Origin: Kappaphycus alvarezii
Taxonomy: Eukaryota; Rhodophyta; Florideophyceae; Gigartinales; Solieriaceae
Reading direction: 5' to 3'
Assembly (NCBI GenBank): GCA_002205965.3
Contig: NADL03000001.1
Location: 1,426,001 to 1,490,000 of the forward strand
Length of the DNA: 64,000 nucleotides
Made by a program: the position numbers and the translations under genes. This document shows positions 1 to 64,000 of this stretch, one piece after another. Position 1 is the stretch's first letter. Each line of letters starts with the position of its first letter. Under the pieces are notes generated by a model that worked only from the letters and a program-made list of their open reading frames with translations, had not been told where the DNA came from and did not search any database.

Positions 1-1025
1 CGATTAAGTGCTCTATAATCGACCACACCTCTCAATTTGTCTTTCTCTTGGACGAAGAATAACGGTGACCCATACGGTGACTTACTTGGCCTGATCTTCT
101 TATTTCTCAGCAAATCTTCCACATATTCTTTTGCAGCTTTCAATTCCGCTGGGGATAACTGAAACAATGGACGATGAGGTGGCTTAGAACCTTTCTCAAC
201 CTCAATTTCGTGATCCACACTTCTCTTTGGTGGTAGTCCAGCTGGTAGTTTCCCTTTGAAGACATCCTTAAACTTAGACAACAGCTTTTCCAGACTAGCA
301 TTTTTCTGACTATTGATTGCAGAGGGCTTTTTCAACTTAATCTCATTCGCATTGATCAGTTGATAAACATTGAAATCTCTCCCATGATTCTTTCTCCTAA
401 TCATGTTCCGGAATTTCTTAACTCCAATGTTTGTTACTCTTACTTCCATCGGAATATCTTCTACTATCGGGAGCACGTCATCGTTAACCTTCACAACCCG
501 GCGCTGATAATCAATATCTGGATTGTTGGCAACATGCCATGGCATTCCTAGAAGCACATCATATCTACAATCTGCAACGACCCAATTGGACGTGAACAGA
601 TAGGAACCAATCTTCAATGTAGCTCCCAGGATAACTTCCGACGTTTTCTCCTTTGACTTCTTGCTCGAATGATTCACAGTGGCTTTGACATTCTTAAATC
701 GAAACTTTTCTTTGTTTCGAACTGCAAAGTCCCTAGATACTACGTTTGTATTACATCCGTCGTCTTTGAGGACAGACGCTTTCACATTATTTAGCGTCCC
801 GTCAAGTAAGATTAATTCCTCGGTTGGAATATCTTCCTCTTTGACCTGGATGTCGTCTTCATGACAATTAACGATAGTATTGGACTCCAAACTAGTCTTC
901 AAACCTTCTATCGCATGATCTCTTTGACTTTTCTCAACTTCAGAGCTATCACCAGTGCAAATCTCTTCTTTCAACACTGGACTCTGTATACTTTGTCTTA
1001 GTTGTTTACCTCTGCAACAAGACGA
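1..1025 (-). CDS. pol: Ty3/gypsy pol, 5' part (protease and start of reverse transcriptase)
   Basis: This frame is open on the minus strand from the stop at 1026 to the window edge. It first gives a retropepsin-like region with the active-site stretch LKDDGCNTNVVS (the usual D-S/T-G appears as D-D-G) and, further on, DVLLGMPWHVANNPDIDY, a typical flap-side motif of gypsy proteases. It then enters reverse transcriptase: EYVEDLLRNKKIRPS, SPYGSPLFFVQEKD and GVVDYRALN, the standard N-terminal palm motifs of Ty3/gypsy RT. The polymerase YxDD box, RNase H and integrase would lie beyond the left edge. The frame is +1 relative to gag, which ends at 1081, so expression would need a +1 shift or reinitiation. 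No internal stop is seen, so the element may be fairly young. Confidence 0.88.
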
Positions 1026-1080
1026 TTAAAGTCACTCATACTTGGTCCAACCGGAGCGCTTTTTCCTTTCGGCGGACCTC

Positions 1081-1881
1081 TTAGTTTTCCGACTCTAGAC
1101 CACTGTCAATAACTTGAGCATTATTCGATGCAATCTTACTTTCCTTATGGTCATTATGTTTCCATGGCCTGCAACCTACTTTGTGACATACAAAGCAGCG
1201 GTTCTCTCTGTACAACCTTTCTTTATCTTTGTCAAATCGACGATTCCTGATTCGATTTTGACCACTGTTGTACCTCTTCTCCACGTTACCGATCTCCATA
1301 GGAACGGGAGCCTGGCTTGGAACATAACTCGACTGTTCACCAAACCTAGAGAACATTCCAGATCCACGTAAAGCACTGTCAACATTCAGAGCGATTCGGG
1401 CAGCTTCTTCCACGTTTGTAACATTATTCTTGAGGACTTCTAGCCTAACCTGTGGCTTGAGTCCGGAGATAAACTTATCTAGCATTTCATCCATTGAGAT
1501 ACCAGGGATGCTCAGAGCCACGTTTCTAAACTCTGAGAGATAAGCTGCAACAGAGTACTTCTGATGCAAACTCCTCAGCTTGTCTCTTGCACGTCGAACA
1601 CTATCAGCGGGTATAAACTCAGCCCTTACCAAATTCTTAAACTCATCAAAAGAATCTGGAACTGCATTGGAGGCAACTTTCATGAACCACCAACTTGCAG
1701 CTGTGCCCGTAAACAAGGTTGTAGCATACATAATCCTAGCTCTATCGTTCAGTGCTAGATCCATATTTTGCATCTGAACGAGCGTAAGGTACTGTTCGAG
1801 CTGGTACAACCAGGTTTCCACGACGAGCCTATCCCGAGTGCCCTTGAACTGCTCTGGCTTATTCGGCTTCAAGAACGACAT
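1081..1881 (-). CDS. gag: Ty3/gypsy Gag polyprotein
   Basis: A 266-residue ORF with the retrotransposon Gag fold signature: FKGTRDRLVVETWLYQLEQY near residues 12-31, GTAASWW (59-65), the F-x-x-x-F helix region around 78-90, and an L-x-x-x-Q-x-x-S-V-x-x-Y pattern around 102-114. A basic linker (about 200-227) leads to one zinc-knuckle-like motif with C229, C232, C237 and H242. Its order is C-x2-C-x4-C-x4-H, not the usual C-x2-C-x4-H-x4-C. Gag would package the element RNA into cytoplasmic particles. It follows a long leader holding the primer site and twin hairpins, and is followed in another frame by pol. The ATG at 1879-1881 is the first in frame. Confidence 0.88.
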   Translation of the reverse strand: MSFLKPNKPEQFKGTRDRLVVETWLYQLEQYLTLVQMQNMDLALNDRARIMYATTLFTGTAASWWFMKVASNAVPDSFDEFKNLVRAEFIPADSVRRARDKLRSLHQKYSVAAYLSEFRNVALSIPGISMDEMLDKFISGLKPQVRLEVLKNNVTNVEEAARIALNVDSALRGSGMFSRFGEQSSYVPSQAPVPMEIGNVEKRYNSGQNRIRNRRFDKDKERLYRENRCFVCHKVGCRPWKHNDHKESKIASNNAQVIDSGLESEN

Positions 1882-2373
1882 TTTTCACAACCTTTTTTCT
1901 TCTTCTATTCAATTTTTCTCTCTTGACTTATTATCCACTTGATACTTTAGGGAGCCGTCCCTTGGCGACGGGTCCTCTTCCCGCAAGAGAGTGATACAAA
2001 CTCTTCGTAACCCACACCCGGGAGTTACGGTGATCTATATCTGTTCGGGATATCCCCACCAGTCTTTTGTTAAAGACCCTTCGGTGTCCTTACCCTATAA
2101 GAAAAGATCTCGAGCCGACCAAAAGATACTTCTCAATCACAGAACCTAAGTTCTTTCCCACTACCCAAATGAGGTTGCTCCTACCTGATCAAACCTAGAG
2201 CGCGTTACTCGAATCCTTGTCCCAGTCGGTCGACCTAGCTAACAGCCAATAGTCGAGAGGATTATTTGAGAATACGTAGGCGACTCGGCGCAGAATAACC
2301 AAAATCAAAGTAGGCGAAGATATCGAAGATACCTAGCAGCCTATCTAGTTCTCCCTGCAGAACTGGACTACTT
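1882..2373 (-). other. Untranslated leader between hairpins and gag
   Basis: About 490 bases of the gypsy element's 5' leader, between the twin hairpins and the gag start. I see no ORF of note. Such a leader normally holds packaging and translation signals; nothing specific is recognised here. Confidence 0.5.
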
Positions 2374-2444
2374 GCACGCACCTGGCACTCCAGCCCACAG
2401 GTGGTGCTTACCAACGACTGGCACTCCAGCCCACAGTCGTGGTA
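2374..2444 (-). other. Two tandem stem-loops with identical loops and covarying stems
   Basis: On the plus strand, hairpin 1 has arms 2374-2384 and 2398-2407; hairpin 2 has arms 2409-2420 and 2434-2444. Both enclose the same 13-nt loop GCACTCCAGCCCA. The inner six pairs differ completely in sequence (CACCTG/CAGGTG against CGACTG/CAGTCG), and each stem has one bulged base exactly six pairs from the loop, followed by 4-5 more pairs. The two are one nucleotide apart. In the element's sense (minus strand) they start about 38 nt after the start of the primer binding site, where retroviruses and LTR elements keep dimerisation and packaging signals. The structure is seen directly; the role is inference. 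Confidence 0.8.
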
Positions 2445-2471
2445 CTAACTGATCTCCTTCGGCCAACTGGG

Positions 2472-2482
2472 CGATGCTACCA
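2472..2482 (-). other. Primer binding site, tRNA-iMet type
   Basis: On the minus strand this reads TGGTAGCATCG, starting one nucleotide after the LTR end. It is complementary to a tRNA 3' end CGATGCTACCA. That implies an A1:U72 first acceptor pair, the hallmark of eukaryotic initiator tRNA-Met. The host tRNA itself is not in the window. Confidence 0.65.
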
Positions 2483-2483
2483 G

Positions 2484-2839
2484 TGAAACGAAAGAGTAGT
2501 TGGGGCAAAGGAAGACAGTTGAAATAAACTCAGATGTTGACTTTGATCGATGTTGAAAAATGTTTGTTGGTTGTTCCTGCCGCTACTCGGCATCTACGAC
2601 CTCTTATATAGTGCTTTGTACCCCCCTCAATGGGTGTAAAAACACACATTACAAATAAACTAACTGGACGCGTCTAATGTGCTCTAAAATACTCTAGAAC
2701 ACTAATCCGAAACGTCTAGATGCATTACAGCAATGCATAATAAAATTCTACACGCAAAATAAAAATGCCACGCTAAATAGCATTGCTGGCATATCTCAAG
2801 AGGCGTCCATAACATTCTAGTAAACACTAGATTGTTACA
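2484..2839 (-). repeat. 5' LTR of the gypsy element (356 bp)
   Basis: On the minus strand the LTR would begin TGTAACAAT at 2839 and end GTTTCA at 2484, giving TG...CA ends. A TATA box lies inside at 2603-2610, and a primer binding site follows after one nucleotide. The 3' LTR lies outside the window, so the ends cannot be confirmed by comparison. The candidate 5-bp target duplication on this side would be CCAGC at 2840-2844. Confidence 0.65.
2603..2610 (-). promoter_or_regulatory. LTR TATA box
   Basis: The minus strand reads TATATAAG at 2610-2603. Transcription would start about 25-35 bases downstream, near 2575, giving an R-U5 region of roughly 90 nt before the primer binding site. Confidence 0.6.
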
Positions 2840-2971
2840 CCAGCAGTTGTAGGAGCTGTCATTTTTGTGAGAGCTTCATACTGCAGCGAGTCGATTGTAA
2901 CTACTTTTTTGTTGATTATTCGTCCACATCAGTGGACTTCGTTAGTTACGATTTGGTTTACACGCTCAATT

Positions 2972-3193
2972 TTAACCCGCAATTTTGACATAATTCGAAG
3001 ACGGCCCTAAGTCTATGCAATAGTGCTGAAGAGACAAAACATATTCGAGAATATCGTCGAGGTAAATGAGAAGATAAAGATGGCCAAAGAACGCCTCCAT
3101 GGGTGATTGGAAATACGCGATAGCATTAACGCACCGTGAAGAACTAGATTTGGGGATAAGACTCCGAAAGAGTATGAAATGATTGATACTCAC
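2972..3193 (-). pseudogene. Fossil Ty3/gypsy reverse transcriptase
   Basis: The 73-residue frame contains YFQSPMEAFFGHLYLL followed by IYLDDILEYVLSLQHY. This matches the gypsy RT stretch of the form FQ-x-x-M-x-x-x-F-G-x-L...VYLDDIL-x-x-S, including the polymerase Y-x-D-D box. Flanking sequence is degenerate and the usual upstream motifs are only faintly visible up to about 3350. It is a short, decayed relic unrelated in frame or position to the gypsy element at the left edge. Confidence 0.65.
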
Positions 3194-4017
3194 GGAATTT
3201 TTCGTTCAGAGTGAATTGGCAGTAGACCTATAGGAATTCCAAATTGTAGCAACACTTACAGCCAGTAAGATTGCACATATATTTTTGCATGATGCATTGG
3301 ATAAGCGGCCTTTCTTTTTTGCAAGCTGAAGGTCTTAAGTCGGCCGTGAATTGTAATATTTCATTCCCAGGCTTAGATTAGATAAAAGGCGCTAATTTCA
3401 CTTGAACGCAGTATTGTTAGTTATTTGGTAAGATTCAATGGGTTCTTGCACTTTTTTCAGTAACGAAAATTTCTCAGGTGAGTAAAGTGCTGTCGAGCTT
3501 TGGCAGAGCGCATTGGGCCTTCGAGCTCAATTTTCATTGGTTCAAAATCTACGAAAGGATATTTTCCCAATGTACGCGAAAAATATCTTTGAAATCAGCA
3601 AATATGCTCTCCACTGTTCCCTTAGAATCTCTGAACAGATATTCCATGCATTTAGACACAAAATAATTTATTGCGTCTGGATTTCATTTTCTTCTAAAGA
3701 TCCGACTTCGACTTTTCTTGAATCGATTTTAACGCCTAATTTCAGCGGAAATTTTTCGTTTGATATCATACTTTCAGAATTTGTTGACTGAAACAGGCAG
3801 TACTTTAGGCCTACTGTTCCAACTTTCGCGATATATACTTTAACCTAAGGTCCACTGCAGTCAATAAAAACGAGTAAATTGATCTATTCTGCAAGCAAAT
3901 ATTTGAAATTAAGGCTATAAGCAACGAGGAAAGGATTTTTCGAAAATGATTTGTCTCGCGCATTGATTTTCAGGATCAGCATGGTTGTCATTGTCAAAGA
4001 GAATTTTGAATTTGAAA
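3194..4017. other. AT-rich spacer, probably extended RT fossil
   Basis: No gene is recognised. The left part (to about 3350) may be the decayed N-terminal continuation of the RT fossil. Short plus-strand frames at 3478-3791 show no recognisable domain. Confidence 0.4.
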
Positions 4018-4431
4018 TTAAGAGGTCGACAAAGCCAAGACATTGTCTGAATGAATTAGTTGATCTGTAATGTGCTTTCGATACAATATACGTCCATAGA
4101 TGGCTTCTAACTTCTCTGCTTTAGACGAGAGACGAGTTGGTACGAAAATGACTCGATTTCCAAGGAAATCGGAAATTGTCTCTGAGATAGCACCTAGGTC
4201 AGCATTAGATTCGATCCGAAATGAGAGTTTGAATCTTCCAAGTTCTGTTCGAACCATGGAGGCATCATTTTGAGCGTATAGATCCGAAATATGAGGTTTT
4301 TCGGTAGTTCTCTTGCCCCCAGACTGAGTCGCTGCGGGAACATTTGGCTCAACGTCTTTCTTTTTACTGTCACGGTATTCTTCCAAGAGCTTTTCAGATT
4401 GCTCCTTAATTAGGATTTTAAAATCCTTCAC
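4018..4431 (-). CDS. Orphan ORF, 137 aa, function unknown
   Basis: A clean frame in otherwise AT-rich sequence. The N-terminal third is lysine- and glutamate-rich and probably helical (KILIKEQSEKLLEEYRDSKK). The second half reads like a folded alpha/beta unit (FKLSFRIESNADLGAISETISDFLG, then VIFVPTRLSSKAEKLEAIYGRILY). I do not recognise a family. It could be the last exon of a gene, a retroelement fragment, or chance. No promoter or partner gene is evident nearby. Confidence 0.3.
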   Translation of the reverse strand: MKDFKILIKEQSEKLLEEYRDSKKKDVEPNVPAATQSGGKRTTEKPHISDLYAQNDASMVRTELGRFKLSFRIESNADLGAISETISDFLGNRVIFVPTRLSSKAEKLEAIYGRILYRKHITDQLIHSDNVLALSTS

Positions 4432-7400
4432 AAGGTGTTTCCTGTTATTTTAGGACTAACAAATGGAGGTAAAAGTTTCTTAGGAGGGATAGCTTTCATG
4501 TTTGATGCTAGAGAATTACTATATTTTTACTATATTTTAGTATCCAGTGGTTATGTAGAAGAAAATAGTTGGGCATTTTTTCCCAAAATTTCGTGAACGT
4601 GGCACGTAGAGTTGAGTTAATCGCATAAAAGCATTACTTCTTCGAAAATCAGCTTTTTCTGACAAAAAATCCATGAACTTGAATTAATTCCTTTTCAGGT
4701 CAGCATTATCAAGTTACGAAGTTTCCTCCAAATGCTTATTTAGTGTAATTGGATGCAATAGCGAAATGATTTGTTTAATCGTGGTCTCCTAATAGTTTCT
4801 GCAAAATCGCGTGGTCTTTTTCTCAGAAAGATCTAGATAAGATACCGATAACATAATAATGCTAAGTCGAGCATAGATTTCTTCTTGTATAGCTCGAGGT
4901 TTCGCTTGACCTATGCGAACTCTGCTTCAACCGATAAAGTTCTGCGGTATCTTATATTTACTCAAGTTTCGCTTTGTACACTGCTTCAGTGCATTATGTG
5001 ACCGACTTGATGTTTACAACAAAGATAAGAACACGTTCGACTACTTAAAGAATGTTTTAGGGAAACATGACCGATAAGTTTCAGCTAAAAGTCCACGCTG
5101 TGCAGATATAGCGTCTTCATAAGCCTCCCAGTCGTCCAACAAGACTTGCATCGCCTTACGAGATATGAAATGTATTCTTGGTTCTTTTATAGGTGCAAAT
5201 AGATGTGAAATAGAAATTCTGCTACCATTTTAACCTATTTGATCAACCGACTTAATTCGCGCGGCTGAATTTAAACTTTTGCGCGTTGGATCACGGATAA
5301 TATAGTCAATGAGCGACGTCATGGCCGAGGCTTGGGGGGGTAGATTCGCTCCAGCGCTCGGCTTCTTACTGTGTCGACGTGGTACATGTTGGCGCGCTCG
5401 GAGCGGCAGCTTCAAAAATCTCCGGCTAGCGGCTGCGATGATCCGAGTATATTTGATCGCTATAGCAAAATTTTCTTCTAATACTTTCTGCTCAGGTTCT
5501 GGTAGCAGAACTAGGCGCCTTTAATGTAGTCGCTCTTGAAGAAAAGACAAATTGAAGGCGAAGGTGAATAGAAAGCACTAAAACTTGGTGCTTTAATTTT
5601 CGCAGTCAATCCCCCTACGTTTCAAGACACCGTGTCATGGAACGTAGAAGATTGGCACTCGAAAGCGAAGAGGAGGGTTTGTAGCGTTTTTGAGTGAGCA
5701 AGAGAAGCAAATACTAGTGTCTATCCGCGATAGATCTGTCTTCATATGAGGCACACTCTGTCCTTATATGAGGACAACCTCTTCATCAACAAAAATGTAC
5801 AGTAACTAAAAATGTTTGGGGACCCGTAAATTTAGTAAAAAATATACTCAAAAAATAGAACTACACTACGGGGTGCTCAGTGACTTGAACTGTAGCGGAG
5901 AATTTTCTGGTTACTATAATTTATGGAAGATGCGGTCGGTTGTATCCACGTCGCTAGCGCGCTCTACCCAACTTAGGCTGAAGCATATACCTGAAGGAAT
6001 AAATGTCGCAAGTCGGAACTAAAGTCGAAAGTTATCAAGTGGTTATAAAGTAGTTAGTACCCTGACTAGCGCTAAAATTATCGAAAAGTTGTTTTGATCG
6101 AGCTTCACTACTGTTTAAACTATAAGTTAGCAAAAAACAACGGAAGAAGAATATTTTCTACTTAAATTTGTCCTCATATGAGGACAATGGTCCGATAGAT
6201 ACTAGCCGATAGGAATTACGGAAATGTAAAACTATAAATTCTAAAATAGAATTCCCTGTCTGACACTGAAAATTTAAACGATGTGGTTGTAGTGCACGGC
6301 TGACTGCAGCGACAGAACAATATCACATTTAAACCCAAAAGAGTTCACGGGCACGCTTCAACTGAGCGCGCCGATGAAGTTACTATGAGCTCGGAGGTAG
6401 TCCTAGTTTGTCTTTACAGGGTCCGTATACTCACATTTCTAGAGAAGTAGTAAAAAGAGGGAAAGGTATTTGAGGTCTTTTGGCTGAGATATGAGTAAAT
6501 GACAGCGTTAGCCGCGTTATCGCAGAATAATAGAATCAATAGTACCATTTTCCGTTTTTTTGAAACAGACGGTGTAAGGATTCTTGCGCTGATGTAACAG
6601 ACTTCGACCTTCAAAAAGCTTAATTTGAAGGCGTTGCACAGCAATCTCTAATCTTTTTGTATTAAAATTCTTTGGCGAATTAGTAAATGCCACTATCAAC
6701 TATTTGGGACGCTGCAATGGCATGAATTAAGTGTCAGCGCTGTATTTACTATAGCTCTTAGACGAAAAGAACCCACCAAGGATGGCCATATTTGGTGACT
6801 CCGCGTTAATAAGTGACACGAATATTGCAAAATGTAAAATCGTGTGTGGAAGGAGGGCTAATGAAACTAATGACATTCCCTTCTCGGCATTCCTTGAAGC
6901 TGTAGCTATCATCCTACAACGAATAATGTCTTGGCAAAGGCAAGGTGCTGAATAGTACATGCAAGCGATTTAAGCCCCATTTCCATCATTGAAAGTTCCA
7001 CTTCCAGGGGATGAGAATAAAAGAGGGAGAATGATCACAATATGTTGCCTTCTATTTAGATAAAGGAAAAGGATAGTTGTTTTGAATCAGATCAAAAATT
7101 CAAAAACATAGTAAAGATCCGCAATAACCTTCAAGAAGTGTTGGGTCCTGAATTCGCGCTCTCCTCTCCCCTCTCAGACAGGGCCCCCAAACTAGCATCC
7201 ATATTACTTAACAAGGCATTAGTAAGGGGAAGGCTTTCCTTAACCTTCTTTTTCACAAGTTGCTTGATTATTTCTTCCGGTATAAGCATTAATCAACCGC
7301 GAACGCCGTCGAGAATACCCCAAGGTGCTATTACACCGTTCTCCTATTCTCATCCATGTCACTCGCAATAGATTCAGATGTAGATTACTTCGATTACGGT

Positions 7401-7437
7401 GCCCAGCGGCGCCACTACGAGGCTTCCATTGACTAGA
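4432..7437. other. Spacer without recognised gene
   Basis: Mixed, mostly AT-rich sequence with short frames on both strands and no domain I can name. Near 5309-5415 two short frames overlap on opposite strands in a more GC-rich patch; they look like chance. Confidence 0.4.
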
Positions 7438-7990
7438 TCAGATTGTTTCGGAATCCTCTACCGTCTCCCATCTCCCACCAGGAGCAAGACTATTGGCATC
7501 ATTATCAACAATATTATCGGCATCGGCATCGCCCTCATCTTCATCTCTGCCAAGTACGCTGGCAGCAAAATTTTCTTGGATGCTTCTAGCAGTTTTTTGA
7601 GGCGTCTTACTTAGGTATAACAGAAGGGATCTCCAGTATTCTTTTTCGCGTTTGCCAGCTTTTCGAAATTGTTCTTCAGGGAATTCTGGTCGCAATTTGG
7701 GCACTCATCGACGACACAACATTCAGCGTACTTTTATGCAACCTCGGCCCCCTGATTGGCCCCAAAAGCTCTCCTTCCACTAAAACTGACATAAGAGCTT
7801 CGGTATTCTCCTTAGAGTAATTCGAAGCACCTGCACGCATCGCAGTTTGAACGTTTTGTGCTTCGAAATGTACCAGAAGATGTTTAACAGTGGCTTTTCC
7901 AATCTCTTGAACTGAAGAAATTCCGAAAATTAGTTTTTCTATGACTTTCCAGATGTTACAAGCGCTGACCCTTTGCGTTTCACACCTCAA
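7438..7990 (-). pseudogene. Broken ORF of unknown function
   Basis: Two minus-strand frames, 7676-7990 (104 aa) and 7438-7704 (88 aa), overlap by 29 bases and look like one coding sequence with a frame break near 7690. The first is helical and lysine-poor (SSVQEIGKATVKHLLVHFEAQ). The second is charged (KAGKREKEYWRSLLLYLSKTPQ) with an acidic stretch DEDEGDADADN. No family is recognised. It could be a decayed gene or element ORF. Confidence 0.3.
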
Positions 7991-10900
7991 ATAAATATAA
8001 CCTTAGCAACATGCTCTTTTACTTCCAATATACAGATATAAAAACTATGAGGTATTTCTTGAAGCCAAATTAAACATGAAAATGAATGAAGACCCTCATT
8101 GCAGCAAATAATAATTATTACCAATGTCTATCCGATGGCTTTATGCATCAATTTGAAACAATAAATCTTCCCTATCATATATGCGAATATCAATGCAGAC
8201 TTTCAGTAACCCATTTTTGGCGACCTGTTTACCAATTTAAGCTCTCAATTAAGGCTTGACGTTTACTAGATTATAATTTCCCTTATTTGCATGATATAGA
8301 ACTATTCGGCGCCATTTTTAAACTGCTTGAGAGTCGAGAATGGTACCAAGCTTCTTACGCACCTTTTTTTCATATGCCAGGATATGACAGAGAGTGCTGT
8401 AAGGGAGGCATGGTCCGGGATAAAAATTAATGTATATCGAAGGGAGAATTATGTGAAAACTCTAACAAAGGCTACACTAGTCCATGTAAATAGTGATGGA
8501 AAGTCACCAAGAAGTTACATGCAAAACATAAAAAATAAACTGTAAATGGTTCTATTGTGACATCCTTTCGCATAGATGGCAATTTTCATTAACATATTGA
8601 GCAATTAATGAATGATTTGACCTTTTCGTTAGTCGTTTATGGACTTCGGAAACACCTCGTATTCCATTACGTAACAGAAAATTCTGAAAATTTTACAGAG
8701 CGCCAAGCACTGGACCGAATCTTAATCTTAATCACAACGGATACAGCTGATGAAGTCGGAGCGCCTTCAAGATTAAAGTCATTTTCGCCGTCATAACATC
8801 CGCTCTGGGAAAAGTAAACATCAAAAGACTATACTAGTTTCAGTAAGCATGCAGAGAATGTTAAATATTTCCTTTCAAACGTTGAAACTTCAAAAATTCA
8901 TGCATATCAAGCGATTTTCTGGAGTTCGGAAAATTGGCATCATGGCGACGCTTTCCCGAATCATTTTCTCAGCAAATGAATTTGAAAGTAACTATGAACT
9001 ACAATATTTTTCTAAGAATTCCCTTATTTTGCACGCATCTCTGTCGAAAGGGGTCAATCCTAGCCCATTTCACACAAATAAATTATTTATCAGCAAAATC
9101 CCTTCATTCTTACATGTAGCTTGATATGAACCATTTAGCACTTTTTGCGAGCAGAGGCAAACGCATATTGAATTCATTTTTTCTTCAGCTTTTACCTCAT
9201 TTATTCCACGTATGCGTTCTCGACATGCCCCATACCGAGCAACTCATTCCGTTAGTAAGGCAATTTTACTTTCGGCCCAGCAATCTAGATGTTGGTATAT
9301 TCGCATAGTCTGCCAAGGATTTCAAAATTGAAGCAGGGTACTTTGCATACCTTTGAGGTCCCCAATTTCAGGACATAATTGCCGCTACGTTCTCAATTTC
9401 CACTCTTCTTCTACTCCGATGATTTGTTTTCTTAGGAATAAATACTCCGATGCCGAGACCCGAATCATCATGAACGACAAAGCCGCTCAGGTAGTGAAAG
9501 AGCGATTCAGACGGATTCAAACGGACTTCACTACTTGCAATAAATCATCCCTGGTTTCGCTTTTTTGAAACTTCTGATCAGTTCTTACATTGCATAAACT
9601 GTCCACTTCGGTAGAAAGACGATATAAAGTTCCACTTTTTTCACCGATTCCTGCACTTTCCACCTCGTCAATGTCCCTTCTATCATCTAGTTAATCCTTC
9701 AAATATACCCGCCTGATATCCAAAAAGGACAGATAAACGATTTTATGATAAAGATTTAGATGCGCAGGCACAACAGAGATATGGCTCAGTCCATAAACGC
9801 TAATGATTCCTTTTTGTAATCCCTCTCGGCTTAAATATTTTCCCCAATATAATAACTATTTACCCCTCCTAATCAGTTTAGTATTGAGGAGCTTTCTGAA
9901 AGACTTGGTATTTATCTCTCTTCTACTCATAAACCTCAGTCTCAACAACCACAGAAAATTGCATCAGTAATATCTTTTCCAGTATGCCCCTCTTTTTTAG
10001 CTTTGCGAGCACTTGGAGTCGTTAGCCAATAGTCTCCCGTCTGCTATATTTATAACTCATCATCTCTTTCGCTCTAGAGAGGTATTCGAATTCGGATAGA
10101 TGTCCTTTTGATCTCTTTACCCATACCGTTGTTGAATAGCCTCCCTTCCCTTTCCCACAAGCTTATTTGGAAGTAAATTTCAAAATTTAAACTAACAGGA
10201 GTTATGAAAAGCGTCGATGATCCTACTGAGTGCAAAAAAAACCATAATTTTCAAAACTAAAGCCAAAATTGTGAGAAATTAGTAAGACCTCAACAATGGG
10301 GAGTATTCCCGCATAATTGCCCTCTTTTCCCCTGATTTCTGTATGAGTACTGCCTTTTTCATCCATTTTCTAATTTGACGAAAGGTAGCTCCGGAGATAA
10401 AAATCATAAATTCATGGAGACTTGGCGCAATTTGCTCCACCGATCACTGCGTTATCAGACTCTCGACTGATCTACAAAAGAGCACGCGAGGTTTACTTCC
10501 AACCGCATGCCACCTGAATTTTTCTCCCAACACAACTGATCTCACTTCTCTTTGAGAAATATTCTATATCAATGTAATTTATACGGAAAAAACTTCTCAG
10601 CATCCACTTACGCCCCACGTCTCCCATGAGCTCTCGACTATCGTCGACCTCTCCCTTGTCGCGGGCCACTGCCTTTCGTGCCATTTCGTGTTCTTCAAGG
10701 AATATATATTTGCCCTTTAAATAACCTTCCGGCGCCATACGTCTCAAGGAGGATTTCCTGTAAGCTGCTGAAGTCGTTCAGGCTTAATTTTGTCGTCCAT
10801 TTTAAAATCTCGTAAAAAGTTTTTTAATGCTGTGTGTGCTCCAAATCTTCAACTACATGGCACCGTGGACCAGAAAAAGGTTTGAGCTCTCATAGAACCT

Positions 10901-13900
10901 TCTTCAATGGTACATGGAAGTAAATTATGCGTCTGAACCTGAAATAAGTCCTAATTCTGCTGAAGAATGTCCAATTTCTAATTTCGAAAGGTCAATCCAC
11001 TCAAAATGTTTTGTTGCATACAACAACATCGAAGAATGCATTTTGAATGCAGAATTGAGGTAAATTTGCCATTTGAGGCATATTTTAGCGCCTTTACCTG
11101 TATATACACCAAAGTTTAGATATTTAACGAAAAAATCTAATTTTGGATTATGTCAGGTGAAGGGATCAGTAAATTCTCTAAGGATATGTAATTACGGATA
11201 CATGGGAGCTGATCCTCATCTCTTGAGTGACGAAACATATTTTCATGGGGGACAGTGTGATCTATCGGTAGAGCAAAGTTCGATCGAGAAGCTTTCTGGA
11301 CGATGTACAATGATTTGGTTGGGAATAAAAAATATTGAGGAAATAATATTTTTTCAAGATTATAATTGTACTACGCCTTTTAGCAGCTTTACTACCGTCG
11401 AAAAATAAAACATCCATTTTAGTGATAAAACAGAGTTATCATTTGAGTTGGTAGTATTCCTCAAATTAGGCAGCCAAGCGAAGACAGCGACAAGTATCTT
11501 TTTGTTGCTTTCTCATCCTTACAGCTCTCATCTACTTTTATTTCCCCGTTTTCATCGTCTTTTCTGAGACCTCCTCTCTTCCCTAATTAATTTCTTGTTC
11601 AATTTATTTAAATATCTCAACGTGATGAATGGGAGGAAGTAAGTAGCACCAACGGTCCTTCTTAATATGAGTGCTTAGAGTTGAACTCGAAAAAAAGATG
11701 TGCTCCACAAATTGGATATACGACATCTGGACTCTGGGCATTCTCCCTAATGGCTCCAAATAGCTCAAATATCCCCTCACTTTTTCCTGAATCTTGAACG
11801 GCAGAAAAATTCGAAGTAGGCCTTTTTTCTCTTTTTTACGTCAAAACGGCCAACTATCAAGGATCAAACGTGCAAATTGGCATGCATCTTTGTAATCGGA
11901 AAATAAATCCCGCTCTGTGAAGCAGCTGATTCTTTGCTTTCTGTGAGGAACGAAAACACTACAAATTCTAAGATACCTCCACGCTTTAGCGGGAAAAAAA
12001 TTGAGTGCTATGTATAAATAATGTAATTGAATTGTACCATCTGTATTCATTTTAAAATCTTACAGAGTGCAAGCGATTTTTACCAAAATTCAACAAATAC
12101 CAATAAGTTGCTTTCATATAGCTCCGTTTTTTTATCCTAATGCAATTATATACACAGAAGATTATACAATAAATGCTTTGGACAAATAAAGCATTCAAAA
12201 ATGATCACCTACACTGTGAAACTTTGTTAACATATTGCATTTTATTTTCTATTATTTATGCAAACGGTATTAAATCAAGCTCTGCGGGCTTCATTGAAAG
12301 TAGAACTCCTCACAGTAAAGGCAAATATGGAAAGATTTCTCGAGCAATTAATCAATATGCTGACATTAGTTGTCAACGAGACTAGTCATGCTTTGCGATT
12401 CATTGCGATTCTGGTTTCCAAATTCTCAATTTAGCGCGGAGACTTATTATTATTCAATGATGGAGTCGCTTGTAGACCTATGATTTCCATTTTTTCTAAA
12501 GAGTCAACAGAAAAACCAAATATTGCTAAACAAACTTGACTGATAAGAAAGAAATAGTGGCATGCTCTTTAAATAGTTGAAAAATTACATTATACAGTTT
12601 AGTAATAGAAAAAAATTTATTCATATAAAATATGTTAATTTGATGCAGCAGATGAAATGGAGAACAAGATATGTCTTTTGCGCATTTTTCGCGGCTTTTT
12701 CGGCAGAAATTTTCATTTTGATACCTAAATCTGAAAACTTGCAAATTTTTGGTTAAATCCTATTTAAACTATTTCTGCATTTTGGATGTAAAAAAGTCCG
12801 CTTTCTGTTAGCAAAGTGATTTTCTATACCTTAAAATCTTTTAATATCCTTTAAAAATAGTGAATGGAATAAATTGATACATTGCTACGAAATTAATTGC
12901 TAGAAATTGGATAGAAAATGTCGCGTATGTTTAAAATGATCTTTAGTTTGAGTGCTCAAAGCAACATGGAAATGAAATGAAACAATTGTCTTCCGATAAT
13001 CACAAGGACTTATTTATTTATTGTGGCTGTGTTCGGAAAGTAAAAATTAAAGAGAAGATTTTTTCCCGACCACAATTTTTTACTCTATGCGTTACAGTAG
13101 GCAGTTATTGGAACATAAATCACCAAGAAAAATCAATATTTTGAAATTTGTTTGTAATCATTGGCTTCGTGGATATAAAACGTTTTAATTCGGCTTATAA
13201 GTAGTTATTTACATAAAACTTTCATCATGAAGCAGGTTCGTGTCATCTTATATCATAAATATTCTAAAAACCTATTGCGCCAAAAAAAGAGATATATACC
13301 ATAATATGAAATGGAAAGAGTTAGATCTGTCTAAAAAAGTTACTTCAAGTTTAGGCTCTATAATTTTTTTGGAATTCTTAGAATATCTTACTTCTCCTGC
13401 TCTACAATTGGAGAAATGTTAAGAACTTATTTTCGAGCAAAAATAATCTTATGGATCGTACATTTGGACATATACACCCTTTATCCAGCGGAGTACAAAT
13501 TACTATCTGTTTCAGTGTAGATGTATTTTTCTTATTCCAAGTTCCTCAAATAATCAACAAACACAGATAACCTACTCCGTCGTTTTCATTATTAGCCTTC
13601 AATTGAGTTATATTAATCTCATTCGCTATGATGATACCTGCAAAAATCATCTGAAATTATTTCCTATAGAGCATAGCGGAAAAAAAGGATCGAATAATTG
13701 TAGGACATATCACAAATACTCATCAGAAAGACGCATATGGTGATCAGGACATCAGTTTGGTGTTAATTTACCAGTGGCTTTGTGTATCAGAATTGCTGCG
13801 AGAATCTGTATAACTGAATTGATGTTTCTTTGTTTTAGTGTTCGTTTCGTAGATAGCTACTTATTTTCAAACTGAGCTAAATGATAGAGAAATTTTAGTT

Positions 13901-16383
13901 TAGTAATCTTATAAGTAAAAAGAGTATATTTCATATTGATTCGCGATGTTTACGCCGGTACGTATGAATTCATGATTTTTTTAACTAATGGAATACGATC
14001 AAATCAATGTTCGCTTTGCTCTGTACACCAAAGTCTCTGCATGTGTCCAAACATTAGTTCAAAACTCAACTTTTAGAAGATAGGCATAGGGTTGCTATGG
14101 AAGTGGTAGTTTTGGATTTCGAAAATCAAAATATAAACAAAATTAAACATGATCATACTTGGATACACTTCTTCCTCGTTTAAATTCCACTTCTGTTGAG
14201 AGCTTCAAGATTATCTGAAAAATATCGGACGAAATATTAAATTTTCATTGGTTCGCCAAGCTGTTGAAAATTTTCTGCTCCTCCCTTTTGACAAATAAAA
14301 TGGGATAATTCACAAGTGAATTAGAAAATTATGCTCACAAGCAGATAAGGAGGAATCATAGTGTGCTGGTTGATTTGAAACAGCTATCCATTAGATTTCA
14401 AATAATAGAACAGTTGAGTTTAATGCAAATACTTACGACTTTTTTATGAGTATTTGAATGAATAATTACAGTGTACATGGAGTTTTGATAATTGAATAAA
14501 CATAAACACAAAGGGGGATTGTCGTTGATAATCCCCTTTATCCATTATCTTCGATAATCCTCTTTTGTGTCGATGAAGATGAAAATGGAGCTGATTTGTG
14601 ATAGTTTGAAATCAAGATAGAAATAAAAAATGAATGAATAAATGAAGGAGTATTCATTGTCTGCATCATCTAAATTAAGCATAATAATGAAAGTATTGCA
14701 CCATTTATGGATACGAAAAATCAAGTATGGCGCTCAATCTAGAATTGCAGACGATCTTTTCACCATTTGAATGCTCACAGAGCTCAAATCATTTCTACGT
14801 AATTCAGTTCATGCATGCAATTCAGCGAAATGGTAGAATAAACAAAGCGAGAAATTAATTACATTTAGGGCTTCATAGACCACTATCTAAAAAGGTCGAT
14901 AATTATGTGGGTAAATTATTTCCTGCTATGCACACATCAGGTATTAGGAGCCATTGCTTCACAAATAGGGTCGCAAATACATAATTTTTCGTACTGTTTG
15001 TTCTTTTTGTCAAAATTATGAAACTCAAAGATAAATCCACTGAATTCGGAGCTTTTTCGAATATTTGAATGTAAAATAACCTTTCCGAGTTTAAATATCT
15101 TGCTTCACCACTGAATCATATAACTGTGTGATGGATCTCAAGAAGTGTATATTTTTGCTACAAACCTCATTCCTTCTGCTCCCAATTAATTCATGCCGTA
15201 CTAGAGTTATAATAAAAATCTTTGAGAGAAGTAAGATAAATTTCACCTAATTACAATCCCTTTACAATAGTTAACAAAGATGTAATCTTGATATCTTTTA
15301 TCTCTAAATGACTCTAACTCTGAACTTTAAATAAGAAGTGTTTCTAGACTTACAATTGAAATTAAAGCAAAGGCTACAATCATTGACATTCCATGTTTGA
15401 TATATCCAATGGTTACGATACTTTTTTTGGAGAAACATGTGACCAGATCCTGAAAGAATAAATGAAAGCGCGAAAAATTAAAACTCAAAACAAAGACCAC
15501 TTCTACTTCCATCTTTGATACAGAATCACTTTATTTTTTTGCGTCTCCTAGCTCAATTTCTTGTACTATTGCATAAATCGAAGAAGCTTAGCTTTACATT
15601 AGAGTTTGGAGAGGAAGTTCGAAGTTTATTCCAGTGAATTTTACAATATTACCGCACAAAAATTCATAAATAGAATGCAGATTATTCTCATAACTATTTG
15701 CTGAAATTTCCTTTTTAATCCCAGAAAACTTAATTTATGTCCCTCTTCTTACAGATCAAAGTACTTTTCAATCATCGGAACGTTCCGTAATGTTTTCACA
15801 GATAAAATTAACATGACAAATCTTTGAGTTGCTAATATTCTTTGACCTTCATCTTGGGTTCGCACACATCTAAATGATTCTGAGTCCCGTTCCAAATCTA
15901 ACTTGTCTCATATATTTTCCTTTTCAAACTTCTTTTCGATCTTCAAAATAGTATCGAAACATATTTATAGAACATCCAGATTCTAAGGTAGCAAAAGTCG
16001 TCGTTCAATGGGAGATTGTAAAGGGCGCGAAGGGGTAGGGGTATTCGCGCGCGAGAATGAGGATGCATTAGATGTCGGAAATGCTGAAAGGTTTCTTGGA
16101 GGGTGAAGAACGGCAGGGAGGGGGGAACAGGAGCAGGGTTGGCCGTAACCTTTTCGTTCGCCCGCTAGATACTTGTCTAGTACCTGTACTGTACTGCAGA
16201 CTATCCTACGACACCCCTAGTTAGTGGGTGATACATAGATATAACTTTTCGATAACAGTACAGCGCAGCCCCAAAAATACTTAGAAACTTCTCGAAACGC
16301 CACGCACAAGGCTGAAAGGTGGCAAGGCGAATACAGTACTTGTACAGTACACCCACAATAGTAAAACGCCTATCCGTAACCTC
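7991..16383. other. Long AT-rich, gene-poor stretch
   Basis: About 8.4 kb of AT-rich DNA with only short frames (for example 8608-8796 plus, 10493-10747 minus, 11073-11408 plus, 12526-12744 minus), none with a domain I recognise. I found no tRNA or clear element termini. From about 16,000 the composition becomes more GC-rich toward the MULE, with several GTACTG/CAGTAC tracts (16,173-16,200 and 16,256-16,355). Confidence 0.5.
14506..14570. repeat. Imperfect inverted repeat, 23-bp arms
   Basis: Arm 14506-14528 pairs with 14548-14570 over 23 positions, core ACACAAAGG against CTTTTGTGT. Part of the mismatches are G/A differences that would be G:U pairs in RNA. A second partner, GATAATCCCC at 14527-14536, can pair with the same left arm, so two folds compete. 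It stands alone in AT-rich DNA. Confidence 0.55.
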
Positions 16384-16393
16384 TGCCTCCCCC
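16384..16393. repeat. Target-site duplication of the MULE, left
   Basis: TGCCTCCCCC, identical to 22526-22535 on the other side of the element. Ten base pairs is within the 8-11 bp range of Mutator-like elements. Confidence 0.93.
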
Positions 16394-16675
16394 GGGAGAG
16401 ACTGAATGTAGGTCGCGTAAAATGTGTAAGAGCTACACCAATCACGGCGCTGAGTTCACACTGGCGCAGCGAGTGGAGTTGCCAAGAGGACCGCGTCCAG
16501 GCCCTCTTAGAGCAGGATTTTGTACGGCCCAATTAGAGCAGAGAGTTCACTCCGCCACGGTGCTTATGTAACATTTTTTCCAATTACTGCATCACAAGTC
16601 ATCTCTGTGACATTTCCGGCCAATCACGCGCTTCCCATTTCCAGTTCTCATAAACTGGGCTATACTGCGTACATC
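16394..16675 (+). repeat. Left terminal inverted repeat of the MULE
   Basis: About 282 bp that match the reverse complement of 22244-22525 with few differences (for example TGAATGTAGG against TGAATATAGG near the tip). Homology fades after TAAACTGGGC. Long termini are typical of MULEs. The similar short frames read from each end are by-products of this repeat, not genes. Confidence 0.92.
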
Positions 16676-17218
16676 AGAAGTGAACAAATAAGGCGCCAAA
16701 TTGGTACCACCAAAGCCACACTTTCGAATTGCTTTGCCACACCAACGTCCGCGTTCGCTAAACCAGCTCCGGCAACGTCCGCGTTGGCGTAGTCGGGGCT
16801 CCAGCAAAATTCTATCGTTTTCGCACAACGTAGGCTGAAGATTGTGGCGCAAAATATAGCGCCAACTGAAGTTAAACCTGCGCACATGAATGCGTGTACC
16901 AGGAAAACCGGAATGCCTGCAACGCTACAAAAGTAGACCACAGCGCATGCATAACAGACATTCCATCGGAGAGTACAATCGCAGCTCTACGAACAAGCTA
17001 TCACTTGGTTTTTCCATACATCTAGGCTCTTTCAGACAGGCATTAGGGGGTAGAGGAAACATGGTTTACTTGTGTTGATCTCGGTCACGTTCTATGATTT
17101 TCAGACCCTCGTCAATTGCCTGGTCAATCATGCTTTTTATTTCGATTCTACCTCTTCTCGTTACACTTTATAGCTCTTGGAAGTTTATCTAGGACCCATT
17201 TTGCGATTGGGATGTGTT
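16676..17218. other. Sub-terminal MULE sequence
   Basis: Between the left inverted repeat and the transposase end. It holds a small direct repeat of CAACGTCCGCGTT (near 16,743 and 16,772) and no recognised gene. Such sub-terminal repeats can be transposase-binding sites; that is only a guess here. Confidence 0.4.
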
Positions 17219-19662
17219 TCATCGCTTGGTCTTTTTCGGTGTAGTCTCAAGGAACGATTTTTTTCGCTTCTGGTTTCGGGTTAGACCTGTATTTGGATTT
17301 CTGACATCTATAGAGTCTTGAGCACTCGCCAGGCTGTTTAAGGAGAGAATTTCGCGTACTTTTGATGTCACCGGAAGCGAAGTTTGCGATCCTGCAATGG
17401 GAACTCGACCGCGAGAGAGTGCTTTGATCGCATCTCCCGAAACAAAGCGAACGCTTTGCAAGGCGAGTGGTCCAATGCTCAAAGCAAGGCCATGAATTTT
17501 GTCTATAAATGCCCTGGCGTCGGACCTTGACAAGTACTCCGTAACCTCCTTCTTGATTTCTGAATCTACGTCGTTTTCCTCAATTCCTTCTCGAGTGGTA
17601 TGAGCTGAGACTGTGGTGCTTTGGACAGTTTTTGAGTGCTGTTTCGCGATTTCAGAACGCATACGTCCTATGTAATGCACTTCACAATCTGTGCGGCAGT
17701 TTTCAGTATGGATAGAATAAATCTTCGAGTCGTACTCGTTCATATAATATGGTTCTCAATCTTTGGTTTCGAAGAAGGATTCCGGGATATGTCACGGCAT
17801 TTCGTACCATGTGCTTGCAAGGAAACCCTTGAATTGAATGCTGTCGACAGGAACAGGCAGCTATCAGCTTGGAGCTCTCTTGGTATCGCTGTGGTTTGTG
17901 GTTCGTCATGAACACTTGATATACGGATGGATTCGTACTGGCTTGATTTTTATCTGGGATGCATTGGAACGTGTCGATGAATTGCAACTGGAATACGACG
18001 ACCTCCTCTAGAACATCCGCATCGGGCACTCAAATGTCAGGCTACGCAGCTCCGCTCATTTTCATTACTTCAGCGCCGATCACAGCATAACGTTTGCTTG
18101 GAACCACGCTCGAGTCAACGAATTTCAGAAAAAAGGAGGCTGTATAGTCTTTCATGAGCTCATTCATATTATTCACTGGTAGGGAGCTGGCACTGCGCAA
18201 TCTTTCTATGATTAATGCTCTGGGGATTAAGGATCTTCTGCTGGGATAGTGCTCTCCTTTCAAAGTTCTATTGGGTGACTCTGAACATTTCCGTCGGGAC
18301 TTTGAAAAGGGTTACCTTTCTTTGGAGAATATGGCGCCGGTACAAAGAGTTCGAGCAATAGGAATACCCTGTCCCTTGAAATAGGTACCGGTACGGCACC
18401 GACTGGTTTCGATAGAAGGCGACGAGCATCCGTGGCTGTTTGTGGTATAAGTTAATGTACCATAAAGGTGGATCTTCCTGGAAGGAGTAAAAGTACTTTC
18501 TTTCAAACTCTGTTCTCCGACTGAGAAACTTCTCCTCAGTTTTGGACTTTCGCATTCTGAAAAGATCTCCTGACATCGCTTCCGATAGATTTTTCCGCCC
18601 AAATTTGCTGCACCATGCCGCACAGTGCTTTAACTGGTTCTGATTAATGTGCTAGTCGTCCAACCCCACGTAGGAAAACTTGAAAACCGTACGCGTAGCA
18701 TTGATACAGGATTGCTTTGGTCCATTGCAATCATGGACGGCGAGAGTCGAATTGTAGATCTAAATTGTTGCAAGACCCTTTCGAAGGATTCTTCTGTCTC
18801 ATTACACAAGAATGCCATAAAAAAAGTTAGAACAAAGCCGTCGTTAGATCTCCCGTTCACAGATAGTAAAGGTAGTCCGAACCTGTTAAATATGGCTTTG
18901 CAGTCAATGCTAACTCCGGGGATCACACCAAATCGCTCGTACTCATCTATCCATTCTCGAAACGCCCATGCGGCGGAGTCCATTTTCCCATCGTCAGTAA
19001 TCGGTAAAAACGCACGATTTCCTGAGTTCTCTTCTATTATTCGTAGTAGTTCCTGGCACAAACGCATGAAATCTTGCTCCTTTGGAGCCTCGACACCAAT
19101 TGCGTAGCCATTCTCTAGTAGCCTTACTATGTCCGAAAAGGGGATGTGAATCATTGTTCGCCTTTTAAAAGTCTCCGCTTGGAGCCTCTGGGGAAGATTT
19201 TTTATGACTCTGTTCATGTTGGGGGTGATTGTGATAGGGTACTTTCATTGTGCAATGATATACCTTCACGACACTGTTATCGGTTTCTTGAATGGAAACC
19301 GAGTCCAAGGTTCTGATATGGCACGTGAAGGGGCATTTCTGCTCAAGCCGGTTCTTATCACACTTTACGATAGCCTTCTGCAATACTGATCGGTGTGTAA
19401 GTCAGTTATATTTCTCTTCCGCTGGCGCCACGATGTGCTTGTGATAACGTGAGCTCCTGATCGTAAGTATATGCCCAAAGCACTCTGCAATATACTTTAC
19501 CTCTCCAAGTACCAGAATTCCTGGCACATTTTCTCCTACTTTTGATATGTAACACATAATTGCCTCGCTGAATAGAATTAACGGATCCTCGTTTGATTCA
19601 CTGCTCTCGATAGAGCTATCCGGCATCTCTTCACTAGCCGCTATTTCATCAGGGCTGTCCAC
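17219..19662 (-). pseudogene. MULE transposase, multiply interrupted
   Basis: Read 19662 to 17219. An acidic N-terminus leads to a FAR1/FLYWCH-like zinc module (CPFTCHIRT ... YHNHPQH, 19165-19383), interrupted by an in-frame TGA at 19402-19404. After a frame break near 19200, beside an A6/T6 run, comes the catalytic core (18630-19217) with IDCKAIFNRFGLPLLSV (first Asp), ETEESFERVLQQF and IAMDQS (second Asp). Just after it the frame breaks again near 18715, and the following conserved stretch carries a TAG. The SWIM zinc finger CSC...FPCKH lies at 17703-18029, with more breaks, then a basic tail to 17219. The domain order is that of MuDR-type transposases. As read it cannot make an active enzyme. 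Confidence 0.88.
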
Positions 19663-19777
19663 GGGGTCGGTTCTGGCGCCCGGGTACCTGACGGAAGTAA
19701 AAAATGTGTTAGTACTTCCTCATCATCCATAAATGAGTCAATTAATAAGACAGTATCGTCTGGTTCGCATTCTTCTG

Positions 19778-20248
19778 TCAGATGTTCATCATCAATTGGA
19801 TTCGTAGTCCAACTTCTATATTCCTAAATAAATCCGGACAGTCTGCTCTCTGGTTCCCAGTTTCACATTCGTCTGGCAAAAGCCCTGCAGTGGAGCAAAT
19901 GCTTTCATCTAACCCTTGGACACTACCATTTCCCACATCTGTTATCGTTCCATGTCTATTTTCAATGCTCCCATTCCCTGAAAAAGACATTGGAGCAAGG
20001 GCACAGTCCCCGCCGTTCTTTACTCCAATCCGTGACAATCCCTTCGTCAGAGGCCCACCTGATATGGATCCACTATTAGCAGCACTGCCTTCCCCTTGTT
20101 TTGCCTGCCGTTCTTCTGCCATCTTCCGGTCATAGTATGGGATCAAAGTCCTTTCTATTGCAGACCAAACAGGCTGCAATGTCTCATCAGCTTTCCATTC
20201 CTTAATACGCCCTTTTATTGAGCGGATAGCGGCGTTGTACCTTTCCAT
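19778..20248 (-). CDS. MULE-internal ORF, 156 aa, unknown
   Basis: It lies between the Ulp1 ORF and the transposase on the same strand. The first 50 residues are charged and helical (RSIKGRIKEWKADETLQPVW, RKMAEERQAKQ); the rest is Gly/Ser-rich low complexity. No family is recognised. It could be a linker of a once larger protein, since neighbouring frames continue into similar sequence. Confidence 0.35.
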   Translation of the reverse strand: MERYNAAIRSIKGRIKEWKADETLQPVWSAIERTLIPYYDRKMAEERQAKQGEGSAANSGSISGGPLTKGLSRIGVKNGGDCALAPMSFSGNGSIENRHGTITDVGNGSVQGLDESICSTAGLLPDECETGNQRADCPDLFRNIEVGLRIQLMMNI

Positions 20249-20334
20249 GGACAGTGCTCCTGAGACATGGATTGGCGGATGTGTATGCGTCGACGTTCGG
20301 AACGTTTTCTAACGCATCGTAGAAGGATGCATCT

Positions 20335-20793
20335 TTACAACGATTGCACAGCGGTATGAGTTAGGGGCTTGTACTTGATGCAACAAAGACGTCCTGTTAC
20401 GATGTTGTTGTGTTGCATATGATGCCTATTGATCTTCTTCAGCCTGTGTACACCAAACTGTTCACCAGTTTTAGAAAGATCGAAAAGTAGCTTTGGCAAG
20501 TCGTTAACCTCTTCAGTGAAAGAAGCCAAATCGGTTTGTTTCTCGGTACGTTTCGATGGAGGATTGCTGTTTTGGCCATAAACATCATCCAGTGAGTCGT
20601 ATGTTTTGCATGAAATATCCTCACGAGGGATTGTGCTAAGCAGGTTTTCTATAAAACTTGACACAATCGAGTTACTGTCTTGGAAACGAATTCTTCTATG
20701 ACTTTTTAGACATGTAGAACTCTCTGCGAAAGAGCGGTTAAACCAGGCAGTTCTGTCCTTGCGAATCTTGTCCAGCTTCACAGCCCTCGCCAT
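20335..20793 (-). CDS. MULE-internal ORF, 152 aa, unknown
   Basis: It begins 16 bases after the Ulp1 stop, same strand. Basic N-terminus (MARAVKLDKIRKDRTAWF) and a later KRTEKQTDLASFTEEVNDLP stretch; near the end HRLKKINRHHMQHNN. No recognised domain. The tight spacing suggests it is either a second cistron of the element or the broken-off C-terminus of the protease protein. Confidence 0.35.
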   Translation of the reverse strand: MARAVKLDKIRKDRTAWFNRSFAESSTCLKSHRRIRFQDSNSIVSSFIENLLSTIPREDISCKTYDSLDDVYGQNSNPPSKRTEKQTDLASFTEEVNDLPKLLFDLSKTGEQFGVHRLKKINRHHMQHNNIVTGRLCCIKYKPLTHTAVQSL

Positions 20794-20808
20794 AGCTACT
20801 TGCTTTGA

Positions 20809-21960
20809 CTACATCATGTGCTTCTCTTGATGACTTTTCCATCTCTCCGACGACGCAAACGCATCCTCAGTTACTTCCTGGATACTCTTCCGCGGACAAC
20901 TGTCCTCGTGTTCTTCGTCAACACGCTCCATTACAAGCTCCGTAGTGATCGCATACTTGTGATGGCGTTTAGGTTCAGCAACTTCTGCTACTAATTTCGA
21001 CTTTGCAGTTTGCTGCATCGTTAATCCCTTGTTCCTGGTGCTGAGTTCGTAAGAGGATACCTCTCCGTCGCCGATCGCTGTCACTCCTTTACTTCGAGCT
21101 GCATCAATGATTGTTTTAACCCGGAAAATTGCAGCGCCCCAGCTGTACTGCTCTGTTAAGCTCGGATTGTAACCAGTAGCAAATTTCCGGGTTAGCAAAT
21201 ACCACATCACTGAAAAAGTAGTAAATGCAGCCAAAACATACGCACCACAGCTATATCCATCTTTCTGTCGATGAAATTTGATATCGTGCAGCATACAGTT
21301 CTTCCTAGATGTTGTCCAACGAACCAATTTATGCGGGAAGACATGATCAAAGGCAGTCTGGAAGAATTTGATGATACAAGGAGCGCATATGTAGGCAAGA
21401 CTGTCCCCGAACGATACCAAGCGATCCTCACCATTTTTCAAATGGTTGATTGATCTCTGTGCCAGAAGCATACCCCAGTGCCTGTTATCAAGGTTGAGCA
21501 GTGTGACCACGGTTTTCACCTCTCCCTTCCCAGCAATCATAGGTGAACAAAAAGCATCTGCAAACAGATCCAGATGTTCTTTCTTGTACGTTTGTGCCGT
21601 GTTGCAGTCATTGTAGAAGTTGGTAGCAATGCCAGACAAAAAGGCTCCCAAAACACAACTGCAAAACACAATGCCATCCTTCGGCTGCAGCGTTCTGATG
21701 CCAGACGTTATTAGCACATTGCACATATAGCTTTTCGGTCTGCAGTTCAAAATGAACACATTAGCGTCAAGAGTATTCCTTTCGTTGATCATGAGATCGG
21801 AAATGTGATACCTGACTGTAATAAACTGATGATGACTTGTTTCATCGGCTACATCAAACGACATCTTTCCTATACTTTCCAGATGAGCTAAAAACCAGTC
21901 TACTGATTTCCTTTCGGCGCTGGTGAGTGCTTTATAACTCGCATGTGGATCGACGATCAT
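20809..21960 (-). CDS. Ulp1/C48-family SUMO-type cysteine protease of a MULE
   Basis: An uninterrupted 383-residue ORF. The C48 catalytic elements are all present in order: H161-W162 in LDNRHWGMLL, D186 in SFGDSL, the oxyanion Gln Q232 and nucleophile C238 in QKDGYSCGAYV. The segment LQPKDGIVFCSCVLG (91-105) matches the usual substrate-side entry helix region. The family cleaves SUMO-like modifiers from proteins. In a MULE its role is unknown; it may counter host modification of transposase or chromatin. A stop lies just upstream in frame, so the ATG at 21958-21960 is the likely start. The region after residue 265 has no recognised domain. Its open frame contrasts with the ruined transposase nearby. 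Confidence 0.85.
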   Translation of the reverse strand: MIVDPHASYKALTSAERKSVDWFLAHLESIGKMSFDVADETSHHQFITVRYHISDLMINERNTLDANVFILNCRPKSYMCNVLITSGIRTLQPKDGIVFCSCVLGAFLSGIATNFYNDCNTAQTYKKEHLDLFADAFCSPMIAGKGEVKTVVTLLNLDNRHWGMLLAQRSINHLKNGEDRLVSFGDSLAYICAPCIIKFFQTAFDHVFPHKLVRWTTSRKNCMLHDIKFHRQKDGYSCGAYVLAAFTTFSVMWYLLTRKFATGYNPSLTEQYSWGAAIFRVKTIIDAARSKGVTAIGDGEVSSYELSTRNKGLTMQQTAKSKLVAEVAEPKRHHKYAITTELVMERVDEEHEDSCPRKSIQEVTEDAFASSERWKSHQEKHMM

Positions 21961-22243
21961 GACTGCTGATATGGCTTATGCAGTGCGGCTTTGGGTTAGC
22001 TACACTTACAATCAGGAACTGGGTAGCGGGTCTCGCCGATAAACCGATAAGATGGGAATGGACAAACAGGAATTGGATGGCTTTGGTGCGGGAATGGAAA
22101 AACAGGTCTTGGTTGGCTTTCGTGTGAACGATCAATCAACGATCAAAAGCGAACCAAAACTGCGACGGTATGGTCGTATGGTAAGTTCATGAGTTTGAAA
22201 AGAGTGGGGCTACCCGAGCAGACTGCGGCGGCCTAAAATTGAG

Positions 22244-22525
22244 GTGTACGGCCGTACAGCCCAGTTTATGAGAACTAGAAATAGGAAGCACGTGATTGGC
22301 CGGAAATGTCACAGAGATGACTTGTGAGGCAGTAATTGGAAACACTGTTACATAAGCACCGTGGCGGAGTGAACTCTCTGCTCTAATTGGGCCGTACAAA
22401 ATCCTGCTCTAAGAAGGCCTGGACGCGGTCCTCTTGGTAACTTCACTCGCTGCGCCAGTGTGAACTCAGCGCCGTGATTGGTGTAGCTCTTACACATTTT
22501 ACCCGACCTATATTCAGTCTCTCCC
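22244..22525 (-). repeat. Right terminal inverted repeat of the MULE
   Basis: Reverse complement of 16394-16675 with scattered substitutions. Its tip on the minus strand reads GGGAGAGACTGAATATAGG. Confidence 0.92.
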
Positions 22526-22535
22526 TGCCTCCCCC
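22526..22535. repeat. Target-site duplication of the MULE, right
   Basis: TGCCTCCCCC, identical to 16384-16393. Only 13 bases separate it from the 3' tail of the neighbouring non-LTR element. Confidence 0.93.
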
Positions 22536-22548
22536 TCCATTCTATTTG

Positions 22549-25238
22549 TTTTTATCACTATAATATGTATGTGCAACACTGTTAAGTAGCCACAAAATTC
22601 AATTTGAGTAGGGTGACTAACTTCTGCGTGTTGCGGGGCTCGACATATTACTGACGCCGCGCTTGTGGACCAAATAGCATAGCTTAGTTTCTGGTATAAG
22701 TAATAAAAGGTCACCATTCCTCCCCCCTGGTATAAGCGGGTCTTCACCCCCCCGTAGAACATCCGCTGCGCGATGCGAAAGCTGCCGCGTATTTTCTCTA
22801 TGACCTTTGATGATGTCCCAGAAGGTGATCCTAACGAGTCAAAAGCCAGCGGCACAAAATCCCATCCTAATCTTGATCTTCCAGGCAGGACGTCGCCAGA
22901 AATGGCAGCCACTTTCGTGGCTAGGTACCTCCTCTTTTGCTTGTCTGCTGCGTTGGCAACGGCTCGCGCTTTTCGTGCTCCCATTGGCATATAGCACTCC
23001 AGGAATGGCGAGGATACGGTGATGTCGTAGGCCACTGGAAGAGGGGCGGGGTGTTCAATGCGTCGGATCGCGGGTGCACCAGAATATCTGCGGGTCGCGC
23101 ATTCAGTCCGGGGAGTAGGTATTTGACCTCATATTGGACGCCAACTCCTGCTGCTTTAAACAGCTCTCTCCCAAGTACTCTCACAACTGCTGTATGCCGG
23201 TTGGTCCACCCGAGACCTTTGTTACAAAGGTCTGCTGCATGGTCCCCTAAGAGATCCATGGGCCTATGGCACTCAGCGCACTGAGCGGTGCGGTGTCGTC
23301 AAACACGCGAACTCCAGGTGACGGCGTAGCATCACTGTCCACATCTCGTTGGACGTTCGGTTGACTACAGCGGGGTGTGCGGTGAGGAAGGCCCCTGCCT
23401 GCGTTTCCAAGTATGCATGACGTCGAATTCTTCGCCGAATATCTGCTTCTGAATGCGATATGGGGTTTGGCAACCTCTTCCATTCGTCGTCCTTCCAGAA
23501 GAACTTTGCTGCAGACTCGCACCAGGCTCGATACAGAATGTTGTATGTACTATCGGGCTTGGCTGCGAGGCTTGCCGCTGTCAAAGTTTCCGGAAGACTG
23601 CCATCATTAGTGACGGACGCAGGGAGCCGTCGGACAAACTCCCGGAGGTGTGTATCCGCTTCAGCGTATCGGTGTTCAGTCTCACCACTGTCCTCAGGGC
23701 TCCGCAGCAGCTCGGCGTCAATTATGCTCGCAGCATATGCTGCGAAATTAAGCGTTGCTATAGGTGTAAAGCCGTGACCGCCATAGCGGAGAGGTAAGGA
23801 TACCTGCTGTTGAACTGCATCAGTCATCGGCACGTTGTTAGAGCTTGCGTAAATTCGAGTTGGTCGTCGTCGAATCTCAGTGCAGTGGCAGTGGTCACAC
23901 TCGGCGGAGTTAGCTTCACCACATGTTGAAGCTTGCAAGCGGATGCACATACCCGGTGAAGGTGGAACCGAATTCGAGCGTCTCCGATACCGTCAATCAG
24001 CGCAATGTGTGCTTGCAGCTTCTGATTTTCTCGTTGAGAAAATCTTCCATAAACTGTGACGACCCAATTGGGGCCCCAAGAAGGTCGATGCCTTCGTGGA
24101 AAAGTTCTCAACTGGGAAGCGGTGGAATAGTGGCGATGTGCAGTTACCGAGTCTGTGCGGCCAGAACAGACGGGTTTTTGCGTGATTCAGATATAAGCCA
24201 TGGTCAGGTCCTCTGGAGCTGAGGATGTCGACTGCCCTCTCGAGCTCTGTATGAGTGCCGATGAGAGTGCAGTCGTCCGCATACCATCTATGTAGACTAA
24301 GCTGTGTCTGCTGGGCAATTTCTGTTGCTAATGGATGCACAACAAGAGAAAACAACAGCATGCTTGCAGGGTCCCCCTGTTGCATACCTTCTTGGCTAGG
24401 ATGTCATGTGCGGCCGCTACGGGCAATATCAGCGACGGCGTGTTGCGGGCGTATACCATGTTCAGAAAACGACACAGCGACGGTACTTTGGTCGGCAGCA
24501 AATTTATCATGCGCTGTCTCGAGAACCGATTGAATGCGTTGTGTGCATCCACGGATACCAGTGCATGCTCCTCGTCCTGGCGCTCAACCAGTCTCCGTGC
24601 TTCGTGCACAATGGAGTCCAGTCCGCTGGGCACGCCATTGGCCACTTGCAAGGGTGCGAGGTACTCCCTCGTGTCTTCTATTGCTTGTGGTAGGAGCACC
24701 TTTGTTACGAGTCGCCGCAAGGCCGTCCCAATAGCAATGGGGCGAATCTTGTCTGGCCGAGGTTGGATGGGCAGCAGCGTCGCAGAAGAGATCAGAGGGA
24801 TTGTGTCGTCTGGTAAGTCCCCTTGGGCTAGTCTTGTCACAACTGCAGTTAGCGCCGAGATGCCCGTCACACCTGCTTCAGGACTCACCGTTGTGTTGGC
24901 CAAGAATCGAAGGAGCCGAGGGGACATTCTGTCCGGACCCGGCGCGGAGTTTGGTTCAAGCGTCGGACGGCGTGTAGGACTGCCTCCTCAGTGATGTCCA
25001 TCGGGAGCGGGAGGTCTCTCGTGTCGATGGCTGTCACAGGAGAGTTCGGTGCAGGGTGCAACTCTCGCAGACGTTCCAAAACGTGTGGGTCCCGCACGTC
25101 CGCAATGTGCGACTGATGTAGGGTGCGCATCGCACGCCCGTATTGTGCATCTGCAGCTAGGTGGGCTGCTCGGCGAAACTTTGGGTCTCGCTTGTTGTCT
25201 ATCTGGGTTCCTCCTTTGGTTATTACCCCGTTCCGCAT
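22549..25238 (-). pseudogene. Non-LTR retroelement, copy A (RT plus restriction-like endonuclease)
   Basis: Read from 25238 down, in pieces separated by frame breaks. An N-terminal region (KFRRAAHLAADAQYGRAM) leads to reverse transcriptase: PIQPRPDKIRPIAIGTAL, ANGVPSGLDSIVHEARRL, VSVDAHNAFNRF (first catalytic Asp), MQQGDPASMLLFSLV and RWYADD (polymerase box). The C-terminus has a Cys/His stretch (GDHAADLCN...RHTAV), then EVKYLLPGLNARPADILV and AYDITVSSP, and later GWDFVPLAFDSLG. That is the arrangement of a PD-(D/E)XK endonuclease of R2/CRE-type elements. The 3' end is a short TGATAAAAA tail. Breaks near 24950, 24385, 24000 and 23270 make it a dead copy. Confidence 0.8.
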
Positions 25239-25262
25239 TTCTACTGTCGCTGCCCGAGCTCT

Positions 25263-25451
25263 TCAAGAAGAAGCACAGCACTGAGTCCCAGTATTCGCCT
25301 CCTCCCCTCCTCCGGGTACCTCAACTGGTATAGCACCATCCTCTCCCACAACGCACCACGGAGGCGTCTTTTGCTTCGCTTTGATCCAATCGCAAACATT
25401 GGCACTCTTGCGTGTGTGCCTTACCCCCTTTCGCCCTTTTTTTGTTTGCAT
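25263..25451 (-). CDS. Short ORF upstream of copy A, doubtful
   Basis: A 62-residue frame, basic at first (KKGRKGVRHTRKSANVCDW) and Gly/Glu-rich later. It has no counterpart upstream of copy B and no recognised domain. Probably chance or a scrap. Confidence 0.15.
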   Translation of the reverse strand: MQTKKGRKGVRHTRKSANVCDWIKAKQKTPPWCVVGEDGAIPVEVPGGGEEANTGTQCCASS

Positions 25452-25589
25452 TGAATGAGGCTAAACCTCTCACGACTGCTGAGGCACCTGAAAAGAAATT
25501 GGGGAACTTATCGGGTTTGAAAAGGAGCAGTATGGAAAATTCCTTTCTTAGGACAGTGTGATCGCTGAGTCTTTGTTTGATGTTCGCCC

Positions 25590-25870
25590 GTCAAATCTTC
25601 CGATAGAACATTCTCATGAGCTCACTGACGACAAACCCATCTATCATAGGGGCCGTCGTCTACCGCGTAAAATCAACTCGTCCGCGAGGAGGTGGACAAG
25701 ATGCTAGAAGCCGGAATAATTCGACCAGCATCATCTGCTTGGTCTTTTCCGGTTGTTATCTCCATTAAGAAGGACGGCAAGCTTAGCCTCTATGTCGACT
25801 ACAGCACCCTTAACCAGAAGATGAAGGGGGACCGTCGGCCCTTGCCGAAGATAGAAGGGATATTTTTGAC
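25590..25870 (+). pseudogene. Ty3/gypsy reverse transcriptase fragment
   Basis: The frame reads REEVDKMLEAGIIRPASSAWSF in two adjoining segments, then PVVISIKKDGKLSLYVDYSTLNQKM and RRPLPKIEGIF: the N-terminal RT motifs of Ty3/gypsy elements (usually KKDGKWRFCVDYRALN). A weaker upstream stretch (IEHSHELTDDKPIYHRGRRLP) matches the region that precedes RT. The polymerase box is missing, and homology stops near 25,870, where sequence of the non-LTR family starts shortly after. Confidence 0.75.
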
Positions 25871-25914
25871 TCACTCTACCTCGCGACGGGTTTTACCTCG
25901 TATGGGGCGCCGAC

Positions 25915-26110
25915 TCCTATATGAAGTGAAGTACACCCTATTAGACGCCGACTCCAATATTAAATACTTCCCGGACTGAACGCGCGGCCTGCTGCCATCC
26001 TAGTGCACCCGAGGTCAAACGCCATCAATACTTCGCCGCCTCTCCCGGTGGGCACGACGTCACAGTAAAATCGCCATTCCAAGAGGGGGGCTTGAGTATC
26101 ACGCCATCTA
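25915..26110 (+). pseudogene. Non-LTR element C-terminal scrap, copy C
   Basis: The plus strand gives YEVKYTLLDAD, then in another frame LNARPAAILVHPRSNAINTS, matching the endonuclease region of copies A and B (EVKYLLPGLNARPADILVHP). Short, frameshifted and joined to a gypsy fragment on its left. Confidence 0.7.
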
Positions 26111-28504
26111 TGGACTTCTTGGATGCCTTTCAGGGTAGTCAAGATGTAAAGCGGCGTTCGCGCAGTGCTGCGGGTCGGAGAGACCAGAGGCATGTGCCAT
26201 AAGGTATACCGATGCACACAAGGCATGCATGTGAAAGCTTGCGCGAAGCTCTTGAAGCCTGCACAAGAAAGGAATGCCTCAACTTTGCCGTAGGGGCACT
26301 TGGTCGTGAAGTTATCGTCTATGTGTGGGGTTCCGATGAGTTCAAATCCAATAGTCTGCGCCTTAATCGAAGGGAAAGTGAGGAAGGAATGTAGTGTGAG
26401 ACGGGGAAGAGGTGAACGGCCAGAATATGCGCTCGTTGAGCTGGTTGACTCGGAGGCATAGGGTGGGGCAATAGCATTTGATCAAGCGGAGCGGCACTGC
26501 AAGACCGTTTAGCGTCCAAATCAAAGAGCCATCGTTAGCAAAGCAGTGTCGAAGATGTTATCGGTGTTCTCCGAACGGTTTTTCGTGCGGAAACGAGAGC
26601 AGTTCCAGCCAGCGAAGGGACGTCGGCCATTGTAGAACTATCCTCCTTCATGCTTGTAAAAGCATCAACATCATCTTCGATTCCTCGAGTGCCTTGGGCG
26701 GTGCGGATAAAGGCTCGGTGGCAATCGGAGACAAGCATAAATCAGTGATAAAAGGTATCAACACAGACAAAGAGCGGCGGCTGCATACGATTGGACAGCA
26801 TGTTGATGAAACGTGCGAAGGTGAGCGTATAGGCGGGGTGAAGGTCTGACATAGTCTGTAGGTCTATGTTCGCGTTAGGGGCGTTGTAGTCGTCAATGGT
26901 GGCGACATTTGAATAGTGGGAGACGCGTTGGAAGGTGCGCTTGTCATGGCAATGGCATCTATCCTGTCGCCGAGGCCGTTCACTAATTGTCACGAGGCTA
27001 GGACGTCCATCGTTCCATCATTGACGACAGACAGCAGGTTTTTGTTAAAGAATCGTTTTACCACTGAACTAATTCGATGGGCCGGATTTAATTAGGCAGA
27101 GTAGGAGGAGCGGCAGCGTCGCGCCATCACCATCCCGGCACAGTCCTCGAGGGAGGACTGTGCCGGATGGTTGCCATCAGCAATGCGGTTGAGAAGGTTT
27201 GTGAGCACAGAAAGCACTCTGGATCGCGCCTTGAGGCTGACAGAGGTCTTCACAATGAAGTTAAACTAGCTGCCAGGAGTTCGTTCGGGCCCCGCAACGT
27301 AGAAGGCTCCGCACGACACGTGCGACTGCGGCCTCGGAGTTACGCGGAGGCAGAAGTAGCTGGAGTAAAAGGGAGAATGGTTGTAAGAAGGACGGGATGG
27401 GGATTGCGGATCGCCTTTACAGCGCGTGTGTCATTAACGTCAGCGAGAGAGGCGCTGTGTGGGGAGCGCATGGATTTTCCGCGGTGGACATCGGTGGAGA
27501 GCGCCTCGGTATGTCGCAAATGTTGGGTTGCGGCTGTGGCAGGACTAGCTACGAGGCGACGCCTTTTAATCTACTCCTTCCGGCCTTTGCTCTCGTCGTG
27601 GGCTCTACACCTCAGGGTCCCCAAAATTGTCCCTCTAAATAGCGGCGAGGATGGCGGTGGGAAGCATGTGCATGTGCAGGTCACGGAATGCGCGTCGGAT
27701 TGCATCAGGATTATGTGTGTGGGCCGCGGTCTTGACGACCTTTACGAAAAGAAACAGGAAGGGTTAATGCAAGAGCCAGGAAGGTCCAGAAAGTCGTCCG
27801 CTGCGCGATATGCTGTGCACAGGAACCTAATGGAGCTGGTAACTTGTCGTTGATCAAACGAGGTGCGCGAACCTTAAGGGCCCCGGCGGACGGAGACAAG
27901 AAGGGAAGGAGGGATGGTACGTCAGCGTTTGTGTGTTGATTGCTTCTACGGTGAAATTTTCATGGTTGGGAATGTGCAGATTAGGAGAATTGCACAAGCC
28001 ACCGTTAGGAGTGGCCGCGGTGGCTGAAGCGTCTGGTTCGGACTCGAGCAGTGCAGTCTGTGCAGCTTGACCCGGTACGGCCTGCATGTCCGCGTCCTGA
28101 GTGGGAACGACTGATGTAGGCTCGGGGTAGGATGAGGTCTGCTGTTCGCAGGGAGCCGTGTGCGATACAGTATGAGGAGGAAAGAGCCCATTGGGGCCTG
28201 CATAGCGCGATGGAACTTTCACAACGGCGAGGCCTGGTCACCATGAGCCTAGTAGTAGCGCACGACTTTGGTTTCGGAGTTGCCTTTACAGGAGGGATAA
28301 CAGCGGCGGAAACAATCGTTCGGCCACCGCGAGGGTGGGAGAATCAATGATCGTCGCAGTCGGCGCAATAGCGAAGGTAGGGAGGGCGGAGGGAGCATGG
28401 GCGGACGTGCTTGCGGCGCGCAAGTCTTGAAAGTAGTAGCAAGCCCAACGACTTGATGCTAGACCAACAGCGACAGCGCTTGAAGTGCAAACTTCAAGAT
28501 GCAC
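26111..28504. other. GC-rich stretch of unknown content
   Basis: Long frames exist on both strands: plus 27167-27853 (228 aa, Arg/Ala-rich, no recognised domain) and a chain of minus frames at 26319-26519, 26535-26738, 26742-26993, 27711-28222 and 28286-28504. The minus frames are Pro/Ser/Thr-rich (for example TSSYPEPTSVVPTQDAD) and could be one decayed coding region. Composition differs sharply from the AT-rich flank, but I cannot assign a function to either strand. Confidence 0.35.
27129..27171. repeat. Strong hairpin, 19-bp stem
   Basis: CCGGCACAGTCCTC at 27135-27148 pairs perfectly with 27153-27166 across the 4-nt loop GAGG. After a single bulged C at 27134, five more pairs (ACCAT/ATGGT) extend it. 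Role unknown. Confidence 0.8.
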
Positions 28505-29231
28505 CTAGCATAAAATTCAGTTCTGGTCAGGTAGGTACATTAGCTAGAGAAGCTTTGTGATTTATCACAAGGGGCGCGCTCATTTAGCAGGACAGTTATT
28601 AGCACGTGTAGCTCACATCCGCCATTCGCAGGCAAGTTACGGTCGGAGCATTTGATCGTAAGCTTTCTCAGGCACTTGAACATTCGAATGAGGAGCATGT
28701 CGCCCGAGAAGAGAGGCGATTTCAAGCTGTGTAACTAATTCTGTGACGCGCATTTCGAAATACGGGGTCCTCACGTGCGGACACGGCGTCTTCAGGGGCA
28801 GTTTGTGGCACAAGAATACATCTTTCAATACCTGCCCGTTAGGATCCAAACGAATCCCCAGCCTAGTGCTGCGAAATCTGCACTGCATCGCGATTCCTAG
28901 GGGAGGTTCCAATAAACAATAGAGCACGTGAACCAAGGCCGTTCTTCGCAGTTCAGATGATAGATATCCAAGCCTCCCTTCGGAATCGCTGGAGAAAGTG
29001 TAGATATGGCAACATGGAGTAAGTTTCGATCATTGACAGCGAACCTTTGTCACGTGGCTCGAAAGCCGCCAGGGGAATCACGATCGCAAGCTTCGCTCTC
29101 CACAGACGCCAATATCTTCTAAGGGATTACAGCCAAGTTATCTTTGAGAGCCGCAATGCAACGCAAAGTTGAAAGCAACAGCCATACTTCAAGTATACAT
29201 TGAAAGAGCCCCCATTACTATTGATTGAGAT
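28505..29231. other. Spacer downstream of the trihelix gene
   Basis: It contains one minus-strand frame at 28637-28936 (99 aa, no recognised domain, RFRSTRLGIRLDPNGQVLKD within). It could hold the 3' UTR of the gene ending at 29232. Nothing else is recognised. Confidence 0.35.
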
Positions 29232-30509
29232 TCAGCAGCTGAATTCATGGTCAACCCTCGCCTTTTTCAGAGCTGGCTCTTCGCTCCCTTCCCTTTCGCC
29301 CGTGACATCTCCCTCAGTCTCCTCCTCTATGTCTCTGTCGCCTTCACACTCAATGTCCTCTGCTGTCGCGCCCACTACTCCTCCCTCGACCTTCACAACC
29401 ACATCTGAAACCACCTCAGCGTCCGCCGTGATTTCCTCCTCAACATCTTCTACCGCCACCCTGTCGCACTCGTTTTCATCCTCGACCCTTTCATTTCCCA
29501 AGTCAGTTTCACCTTTCTCCTGCTCACGCTGTCGGTCATGACTTTGACCGTCTCCCAGCTCTACATCAACGTTATCCGCGTCTCTACTTCCCGCCGCTTC
29601 CCTCATACCCTCTTCCCCTACTTGCATTTCTTCACCCTCGCCGCACCTCTCCACCTCTCCTGTCACGCCAACCCGAGCCACTCCCTCATTTGTCACTTCC
29701 AGTGATATTTCGCCTTCCTCTTCCTCAGCAATTTCGAGTTTACTAGCAACCCTTTCCAACAGCCTTCCCTGAGTCTGCAATACGCTCATACATGCTGCGA
29801 CATTTTCCTTCAACTCTCCCAACATCCTCATTACCATGCTATGCTCCCTTTCCCTCTTTCCAACACTAACCTTCCCCTCTGCAACGGCTCCCTCACAAAT
29901 TTCACTTGTTCCCTTTCCTTCCGCATTCTCAATTTCGTTCTCCACTGCCGCATTATCGTGTGATCGTATTGGCAACAACAAGGGCTCATCACGCAAAACA
30001 GCCTCGACTTCCTTGAAAAAAGGATAGGCCCTTGCTTTCTCTGGGGACTGCTTAGCACTATCGCGTGATTCCTTGTACGACGCAATGAGATTCTTCCAAC
30101 GTACAGAACATTGGGAAGCAGTGCGGTGGTGTCCAAACTGACATCGCATCCTTTCAGATAATTCTTCCCAAAGGGAACGGTTACGTTTCATGGCCTGAAA
30201 TTTGATGTTCATATCGTTTCTCAAGGAGATGAGCGCACGCGTTTCCACTGCGGTCCATGGCTTTCGATCCGATGACGAAGACGGACACATACTTTGCGGT
30301 CGAAACTTTGCTGTCTCGTTCCAGACAAGAGAAGGCTTCGGACTTGATTGCGTGCTTTGCTTAGGGGCAATGTGGGCTGCGACGGAGTGAGAGGCGAGAG
30401 GTTGAGTTGGTGTAGGTTTGGATGGGATTGGTTGGTATGTAGTGGCCTGAGAAGAGATTGACTGATGTGGCATCGAGAGCGGTATATACGATGTCTTTGG
30501 GCTACGCAT
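29232..30509 (-). CDS. Trihelix / Myb-SANT-like DNA-binding protein
   Basis: An intact 425-residue ORF. Residues 1-80 are a Ser/Pro/Gln-rich tail. Residues 83-172 form a trihelix (GT-factor, Myb/SANT-like) domain with the three spaced tryptophans W85 (KPWTAVETRALISLR), W114 (RSLWEELSERM) and W138 (QCSVRWKNLIASYK), followed by the family's fourth-helix region ending YPFFKEVEAVL. Residues about 212-265 are heptad-like (MLGELKENVAACMSVL, ERVASKLEIAEEE) and may dimerise. The C-terminal third is very acidic, with a short basic KKAR near the end. The family binds GT-type promoter elements in the nucleus. It lies between retroelement copies A and B. Lack of breaks argues for a living host gene. Confidence 0.75.
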   Translation of the reverse strand: MRSPKTSYIPLSMPHQSISSQATTYQPIPSKPTPTQPLASHSVAAHIAPKQSTQSSPKPSLVWNETAKFRPQSMCPSSSSDRKPWTAVETRALISLRNDMNIKFQAMKRNRSLWEELSERMRCQFGHHRTASQCSVRWKNLIASYKESRDSAKQSPEKARAYPFFKEVEAVLRDEPLLLPIRSHDNAAVENEIENAEGKGTSEICEGAVAEGKVSVGKREREHSMVMRMLGELKENVAACMSVLQTQGRLLERVASKLEIAEEEEGEISLEVTNEGVARVGVTGEVERCGEGEEMQVGEEGMREAAGSRDADNVDVELGDGQSHDRQREQEKGETDLGNERVEDENECDRVAVEDVEEEITADAEVVSDVVVKVEGGVVGATAEDIECEGDRDIEEETEGDVTGEREGSEEPALKKARVDHEFSC

Positions 30510-30738
30510 ATCGCCGCTGGATTATACTCCGGGAGATCATTGGACGTGTAATCCCTCGCCAGTTTCTAACAGGAACTTTCTTCGTGGCGAGGTGCTGCAG
30601 ATGCAGCTTTCATTGGGCGTAACGCAGACGACAATAGGTGTCCGCGATGTTTTCAAACGCTGAGAACCGTGCGGAAAAATCAGTGGCTTGTGGGGGTTGT
30701 TGAGAAGTAGTACTCCTGCTTAGTTATGCCTCCTGCAT
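30510..30738 (-). promoter_or_regulatory. Presumed promoter region of the trihelix gene
   Basis: Sequence directly upstream of the ATG at 30507-30509. No TATA box is evident. The region ends at the start of a truncated non-LTR tail, so the promoter or its upstream part was hit by an insertion. Confidence 0.3.
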
Positions 30739-30819
30739 ACGCAGAGCTTAGTCACCCAATTCCAACTTAATTTTAAGTACTTTGCAACGTTGCACATTTG
30801 GACTACATCAGTGATAAAA
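30739..30819 (+). repeat. 5'-truncated tail of the non-LTR element, copy D
   Basis: From ACGCAGAGCTTAG to TGATAAAA it matches the 3' end of copy B (35900-35982), nearly identical over about 65 bases. Such a short 3' fragment is the classic product of aborted target-primed reverse transcription. Confidence 0.85.
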
Positions 30820-31009
30820 GATGAATGACTGAAAAAAGCTGTTTGACGGATCTGTCGTTTTCAAAAAATCAATATATTCAGACGTTAAGATTGCCACTCT
30901 GTAAAGTACAGCACGTTATGGTAGAACAAAACAACAAATAACAAAAAAACAGGACAGTTGTGGGTTACAGCGGTTTAGTCGGGAGTAAATTATAGCCAGG
31001 GACTACCGT

Positions 31010-31063
31010 GCAGTAAATACTGTACGACGCAGTACAGTGGTACAGGGGTACAGGGGTACAGTA
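31010..31063. repeat. GTAC-rich microrepeat
   Basis: Contains ACTGTACGACGCAGTACAG, then three successive GTACAGGG-like units. Similar GTACTG/CAGTAC tracts recur in host intergenic DNA of this window. Confidence 0.7.
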
Positions 31064-31126
31064 ACTGCCATTTCAGTCATGTTGGCCACCCTACACTTCG
31101 CAATACTCAATGCGTAAAGCGCGAAA

Positions 31127-31828
31127 GTGAGATGGATACTGTACGAGTCATTCATCGCGGATTCTGCCAGAAGACTCATTCCCGTCCCCATCTCCACTCT
31201 CGGAGGGTGGCACCCAGATGCCTGCGCGCTACTGAGCGACGTCGCACGGAATGTGACGATAAGGACATTGGAGACGTACGGAAGGTTAAAGAAGCCCTCA
31301 CGAAGGCACGCCGCAGCGGCATCAATGTCCAATGCAGCCTGCTTGATGGCCGGACTCCGGCATGTTTTTTGGGATAACTCGGCTACGCTTCTAACTTCGT
31401 GCTGTTTATGCTCACACCTACTCACCTCAATCCCTGATGGAACATGTCGCCTCACTTTAGGAAAATGGCATTACTTTTGTCAGGCCCCACTGTTTGAACC
31501 GGGACCTACCTGCCCGAGGGCCGGTTGTTCACAAACTCTCGACATCCATGGCGACCATCTCATCCATTGCAGACATGGCTCGGGTCGGATTGACCGCCAC
31601 GATGATCAGGTCATTTTGCTTGGTCACGACCTCGGCTTCGTCGCGAGGCATCCTGTTGTCGAACCCCGGGCTCGTGGGGAACACAGAACGAGGTCAGATA
31701 TCAGGGCGACGGCGCGGCTGGGGCACCGACTACTTCGACGTCACTTTGCTGAACCCACTAGCCCCTTCTCATCTCAGAATGAGATCTTTCAACACCCTGA
31801 CGAGCTTAAACGCGGCCCACGCGGATAA
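31127..31828 (+). pseudogene. C-terminal part of a second endonuclease-type non-LTR element
   Basis: A 233-residue frame. The first half reads RRLIPVPISTLGGWHPDACALL. The second half has the Cys/His arrangement CPRAGCSQTLDIHGDHLIHC ending in RIDRHDDQV, then VEPRARGEHRTRSDIRAT. This matches the zinc motif plus start of a restriction-like endonuclease seen in copies A and B, but in a distinct sequence family. The RT part is absent and the end is disordered, so it is a relic. Confidence 0.6.
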
Positions 31829-31850
31829 GTTACGGAAGTAACAGGGGTTC

Positions 31851-32063
31851 GTGGCCAGATTACCCGGCAGGAACAGGCTCGTTCCCGTCCCAATCTCCAC
31901 GCTCGGAGGGTGGCACCCCTACGCGTTTTCCCTTTTCTCTCATTACGGAAGTGGCACTTTCGGTAGCCAGCCGAGCCATGGACCAGTACTCCAAAGTGCG
32001 GGTCATTCTCCTTCAGCGACATGCCGCGTTGATGGTCACCTCAAACGCCGCGTGCTTGCTTAG
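31851..32063 (+). pseudogene. Partial duplicate of the preceding relic
   Basis: The frame repeats LVPVPISTLGGWHPYA, matching LIPVPISTLGGWHPDA in the previous feature, then diverges. It is a second fragment of the same family lying in tandem. Confidence 0.6.
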
Positions 32064-32529
32064 CGGGCTCTCAGCAACGTTTCAGTCGGCTGGAAAGCTC
32101 ACTGAACCGTACTCTTACTGTGCCCTAGACCCAGAAGTAGCAACGTTTCGGCAGGGCTCCCAACCATTACACCACTCGCAGTAAACCACCAGAAAATGTC
32201 AGTAAACCAACCAAAAACATTCTCCCCTCTCACCACTCAACCCAGCAACTGCAGAGCTTCAACAATTCGCCGCTTTCGGCGCCCGCCCCGCCGACATGTC
32301 GTCGGGTGCGGGCCCGGCCACTTCCACCGGTCTAGCGGGTTTCCCGTGCAGATCAATACACCGCGACCGCTGCGATCTCGCTGCCCCGATCTCGTCGATA
32401 CCCTAGTCCACAGTACCATCACCTGCGCCCTCGGAGAACGTTGGACGAACCGGGAATGGCGCTCAAGGAGGGCGTTGCTTTTCAATGGTATTCGTCAAGG
32501 CTGCCCGTCCCAAAGAAACAAGTCCGTAG

Positions 32530-32760
32530 TCCTGTGATACCGAACACCCTGCCCCGTCACCTACTGACGGGAAGCTCCAATCTTCCATTTTGGAAGCCGC
32601 CCAATTTTTAACAAAACCCGAAGGCGTCTATGGGTAGACGTCAAAGCCCGAGAGTGGGGTTATTTCGGCCACGGAGAAGGACACTGGCCTGCCTTTGATG
32701 GGACCATACGCAACCGAGCGATTGTGGGTGCCTGCTTGCTGCACGGACCGGTGTTCAACC
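32530..32760 (+). repeat. Unclassified dispersed repeat, copy 1
   Basis: It aligns with 49070-49245 over roughly 170 bases (shared blocks include GAAGCCGCC, ATGGG-AGACGTC and GAGAAGG-CACTGG). One plus frame reads WVDVKAREWGYFGHGEGHW then FDGTIRNRAIVGACLLHGP, which looks protein-coding but is not a family I can name. The region before it (32,196-32,529) shows no recognised domain. Confidence 0.55.
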
Positions 32761-32888
32761 ATTTCGACTTCGCACTTAACCTCTCATCAGGAAAATTTAG
32801 TAAATCAAAAACGTTCAACCCAGAAACGTTTCCCCCATTCTACCCCATTCCAAAAATTAATTTACCCCAAAATTTCGCTTTGCTATAC

Positions 32889-32920
32889 AGTAGTACAGTA
32901 CAGTGCAGTACAGTACGTTT
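32889..32920. repeat. GTAC-rich microrepeat
   Basis: CAGTAGTACAGTACAG followed by TGCAGTACAGTACG, at the 5' border of non-LTR copy B. Confidence 0.65.
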
Positions 32921-32939
32921 CTCCCTAGCCCGCAGCAAT

Positions 32940-35900
32940 GCCTCAAATGACTTCCTCAGAAACCCGCGAACGGTCCACGCAAGCCACGTCCCTCCCTACG
33001 GTTTACGATGCATTGCACAGCCGCTAAGACCTTCGGACATCTTCGACCGCATACCCGCAAACTGCATGCACAGCCTCGCCATATTACTCATACGGCTTTT
33101 CCGCGCTGCGGCAAACGCACGGAATGCAGATGCAGTCCACGCCACCCTCCTCCGAATACACCTTCTTCCCACTGCAGTTCTGCGACGCTTAATGCGTGGG
33201 GAAGCCGGATGGCGGTCTCAAATAAGGCAAAGCCAAGGACTGCGCGAACGCATCCGCCGTGCCAACGCTGGCGAATGGAATGAACTTTGGACAGAAGCAA
33301 TTCAAGCCCACAAGACCAGAGAAGAGAGAATCGTTAGGCGTCGCCGCCAGCAGACTGACAGTAAGCACGACCCGAAGTTTCGCCGAGCATCCCACTTGGC
33401 AGCAGACGCACAATACGGACGTGCGATGCGCACGCTACATCAGTCGCGCATCGCCGACGTGCGAGACCCGCAGGTTATAGAACGTCTGCAAGAACTGCAC
33501 CCAGCACCGCAGTCTCCGGTGACAGCTATCCAAGCGAGAGACCTTCCGCTCCCGATGGACATCACTGAAGAAGCGGTTATGCGCGCTGTCCGACGCCTTA
33601 ACCCAAACTCCACGCCGGGCCCGGACAGAATGTCCCCGCGGCTCCTTCGTTTGCTGGCCAACACAACCGTGAGTCCCGAAGCAGGAGTGACAGGCATCTC
33701 GGTGCTAACTGCTGTAGTGACGAGATTAGCCCATGGGGACCTTCCAGACGACACAATTCCTTTGATCTCCTCTGCGACGCTGCTGCCCATCCAACCTCGG
33801 CCAGATAAGATTCGCCCCATTGCCATTGGGACGGCCCCTGAGGAGACTTGTAACAAAGGTGCTGCACTGGAAGACACGAGAGAATATCTACACCCCTGCA
33901 GGTGGCCAATGGCGTGCCCTGCGGACTGGATTCCATTGTGCACGATGCACGGAGATTGGTACAGTGCCAGGGCAACAAGGAAGAGTACGCACTAGTGTCC
34001 GTGGATGCACATAATGCCTTCCATCAGTTCTCCAGACAGCGCATAATAAACTTGCTGCCGACCAAGGTACCATCGCTATGTCGTTTTCTGAACATGGTGT
34101 ACGCTCGCAACAAGCCTTCGCTAATTCTGCCTGTGGCGTCTGCACAAGACATCCCTAGCCAAGAAGGGATGCAACAAGGGACCCGGCAAGTATGCTCATG
34201 TTCTCCCTTGTAGTGCATCCATTAGCAACAGAAATTGCGGGGCGAACTCAGCTCAGTCTACACAGATGGTATGCCGATGACTGCACCCTCATAGGCACTC
34301 ATACGGAGCTCGACAAAGCAATCCAGATCCTCAGTGTCAGGGGACCCGATCACGGATTGCATTGAACCCGGCGAAAACACGTCTCTTCTGGCCGCGCCAG
34401 CCTGACAACCGTACATCGCCACTATTGCACCGCTTCCCTAGAGATAACTTTTCCACTGAAGGCATCGACCTCCTCGGCGCCCCGATTGGAACGCCCCAAT
34501 TCATGGAAAACTTTCTCAATGAGAAAATCAGCGGCTGTAAGAACACTTTATCGCTGATCGACGGTATCGGAGACGCTCGTACTCGGTTTCATCTTCACCG
34601 AGTATGTGCCTCGGCATGCAAGCTTCAACATGTGGTGAAGCTAACGCCGCCGGATGTGTCCACTGCCATTGCAATGAGATTTGATGAAGAACAGTTGGAA
34701 TTCTACTCGCGCTCCAATAATGTGCCGATGACCGGTGCAGTTCGACAGCAGGTATCCTTACCTCTGCGATATGGCGGCCATGGCTTCACACCTGTTGCGA
34801 CGCTCAATATCGCAGCGTATGCGGCGAGCATTATTGAAGCCGAGCAACTGCGATGCCCTGACGAGCCCGATGCGTTAGAACACCGTGAGTATAGGTACGC
34901 GGAAGCGGATGGACACCTTCGGGACTTTGTACGACAGCTCCAAGCATCCTTTCCGAACGAACAAGGCAGTCTTCCAGAAGCACTGACAGCGGCCAGCCTT
35001 GCTGCCAAGCCCGATAATCCACACAACGTTCTATATCGAGCCTGGTGCGAGTCGGCAGCAAAGTCCTTCTGGAAGGATGATGAATGGGCGAGATTCCCCA
35101 ACCCCGCAACGCACTCGGAAGAAGATATTCGGCGAAGGATTCGCCGCCAAGCATACATGGGGACGCCTGCAGCAGCGTTCCTGACTGCGCATCCGTCTGC
35201 GGTCAACCGAACGTACGACGAGATGTGGACAGTAATGCTCCGTCGCCATCTGGGAGTGCCCGTATTTGATGACACTGCTCCGCTGCGGTGCGCGGAGTGC
35301 CACAGGCCCATGGACGCTCTAGGAGACCATGCAGCAGACTTATGCAACAAAGGTCTCGGATGGACCAATCACACAGCGGTGGTAAAGGTACTTGGCCGAG
35401 AGCTGTTCAAGGCAGCAGGAGTCAGCGTTCAATACGAAGTGAAGTACCTACTTCCTGGACTGAACGCGCGACCCGCGACATTCTGGTGTACCCAAGGTCT
35501 GATGCAACAAACACCCAGTCCCCTCTCCCAGTGGCGTATGACGTGACTGTATCATCCCCGTTCCAAGAGAGCTATAAGTCAATGGCAGCACGAGAAGCGC
35601 GAGCTGTTGCAAACGCAGCAGGAAAGCGGAAGAAGAGAGACTTAGCTACGAAAGTGGCAGCGATTCCAGGCGAGGCAATGCCGGGACGATCAAGGCTAGG
35701 ATGGGATTTTGTACCACTAGCCTTCGACTCGTTAGGAACACCCTCTTTAGAAACATCCAAGGTTATAGAGACATACGCGGCAGCAGTAGCGTCTCGTAGC
35801 GGATGCTCGACTGGGGGAGTGAAGACCGCCTGTATCAGAAGCTTAGCTACTCAATCTGGTCAACATGTGCAGCATCCGTAATTTGTCGCGCACCGCAACA

Positions 35901-35982
35901 CGCAGAGCTTAGTCACCCAATTCCAACTTAATTTTAAGTACTTTGCAACGTTGCACATTTGGACTGTACACCAATGATAAAA
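32940..35982 (+). pseudogene. Non-LTR retroelement, copy B (RT plus restriction-like endonuclease)
   Basis: The better-preserved plus-strand copy of the family. An N-terminal region (IPANCMHSLAILLIRLFRAA, then an Arg-rich stretch) leads to RT: NSTPGPDRMSPRLLRLL, IQPRPDKIRPIAIGTAP, VSVDAHNAFHQF, and RWYADDCTLIG near 34,270. The C-terminal ORF (34362-35546, 394 aa) has LRCAECHRPMDALGDHAADLC, a His stretch, EVKYLLPGLNARPA, and in a shifted frame AYDVTVSSPF and GWDFVPLAFDSLG. Breaks occur near 33,830, 34,190, 34,360 and 35,480. The 3' UTR from about 35,882 ends in TGATAAAA at 35982. The exact 5' end is not visible. Confidence 0.8.
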
Positions 35983-36364
35983 GGTTACAACAGTACGTAC
36001 TGCAGGTGTTCTCTCAATCTTTGAATTGAAGATATACAGTACTAAGAAAACGGCGTTCCATTTCAGCAGAATCGTTTGATTCACGCTGTAGCGTAAAAGT
36101 CTTATCAGTCAAACTTTACGGCATTGGTATTACGGGTATTAGCAAACGTTCACGGAGCGGGACTGCACTCCATCTGAATGCCGTGAAATTCCGATATTAC
36201 GACTTCCAAAGGCTATGTTTCAGTCACCTCATCGCGGAGCATGCAAACAGAGAACGAAGCTCACGTACATCGATTTCCAACACTCCAAGGAAAGCTCCAG
36301 GACCTGATTGACTTGGCCACTGCAGCTTAGCAACAGCTTTATAATCCTGCATCACTCGGTATCA
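35983..36364. promoter_or_regulatory. Upstream region of the FKBP gene
   Basis: Contains the perfect palindrome CAGTACGTACTG at 35991-36002 and another CAGTAC at about 36,037. No TATA box is evident. It is the only spacer between the retroelement tail and the host gene cluster. Confidence 0.35.
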
Positions 36365-37354
36365 ATGCCTCGAGACGCCTCCACTATTATCGACATCAAC
36401 CTCTCCCAACGCCTCCTATTCGCATCCCGGTCGCTGGAGCCGGAACTTAGTGCGCGAGAAAGATGTATTGACCGACGTTTTGTGTTCTTACTTGTCACTA
36501 CTGCAGCAGCGACGGTATTGCTTGTGCTGCTTCAGGCCCCTTTCATGCTTGGCAAAGCGACGCCGTGCTCGGTCATTCATTAAGTCAGAGAGATGCAGAG
36601 TTGCTAGGCCTCCCATTGCAGTCCCGGCACGTAATGCAAACATCATTCCGACCCGAAATCCGTGGCGAGGCTCTGGCAATCGGCATCGCAGCGATCTACT
36701 AGTTTCAGTTTCTGGGTGCGGCGGGCATTACCGTCCGCGTTTAGAGAAAGGAACAGAGGCCACTGTGCAATACCTAGTTCGAGACTCACACGGAGTTGTA
36801 ATAGATTCTACTGAAGGGAGGGGGAAGGTCAATTTGGTTCTTGGAAAAGGGCAGGTGAGCAAAGCAATTGAATCACATCTCGAGGGAGTTTGCGGTGGAG
36901 AAGTCGTTGCTTTTGAAGCCAACGACCGCTTTTTCACATTTCATGTGTCCCTCGTGGGCTCAGATAGTGGAGATGTCGTGGCTGCGAGACTCGAGTCCCT
37001 GGCCAAGTCGCTGCACGTCGTATCTGGGAGAAAAGGAAAATCATGCACTCATGAATGTCGAAAGCGTGGATTGGCCTGTGTGCCTGATGGCTTCAAAGTA
37101 ATCAACGAGTGTCCCAGGATGAGACGGCTATTTCCGTGCAAATCTTGTGAGACTGCAGCAGCCTGGATCTTCAGGACCTGATATGCCCTGCTACGTTGAA
37201 CGAACAGCACCCCGAGGACATCCGCCGGGAGTTTTGCATGGTCAATCCGGTTGTTGCAAGTGCTACATGTGACGCCATGTACATCCATACGAGACGAATA
37301 TGTCCTTGCGCGCAAATCATCAATAATGGAAGCAGCGAATTGCAGGCAGTGTGA
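36365..37354 (+). CDS. Signal-anchored FKBP-type prolyl isomerase with Cys-rich C-terminal module
   Basis: The model spans several frames. The frame from ATG 36365 gives about 70 residues with a hydrophobic segment RRFVFLLVTTAAATVLLVLL, a type II signal anchor. The next frame (open 36450-37181) carries an FKBP domain, RLEKGTEATVQYLVRDSHGV, VIDSTEGRGKVNLVLGKGQV, and ESHLEGVCGGE, then CTHECRKRGLACVPDGFKVIN and CPRMRRLFPCKSC. A third frame ends with FCMVNPVVASATCDAMYIHT and RRICPC, stopping at 37354. The Cys spacing resembles the module at the end of GT18/MGAT5-like glycosyltransferases in algae, recalled from memory. Together they suggest a folding enzyme in the ER/Golgi lumen. Frame changes mean an unseen intron, sequence errors or decay. 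Confidence 0.6.
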
Positions 37355-37530
37355 TCAATGTCTGTGCAACTGGCAGCCATTAGTCGTTGAGAGGACCAAA
37401 GTTTTGGGAGCGGTACATATTTTACGACATCACGCCCAAGGTTATAGTGATACGCAGGTTCCTACTTGAAGTGCGCTTTAGGACATATCAAGTGTGCATC
37501 AGTTAATTCCACCTACACAACGATGTAGAG

Positions 37531-38481
37531 CTAGGAATGCATAAGCCCTTTCAGCATTGTGTTCATCATCCCTCCCAGTCCAGTAGGCATGGGCGGTTGA
37601 ATTGCAAAGTATTGAGTGCCAATCTTCTTAAGCAATGGCGCAAAAGTTTCATCTCTTTTGAGTTCCGGGTCGTAAGACGATACGACAGACTCAAAAAGCG
37701 GTGCTGCCGATGACTCAAGCCGGCACAACTTGATGACAAGTTCACAAAAATTGGCAAGAGGCGGTGCGGTTGTCGATGCTAATACTTGTTCGCCTTCAAC
37801 TGACGGCCAGCCTTGCAGACTACAATAAGTAGAACGTAAAGTAGCTGCATCTTTGATGTTTCTGTGAAACCAAGTACTTGAGCACTGCCCTAGTCAGTAA
37901 CATAGCTTTCTCATTGGGAAGGGTTCTTTGTTTTGCATACGCATACATTGCTTCGCAAAGCTTGTCGGACTGTCCGAGCAGATGAAGTAACGCTCTGCAA
38001 GTCCAAAGTCGTTGGCCTCGACTGCAGCCAATGCAGCGATGGTGTTGAGGCTTGGGTTGCCGTTCTGCGTTCCAAGGCAATCTTTTCTCGTGCTCCACGC
38101 TACGGCTGCGCGTGCGAATCGCAGCTTTTCTCTTCTAAACTCTGCAACCGTAGAAGCATCCGCATCCGGAAGTAATTCGTAAGCGTCAGCGATGGAGATC
38201 ATAGTGGATACATTAGGCTGAGAAGCTGAAACCTTATAATCCTCGTTATGTTTAACGACAAGAATAGCAAGTGCAGTACCTGCTTGAGTTTGATGCTTTC
38301 GGAGAAGAGTTTTCGCAGCATCCACTAACACTGTTGAAGCGCGTGCTAGATCTACATCACCAGGAGATTTGGGTTTTGTGAGACGATGATGCATCATGCG
38401 AATTGCTTGTTCAGCTCCGTAATAATCGTTAGCGTTAAGGCTACGGTTGTAGCGCTTTTCGAGACTTGTCAAAGATGCCAT
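37531..38481 (-). CDS. GET4: GET4, tail-anchored protein insertion factor
   Basis: The main frame (38481-37894) begins MASLTSLEKRYNRSLNANDY with the alpha-solenoid repeats of Get4: GAEQAIRMMHHRL, AKTLLRKHQTQAGTALAILV, FARAAVAWSTRKD, NPSLNTIAALAAVEANDFGL. A one-base slip at the AAA run 37957-37959 leads into PNEKAMLLTRAVLKYLVSQK, the conserved ARAVLQYL region. The C-terminus lies in a third frame (to 37531): PPLANFCELVIKL, SYDPELKRDETFAPLLKKIG, GGMMNTMLKG. A short intron starting GTTTCACAG after KYL is possible. Get4 binds Get5 in the cytosol and hands tail-anchored proteins to Get3. It is convergent with the FKBP gene and divergent from peptidyl-tRNA hydrolase. Confidence 0.75.
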
Positions 38482-38966
38482 TGTGAACTTTCAGTAGATC
38501 TCTTTCCTGCCGGTAAATCTCTCTTCGATGCTTTAGGTGTGGTCTGCAGAAGTAAACCTTTTTCGTTGTCGCTGGCGTGATCCCATCCACATCCTCACGA
38601 TTCGCGAGTCTCCAAAGTACTGTGTAGTGCGTGACATACTGTACTGTGCAGTACAGTATTTTGCAGGCTATGCCTCTCTAGTAACTATTACTGTAAGCAT
38701 TCTGTTTTACAGTACCATTCTCTGCCCTCATTTTGCCAGGGCCCCTTAGTGTAGAGTACCGTACAGTACAATACAGTACAGTGAATTTCTTCCTCATTCG
38801 TTATCTGCCTTAGAACTGTATCTGCTACAATAAAATCTGTAATGGAAAACAAAATTTTTCGTCCGCTCTCGTTTGGTACTGTACAATGTTGTACAAATGC
38901 CTTCAAACAGGCGGGATGTCTACGGTAAATGTAAAATACTGCGATGGCGGTCGATCCAATGGCGGC
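38482..38966. promoter_or_regulatory. Shared divergent promoter region, GTAC palindromes
   Basis: Lies between GET4 (minus) and peptidyl-tRNA hydrolase (plus). At 38636-38659 two 11-base arms ATACTGTACTG / CAGTACAGTAT form a perfect palindrome with a 2-base centre. Further CAGTAC tracts sit at 38756-38783 and 38876-38895. No clear TATA box. These palindromes are the best candidate regulatory sites in the window, but function is unproven. Confidence 0.5.
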
Positions 38967-39722
38967 ATGAGAAGCACAACGAAGACTGCCTTCTTCACTG
39001 CAAACGCTATCGTCAGTCAGGTATATCATGCAAGACGCTTTTCCGGACAGCGACAATCCATCTGCCGTCCGCATCGACCAGAAGCATCGGCAAGAGCTTC
39101 CGCGGCAGAGCTCAACGTATCAAAACAGCGAAGCGATACCCTAGTCCTCGTGGGCCTAGGAAACCCTGGCCCAAGGTTTGCTGGAACGAGGCATAACGTT
39201 GGCTTCGATATCGTAGAGATATTTGCGCAGCGTCATGGCGGAGCGTTCTCAGTCCAGAAAGGCATTCAAGCGGATGTTGCGGTTGCTCACGTTGGCTCTT
39301 GCACTGTTCACATTGTCAAACCGAGAACATTCATGAACTTATCTGGAGATGCCGTGCGAGCAATACTTCGCAAGACCAATGCACCGCGTGCATCTCTTCT
39401 TGTTGTTGCCGATGATTTGGCTTTGGACGTGGGCAGGCTGCGACTCCGCGCGAAAGGAAGCCCAGGGGGCCACAACGGGCTCAAGAGCATAGAGGCACGT
39501 TTAGGAAGTCGTGAGTACGCTCGTTTAAAAGTGGGGGTTGGAAGTCCGAGCCTTGGGGCAGAGCAATGGAAGGACCATGTATTAACTAAGTTTTCGAAAA
39601 ACGAATCCCGGCGGCTGCAAGAAGTCATGCTTGACTGCATGGAAGTGCTTGATCTCTGGGTCTCGGAGCCTGATATCAACAGAGTCATGAACTACGCAGG
39701 CAACTTAATCGCGAAGAAGTAA
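38967..39722 (+). CDS. Peptidyl-tRNA hydrolase, bacterial type, organelle-targeted
   Basis: Releases tRNA from peptidyl-tRNA that drops off ribosomes. Counting from the ATG at 38967 (251 aa), the first 55 residues are rich in Ser, Thr, Arg and Ala (MRSTTKTAFFTANAIVSQVY) and look like a plastid or mitochondrial transit peptide. The Pth fold follows with every key element: LVGLGNPGPRFAGTRHNVGFD (cut here as two motifs, G-L-G-N-P-G at 63-68 and catalytic His76), FMNLSG with Asn124, VVADDLALDVGRLRLR with the Asp pair at 149-150, and GGHNG with His169-Asn170. The frame also opens at an earlier ATG (38886, 278 aa). The gene is intact and intronless. It ends 35 bases from the end of the GALT gene, which faces it. 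Confidence 0.93.
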   Translation: MRSTTKTAFFTANAIVSQVYHARRFSGQRQSICRPHRPEASARASAAELNVSKQRSDTLVLVGLGNPGPRFAGTRHNVGFDIVEIFAQRHGGAFSVQKGIQADVAVAHVGSCTVHIVKPRTFMNLSGDAVRAILRKTNAPRASLLVVADDLALDVGRLRLRAKGSPGGHNGLKSIEARLGSREYARLKVGVGSPSLGAEQWKDHVLTKFSKNESRRLQEVMLDCMEVLDLWVSEPDINRVMNYAGNLIAKK

Positions 39723-39757
39723 AGCCAATGCAGTTTATCAGTGCTAAGATGGTGACA

Positions 39758-40847
39758 CTACTCAGCGGCAGGGGTATCCCGTTTGTTGTAGTGTTCCTCT
39801 GAACAAGCAGCAAGCCTCGCGGCCGCCTGTTCCGCGGTCAGGTCACGCTGGGCCTCCCAGCATTTCGAACCCAACCATAAACTTTCTAACGGTTGCGCTT
39901 CGGAGCAACGGAGGATAGAAATGCATGTGGAAGTGAGCGTACGGATGAGCTGCGGGGTCAGTTCCATCCTCAGTGGGTGCCTGATGAATGCCCATCGAGT
40001 ACGGAAACAGGGTAGTAAACAAATTGTCGTATCTTGCAGTGACGCGACGGTAAATATCGGCGAGATCTGCTTTCATTTCCGACGTGAAATTGAGCAGGCA
40101 AGGAACGCGGGTCTTTGACATCACAAGAATCTCAAATGGCCAAACCGCCCAAAATGGAACCACAGCAAGGAATGAATCATTTTGACAAACGATTCGCACT
40201 TTTTCCGCTAGCTCAAGTTGTACGTAGTCCTCGAGAAGGTGAGTGCCCTTGGCAACGTGGTACTTCTCTAAGTTTGTGAGCACAGTGCGTGGCTCCTCAG
40301 GAACAAATTCAGATGCCCAGATCTGGCCGTGGGGGTGCTGATTTGAGCACCCCATCATTTCTCCTTTGTTCTCAAATATCTGAACATGGCCAATGTAGGG
40401 AAGCTTAGCCAGTGACGCATATTCGTCCACCCAGGCATCAATCACATGTCTGATCTCATCTACGGTCATTTCAGCAACTGTCAAGTTTAGCTTCGGGGAG
40501 AAGCATACTACCCGGCATTTGCCTTTGACCGCCTTGGCAACGAGAAGGTCATTTGATTCAACGTCACCGACGGAGCCACTTGGCGTGTCCGGCAAGAGAG
40601 CCATGAAGTCATTGTCAAATACGAAGGTTGTGTCATATACCGGATTCTGTATGGTGCCATTCACACGGAAGTTGCCGGGGCCTAGATAATCTTTTGGATC
40701 GTACTCTGGGCGATCATCTGACGGACGTTCCTCAACCGATCCTTGCCAAGGTCGTTTCGCTCGATGCGGAGAGCAGAGGACCCAGCGCCCGCTTAGAGGG
40801 TTATAACGACGGTGGGGGTGCTCATTGTAGTCAAAAGCTGTTGCCAT
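39758..40847 (-). CDS. Galactose-1-phosphate uridylyltransferase (GALT), one frame break near the end
   Basis: Leloir-pathway enzyme that swaps UMP between UDP-glucose and galactose-1-phosphate in the cytosol. The main frame (40847-39843, 334 aa) shows RRYNPLSGRWVL (13-24), SPHRAKRPWQG (26-36), the active-site GCSNQHPHGQIW with nucleophilic His173, and a late HFHMHFYPPLLR. It then stops after FEMLGGPA. With one G fewer in the GGG/CCC run at 39850-39858 the frame continues EAQRDLTAEQAAARL to a stop at 39758, exactly as family members do. So the true protein is about 360 aa and this copy holds a 1-base insertion, real or artefact. No intron. In a red alga the enzyme would also feed galactan and floridoside metabolism. 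Confidence 0.93.
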
Positions 40848-41674
40848 ATTGTTGGTCCTTGATGAACGATCTTGATCTCCGCGACGAGGAAGTCCGACTC
40901 TCAGCAGTCCAGAGTAGGATGCACTGCAATCAAGAGGAGGGAAGCACGATTTATCACCTTTGTGGCGACGGTGCGATGGATAAACAGTATATAACGTAAT
41001 TATCTGATAATCGAAAGGGGGCTAGTAGAATTCAATCACGGACTCGGCTGAATGGGATAGGCAATGATTATCTCGGTAAAAATGATATCAAGGTCTACGT
41101 GTACGTAGTTCTTGGCAAAATACCATTGGTGGAAAGGAGCTGGGAACTAATTCTACGCATTGGTATCCTACTACTGTACGGTATGTAGGAATGGACATTA
41201 CGCTTCCCGCAAAAAATATAAGACCACCAACGTGCTTGCCATAGAGCGCAGAAAGAGACCCAAATTAAAACCAAATCTGGCAAATTCTGCTCATTTCATA
41301 ACCGCACTGTAAGTCCTAAAACTCAGGCAAATTGGATAGTTTTAAATACAAAATTCTTCGAGTCGGCTTCCTCTGCGAAATAAAAGTAATACCGCAAGCC
41401 AGCTTCATTTACAGTACTTCAAGCCAAGAGCATTCTACAGTGCGCGAAATTCACTTAGCCCCACCGCCATCTCCATCTGCCCTCCCTCAACGAAGGCACG
41501 CAGCACTCGGAAAACCAATCCCCAAACTACTTTTCGGTGCTGAATCGAACCGTAAATTTGGTTCTTTAAAAATCTAGATGGGAAGAGCGCTATGAACAAA
41601 AATCTGCAAAGGCCACACTAAAGCCGCGAAACTAATTAGACCCATGACTTTTATTCCATCGCAAAATACGCAAC
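40848..41674. other. GALT upstream region and spacer
   Basis: The first 250 bases should hold the GALT promoter. A few ACTGTAC-like motifs occur (near 41,173 and 41,413). Small frames at 41095-41283 (minus) and 41332-41577 (plus) show no recognised domain. Near 41,575-41,635 there may be a degenerate terminal repeat of the Tc1 relic (TCTAG...CTGCAAA, compare 42,790-42,830 on the other strand). Confidence 0.35.
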
Positions 41675-42614
41675 TCAGTACTTGGTCTCTCCTCCTTTCG
41701 CATCAATGGTATCTAACAACCTCCTCGGAATACTACGGTATGACTTAACAGATAGTCAGTCGAAAATGACGTCGAGGCATCGATCAAGGCACTCTTAAGC
41801 TCCTGCACATTTTTTACTGCTTCCCCCTCTTGTAAACCGCCCGATCCAAAATCCTCTGTGCATTCTCAATTATGTTCGCGTCAGCGGACCTCGCAGGCCA
41901 AAGCAGCACGGGAATAGACTTCTCCTGGAGCCACCGACGGGTCTCCCCAGAGGTATAGATAGGGGAATTATCTTGTTGAAATAACCGTACCGGCTGCTCT
42001 CCAAATGTTTCTGCGGCAAATAGGAGGATTTCACCAGTCAGGGCACTGCAATACTTTCTCGACTTCTGGTATCCTTCGGAAATAATCAATTCGGAAACAC
42101 TGTAGTAAGAAAAGGCCCGCAAACTATGAGCGAAACTCCACACTGTTGACGAGTAGAAAATCGTTTCGGTTCCGTCCTCAAATAATATCACTAATAGCTC
42201 ACATCATTCGGCCCGTCGAGGTTAAACTTCTTTTCATCGGAAAATATCACATTTTTTAGGTCTGGGTGACCTCTGCTGATATTTAGCCTAGCCCACTGAA
42301 GCCTTCCCTCCTTATGGCGCGGGAGCGTTTGCGGGACCTTGTTCATCTTCCTGTACTTGAGATGATCACAACTAGAGAGAACCTGTTGCACTCGTCGTCT
42401 CGAAACTGTCAAATAGAGGGCCACACGCAACTCGTTTGCATTCATTTCCCCCTTCGAGGCATCTAGAATCAACCTCCTTTTTGCGGCCTCTGTCAATTTG
42501 CGAGGCTTTCGGGTCTTTTTTTTCTGCATTAACCATCGTACCTCTTCTTAGAAACCTCCCCGCCGTTTTCCGGTCGCGGTTGATGATCAGAGAAATCTCT
42601 CTTTCCGAAAGCAT
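41675..42614 (-). pseudogene. Tc1-family transposase (DD34E), broken
   Basis: Read from 42614: helix-turn-helix region (MLSEREISLIINRDRKTAGR, RRRVQQVLSS), then IFSDEKKFNLDGPND with the first catalytic Asp, then after a break near 42190 RLFQQDNSPIYTS with the second Asp, WPARSADANIIEN with the Glu 34 residues later, and a C-terminus ending DTIDAKGGETKY at 41675. The spacing is DD34E, typical of Tc1. The usual SPDLNPIEN is altered to SADANIIEN, and several frame changes show it is dead. Confidence 0.82.
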
Positions 42615-45259
42615 CTCATGATGGTTCGTAAGTATTTTCCCCTTTTCGATATCCGTGAGGGATTTTTCGTGACCCGTTTTGCACGGTCTATTGCTTATGA
42701 AGTGAGGATGAATACTGTGAGGAGGCTTACGGCATGGCGTTAAGTGGAACCTGTTCGACTATTCCGCGCTGTATTTCAAATTATGGGCGCTTTTGCAGTT
42801 TGAATGTCTTGGGGCTAGATAAATTTGGCGCCTTATGGGGTCCTGTTTAAGTTTTTTATGTGTAGCTACTAGTGAGGGTCGTTGTAGTATGAAAAGTGTT
42901 TCACAGTTGAATGCAGAATTAAAAAACTGTTTAAGAATGTGTAGGTTTTGAGAGGAGAACGTCTTCCATATAGCAGGAGCATCGATGATTGATTGTTTGG
43001 CTAAGTGAATTTCGCGCTTTGTTATACTTTATCTGCGCTCAACGATTCTATACTAATTCCGTAAGACGTCTAACAAGCTCAATAATTTAAGAAACAAGAA
43101 CAACCGACTCAATTATTGCCAAATATTTCTTACTTCATTTCTCAAACTCGGCTATAGCATAAAAATTGCTAGATGAAACAGAGAGGAGGCATACGTGGCG
43201 CTGCCAAAGGAGTAGAGGGGACAGTGGTGGCGTGTTCCTGAAAGTTGGGAGCAAAGGGTCAGAGGAGGGCACTTGTATTCCCACAAGAATCCAGATGAGC
43301 CTCATTTTTGTAGACAGTACTGAAGCTTTACTCTACAACTTTCATAATTGCGTTAACTCAGTAGAACTTACTAAAGTAGCAATGTAACTATAAAATAGTA
43401 CTACATACAACATAACTAAGTAAATAAAGCGATGAAGAGGGGCTATATCTCACAAAAAAAGTTGAAGGAAAATAAATACGCAACATAAAACCATTACCCG
43501 GTTAAACTGAGCTTTCTAAATTCATTCAAGACGATGCAGTTTCTCTGTTTAGCCACTGTATAATAGAGAATTGAAATTAAAAATGGGAAGGTCTCTATTA
43601 CGCATTAGTGTAACAGAGACACTGGCTAGAATCAGCATTGACACGCTGAGCCAGTAAAGGTCAAAAATTTTATATCGGGTTAAAGCGCGGAGGATTAAGT
43701 GGCCACTGCGAAAAAGGTATGAAAAGCTCCACAAGCCAATCAGTAATACGGTTGGATGCATGAATAGTAGCACCATTTAGCCTTAAAATTAATTTAAGCC
43801 CCGTACGCAAATAATCACATAACGTCACGAGAAGTCCATATACTTCTTTCCCTCACTTGAGATTGATAGCTCAGTCTTAACAACCATTTAAATGTAGCCT
43901 AAGCATTGAAAGAGCCACCGAAGTTTTGGTATGTGGAGAAAAGACGCTCCTCTTGACAAGTAGTGCCAATAGTGAGTCTACTTTCCTGGTCCGTCTAAAT
44001 TAATGATTTCATTACGACGAACATTATGTTGCTTCGTTGGTCGTGATTTCATGTGTTGTGCTTTGTAATAAGGCATAAATGTTTTTAATTGCTTCTATTA
44101 GAGCTTCTGGGCCCTCTTTATCCGATAGTAAGTGAATGAACCCCCTTTTAAGAGTCTGAGGAATTTTTGGTTCATTTGTAAGCAGGGAATTTTTTTGTTA
44201 GATGAAGGGATGAAATTTCTTCCTGTGACCTTTCTCCTTGCAGAAACCCACCAGCTATAGAAAAACCTTTAGATGCTCTCTTCGTTAGTTTTTTGGGGTT
44301 TAAATGCCAAACATTTATTCAGTACAGTTTTGGATTTTGTGATGTTTTTGGGGAGGTTTTGTTGCTTAGATACTCAAAGTGAACGGCGTCAAGTTTCCAC
44401 TTAAGTTATTCTGTCAGTTTTGAGCTTGAGGAATATATTTATTAAGTGCAGCTCTTTTTGAGAAGGGTTGATCAAAATCAATCAGGGCTCGATGTAAAGA
44501 GGATATAATTTGATATACAGAGCAATGGAAGGAGTCTTTGGTGAGTTTGAAGGAATTTCTCGAGCGAACATTATCTCATCAATAAAGGAATATTAATGAA
44601 CCTTTTGAATTGGAAAGGACCTCAACGAGAATGACAATGACCAGATTTGTTTTGAATGTTGGTTGATTTATCATTATTTTGTGTGGAGTTTCCAGTTGTA
44701 TTATACTTTTTACTGTTGGTTTACCAGTTCGTTTTTTTCGTACAAATAATAAAGATAGGATACCACATAACAGTACAGAAACTCTTTGTGGCACACCGCA
44801 AAGTGGTTTGCGGTAAAATAACATAACTTTGAAATAAAATAATAAGAATTTTGGAAAAAAAGCTCACTTCACAGCTAGTAGCCAGTTTTCAGTAGCCCAA
44901 ATCTCAGCCGCAAACCGACCCCAGAGCACCAAATCTGGTCACAGCATTTGGAGTAGAGTTGCGTATAGAGTGGCTGGAAAAACGGGTTGAATCGTGCTAG
45001 TAGGACAGAAATGACACTTTTTTAGATTCATGACCTTTTACAGGGTACTAAATAGTACAAAAAAGCCCATATAAATTAGTGGGCTTACTCACACACTTTT
45101 GAGAATTAAATATGACTAAATTTGAAAAGTGAATTACAGTCTGTAATTTGTTATTGAAAAATCCGCTTCAGTTGTGATTAACACAGCTCAAATCTTGCTC
45201 GTTACTTACGACTCGTTATAATCAAAATTGGCGGCAAACAAACTCCCATAAGGGTCTAT
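42615..45259. other. AT-rich spacer
   Basis: No gene is recognised. Short frames occur at 43166-43387 (plus), 43549-43776 (minus, hydrophobic, no family) and 44579-44824 (minus). The sequence just right of 42,620 may contain the degenerate second end of the Tc1 relic. Confidence 0.4.
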
Positions 45260-45339
45260 TTCCCCCAACTCGTCTCTTCAGGCCACGGTCACAATCATCA
45301 ATCCCCAACTCACTCTCTATTATCATCAACGACCTCCAA

Positions 45340-45770
45340 CGTTCCTTCCATCGCATCCAAGCTCAGCCCACTCGCACTCCCCTAATTTTCCCGCCTCATC
45401 GTAACCTGGGCTTCCCCACATTTCACCCCTCGAAGGCATACGATCTCTCCCCACTTCCCCTCTCCCATCCTCACCCCTCCCTGCTCATCGTTTCAGAGCT
45501 CCCCACCTACCCCACACTCCTCCCTATTCATCGCATCGGGGTTCCCTTCCTTCCCCTCTCGAGCGCATCGAGCTCCACCTAGTCTCCTCCACCCACTCCC
45601 CCAACCTTCCCAACTCATCACGTCCAAGTCCCCCAATCCCATCTACCCTTCCTACTTCACCGCATCCGAGCTTCCACCACTCCGCCCCGCCAACCTCCCA
45701 CCATTCCCCACCTCATCGCGCCAGAGCTCCCCATCTCCCCTCCATTATTCCTACTTCATCGGATTTGTTG
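45340..45770. repeat. Degenerate C-rich minisatellite, about 9 units of 40-55 bp
   Basis: Units begin with a variant of TCATCGCATCCGAGCTCCCC and continue with a C-rich, G-poor filler. Starts are recognisable near 45,347, 45,396, 45,483, 45,527, 45,563, 45,616, 45,658, 45,713 and 45,756. The plus strand is strongly pyrimidine-biased throughout. Confidence 0.7.
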
Positions 45771-47492
45771 GCTTCAGCAGACTGCCGGGATAATATCCGA
45801 ATAACATCCAAAACGAGCAATGCTACGGACTATTTGCGTGACAAGCATCAGATCAGCTCCACGAGGTCTGCTACACTAAAGACGAGTAAGGCAGAGTCCG
45901 CAGGAATGATAAGGAAAGAACTTAGCATGCTTATGAATACGAAAAGTTCTGTAAAACGTAAGCACGAGATTAACGTATCTAAGCTTGTTATACTCAGCTG
46001 TCTACTGTTCTTCATCGTTAAATCAAAGCAATTTGGAAGGGTCAGTGAGATGTTTGAATTGAGAAGTCAGGCTAACCAGTCGATGCATCCTGAGTTTGAA
46101 ACGAATCGTACTGGAGACATATTTAGCAACCACAGCAAACATGAAAGAAGGAATATTTGCAGCGATGAGCAGTGGTTCGTCTCTTATACTTCATTTAAAT
46201 TTTGACCTGTGGACGTGCAAAATAACGCATGAAAAATAATTTGGGCTGCGGATTTTTTCGATGATCTGCAACAGAATCTACAGTCTTTCCTTCTTGGAGT
46301 TCTGTTTTTCACCCTTCCTTATCGCTAAGCCATTTGATATTGTCGGACAAGCCACTAATTTGGTGTGAGAAAGTCTTTAGCGAATCTGGTTTTGACGTGG
46401 ATAACATATGCAGCTCAACATCATACGCTAGGTCTGATGTGACAAGCTTGTTCACTACTTTATTGAAAGGGGAATTTGACTGGTGCATCTGTCATTTATT
46501 GAACTGCGCTTTGGTTAAAGCATTTGGTAAGACATTCAACCCCTCAAAGTCTAAGAACCTGCATTTCCGTGAGTTGATGAAAAAACTAAGAGAGTCATTG
46601 AGCAAGTGAAAAAGAGTCAAGTTGTGCGTGTCAAGTTCCAAGACTTGCAATTGGTCATGTGCGTCTCACGCTTAAAACCCATATCAGATATGTCCCATCA
46701 ATGGCTGGGAACAATAAGACTTCTTCAGAGGTTTTTAGTTCCATGGGAATGCCTTCGATAACACTATTTTCGTAATGAAGCAACTAATGAATTTACACCT
46801 ACTGGGAAGAAAGATGTCCTAGTTGAGTGGTTCTTTCTCATGCACCCAGTCGGAGACATTATTGTCGCAGCGCAGGCAGCACATTATCTGGCAATAATCG
46901 ACCCTTTCTCATCTCTCTGCATTATGAAACGTACTGTACTCGCAACCAACCAATCTCTACCCATTTATGACCCTTTATGCCCAATTACCGTGAAGGACTT
47001 CCATCGACACAAAGTAAGACGCCTGAACAGCTCCACAATATAGCCAAAACCACCAGAGCTTTACTATTTGATCCTATAACTAAGCGTTTCTATAACAACT
47101 ACAATGAAGTTCCTCGTTCGTTTATCTTAGAAATGCAGGTGTTCATGCATCATGTCTATAAGTCACTCAATTGCTCAAGCGCTCTGAGGTACCTTAGTCA
47201 AGCTGATGAATTGCGAAGTTTGGTAAAAATTGCAATCATTGACATGGCTATTGACATAGCTCGACGGTCAGAAGCAGCCAGAGAGCTTGCTAATGAAGAA
47301 ACTGAGGAAAGTCTTAACATTATTCCTGACATACCAACACGGAGTAATAGAAGTGATACTGCCGAGTGTATATGGAATTTTACGGAGTTCGCTACGCAAG
47401 ATACGCGACCAACCCAAGTATGGTTATCATTGGTAGATCGAGTGAAGCAAGAAGTAGATGAGTACCTTCGCAATGCATTTGTCGATGCCTAA
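45765..47492 (+). pseudogene. hAT-like transposase relic
   Basis: Three frames in order. 45765-46205 begins CRDNIRITSKTSNATDYLRD with KHQ following, like the end of a BED zinc finger, and later SKQFGRVSEMFELRSQ. 46334-46609 has FDWCICHLLNCALVKAFG, resembling the C-x-x-H-x-L-N-L segment of the hAT RNase H core, then FRELMKKLRESLSK. 46977-47492 reads LLFDPITKRFYNNYNEVP and is helical and acidic at the end. Between them are stops and lost frame. The order suits hAT, but no complete catalytic triad can be traced, so the call is moderate. Confidence 0.5.
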
Positions 47493-49069
47493 TAGCTTCT
47501 TACTCACTGTCTACTTGCTTGGTGGAAAACCAAATCTAGGAAGTACAGATAGATATCTGGCACCAGTTGCCCGCTGTGTGCTTGTGTGGGGGTGTTGAGC
47601 GCACAAAAGGTAATCGATGGTTGAACTGTTGGTTGATGCTTCCGGTAATCAGGCCGGACATCAGACAGGGTTTATATAGAAAAGTACTCAACACGCAGAG
47701 ATAAATTGTAACTAAAGGGCGGTACTGAATTCAAAGGTATTCTAGAAAATGCGACCCAGAGGTATCAAACTACAAGGTTCTGAAGGTCCATCAGTATAAC
47801 AGACAGCAACAAACATCATGGCAAAGTACCATTGGTCCAATTGGCAAGGAGGCATAAAGTGGTTGCTGATTGGTGGGTGCGAAATGTTTCGAGAACCACG
47901 CGAGATAGCCATGATGGATCCATGTCATTGGCTAGGTACAAAGAGGTATGATATTATGCTTTTACACTGGTGCGTGAGTACAGTGCACAAGTTGCAATGA
48001 TGTCTTCTTACAGTGTAAATCCTTGGTACAGGTTACCGGAGGGATACTGTCAGGGTATTTGGTGATATATGGGCATAATCGCAACAGCTTGGACACCATG
48101 CTTCATCCTCACAAGTGGAACGTGACTTCGGAGCCGCAAGTAACCATTAAAAAGGATCTAAGAGCTCTTTAGATAATGCCGTAGTCGATATAAGCATGTT
48201 TTTAAAGTGCAATCAAAGCCTTATTCCTTCCGATTTTCCAACTCTACTATCGTTGAATGGAAATCAATGCTACCTGAACGATTTACTGGAGCTGATTATC
48301 TGAAATTAATTCGCGATGATGGGAAAGAAATGGATATCGAAGAGTTTATTCACCAGTTGCAGCCTAGTGATGACAGTACCGTCGAGGGCATTTGGGATAG
48401 TACTGAATAAAGCCAGCTGCTTATATGCATAATTCCTTTTGAGCATCTAAGCGCAATAAACTGTACATAGATGGGCATAGAACAGGACACAAAAGGGGGC
48501 GCCAGAATCATTGTGGCACTTCACTAAATGGTCACGAGGATAAGGGGTATTACGTACACTGAGGGTATTCCTACTACTGATTGGATGACTTGGACAGTCT
48601 TGAGGATTCCACGCTTCCTTTTAAACATAAAAACAGCCTATTCTAATGTACTTTTCAGCTTTAAAAATACTGGAGAGTCGTTTTAACATCTGAGTATGGT
48701 CTTTCTTGCTCTACGCCGGCGGAGGAGGCGGTTCCAGATCCATGGCACTGAACCGACCTTTGCAGCCCTGTGTGCACACGTTCAGCACCCTGAAGGTGCT
48801 GAGCGCGCTCATGCAAGGCCATATAAGTTGTGTCTGGCCTGGTGCGGCTCGTTCGTACGCAGACGGTAACTGTGTAGCAGTAATATGGGACTGGCCATAT
48901 CATAGCAGAGATATTGGGTGGCCTGCTCCCAATGCGAAAGCATCAAAGACCGCATCTCTTCGTTTAAGTCTCTCTCTACAAGATTCCCTGTTTGACATCT
49001 TGGGTAGGCCTGCTTTCGAGTTTAGACTCCGTTCCGGTCGTTCCCCTAAAGAACAGACCCACTAGCAAC
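47493..49069. other. Spacer with two short frames
   Basis: A plus frame at 48207-48410 (67 aa, acidic, DYLKLIRDDGKEMDIEEFIH) may belong to the hAT-like relic. A more GC-rich patch at 48,700-49,065 gives a 119-aa plus frame with no recognised domain. Nothing else is evident. Confidence 0.35.
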
Positions 49070-49245
49070 TACCATACGATACCGAGCCCTCATCGCACCT
49101 CGCCATCTGGTAGCTAGGAGCTCCGCTTTTCCAATTCAGAAGCCGCCGATATTTACCAAAAGTCCGAATCCGTCGATGGGCAGACGTCTCCGGAGGAGAG
49201 TAGGGTTGTTAAGGTCGCAGAGAAGGTCACTGGGTTAGCGCTACC
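49070..49245 (+). repeat. Unclassified dispersed repeat, copy 2
   Basis: Aligns with 32530-32700. Its coding frame is broken (RRWADVSGGE, then stops), so copy 1 is the better-preserved version. Confidence 0.55.
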
Positions 49246-50268
49246 GGAACTATACGGAATACAGCGAATTTGGATGCCTACACACTGGATAGACTGGCTT
49301 GACTTTAATTATATGGGAAGGAAAAACGTCGACGACCTTGTTTTCGACCAGAACTGCTTTGACCGGGATGAGCAGGGGAATGAGCAGGTTCCATTGGTAG
49401 GCCTTGGTTTTCGTTCCAATTTGGTTCATGTCGATGACAATATATACATTGCAGTGTTTCAACTCCTCTTCCTTGACACCTCCATTGGATCTCAACATTA
49501 CAAATCCTTCGCAGTAAAGCACGTAAATGTTTCCCCCTAGTGGCTGGTCATGATGGAATCTTAATGTTTGTTTATCAGCTAAATAAATACTTGACTATGC
49601 ATGCTTACAAATTCATAACAATTGGAAATGCTAGAACTTCAGATAATTTCTTAACAGACCCAGCAACAGCAAAGTTTTCTCTGTATCTCTCTCTGTCTTA
49701 TTCGATAATATTACTGTACAATTTAATATGGGACAGGGACACACTCTTATCGGAACTCGATTTTGCAAAGCAAAGAAAGTACAAGGCCGCACTAATATTT
49801 TATTAGCCCCTTGTCGACTTTATTGCACTCGCGGCCACAACTGCTGGCGTGTTGAGACCTCGAGCTCAGACGCTCAGGTGAAGACGTGCGAGAGAAAAAA
49901 ACTATACGGTTCGGTTTATGTACAAATGTTGGGCCCATTAGCCTTCATATGTGGCGTGAGAACTCTAAATGAAGTCTCTGTCCATATTAAATGCAGATGG
50001 TCATGGTAAGGGATCATTTGTATCAATTCTCTCTGTGTACGGGGAAATGGGGATTGTTTACTCCAGAACAAGAAAATGGCTGACATCCAATGAACAGGAC
50101 CATGTATACGTCCCTATTCATCAGTAAAAAGTCACCTCCAGATCTTGGTATCATAAAATGGAGTGAAGTGATTCTTTCACATTTCACTGTAAGGTTTGCC
50201 TTTGGGCAATATGCAGTACCCAGTTGATTTTCCAGTCGACTACCCAGTTGACTGCCTCTGCCAGGGGT
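49246..50268. other. Spacer without recognised gene
   Basis: Two 88-residue plus frames (49274-49540 and 49540-49806) and one minus frame (49250-49522) show no family I can name. Confidence 0.35.
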
Positions 50269-50397
50269 CCAATCGATATTCAGTCTTCAGTAGAGTTCCC
50301 TATTCAGTAACCCAGTTGATATCCAGTCTTCAGTCGAGTGCTTTTCTGAGTAACCCAATTGATATCCAGTCTCCAGTCGAGTGCTTTTCTCAGGAAC
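50269..50397. repeat. Tandem repeat, three 43-bp units
   Basis: Units 50269-50311, 50312-50354 and 50355-50397 share CCA-TTGATATCCAGTCT and end in AAC; units 2 and 3 are the most alike. More degenerate CAGTTGA pieces precede it from about 50,219. The period is not a multiple of three, so the small frame across it is not a real repeat protein. Confidence 0.85.
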
Positions 50398-52701
50398 CTA
50401 TTTCGTCTTTTCGATAATTTGTCCCCGGGTGACGGACTCTCTTCAGGTTATTGATTTTTTTTGGTTTTTCCAGTGAAAATCAAGATTTATCTGATAAAAT
50501 TGATGAAAATTTATTCAAATTTTCTATGACAGAATAAAAACCCAGATCTAAAGTTGAACTCGCTCCAGTTACTATCAAAAATCATGAGGTGATTTTTTGC
50601 CAAATAGATGGAAACGAAAATGAGACTTGTCGTGAGTAGATGAATTATTTTGCTCCACAAGTAGTCAGGACGAGTTTTTACCGGTTGCATTTGACGCACC
50701 ACAATTCTTCACAGGCTTTTGTTGGGCGCCATGCTTGTCCATTCGGGCTCCAATACACGTTACTTTTCATTTAAGCCTCTGTCAGCTTTGCGACGTAGGT
50801 AAAGATGTTGTTTTTTGCAGTGTCAGCAGCTGTAAGGGCGGAGGAAATTTAAGTTTAACTACTACTAGTACACTGCGGGGTGTAGTAGAAAGAGCTGAAA
50901 CCTGAATCTAAATAGAACTTGAAACGATGCCTGTAAAATCTGTACCTAAGAATGCAGTGAAAGCAGTCATTTTCTGATTGGAATACTTTCATGGCTTCCT
51001 ATTATTCTAATTTGACGAATTCTGGATACCACATGCAGAGATTTCTTGGCTTTGTTCCGTAGCTAAACAAGCAGACGATATTTCGGATATTTTGACCAAA
51101 CTCTGGGTCCCGTGCGCCATGTACAGCACTGTTTATGGCACATACTTTGCATCAAGAGAGCCATACACAATGCTGTACATGGCTCTAAGCCATTAAATGT
51201 GCGCTTCATGTCCCAACTTCGTGTGGCGCTCACCAAAATAGTATAATGCGGGAATTTAGGGGCTAATTTTACTGTTACGTTGTATTTCTAGTATCAAAAA
51301 GTGCGTCTTGAATTTTTGGAATCTTGCATGTAAACCGGTCGCTGCAAGGTGCTTGAGGCTTGACCTCCGACCAGACAGGCCCACGCCCCACCAAGCCTTC
51401 TCTAACAAACATCCACAACCACATCAGACGGTCCCACAACTGACTTTCTACCCCAAATTATGGATCTCAGCGGCAGTAGTGTGACTATTAACTTTGTAAT
51501 TAGGGTTTGCATATCTAATTTCAAATGTTCAGTACTATTTCTAACCGCAAGTGTCAGTCGTCTCCTTTTTGGCTCGTGGAGATTATCTCGTATGCAAAGG
51601 GCCGAAACCCCGGATGAATGCCTTAATAACCCATCAATCTGATGGAAGAGAACGGTAAGATGCCTGCAGATACCATTAAGGACGTCATAAAACCACCATC
51701 GCTATCGCCAGTTTGGGTAAAGGGAAGAAGCGGCAGGTCAAGTTGGCAGCTGAAGCGAAGATAAGCAAGTTAATAGCCAGAAAAAATCTCAGGAATCACA
51801 GTCGGAGCCGAAAGTATGCCTTTGGCAAGCCGCTGGTAAACAAAGAAGCCGAGGAGTCCGGCGAGGAGGATTCAGGCACGGAGTGCCATTAAGGCTCGAG
51901 TTCGATTCCTAAAGTTAGTTCTTTTTCTCCTCATACATCTGTCGTTGGAAGTAAAACACCTTATGCTATGTAGTCCCAAGCCCACCGGCCTCACCGCACG
52001 ATAGCTCTCTGCGCGTCAACAGCAACCGAATCAAAGAGAAGGCAGACATAAATCGACCAAGACTGCACGGCGGCATTAACGATCGACTTTGACACGGAGA
52101 GAAAGGCGAAAAACCGGTGGGAAGGCGGTAGTCATATTACCGCGAGGTTTTCAAGCGTAATTTCTTACACAAACAACAAAATACATCCACCACCAATAAT
52201 GCCAGCATAAGAGGGCGTCAAGGGGGAGGACGGAGGCCTGCAATCCCCCACATGCAACGAGTGGGACCCCCTTTTCGCCCAAAACCATATTTTGATCAGC
52301 ATATCTCTGCCAACAAACGCCGCAGGTGGTGGATTTCATTTTTGAACGAGAAGCGCTGGGCTACGGACCGGGTTAAAATTCAGTGGTTGGATAAAACTTC
52401 AAAAAAGGGGGAAAGGGAAAAATAAGTAGAAACAGAAACAAAAATGGAATCAGAAAAGCAAAAGTAAAAGTAGAATCAAATAAATCTAGAAGCTCTGAGA
52501 TAGAGGTGTGAAAAGAAAAATTTCCTTCCATCCAGCGCGTACCGAAAACAGCGCTCATAGGCTCCATTAATACTCACTAAGGGCAAACTACTGAACTTTT
52601 GCTACAATAACGTAAGTAACACGTAAATACTGAGGAGTCTATGAATTTTTCCTGCCTATACAATCCTGGCTGTTTCGGCAGTCACTTCTCTACTCAGATT
52701 T
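50398..52701. other. Spacer with a few scraps
   Basis: Mostly AT-rich. A plus frame at 51680-51892 without ATG encodes a basic stretch (GKGKKRQVKLAAEAKISKLI, then RNHSRSRKYAFGKP) and an acidic end (EEDSGTECH); it may be the last piece of an ORF. No other gene is recognised. Confidence 0.35.
51116..51183. repeat. Hairpin, 24-bp arms, 20-nt loop
   Basis: Arm 51116-51139 pairs with 51160-51183 at 22 of 24 positions (outer core GCCATGTACAGCA). The two mismatches are a C/T and a T/G difference, partly tolerable as wobble in RNA. Confidence 0.8.
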
Positions 52702-52706
52702 TTCTT
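52702..52706. repeat. Target-site duplication of the copia element, left
   Basis: TTCTT, matching 56169-56173. The site is short and T-rich, so its weight comes from the LTR ends it touches. Confidence 0.7.
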
Positions 52707-52879
52707 TGTTATACTTTCAGACACGCTTCATCGGCACCAGGTACAAGGCATTAATACTTACAGTAAATGCTTACTTAACTGATTAGAGAACAGTATAAAT
52801 ACCTTCTGCGCACCTCTATGGGCTCCAAGGACAAGAGGTCGGGAGAAAACTTTAACTCGTTCCTCCTCATGGACTCACA
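52707..52879 (+). repeat. 5' LTR of the copia element (173 bp)
   Basis: Starts TGTTATACTTTCAG and ends CTCACA. It shares with the 3' LTR the blocks ACTTTCAG, TTACAGTAA, ATTAGAGAACA and AAAACTTT. A TATA box TATAAAT lies at 52794-52800. A primer site may begin at GGTTATAAGCC (52880). Confidence 0.75.
52794..52800 (+). promoter_or_regulatory. Copia LTR TATA box
   Basis: TATAAAT within the 5' LTR. In the 3' LTR the same site reads AATAAAAATACC, so the box is eroded there. Confidence 0.5.
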
Positions 52880-55800
52880 GGTTATAAGCCACTTATATGC
52901 CCCGCCACCTATCCCACTATCCGGTATCGACACACATTCTCGTACTATCGTTCCTATCTTACGCTTTGAGCCTCATACCATGAGTCGACGCCACCCCAAA
53001 TTTACGCAACTGATAGCACAAGAACTGCATCCCCGAGCAGTAACTTGCGCAAAAATCTTGAACAGTTTATCAGAGCGCCGCTACCATCGCTTACACCGGA
53101 AAACTTCGTCCCATGGACCTCGTATTCATTCACGCACTCTACTAGACATTCGATTCATACGCCACGGATCTCTCCAATGTCTATTTCCAATTCCTTGCAA
53201 GATTAAACAGTGCGATTACCACATTCAAGATAACGTCTGCTACCAAGGAAGCCCGAGAGAAACTTCCCAAAGCAAAGGGGCCCTTTTTCCTGCTGAAGCT
53301 CTGACATCGATCCGAGCTGAGCTCCTTGACAATTTCCCGCAGAGGAAAGCGTAACTTCGACGCCGTGCCAAAAAAACTCACTGTGGGCACCAAGATATTG
53401 GCGTAATACCTGCAGCTACACAACTAAAATCGCGGCAAAATTATTTATGTTCAGTACCTAGCAATTCAAGAACTTCAGAAAGCCGCGTGGTTCTTTCTAC
53501 GCGGCCTTCACGACGACGATCTCTTCCACCCAAATTACGACGCCACGGGCACGATACCGATTTCTTCATCCCTTACCGTCATTCGATGGTTCCTCACTGC
53601 TCGTCAACCCAACTTCCAAACGTCCCTTGCTGATAGTGCCGCTCAGAAATCTACGTCGGAGCTACAGCCTACGTTTAAATCGACGCCCAGACCCGCGCCC
53701 TGACGCCGACACGACGGAATTCCCATCCCTCAAGCACCAACTTCATGAAGTCACTACCCTGCTACAGAACCGCAAGGTTTTCAGGTGAAATTGGAGCCGA
53801 AACGGGGATTCAAGAAGATTTGCAGCAATTTTGCACAAAATGTCCAACGATTCTCACCTTCTTCCTCACCCTCTTCGTCAATCCACGCTATGTTTCTCCA
53901 AACCGGAGGAGAATTGCATCCGCGATCGGTTCACCTCTACAACTTGCAACAAGACGCGCGATTCCCTTGCCGTCTCTGGTCTGCCGAAGACGTACTAGTT
54001 GTATGCCCAACGCGATGTGGCAGACAAATTCATCCACCTGTTGCACTCGCAGCTAGGCTCATCCTTAGCAGACCGCTTTTTTGGCGGCTTCAAACCACTC
54101 GATTCATTTCGTGCTTTCGGACAAGCCATTTACGTCCCAGTCCTCCCCGCGGGAGCATGCCTGAGGATCAGGGGGTTCTAGTCAAATTGCTCCAGAGTAT
54201 GTACGACAACCAGTTTGCCGTCATAGAAGAACCCTCCAGAATATCCCACTGTCGATCTGCCTACCTCCACCCGGACGAGGCTAGAACGGATACTACGGCG
54301 ACAATCAGCCTCGCCTTCCACACAGCCAAACACCTAGGACCGAAAAAAATCGTTCGTCATGCATTCCCGGTTCCTCCCGAGCATATGAAGTTCATGTTAC
54401 CCATCCCCACCGCCGTAGACGCTTCCACTAAATATCCCCTTAAAACAGCGGCTGCAAAACAATAGTCAGACTGGCAAAAATGAGCAGGTTTTTGGGACCT
54501 GTAATCGACGAATTGGACCAACTCGGAGCTTTTTTAAGGGTAGTTACCTTCTGGGTACCACCCTTCCCATCCCTATGAAGCTGGGTTTCGACTGCGAATG
54601 GTCCAAAACGTGGCGCTACTAACGCAGAAGACACAGACAACGACTATAGGAGACCTTATGCAACTTTTCATATACTACGACCCGACAAACATCCGCCACC
54701 ATGGCAGACCATGTGTAAAACCGCAAGATCGTTTCCATATTCGCTCATAATTCTCTTATGTTCAAGCATTTCGATCTAAAGAAGGCGTATGCCACAAAAT
54801 ATCACCGCCTCAAATCCCCCGTCTCCATCCAGAAACAAAAACGAAGCGATGGACGCTCTAAAAACGACAATTTGTCTGCCGTAATCCATTGACTCAACCT
54901 CAACTTGTACCTTACGCTTTCTAGAGCGTATTACTACATTTTTTCTATGCTTCGGTACCCTTAATGACGCCGTTTTTTCCTGTATGGACGCTGAACCCTT
55001 TGTAATGGTCGAATGAACGGGAAGGACTTCATTTTCGTCTCTGTGGGCACTCTGTAGGGTATTTCGGGCCACAATCGACCATACCTTTCAAAAATTAAAT
55101 CAACCCACATTTAATCCCAGTTACAAAATCACCATAGCGATCAACTCCCAGACCCTACTCATCGATTTCAATCAGGTCACGAAAGCCAAGCACGGAGTCA
55201 ACCTCAAGTGACTTGGGTTTCTCCCCGAGTACTTAGGTTGGGAGATAACCAGAGGCCTGGACAACTCTATCTTCCTTCAGGAGTACATTGTCGCAGCCCA
55301 TACCATCAATCAGGCTGTCATGGCATCGGCCAACGGTTAAAGCAACCCGTATCCATTGGTAACGCTTCTCCACCCATCATAACCAGGAGAACCTCGTATT
55401 CTCAGGCAGCACATTAACTACCGCCAACTGATAGCCGATTTTTTCTACCTCACCGATAACACCTGGCCCGACCAACCCTTCGCTACGGCGAAAAGCGAAG
55501 CTGTCAACTATTCAGTAACCGACGGCAGATTCGCTCTGCTCAAGGAATCCCCTGTGATTCCTTCGCCCTCTCCAAGATCATGGATTTTTGAATCAACCAT
55601 ACCACTATTTCTGCCCATCTGTGCCAGTGAGACTCTTCATTGACTCCGACTGGTCCAGTGACAGAGCGGATCGAATTTCTCACTCAGGTGCGGCGTTTTA
55701 TTTTAGCGAGGGTCTAGTCGCTTATTTCTCTCGAAAGATGCTAGTCTTGGCTGACTAGAAGTCCAAAGGGGAGCATATTTCAATGCCTTTCGAACTGCTC

Positions 55801-55966
55801 CAAGCAAATTTCGTTGTTCGCCATGTACGAGAGCTAGTAATATACCCCTCACTGACTGCAGAGGTCATACTAGACAATCTTCCCGCCCTCAAGGTGCTCC
55901 GCTTGCAGACTGATCCCAGAAACGGTCTCCATGTGGTCGGTTCCAAGACCTCAAGTAACTCCTAGG
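52818..55966 (+). pseudogene. Copia interior: gag-like and RT/RNase H remains
   Basis: The left half holds two frames (52818-53354 and 53785-54465) that look like worn gag and middle pol sequence; neither has a domain I can name with confidence. The right half is recognisable: GWEITRGLDNSIFLQEYIV at about 55,240-55,300 is the end of copia RT, followed by YRQLIADFFYLTDNTWPDQP, matching the segment after it. SDWSSDRADRISHSGAAFYF with FSRKM near 55,640-55,740 is the RNase H start. Stops and frame changes are frequent. No integrase is recognised. Confidence 0.65.
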
Positions 55967-55997
55967 GATTCCACAGCCACGAAAAGATCAGGGGATC

Positions 55998-56168
55998 TGT
56001 TAGACTTTCAGGCGTGCTTCAGCTGCTTCAATTGCAAGCCATGAAACCTTACAGTAAGACTTTTCGATAATTAGAGAACAATAAAAATACCGTAGGCACT
56101 CCACCATCCGCCCGGAGAATAACAGGCCACGATAAAACTTTTACCTCAGCCATCCTCACGTTCTCATA
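55998..56168 (+). repeat. 3' LTR of the copia element (171 bp)
   Basis: Starts TGTTAGACTTTCAG, two bases after a purine-rich tract (AGATCAGGGGA), and ends CTCATA. Clearly related to the 5' LTR but much diverged. Confidence 0.75.
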
Positions 56169-56173
56169 TTCTT
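56169..56173. repeat. Target-site duplication of the copia element, right
   Basis: TTCTT, matching 52702-52706. Confidence 0.7.
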
Positions 56174-56499
56174 TAGCTCTAAATTTACTTCTTAAGGGTA
56201 CAGAGCCGGAAACATTTATAATGCCATCGATTTTTTTATCCGTTGACTTGAAGAAAAGGTTAAAAACGAACTGTTCAAAGCTATTCCTTTTAGTACCTCA
56301 ATCATGTGTCAAAAGGATTTGTAAATCGAATAAATATTTTTTAATTTCTTTTCAATTCGGCTACCCCAGGGTTGGAAATATCTATAAAGCCACGCATTTT
56401 GAGAAGCATTTCCGCCAAACCAAAAGACCACAGGATATTTCCTTATACTCAACAATCCCCTGCGATCCTCCAACGGCATTCCACACATTTGCAGAAAAT

Positions 56500-57290
56500 T
56501 GAAGATGTCCCGGGGAAGGCACTAAAAGAGTTTGAAAAAGGGCAGATTGATGCCTTAAACAGCCAGAACATGTCGAACAGGGCAATATTGTAGTGCATAA
56601 AGCGCTCTAAAGACGTCGGGCGGAATTAAATTTGGCTCCGACAGCAATATAGGGTCTAAAAGCGCCCTAGGGGGAAAAGAAAAATGACAGAGAGGTCCTA
56701 CTAGCTTTTAATTCGAGAGGCCTCTAACCAAGGTAGGTCTTCGTCTGACCTCCGCACTGCTCTTAATTTGCCAGACTCTAGGAGAAGGTTCCGTTACTAA
56801 GTCGGGCGTTTTATTTCAATTCAAGCGGATTAAGAAGGCCCCTGCAATGAATCCGAGCAAAAACATAGAACTGTCGAGTTTGCAAGGTCCCACGTCATAT
56901 GTAATTACTAGAAATGGAGCCGAGTCATGTTTAGCGATGAAAAGAAGTTGAATATAGACTTCCTTGATGTTTGAGCGTCTTACTGGCACTGGTTAAAGAA
57001 GTTGGAAGCCATTTTTCATCTAAAAAGCATTTTAAATGGGTTTGTGATGGTTCGGATTGGTTCTCTTTGTCAGGAACACGTCGTTGGCTGTTTTATCTTG
57101 TCGACAGAACTAGAATGACTACACTACAACTCTTAAGAAGTATCTACTTCCCTTTGATGCAGAGATACACCATTAGGACGGGATTTTTATCAAGATTGGC
57201 TTCTATCCACACGTCCAAGCACACCAAGGATTTTCGCTGGAAAAAATTTGACGGTTGTGGAGTAGCCTGCGAAATCAACGGATCTTAACC
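56500..57290 (+). pseudogene. Second Tc1-family transposase relic
   Basis: Begins EDVPGKALKEFEKGQIDALN followed by MSNRAIL, the Tc1 helix-turn-helix start (typically GKALTEFERGQIDAL). At about 56,930 a frame gives MFSDEKKLNIDF with the first catalytic Asp, followed by an in-frame stop. Faint traces of the second Asp region follow. It is on the opposite strand from, and more decayed than, the copy at 41.7-42.6 kb. Confidence 0.7.
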
Positions 57291-58379
57291 TGATAGATAA
57301 TTTATGTAAAATACTGTAGAGGCAGTGATACAAAGAAAAGAGGCAGTTTGGGTCGGTTGCGGAGTTGGGGAGTGTTTGGAAAGGTTCGGGCAAAATTCGC
57401 CACTCAACCCTTGTCCCTTTGGTGTATGCTCTCCCAGACACTGTGCTAAGTTCTTAGGGTGAGATTTGGGCAAAAAGGGTACTATTTTGATGTTATCCGC
57501 GTCGGAAGGGCATGTCTTTATACTGTCTTCCGACCCTGAGGTAGCAGAATCGAGAAAAATTAGCATTTTTACTCAAATTGTAAACATTTTTGGGATCGGC
57601 GGACTCCGGCTCGTTTTTAGTGTGACCCATCCACGCTGCTAACCTCTAGCTTCGTGACCTCACAAGTACTCACCCCAATCCCTAATGGAACATGCGGCCT
57701 CACTTCAAGAAAATACATTACTTCCCAAATAATAAATTACTATAAATTCCCCCTCTTTTGGGATCTGATAAATGAGCAAAAAGATTGTTTTTAGACATTT
57801 TTCTTATTTTAACGTGTTTTGAAGTCCATGTTTTAAAAAAAAGTGGCTTTATATTCATTTCCCGCATCTCATGTAGTACATCTACAGAAGGTATTTCGTA
57901 ACTGTAAGATTCAAATGTAATTAAGCCATTCGATTGTAATTAGTGTTTCTTAGGGGAAAATGGGTATTTTACGCCATAACAAGTTTCGTAGAAAATTCGC
58001 TTCCACGTTGCCATCTGGAAACGAAAATTTCAAGACGCAAAACTTCGGAATACTTATTTACGCCTCCGAATTTCATTTCATTGCAAATTATGAGTAATAC
58101 CTCGCCGATCCCTTGCGGTGCTACACGAACATCCTCAAAACGTCCTCGGCGTCGGACTATTATGGTTCGACAAGCCAACTACCGTGTTGGATAGGCGCGA
58201 GCTCAACGTGATCGACCTCGCGAACGCTTATTTAGGCATTGCACGCTTATGCCTCGGACGATATATTAGTTCACGCGTGTCGTCAAATGAGAGACGCATG
58301 CACTGACGTCACAAAAATTACTGCTCAGGCACTTCATATTCAGGGTGTAACATTTTAAATGCTTGCTCTGGAGAGCAGT
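57291..58379. other. Spacer with a small retroelement scrap
   Basis: At 57,648-57,720 the plus strand aligns with 31,393-31,462 (shared ACTCACC-CAATCCCT-ATGGAACATG and GCCTCACTT), a leftover of the second endonuclease-type family. The rest shows nothing recognisable; short frames at 57190-57566 (minus) and 57943-58306 (plus) have no known domain. Confidence 0.5.
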
Positions 58380-59300
58380 CACTACAACGCTTCAGATTTC
58401 GTAAGCGAGACATTGAGCGGAATGGCAAGGCTATGGGTTGGTTTACTGGAAGCATGGCACGCAATCGATACGCTTTTGACCCTCTCACGGCTTGTTGTAT
58501 CTTACTATGTCGTCTGTCTTCTTCATGCACGAGGTACGAACTGGAACCCATCTTCAGTGTCCGCCACTCTCATTTAAGCGAAATATTCTGCGAGGCTTTT
58601 GAGCACTTTTGGAAGTCTAAGTGCCATTTGGTTACTACTTTACAACAGGGAATAATTCAGTCTAAAGCCGAGAATTATGCCAATGCTATCCAGGAATCTG
58701 GTGCACCGCTCGACAGTTGTCTTGGATTCATTGACTGCACAAAGATAAAGATCTCTCGGCTAAGTGGAGATGGCTCTAACCAACGGGTATGCTATTCTGG
58801 GCATGAAGAATTTCACTGCCTTGTGTACCAAACCATCACCACCCCAGTTGTTTTGATATTTTCCCTGTTCGGACCCTACGTAGGTCTTCACCATGGCATG
58901 ACACTACTGCGGCGTTCAGGAATTGATAATACCTTACAAGAGGCATGTGTTATAAACGGGAGGCAATTCTATATACATGGAAACGCTGCATATGTACTGC
59001 GCCCTTGGCTTCACTCCGCGTTCGACAGATCTTAAGCTAAGCTGTCTCAGGCTCTATGCAATATTGGAATGAACGGGGCTTGAACCGCAGTGGAATGGAA
59101 CTGTAAAGACCTCAAACAGATGTGGGTCAGAAATGATATTGCGAGTCTTCTAAAAGTCGGCCGCTTCCCTGCCGGTCTGCTCTATGTCGTATTAGCTCTC
59201 TTACTGAATTTCAAGACTTCTATGGGAAAGGGTGGCAAATTAGTCACTACTTTATGTGCGACGCACCTAGCTTTGAAGAATACGTACCAATTTAAACTGA
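58380..59300 (+). pseudogene. PIF/Harbinger transposase, inactivated
   Basis: DDE_Tnp_4-type core in frame 58433-59035: LDSCLGFIDCTKIKISR (first Asp), NQRVCYSGHEEFHCLVYQTI, LFGPYVGLHHGMTLLRRSGI, and FYIHGNAAYVLRPWL. In active members the second and third motifs read RHDMTL and YGDPAY, so both Asp residues are replaced (Gly and Asn). The N-terminal FRFRKRDIER segment and the C-terminal VEWNCKDLKQMWVRNDIASL and LLLNFKTSMGKGG lie in other frames, with stops between. Terminal repeats and the expected 3-bp target duplication were not found. Confidence 0.82.
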
Positions 59301-60867
59301 CCCTGTATACCAGGCAGTATGGTAACAATAATTGAACGGCGCGCCGAGCTGCGAGCGGCGACCCTGTGCACAGGTATTCCTACGCTATCAGATGGATGGG
59401 CGCTACCACATGTTAGCTGTGTTGGGAGGAAGCGAATGTCAGTTGACGCCATATGGGCAGAGAGGACACCGGAGTTCGCTGTGACGGTCGCCATGTTTTG
59501 GTGGTTCAGCACAAGTTTTTCACCTTCAGCTCAGGTCAGAGGAACGGGAGGGGTCTTTTTTTCTGTGTTTTGGTTCTGAGTGCAAACTTCCTGGCGCCAG
59601 TCGTCACGAAAAAATGTCCCTGTACATTTTCATTTGCCCAAGGTTTCCTATTCGATTCTCCCATAATTTCCGTAAATGTCAGACAGTTGTTGGACGTCCG
59701 ATATGTTTCCACGAAATTTTTACGACATTGACACGGCATAAACTCTCTAATTTGTACCGTACTACTTTATGGCATCAGTAACGGGTGTCCGGCTGCAGGA
59801 TCCGCCTACATTGCTAGCTAAAAGCTAGCAGTATGGGGCGATATACTGTACCGTAGGGGCTTTTCCTAAGACCTTTGCTTGCGAGGCCAGCAGTCAACGC
59901 GATGGCAATTGCTGGGGTGAGGATAGGATTTCTGATAGATAAGGATAGAGAGAAGATGAAGGAACTTTATTGAAAAAGGCCGTTCGTGGACGCCTTAAGA
60001 GTGTAACGGACTTTGTATCAACGTTGCTTAACTTCTCCCTTTTTTGTTTGTTTTTGTTTGTTGGCACTTTAGCTAGCAATATAGTCGGTTCTGCACTGGA
60101 CCCCCGATACTAATGCAGTAAAGATAAAATATTGTAAGAGTCCGAGCCCGGTGGAGCGAAGACGGAACCCTTAAATTCATAACCCTTAAATTCATGGACT
60201 CTGACGCGCTCCCCTTAAATACAGTACTGTAAAGCCGCGTACCGGCGCATTTTCTGTTGACGAACCCGGGGAAGACTAGATCAGTCTGTTGACTATCCTT
60301 CTTTCTAACGTAGGATACTCTGCCTAGGTCCGCACACTCGCTGTGTGGATAGATAGGCGTCTGTAGTAGGTCTACGATAGTTGCAATCCTGTACTCGCAG
60401 CACAGGAAGAGCTAGAGAAACCCAAACGAAGAGAGTCTGAGTTCACTGAAGAAGAAGGTACCGAAGAGAAAAAAGCTGTCGCAGCTACACTAGAGGCTAA
60501 AATGTACTGCATGCGCTCCGGTTCCAACGACCCAGACCGAAGAAAAAATGGGGCCAGTATAGAATCGGGGGTGCTGTAAAAACAAATGCGTCTTCCAGGA
60601 GCACGAATGGCTTACTGTGAACCTTATCACTTGCCTCTCTCTGAAGCCTGAGTGCGACTGCGATCAGCGTTTGTATGTATAATTATTGTTCAGCGTGATG
60701 GGTTATGGAGTGGGTTAGAAGTAGATTTAGCAACACGTCGTTACATTTCAGTCTTGTTAACCCGTCTGCAGGATTACGCTCAGAAGGGGTTCGGCCAATA
60801 TTAGAGATAGTCCCTTCTAAGTATGCCTTACGTACGGCAGCGACGTCAACCATCAGTCTGCGCTAAG
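59301..60867. other. Spacer, probably including the 3' LTR of the right-edge copia element
   Basis: A 15-bp unit AACCCTTAAATTCAT is repeated exactly in tandem at 60166-60180 and 60181-60195. A GTACTG tract is at about 60,221. A plus frame without ATG (60370-60579) is rich in Glu and Lys (EELEKPKRRESEFTEEEGTE). The 3' LTR of the minus-strand copia element should lie here, but its ends could not be fixed. Confidence 0.4.
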
Positions 60868-63620
60868 TTATGTAACGAGAACGTGTGAGAGCATCAAATA
60901 GTAGCTTGCTGTCCGTGAACATAAGAAACGGAATTTTTGACCAAGCATCTGTTCCATATCGTGCTTAATCAGATAGGCATTGTCGAATCCATCTGCGAAG
61001 GCCAATGTCTCAGTAGCCATACTTGATCTCGCCACTTTATGCGATTTGTGTGAGTAGTAGTGAAGAGTTGCGCAGCGGCCAGAGGCATAAGCAAGACAAA
61101 TGACAAAATCAAGCTGGGATTTCAGGTCGGGTCGGTTAGCAAAAGAAGATTCTTTGTACACAACAAGTCGAAGAGACTCTTTTTCTAGCTTAGGAAAGCG
61201 AAGCGTAAGCTGCTAAGTGTGTTTGAGGAGCTTGAACACGCGATTGAGTAGCAAGATGGACTCTTAGTTAAATGTTTTGTCTGTAACTTGTGATGCCATC
61301 GAAGCGGCGCAAGCTATGTAGGGTCTTGTGTGCACGACCCACATTAGTTTAGCATGGAGCGACCGAAAATCCTGGAACTTCACAGTCTTGGGCAGATACT
61401 GCAGGCGCTCTATGTAATGGGACTGGGATAGTGTCCGAAGACGTGGATTGGAAGTGTCGCACATTATTCCAGTGTACACAAACTGAGCTGTATCAGGCAG
61501 GGTGATGTCGAAATGTTTCTTGATCTGTCGTTGGATTTAAGCCTTAATGTTCAGGCTTAGAGGCTTGGATGACATCGTCGACATAGCATCCACTAAGGGC
61601 CACAAGCATTTCAGCGCATCTTCTAAAGAATAGTGCAAAGTCGCCGGTGGATTGTTGCATGCGCAAATTGTGCATATGAAACTTGGCGAACGTTTCCGAC
61701 CAGTAATCACCAATGTCAGTTAAGCCATAAATGGGAAGTATGAGTTGCAGTAACTCCTCCGGGTTCAGATCTAGTTCCTTTGGCTTGATAAAAACTTTTC
61801 TCTTCAAATTAGACGCGGAACACAAGTAGGCCTGCTTGACATCCAGGGACCAAAATCAAAGCCTAGAATCGTCGCTAGTGCCATTAGCAGTCGGACGGAG
61901 GACTGCTTGATGTTGACTGCAATATAGAAAATCATTTCTTGTCCTTGTCGCGGGCCCACCAACGATAAATCTAGCTTTGAATTTCACCTCTGCAGTGCTG
62001 GAATGCTTGAGGGCTAAAATAAAACGAGCAGGAATGACGTTTAGAATAGGTCCAAGCTCCCCCTCGAGCACAAGAAGAAATGTGCCTTTCTAAATTAGAC
62101 CTAATATTTCTTGTCTCAGAGCATCATTGAGCTCCTGAACAAACTCAGTGAGTCTTGGATCGCCAGTGGACAAGACCTCATTGTGCATTATACGCGGTGG
62201 TCCTGTGTCGTTGGCTGTGATCAATTCTTCCATTGACTGTAAGCGAGCTATGGGACTGGTCGAAGCTGAGATATGTTGAATTCCCTGGGACCCTTGTCTT
62301 CGCCTATATACGGGCGAGCTTGCTTGCCGTGAACAGAGGCAACCAAATGGGGACCTGTGTAACGCTGAAGGCCTTCACGGTATACATATACAAAATCACC
62401 TGGGATGTATTTGTGGTCAGATGAAGGGGTGGAATATAACTTACTCAGCGATTGACTAGGTCACGTGATACTAGTTTTTCATATTCATGTCGTGCAGTTT
62501 CCATTACACGGAAACGCTCCTTCTGATGGGGACTCGTACGGGCAAATACCGGGCATTTGAGGAAATACATCAAAGACAAGCAATTGAGGGCAAAGTCCGT
62601 CCGGGCCGACAGTGGAGTTGATAGCCTTGATTATATTGAGAGACATACGTCTGGTGGTATGATGGGGTGACTGTTCCTCGTCTTCTGATAAACTTTGCCC
62701 AGTAAATCATGGTACATTTCGAAAGCACATAATGAATTGTGGCTCTCAGTTACCGTATGCTTAAGTTCAATTTTTCCACCTGGTCAGTAATCATGCTCTC
62801 TGGGTAGCCATCATAAATGGTAGACCAGATGCAAATGAAAGTATTTCAAATGGTCGTCGCGTCTAGTGCGGGCAAGAATGCGGCGTTCTGTAATTTAGTT
62901 CCTACATCCACGATGTGTAGGACTGGACTGGTCTTGGGTGTAAGCCGACCCCTGCGAAGCTCTATCTCTTGTTCGAGATACATGATATCGATTCGGAGCT
63001 CGTAATTAAATCCTAGGCTTTCAGTATCCCGGATGCGGAATACGGACTGTTTCGGTGCGTACAACTGACATATTTCGCATGTCTTACGAAATCCTCCAGG
63101 ATGGCGTGTGTCTACTTAGTTAGTTGTTCCGGCTTAGCACGGCTCAACAGGTTGTATAATTTTTGCGTAGAGGGGTGCCGTACATGCTGGTGTAGGCGTT
63201 CAAGCTGCGGATGCGTGAAGAATGTTCCAAACTCTGCTGGCCAGTCCCAATAGATACGTACAAGCTTGCGTTGAACTGGTACTTTCCAGCCCTCTCTAAC
63301 GCATTCTGGCTGGTTGTAGACCGATAAAACCTGCAAAGAGTAATTTTCTAAGATGTCTAGACCGATTAGAAAAGGTATATCGTCCTTGAAGACGTCTACC
63401 CATAGTGTCAAAACGGTTTGGGGATAGAGATGTAAATCGATATTTTTCCATAGGATTTGGCAACGCCGGTGCCAAAACGGAAGGAGTTTCGGGATTTCAT
63501 CAATTCGAAGTTGACCTCAATAGATTTGCAGGAATCTCGGGCCTGGCAGAGTCCGGTAACGGAACAGTGACCTCCAATATCAAGTCATCCGCTATGGAAG
63601 TCAGTTGATGGCTCGAATGA
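60868..63620 (-). pseudogene. Ty1/copia polyprotein, broken, second element
   Basis: Read from 63620 down. Protease end and GAG-pre-integrase: DDIPFLIGLDILENYSL, then LERLHQHVRHPSTQKLYNLL (63112-63411). Integrase: FNYELRIDIMYLEQEIEL then VLHIVDVGTKLQNAAFL (62846-63064). Reverse transcriptase: NVIPARFILALKHSSTAEVK with FKARFIVGG (61856-62071), then LQLILPIYGLTDIGDYWSET and the polymerase box YVDD (61544-61825). RNase H: ESSFANRPDLKSQLDFVICL and SSMATETLAFADGFDNAYLI (60868-61161). The domain order protease-integrase-RT-RNase H is that of Ty1/copia. Frame breaks occur between all blocks. It is a different lineage from the copia element at 52.7 kb. Confidence 0.82.
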
Positions 63621-64000
63621 CTTCTTGTCAACACGATGCTTGTCAATATTGGATGGTAAATGATATTTTCGAGAACAATCTCGCTTCTTATGCTTCAGGT
63701 ATCGATAACGACGACCAACAATAGGGTGTGCTGTGTAATAAGGCACTTTTTATAGAAACTCGAGAATCAGACTGTGTGCCGATGATGAGCGGGGGCGTTG
63801 AGACCAAGTTGCTTACGAAGCTCGTTGCAAATTTTCCGTTTCAGCCAACGTCGGGTTTTTGCGCGTCATGGCGCTTTGGCGAACCCTCATATCGTGATTA
63901 ATTTGGCTGAGGTCTCGCTACTTTGCGGCTGATTCACGTATAAATTTACAGTGTCCCTAGTATCTGGCGTTCCAGACTCAGCTACTGAATCCGGTCGGTG
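63621..64000 (-). other. Probable gag/protease region of the right-edge copia element
   Basis: Minus-strand pieces such as GRRYRYLKHKKRDCSRKYH could be the nucleocapsid end of gag. No intact frame is visible and the element continues past the window. Confidence 0.35.

Follow-up and report, generated by a model that had tools for sequence, protein, structure and literature searches.

The window, a 64,000-nucleotide stretch of the Kappaphycus alvarezii genome, carries a decayed MULE of the type with terminal inverted repeats (TIRs), whose ancestral transposase was probably one large protein with an N-terminal Ulp1-type (C48) protease domain, a conserved segment (J2), two zinc modules, a DDE region, a SWIM zinc finger and a C-terminal tail. 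We assign this reading a probability of roughly 0.7, a figure that covers the lineage and the architecture of the protein but not the tag-removing role that is proposed for the protease below. The element spans positions 16394-22525 of the window, and its features were as follows.

16384..16393, no strand: target duplication, left copy, 10 bp, TGCCTCCCCC, read directly
16394..16668, plus strand: terminal inverted repeat, left arm, 275 nt, 95% complementary to the right arm
17222..17701, minus strand: C-terminal tail, kept in distant copies
17706..18173, minus strand: segment with the SWIM zinc finger (PF04434, 19.7 bits), two stops
18181..18708, minus strand: segment past the DDE region, two stops
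18714..19223, minus strand: MULE transposase DDE region (PF10551, E 3.1e-7)
19222..19674, minus strand: zinc module 2, one stop, FAR1-like C..C..HNH pattern by eye
19677..19790, minus strand: acidic linker segment
19811..20359, minus strand: zinc module 1 and a helical-looking linker, one stop, C..C..HTH pattern by eye
20365..20808, minus strand: J2, conserved segment in the frame of C48, immediately past the TAG
20812..21960, minus strand: C48 (Ulp1-type) protease domain, open frame of 383 aa (Pfam, relatives, hhalign), with the TAG at 20809-20811 directly after it
22251..22525, minus strand: terminal inverted repeat, right arm, complement of the left arm
22526..22535, no strand: target duplication, right copy, 10 bp, TGCCTCCCCC, exact, read directly

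Both terminal arms begin GGGAGAGACTGAAT, and the similarity between them peters out at about 280 nt. The inverted termini of 282 bp and the exact 10-bp repeat that an earlier note had read from this DNA were recovered, the termini as arms of 275 nt; a random 10-mer would match at one fixed place with a probability of about 1e-6. The element has the marks of a MULE, namely a target duplication of about 9-11 bp (10 bp and exact in the window, 9 bp and exact in the C585 copy described below), long TIRs, which are common in MULEs though not universal, and a DDE transposase domain. The latter scored 31.2 bits against PF10551 (cut-off 27.6) when the window segment was used, and 26.6 bits on the 1,573-aa read-through of the whole coding region. 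The SWIM zinc finger scored just above the PF04434 cut-off of 19.6 bits, and the MULE identity that the same note had proposed holds up. Neither Rfam nor tRNA scanning gave a match in the window.

When the genome was searched with the terminus, 11 matches were obtained, of which two were the window's own ends. The same termini recur at a second insertion elsewhere, which has different flanks and its own 9-bp duplication, so that the check by terminus suggested in the earlier note did uncover another copy. Full-length copies were found at C585:4496075-4502260 and C447:852936-859022, each bordered by CTGTTTGCC; because their flanks and duplication are common to both, they were counted as one insertion site. 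The C447 copy was accordingly rejected as an independent insertion, and it is also a mosaic (L010, C447:852600-859400), one half of which matches C585 (L009) at about 99-100% and the other the window at about 99-100%, with 75-79 small gaps. This mosaic may go back to gene conversion or to an assembly that is chimeric and poorly polished, and the C447 copy as such may be an artefact of the assembly. C821 holds a partial copy, and more distant families, with termini 75-79% similar, are found at C14, C685 and C585:421289. The element at C585:421289 has TIRs of 275 nt (88% complementary) and a duplication in which 7 of 8 bases agree, and that at C10 has TIRs of 287 nt (97% complementary) and a 9-bp duplication with one mismatch, as judged by eye. 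At C685:859006-871651 (L011, L012), the ends of a relative are separated by about 12.6 kb, double the usual length; this copy perhaps holds a nested insertion.

Read from C48 to the tail, the window copy changes frame seven times, which breaks it into eight segments, and contains seven stops; its DDE region falls 45 bp short of that in the two sister copies. The window copy is dead, and the element cannot be called complete in the coding sense, as the earlier note had it; its maximum product could be a free 383-aa protease domain. Gaps of one to four bases are numerous in the C447 copy, a warning that sequencing errors may account for some of the frame breaks seen here. Introns are unlikely to lie behind the frame changes, because C685 has a single frame, with few stops, for J2, both zinc modules and the DDE region.

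The central question is whether C48 and the transposase were made as one protein or as two. A single TAG is all that separates C48 from J2 in the window, where the two have a common frame. The earlier note had described C48 as a separate ORF, upstream of the transposase and on the same strand; position and strand were confirmed, but the separateness was not borne out by other copies. In the C585 sister copy, a sense codon occupies the position of the window's TAG (its own C48 frame breaks slightly earlier), and the copy at C813 (L025) is open across the C48-J2 junction, with a stop further on. Moreover, the C10 copy contains a 386-codon open frame that runs from the C48 catalytic core into J2, with the N-terminal part of C48 in another frame. 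Given these three junctions, the separate ORF is better read as the result of one nonsense codon in a once-continuous frame. Further along, a 281-codon frame in C749 leads from the linker through J2 into zinc module 1, and the single frame of C685 takes in J2, the zinc modules and the DDE region. Counting frames was rejected as proof of fusion on its own, for the C48-J2 frame is kept in four of the 11 elements in which both parts were seen (C10, C592, C447:953557 and the window, one of them with several stops), which is about the third expected by chance. Because frame agreement is near chance, the case for fusion rests on the absence of stops, on the comparison of junctions and on the non-conserved second start: homology to C585:421289 reaches upstream of the supposed second start, and the Met is absent there in that copy. 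Among the copies examined, none was intact from C48 to the tail. Most likely, as judged from these sequences, the ancestral product was one protein of about 1,550 aa, with C48, J2, zinc module 1, zinc module 2, the MULE DDE domain, SWIM and the tail in that order.

We consider it rather unlikely that the element instead carried C48 as a gene of its own, closed by its own stop and analogous to the ULP gene of plant Kaonashi. Such a gene would agree with the TAG at the end of the window's 383-aa ORF and the ATG a few codons on, with the 343-codon C48 ORF of C590, which ends in a frame other than that of J2, and with the plant precedent described in the available excerpts of PMC13317346 and PMC2528002. 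It is, however, at odds with the sense codon in C585, with the open junctions of C813 and C10 and with the homology that runs upstream of a start that C585:421289 does not have.

Genome searches at E <= 0.001 gave 56 C48 and 65 transposase matches, which were merged by hand into 45 and 48 places, respectively; these counts are lower bounds. At 41 of the 48 transposase places, C48 was located no more than 6 kb upstream and on the same strand, and strand agreement was seen in all 41 paired places (41/41). Seven of the 48 transposase places and four of the 45 C48 places had no partner. C48 and DDE distances were correlated (Mantel r 0.839, reached by none of 5000 permutations) in 22 elements; these were drawn from 23 with both domains, after C14 had been dropped for having too little C48 sequence, and other paired places were left out. 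The nearest neighbours by C48 and by DDE agreed in only 8 of the 22. From the pairing at 41 of 48 places and the correlated distances, we infer that C48 and transposase were paired long ago and have stayed together almost throughout the family in this genome. The C48 segments of C10 and C749 are very near those of C636 and C470, with DDE segments that are more distant, and this mismatch may stem from module exchange or from misread frames in decayed copies.

Measures of constraint differed within and between subfamilies. The C48 domains of the window and C585 gave a dN/dS of 0.86, and within subfamilies the C48 values were mostly about 0.7-1, with outliers from 0.43 to 7.6 where synonymous changes were few; there is therefore little constraint on the present copies, as expected of dead copies. 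Between subfamilies, median pS was 0.79 and median pN 0.47-0.48 for C48 (200 pairs with the window as query, 202 pairs with C10 as query), and pS was 0.85 and pN 0.38 for the DDE core (185 pairs). At this distance, then, synonymous sites are saturated and the amino acids are still alike.

These data also bear on the idea that C48 is mere cargo: part of a host ULP gene, captured a single time, that has since been copied with the element but has no function in it. Captured host genes are frequent in MULEs, according to excerpts of PMC2528002, and cargo would be as nearly unconstrained as C48 is within subfamilies. We nonetheless regard this as improbable, since amino acids have been kept between subfamilies despite saturated synonymous sites, and since the catalytic residues survive in most of the 22 elements (Q232 in 21, C238 in 19, D186 in 19 and H161 in 17). 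Moreover, the match to host-type C48 is remote, and none of the genome's 18 PF02902 matches overlaps a MULE C48 place. A lineage whose protease forms one protein with the transposase, stays in position and diverges along with it speaks for an activity that is part of transposition or of silencing escape, and not just cargo.

Very improbable, in our assessment, is recoding, by which stop read-through or a frameshift would yield both a free protease and the fusion protein from one message. A TAG stands at the junction in both the window and C447, but C447, as a mosaic of the window and C585, is not independent. Two copies, L036 and L041, shift frame at the same spot between C48 and J2 (near residue 297 of the C10 query). 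The same indel arising twice, common descent or a slippery site could account for this, and the shared shift would suit recoding as well. Against it, three copies of the same L036/L041 subfamily read through residue 297, and small indels are common in this assembly.

The C48 assignment itself was examined by profile comparison, a check that the earlier note had called for. When searched against Peptidase_C48, the 383-aa ORF (20809-21960, minus strand, with its stop) scored 16.6 bits (E 0.0072), which on its own is below the curated Pfam cut-off of 20.7; among its aligned relatives, 5 of 10 members matched PF02902 at E <= 1, the best at E 2.8e-6. When the alignment of these MULE C48 domains was compared by hhalign with six C48 matches of the same genome, the probability was 93% (E 3.4e-7), and H161, D186, Q232 and C238, the four residues named in the earlier note, were in register within the aligned part. 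The order and spacing of these His, Asp, Gln and Cys residues are those usual for C48. One of the six same-genome references, C587:532435, was searched against the PDB and proved to be a clear SENP1 relative (E 1.7e-33). PDB profile matches of the MULE C48 domain itself were weak (best E 0.04), and the four at E <= 1 were RickCE, two XopD sequences and yeast Ulp1; we take RickCE and XopD to be C48/CE-type proteases. These combined data indicate that, as far as sequence comparison goes, the 383-aa ORF is a genuine, if remote, C48 domain of the Ulp1 type. That the ORF is some other domain, as might be argued from the sub-threshold Pfam score, the weak PDB matches and a single-sequence structure model of the window ORF that was useless at a pLDDT of 36, can be practically dismissed in the face of the relatives' PF02902 matches, the hhalign result with its catalytic residues in register and the protease identity of all four PDB matches.

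Protein searches with C48 alone and with its alignment returned only P0001, under length limits that precluded the showing of long fused proteins. The 1,573-aa read-through protein had no match at E <= 0.001 among 4404 candidates, and 256 pattern matches in viral contigs included no relative. C48 matches with internal stops were also noted outside the MULE lineage, at C759:179601, C511:469140, C511:485058, C814:651186, C168:126975 and C37:50565; these may belong to other transposons.

Cut-and-paste movement with a 9-10 bp duplication is standard for MULEs. For a fused transposase of the kind preferred here, the zinc modules would bind the terminal repeats and the DDE domain would move the element by cut-and-paste. 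C48, carried to the element's chromatin by the zinc modules, would then strip SUMO or a similar tag from the transposase itself or from factors involved in silencing or repair. This tag-removing role is put forward tentatively, at less than even odds; a real alternative is that C48 cuts its own fusion protein. Tag removal at the element is preferred because the fused zinc modules would carry C48 there, and because excerpts of PMC2836005 suggest a repair role and those of PMC13317346 link Kaonashi-type genes to VANC anti-silencing, and ULP-bearing VANC genes to silencing escape. In its widest form the proposal is a MULE lineage in which a SUMO-type protease became a fixed N-terminal domain of the transposase, independently of plant Kaonashi, so that each molecule would bring a deconjugating enzyme to the element ends as a built-in means of anti-silencing or repair steering; this we hold to be somewhat doubtful. 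Fusion makes the role of the protease testable with one protein.

What follows on published systems refers to the available excerpts of the papers cited. Ulp1-type domains are not confined to one kind of DNA transposon: plant MULEs, CACTA elements and Ginger1 all have them (PMC2528002, PMC2836005). Kaonashi belongs to a non-TIR MULE with three genes, and the precise function of ULP in plant MULEs is called unknown (PMC13317346). In Arabidopsis, the ULP domain lies opposite to mudrA, and in melon and rice both orientations occur; in melon, ULP is also found in TIR-MULEs and Jittery-like MULEs, and CACTA elements carry ULP too (PMC2528002). The window lineage resembles Kaonashi (KI/KIU) of Arabidopsis and the ULP1-MULEs of melon, rice and grapevine in having a MULE transposase and a C48 remote from host ULPs in one element (PMC13317346, PMC6117577, PMC2528002). 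In Kaonashi, however, the element is non-TIR and the ULP gene is separate and opposite to mudrA, whereas the window lineage has long TIRs, C48 on the transposase strand at every paired place and probably one fused protein. A separate ULP gene, the architecture that the earlier note had proposed for this element, is the arrangement published for plants (PMC13317346, PMC2528002).

That note had also described Ulp1-bearing MULEs as known from plants. This is correct for Kaonashi but too narrow, since PMC2836005 lists Ulp1-bearing Mutator elements from hydra and lancelet; earlier reports of such protease carriers thus cover hydra and lancelet as well as plants. Compared by description, the window lineage is like the hydra and lancelet elements in being a MULE with Ulp1 outside land plants (PMC2836005); for the lancelet sequences of another report, MULE transposases could not be found (PMC6446971). 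Ginger1 has a C-terminal Ulp1 or OTU and thus likewise an Ulp1-type domain fused to a DDE transposase, but that transposase is of another superfamily, and in the window lineage the domain is N-terminal (PMC2836005). The Rhodophyta MULE-Cc elements, again compared by description, share SWIM, one ORF and long TIRs (192-640 bp in MULE-Cc) with the window lineage, as well as a 9-bp duplication in one MULE-Cc group; one of the red-algal groups was noted to have various inserts, potentially host derived (PMC6446971). The terms ulp, C48 and peptidase are absent from the main text on these groups (PMC6446971), and the main text of the VANC papers likewise makes no mention of Ulp1 (PMC5735166, PMC10398659). 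No report of a MULE-C48 fusion or of red-algal Ulp1 MULEs was found in a search that lay outside Repbase and most subscription papers.

Several other features of the window were noted. Two overlapping ORFs at 23993-24927 (minus strand) resemble, as judged by eye, a decayed non-LTR reverse transcriptase with a YADD motif; a Pfam scan of the ORF at 24328-24927 (minus strand) gave no match. A Ty3-type gag lies at 1081-1881 (minus strand) and a Myb/SANT-like protein at 29232-30509 (minus strand). Long uninterrupted ORFs encode a peptidyl-tRNA hydrolase at 38886-39722 (plus strand) and a galactose-1-phosphate uridylyltransferase at 39843-40847 (minus strand).
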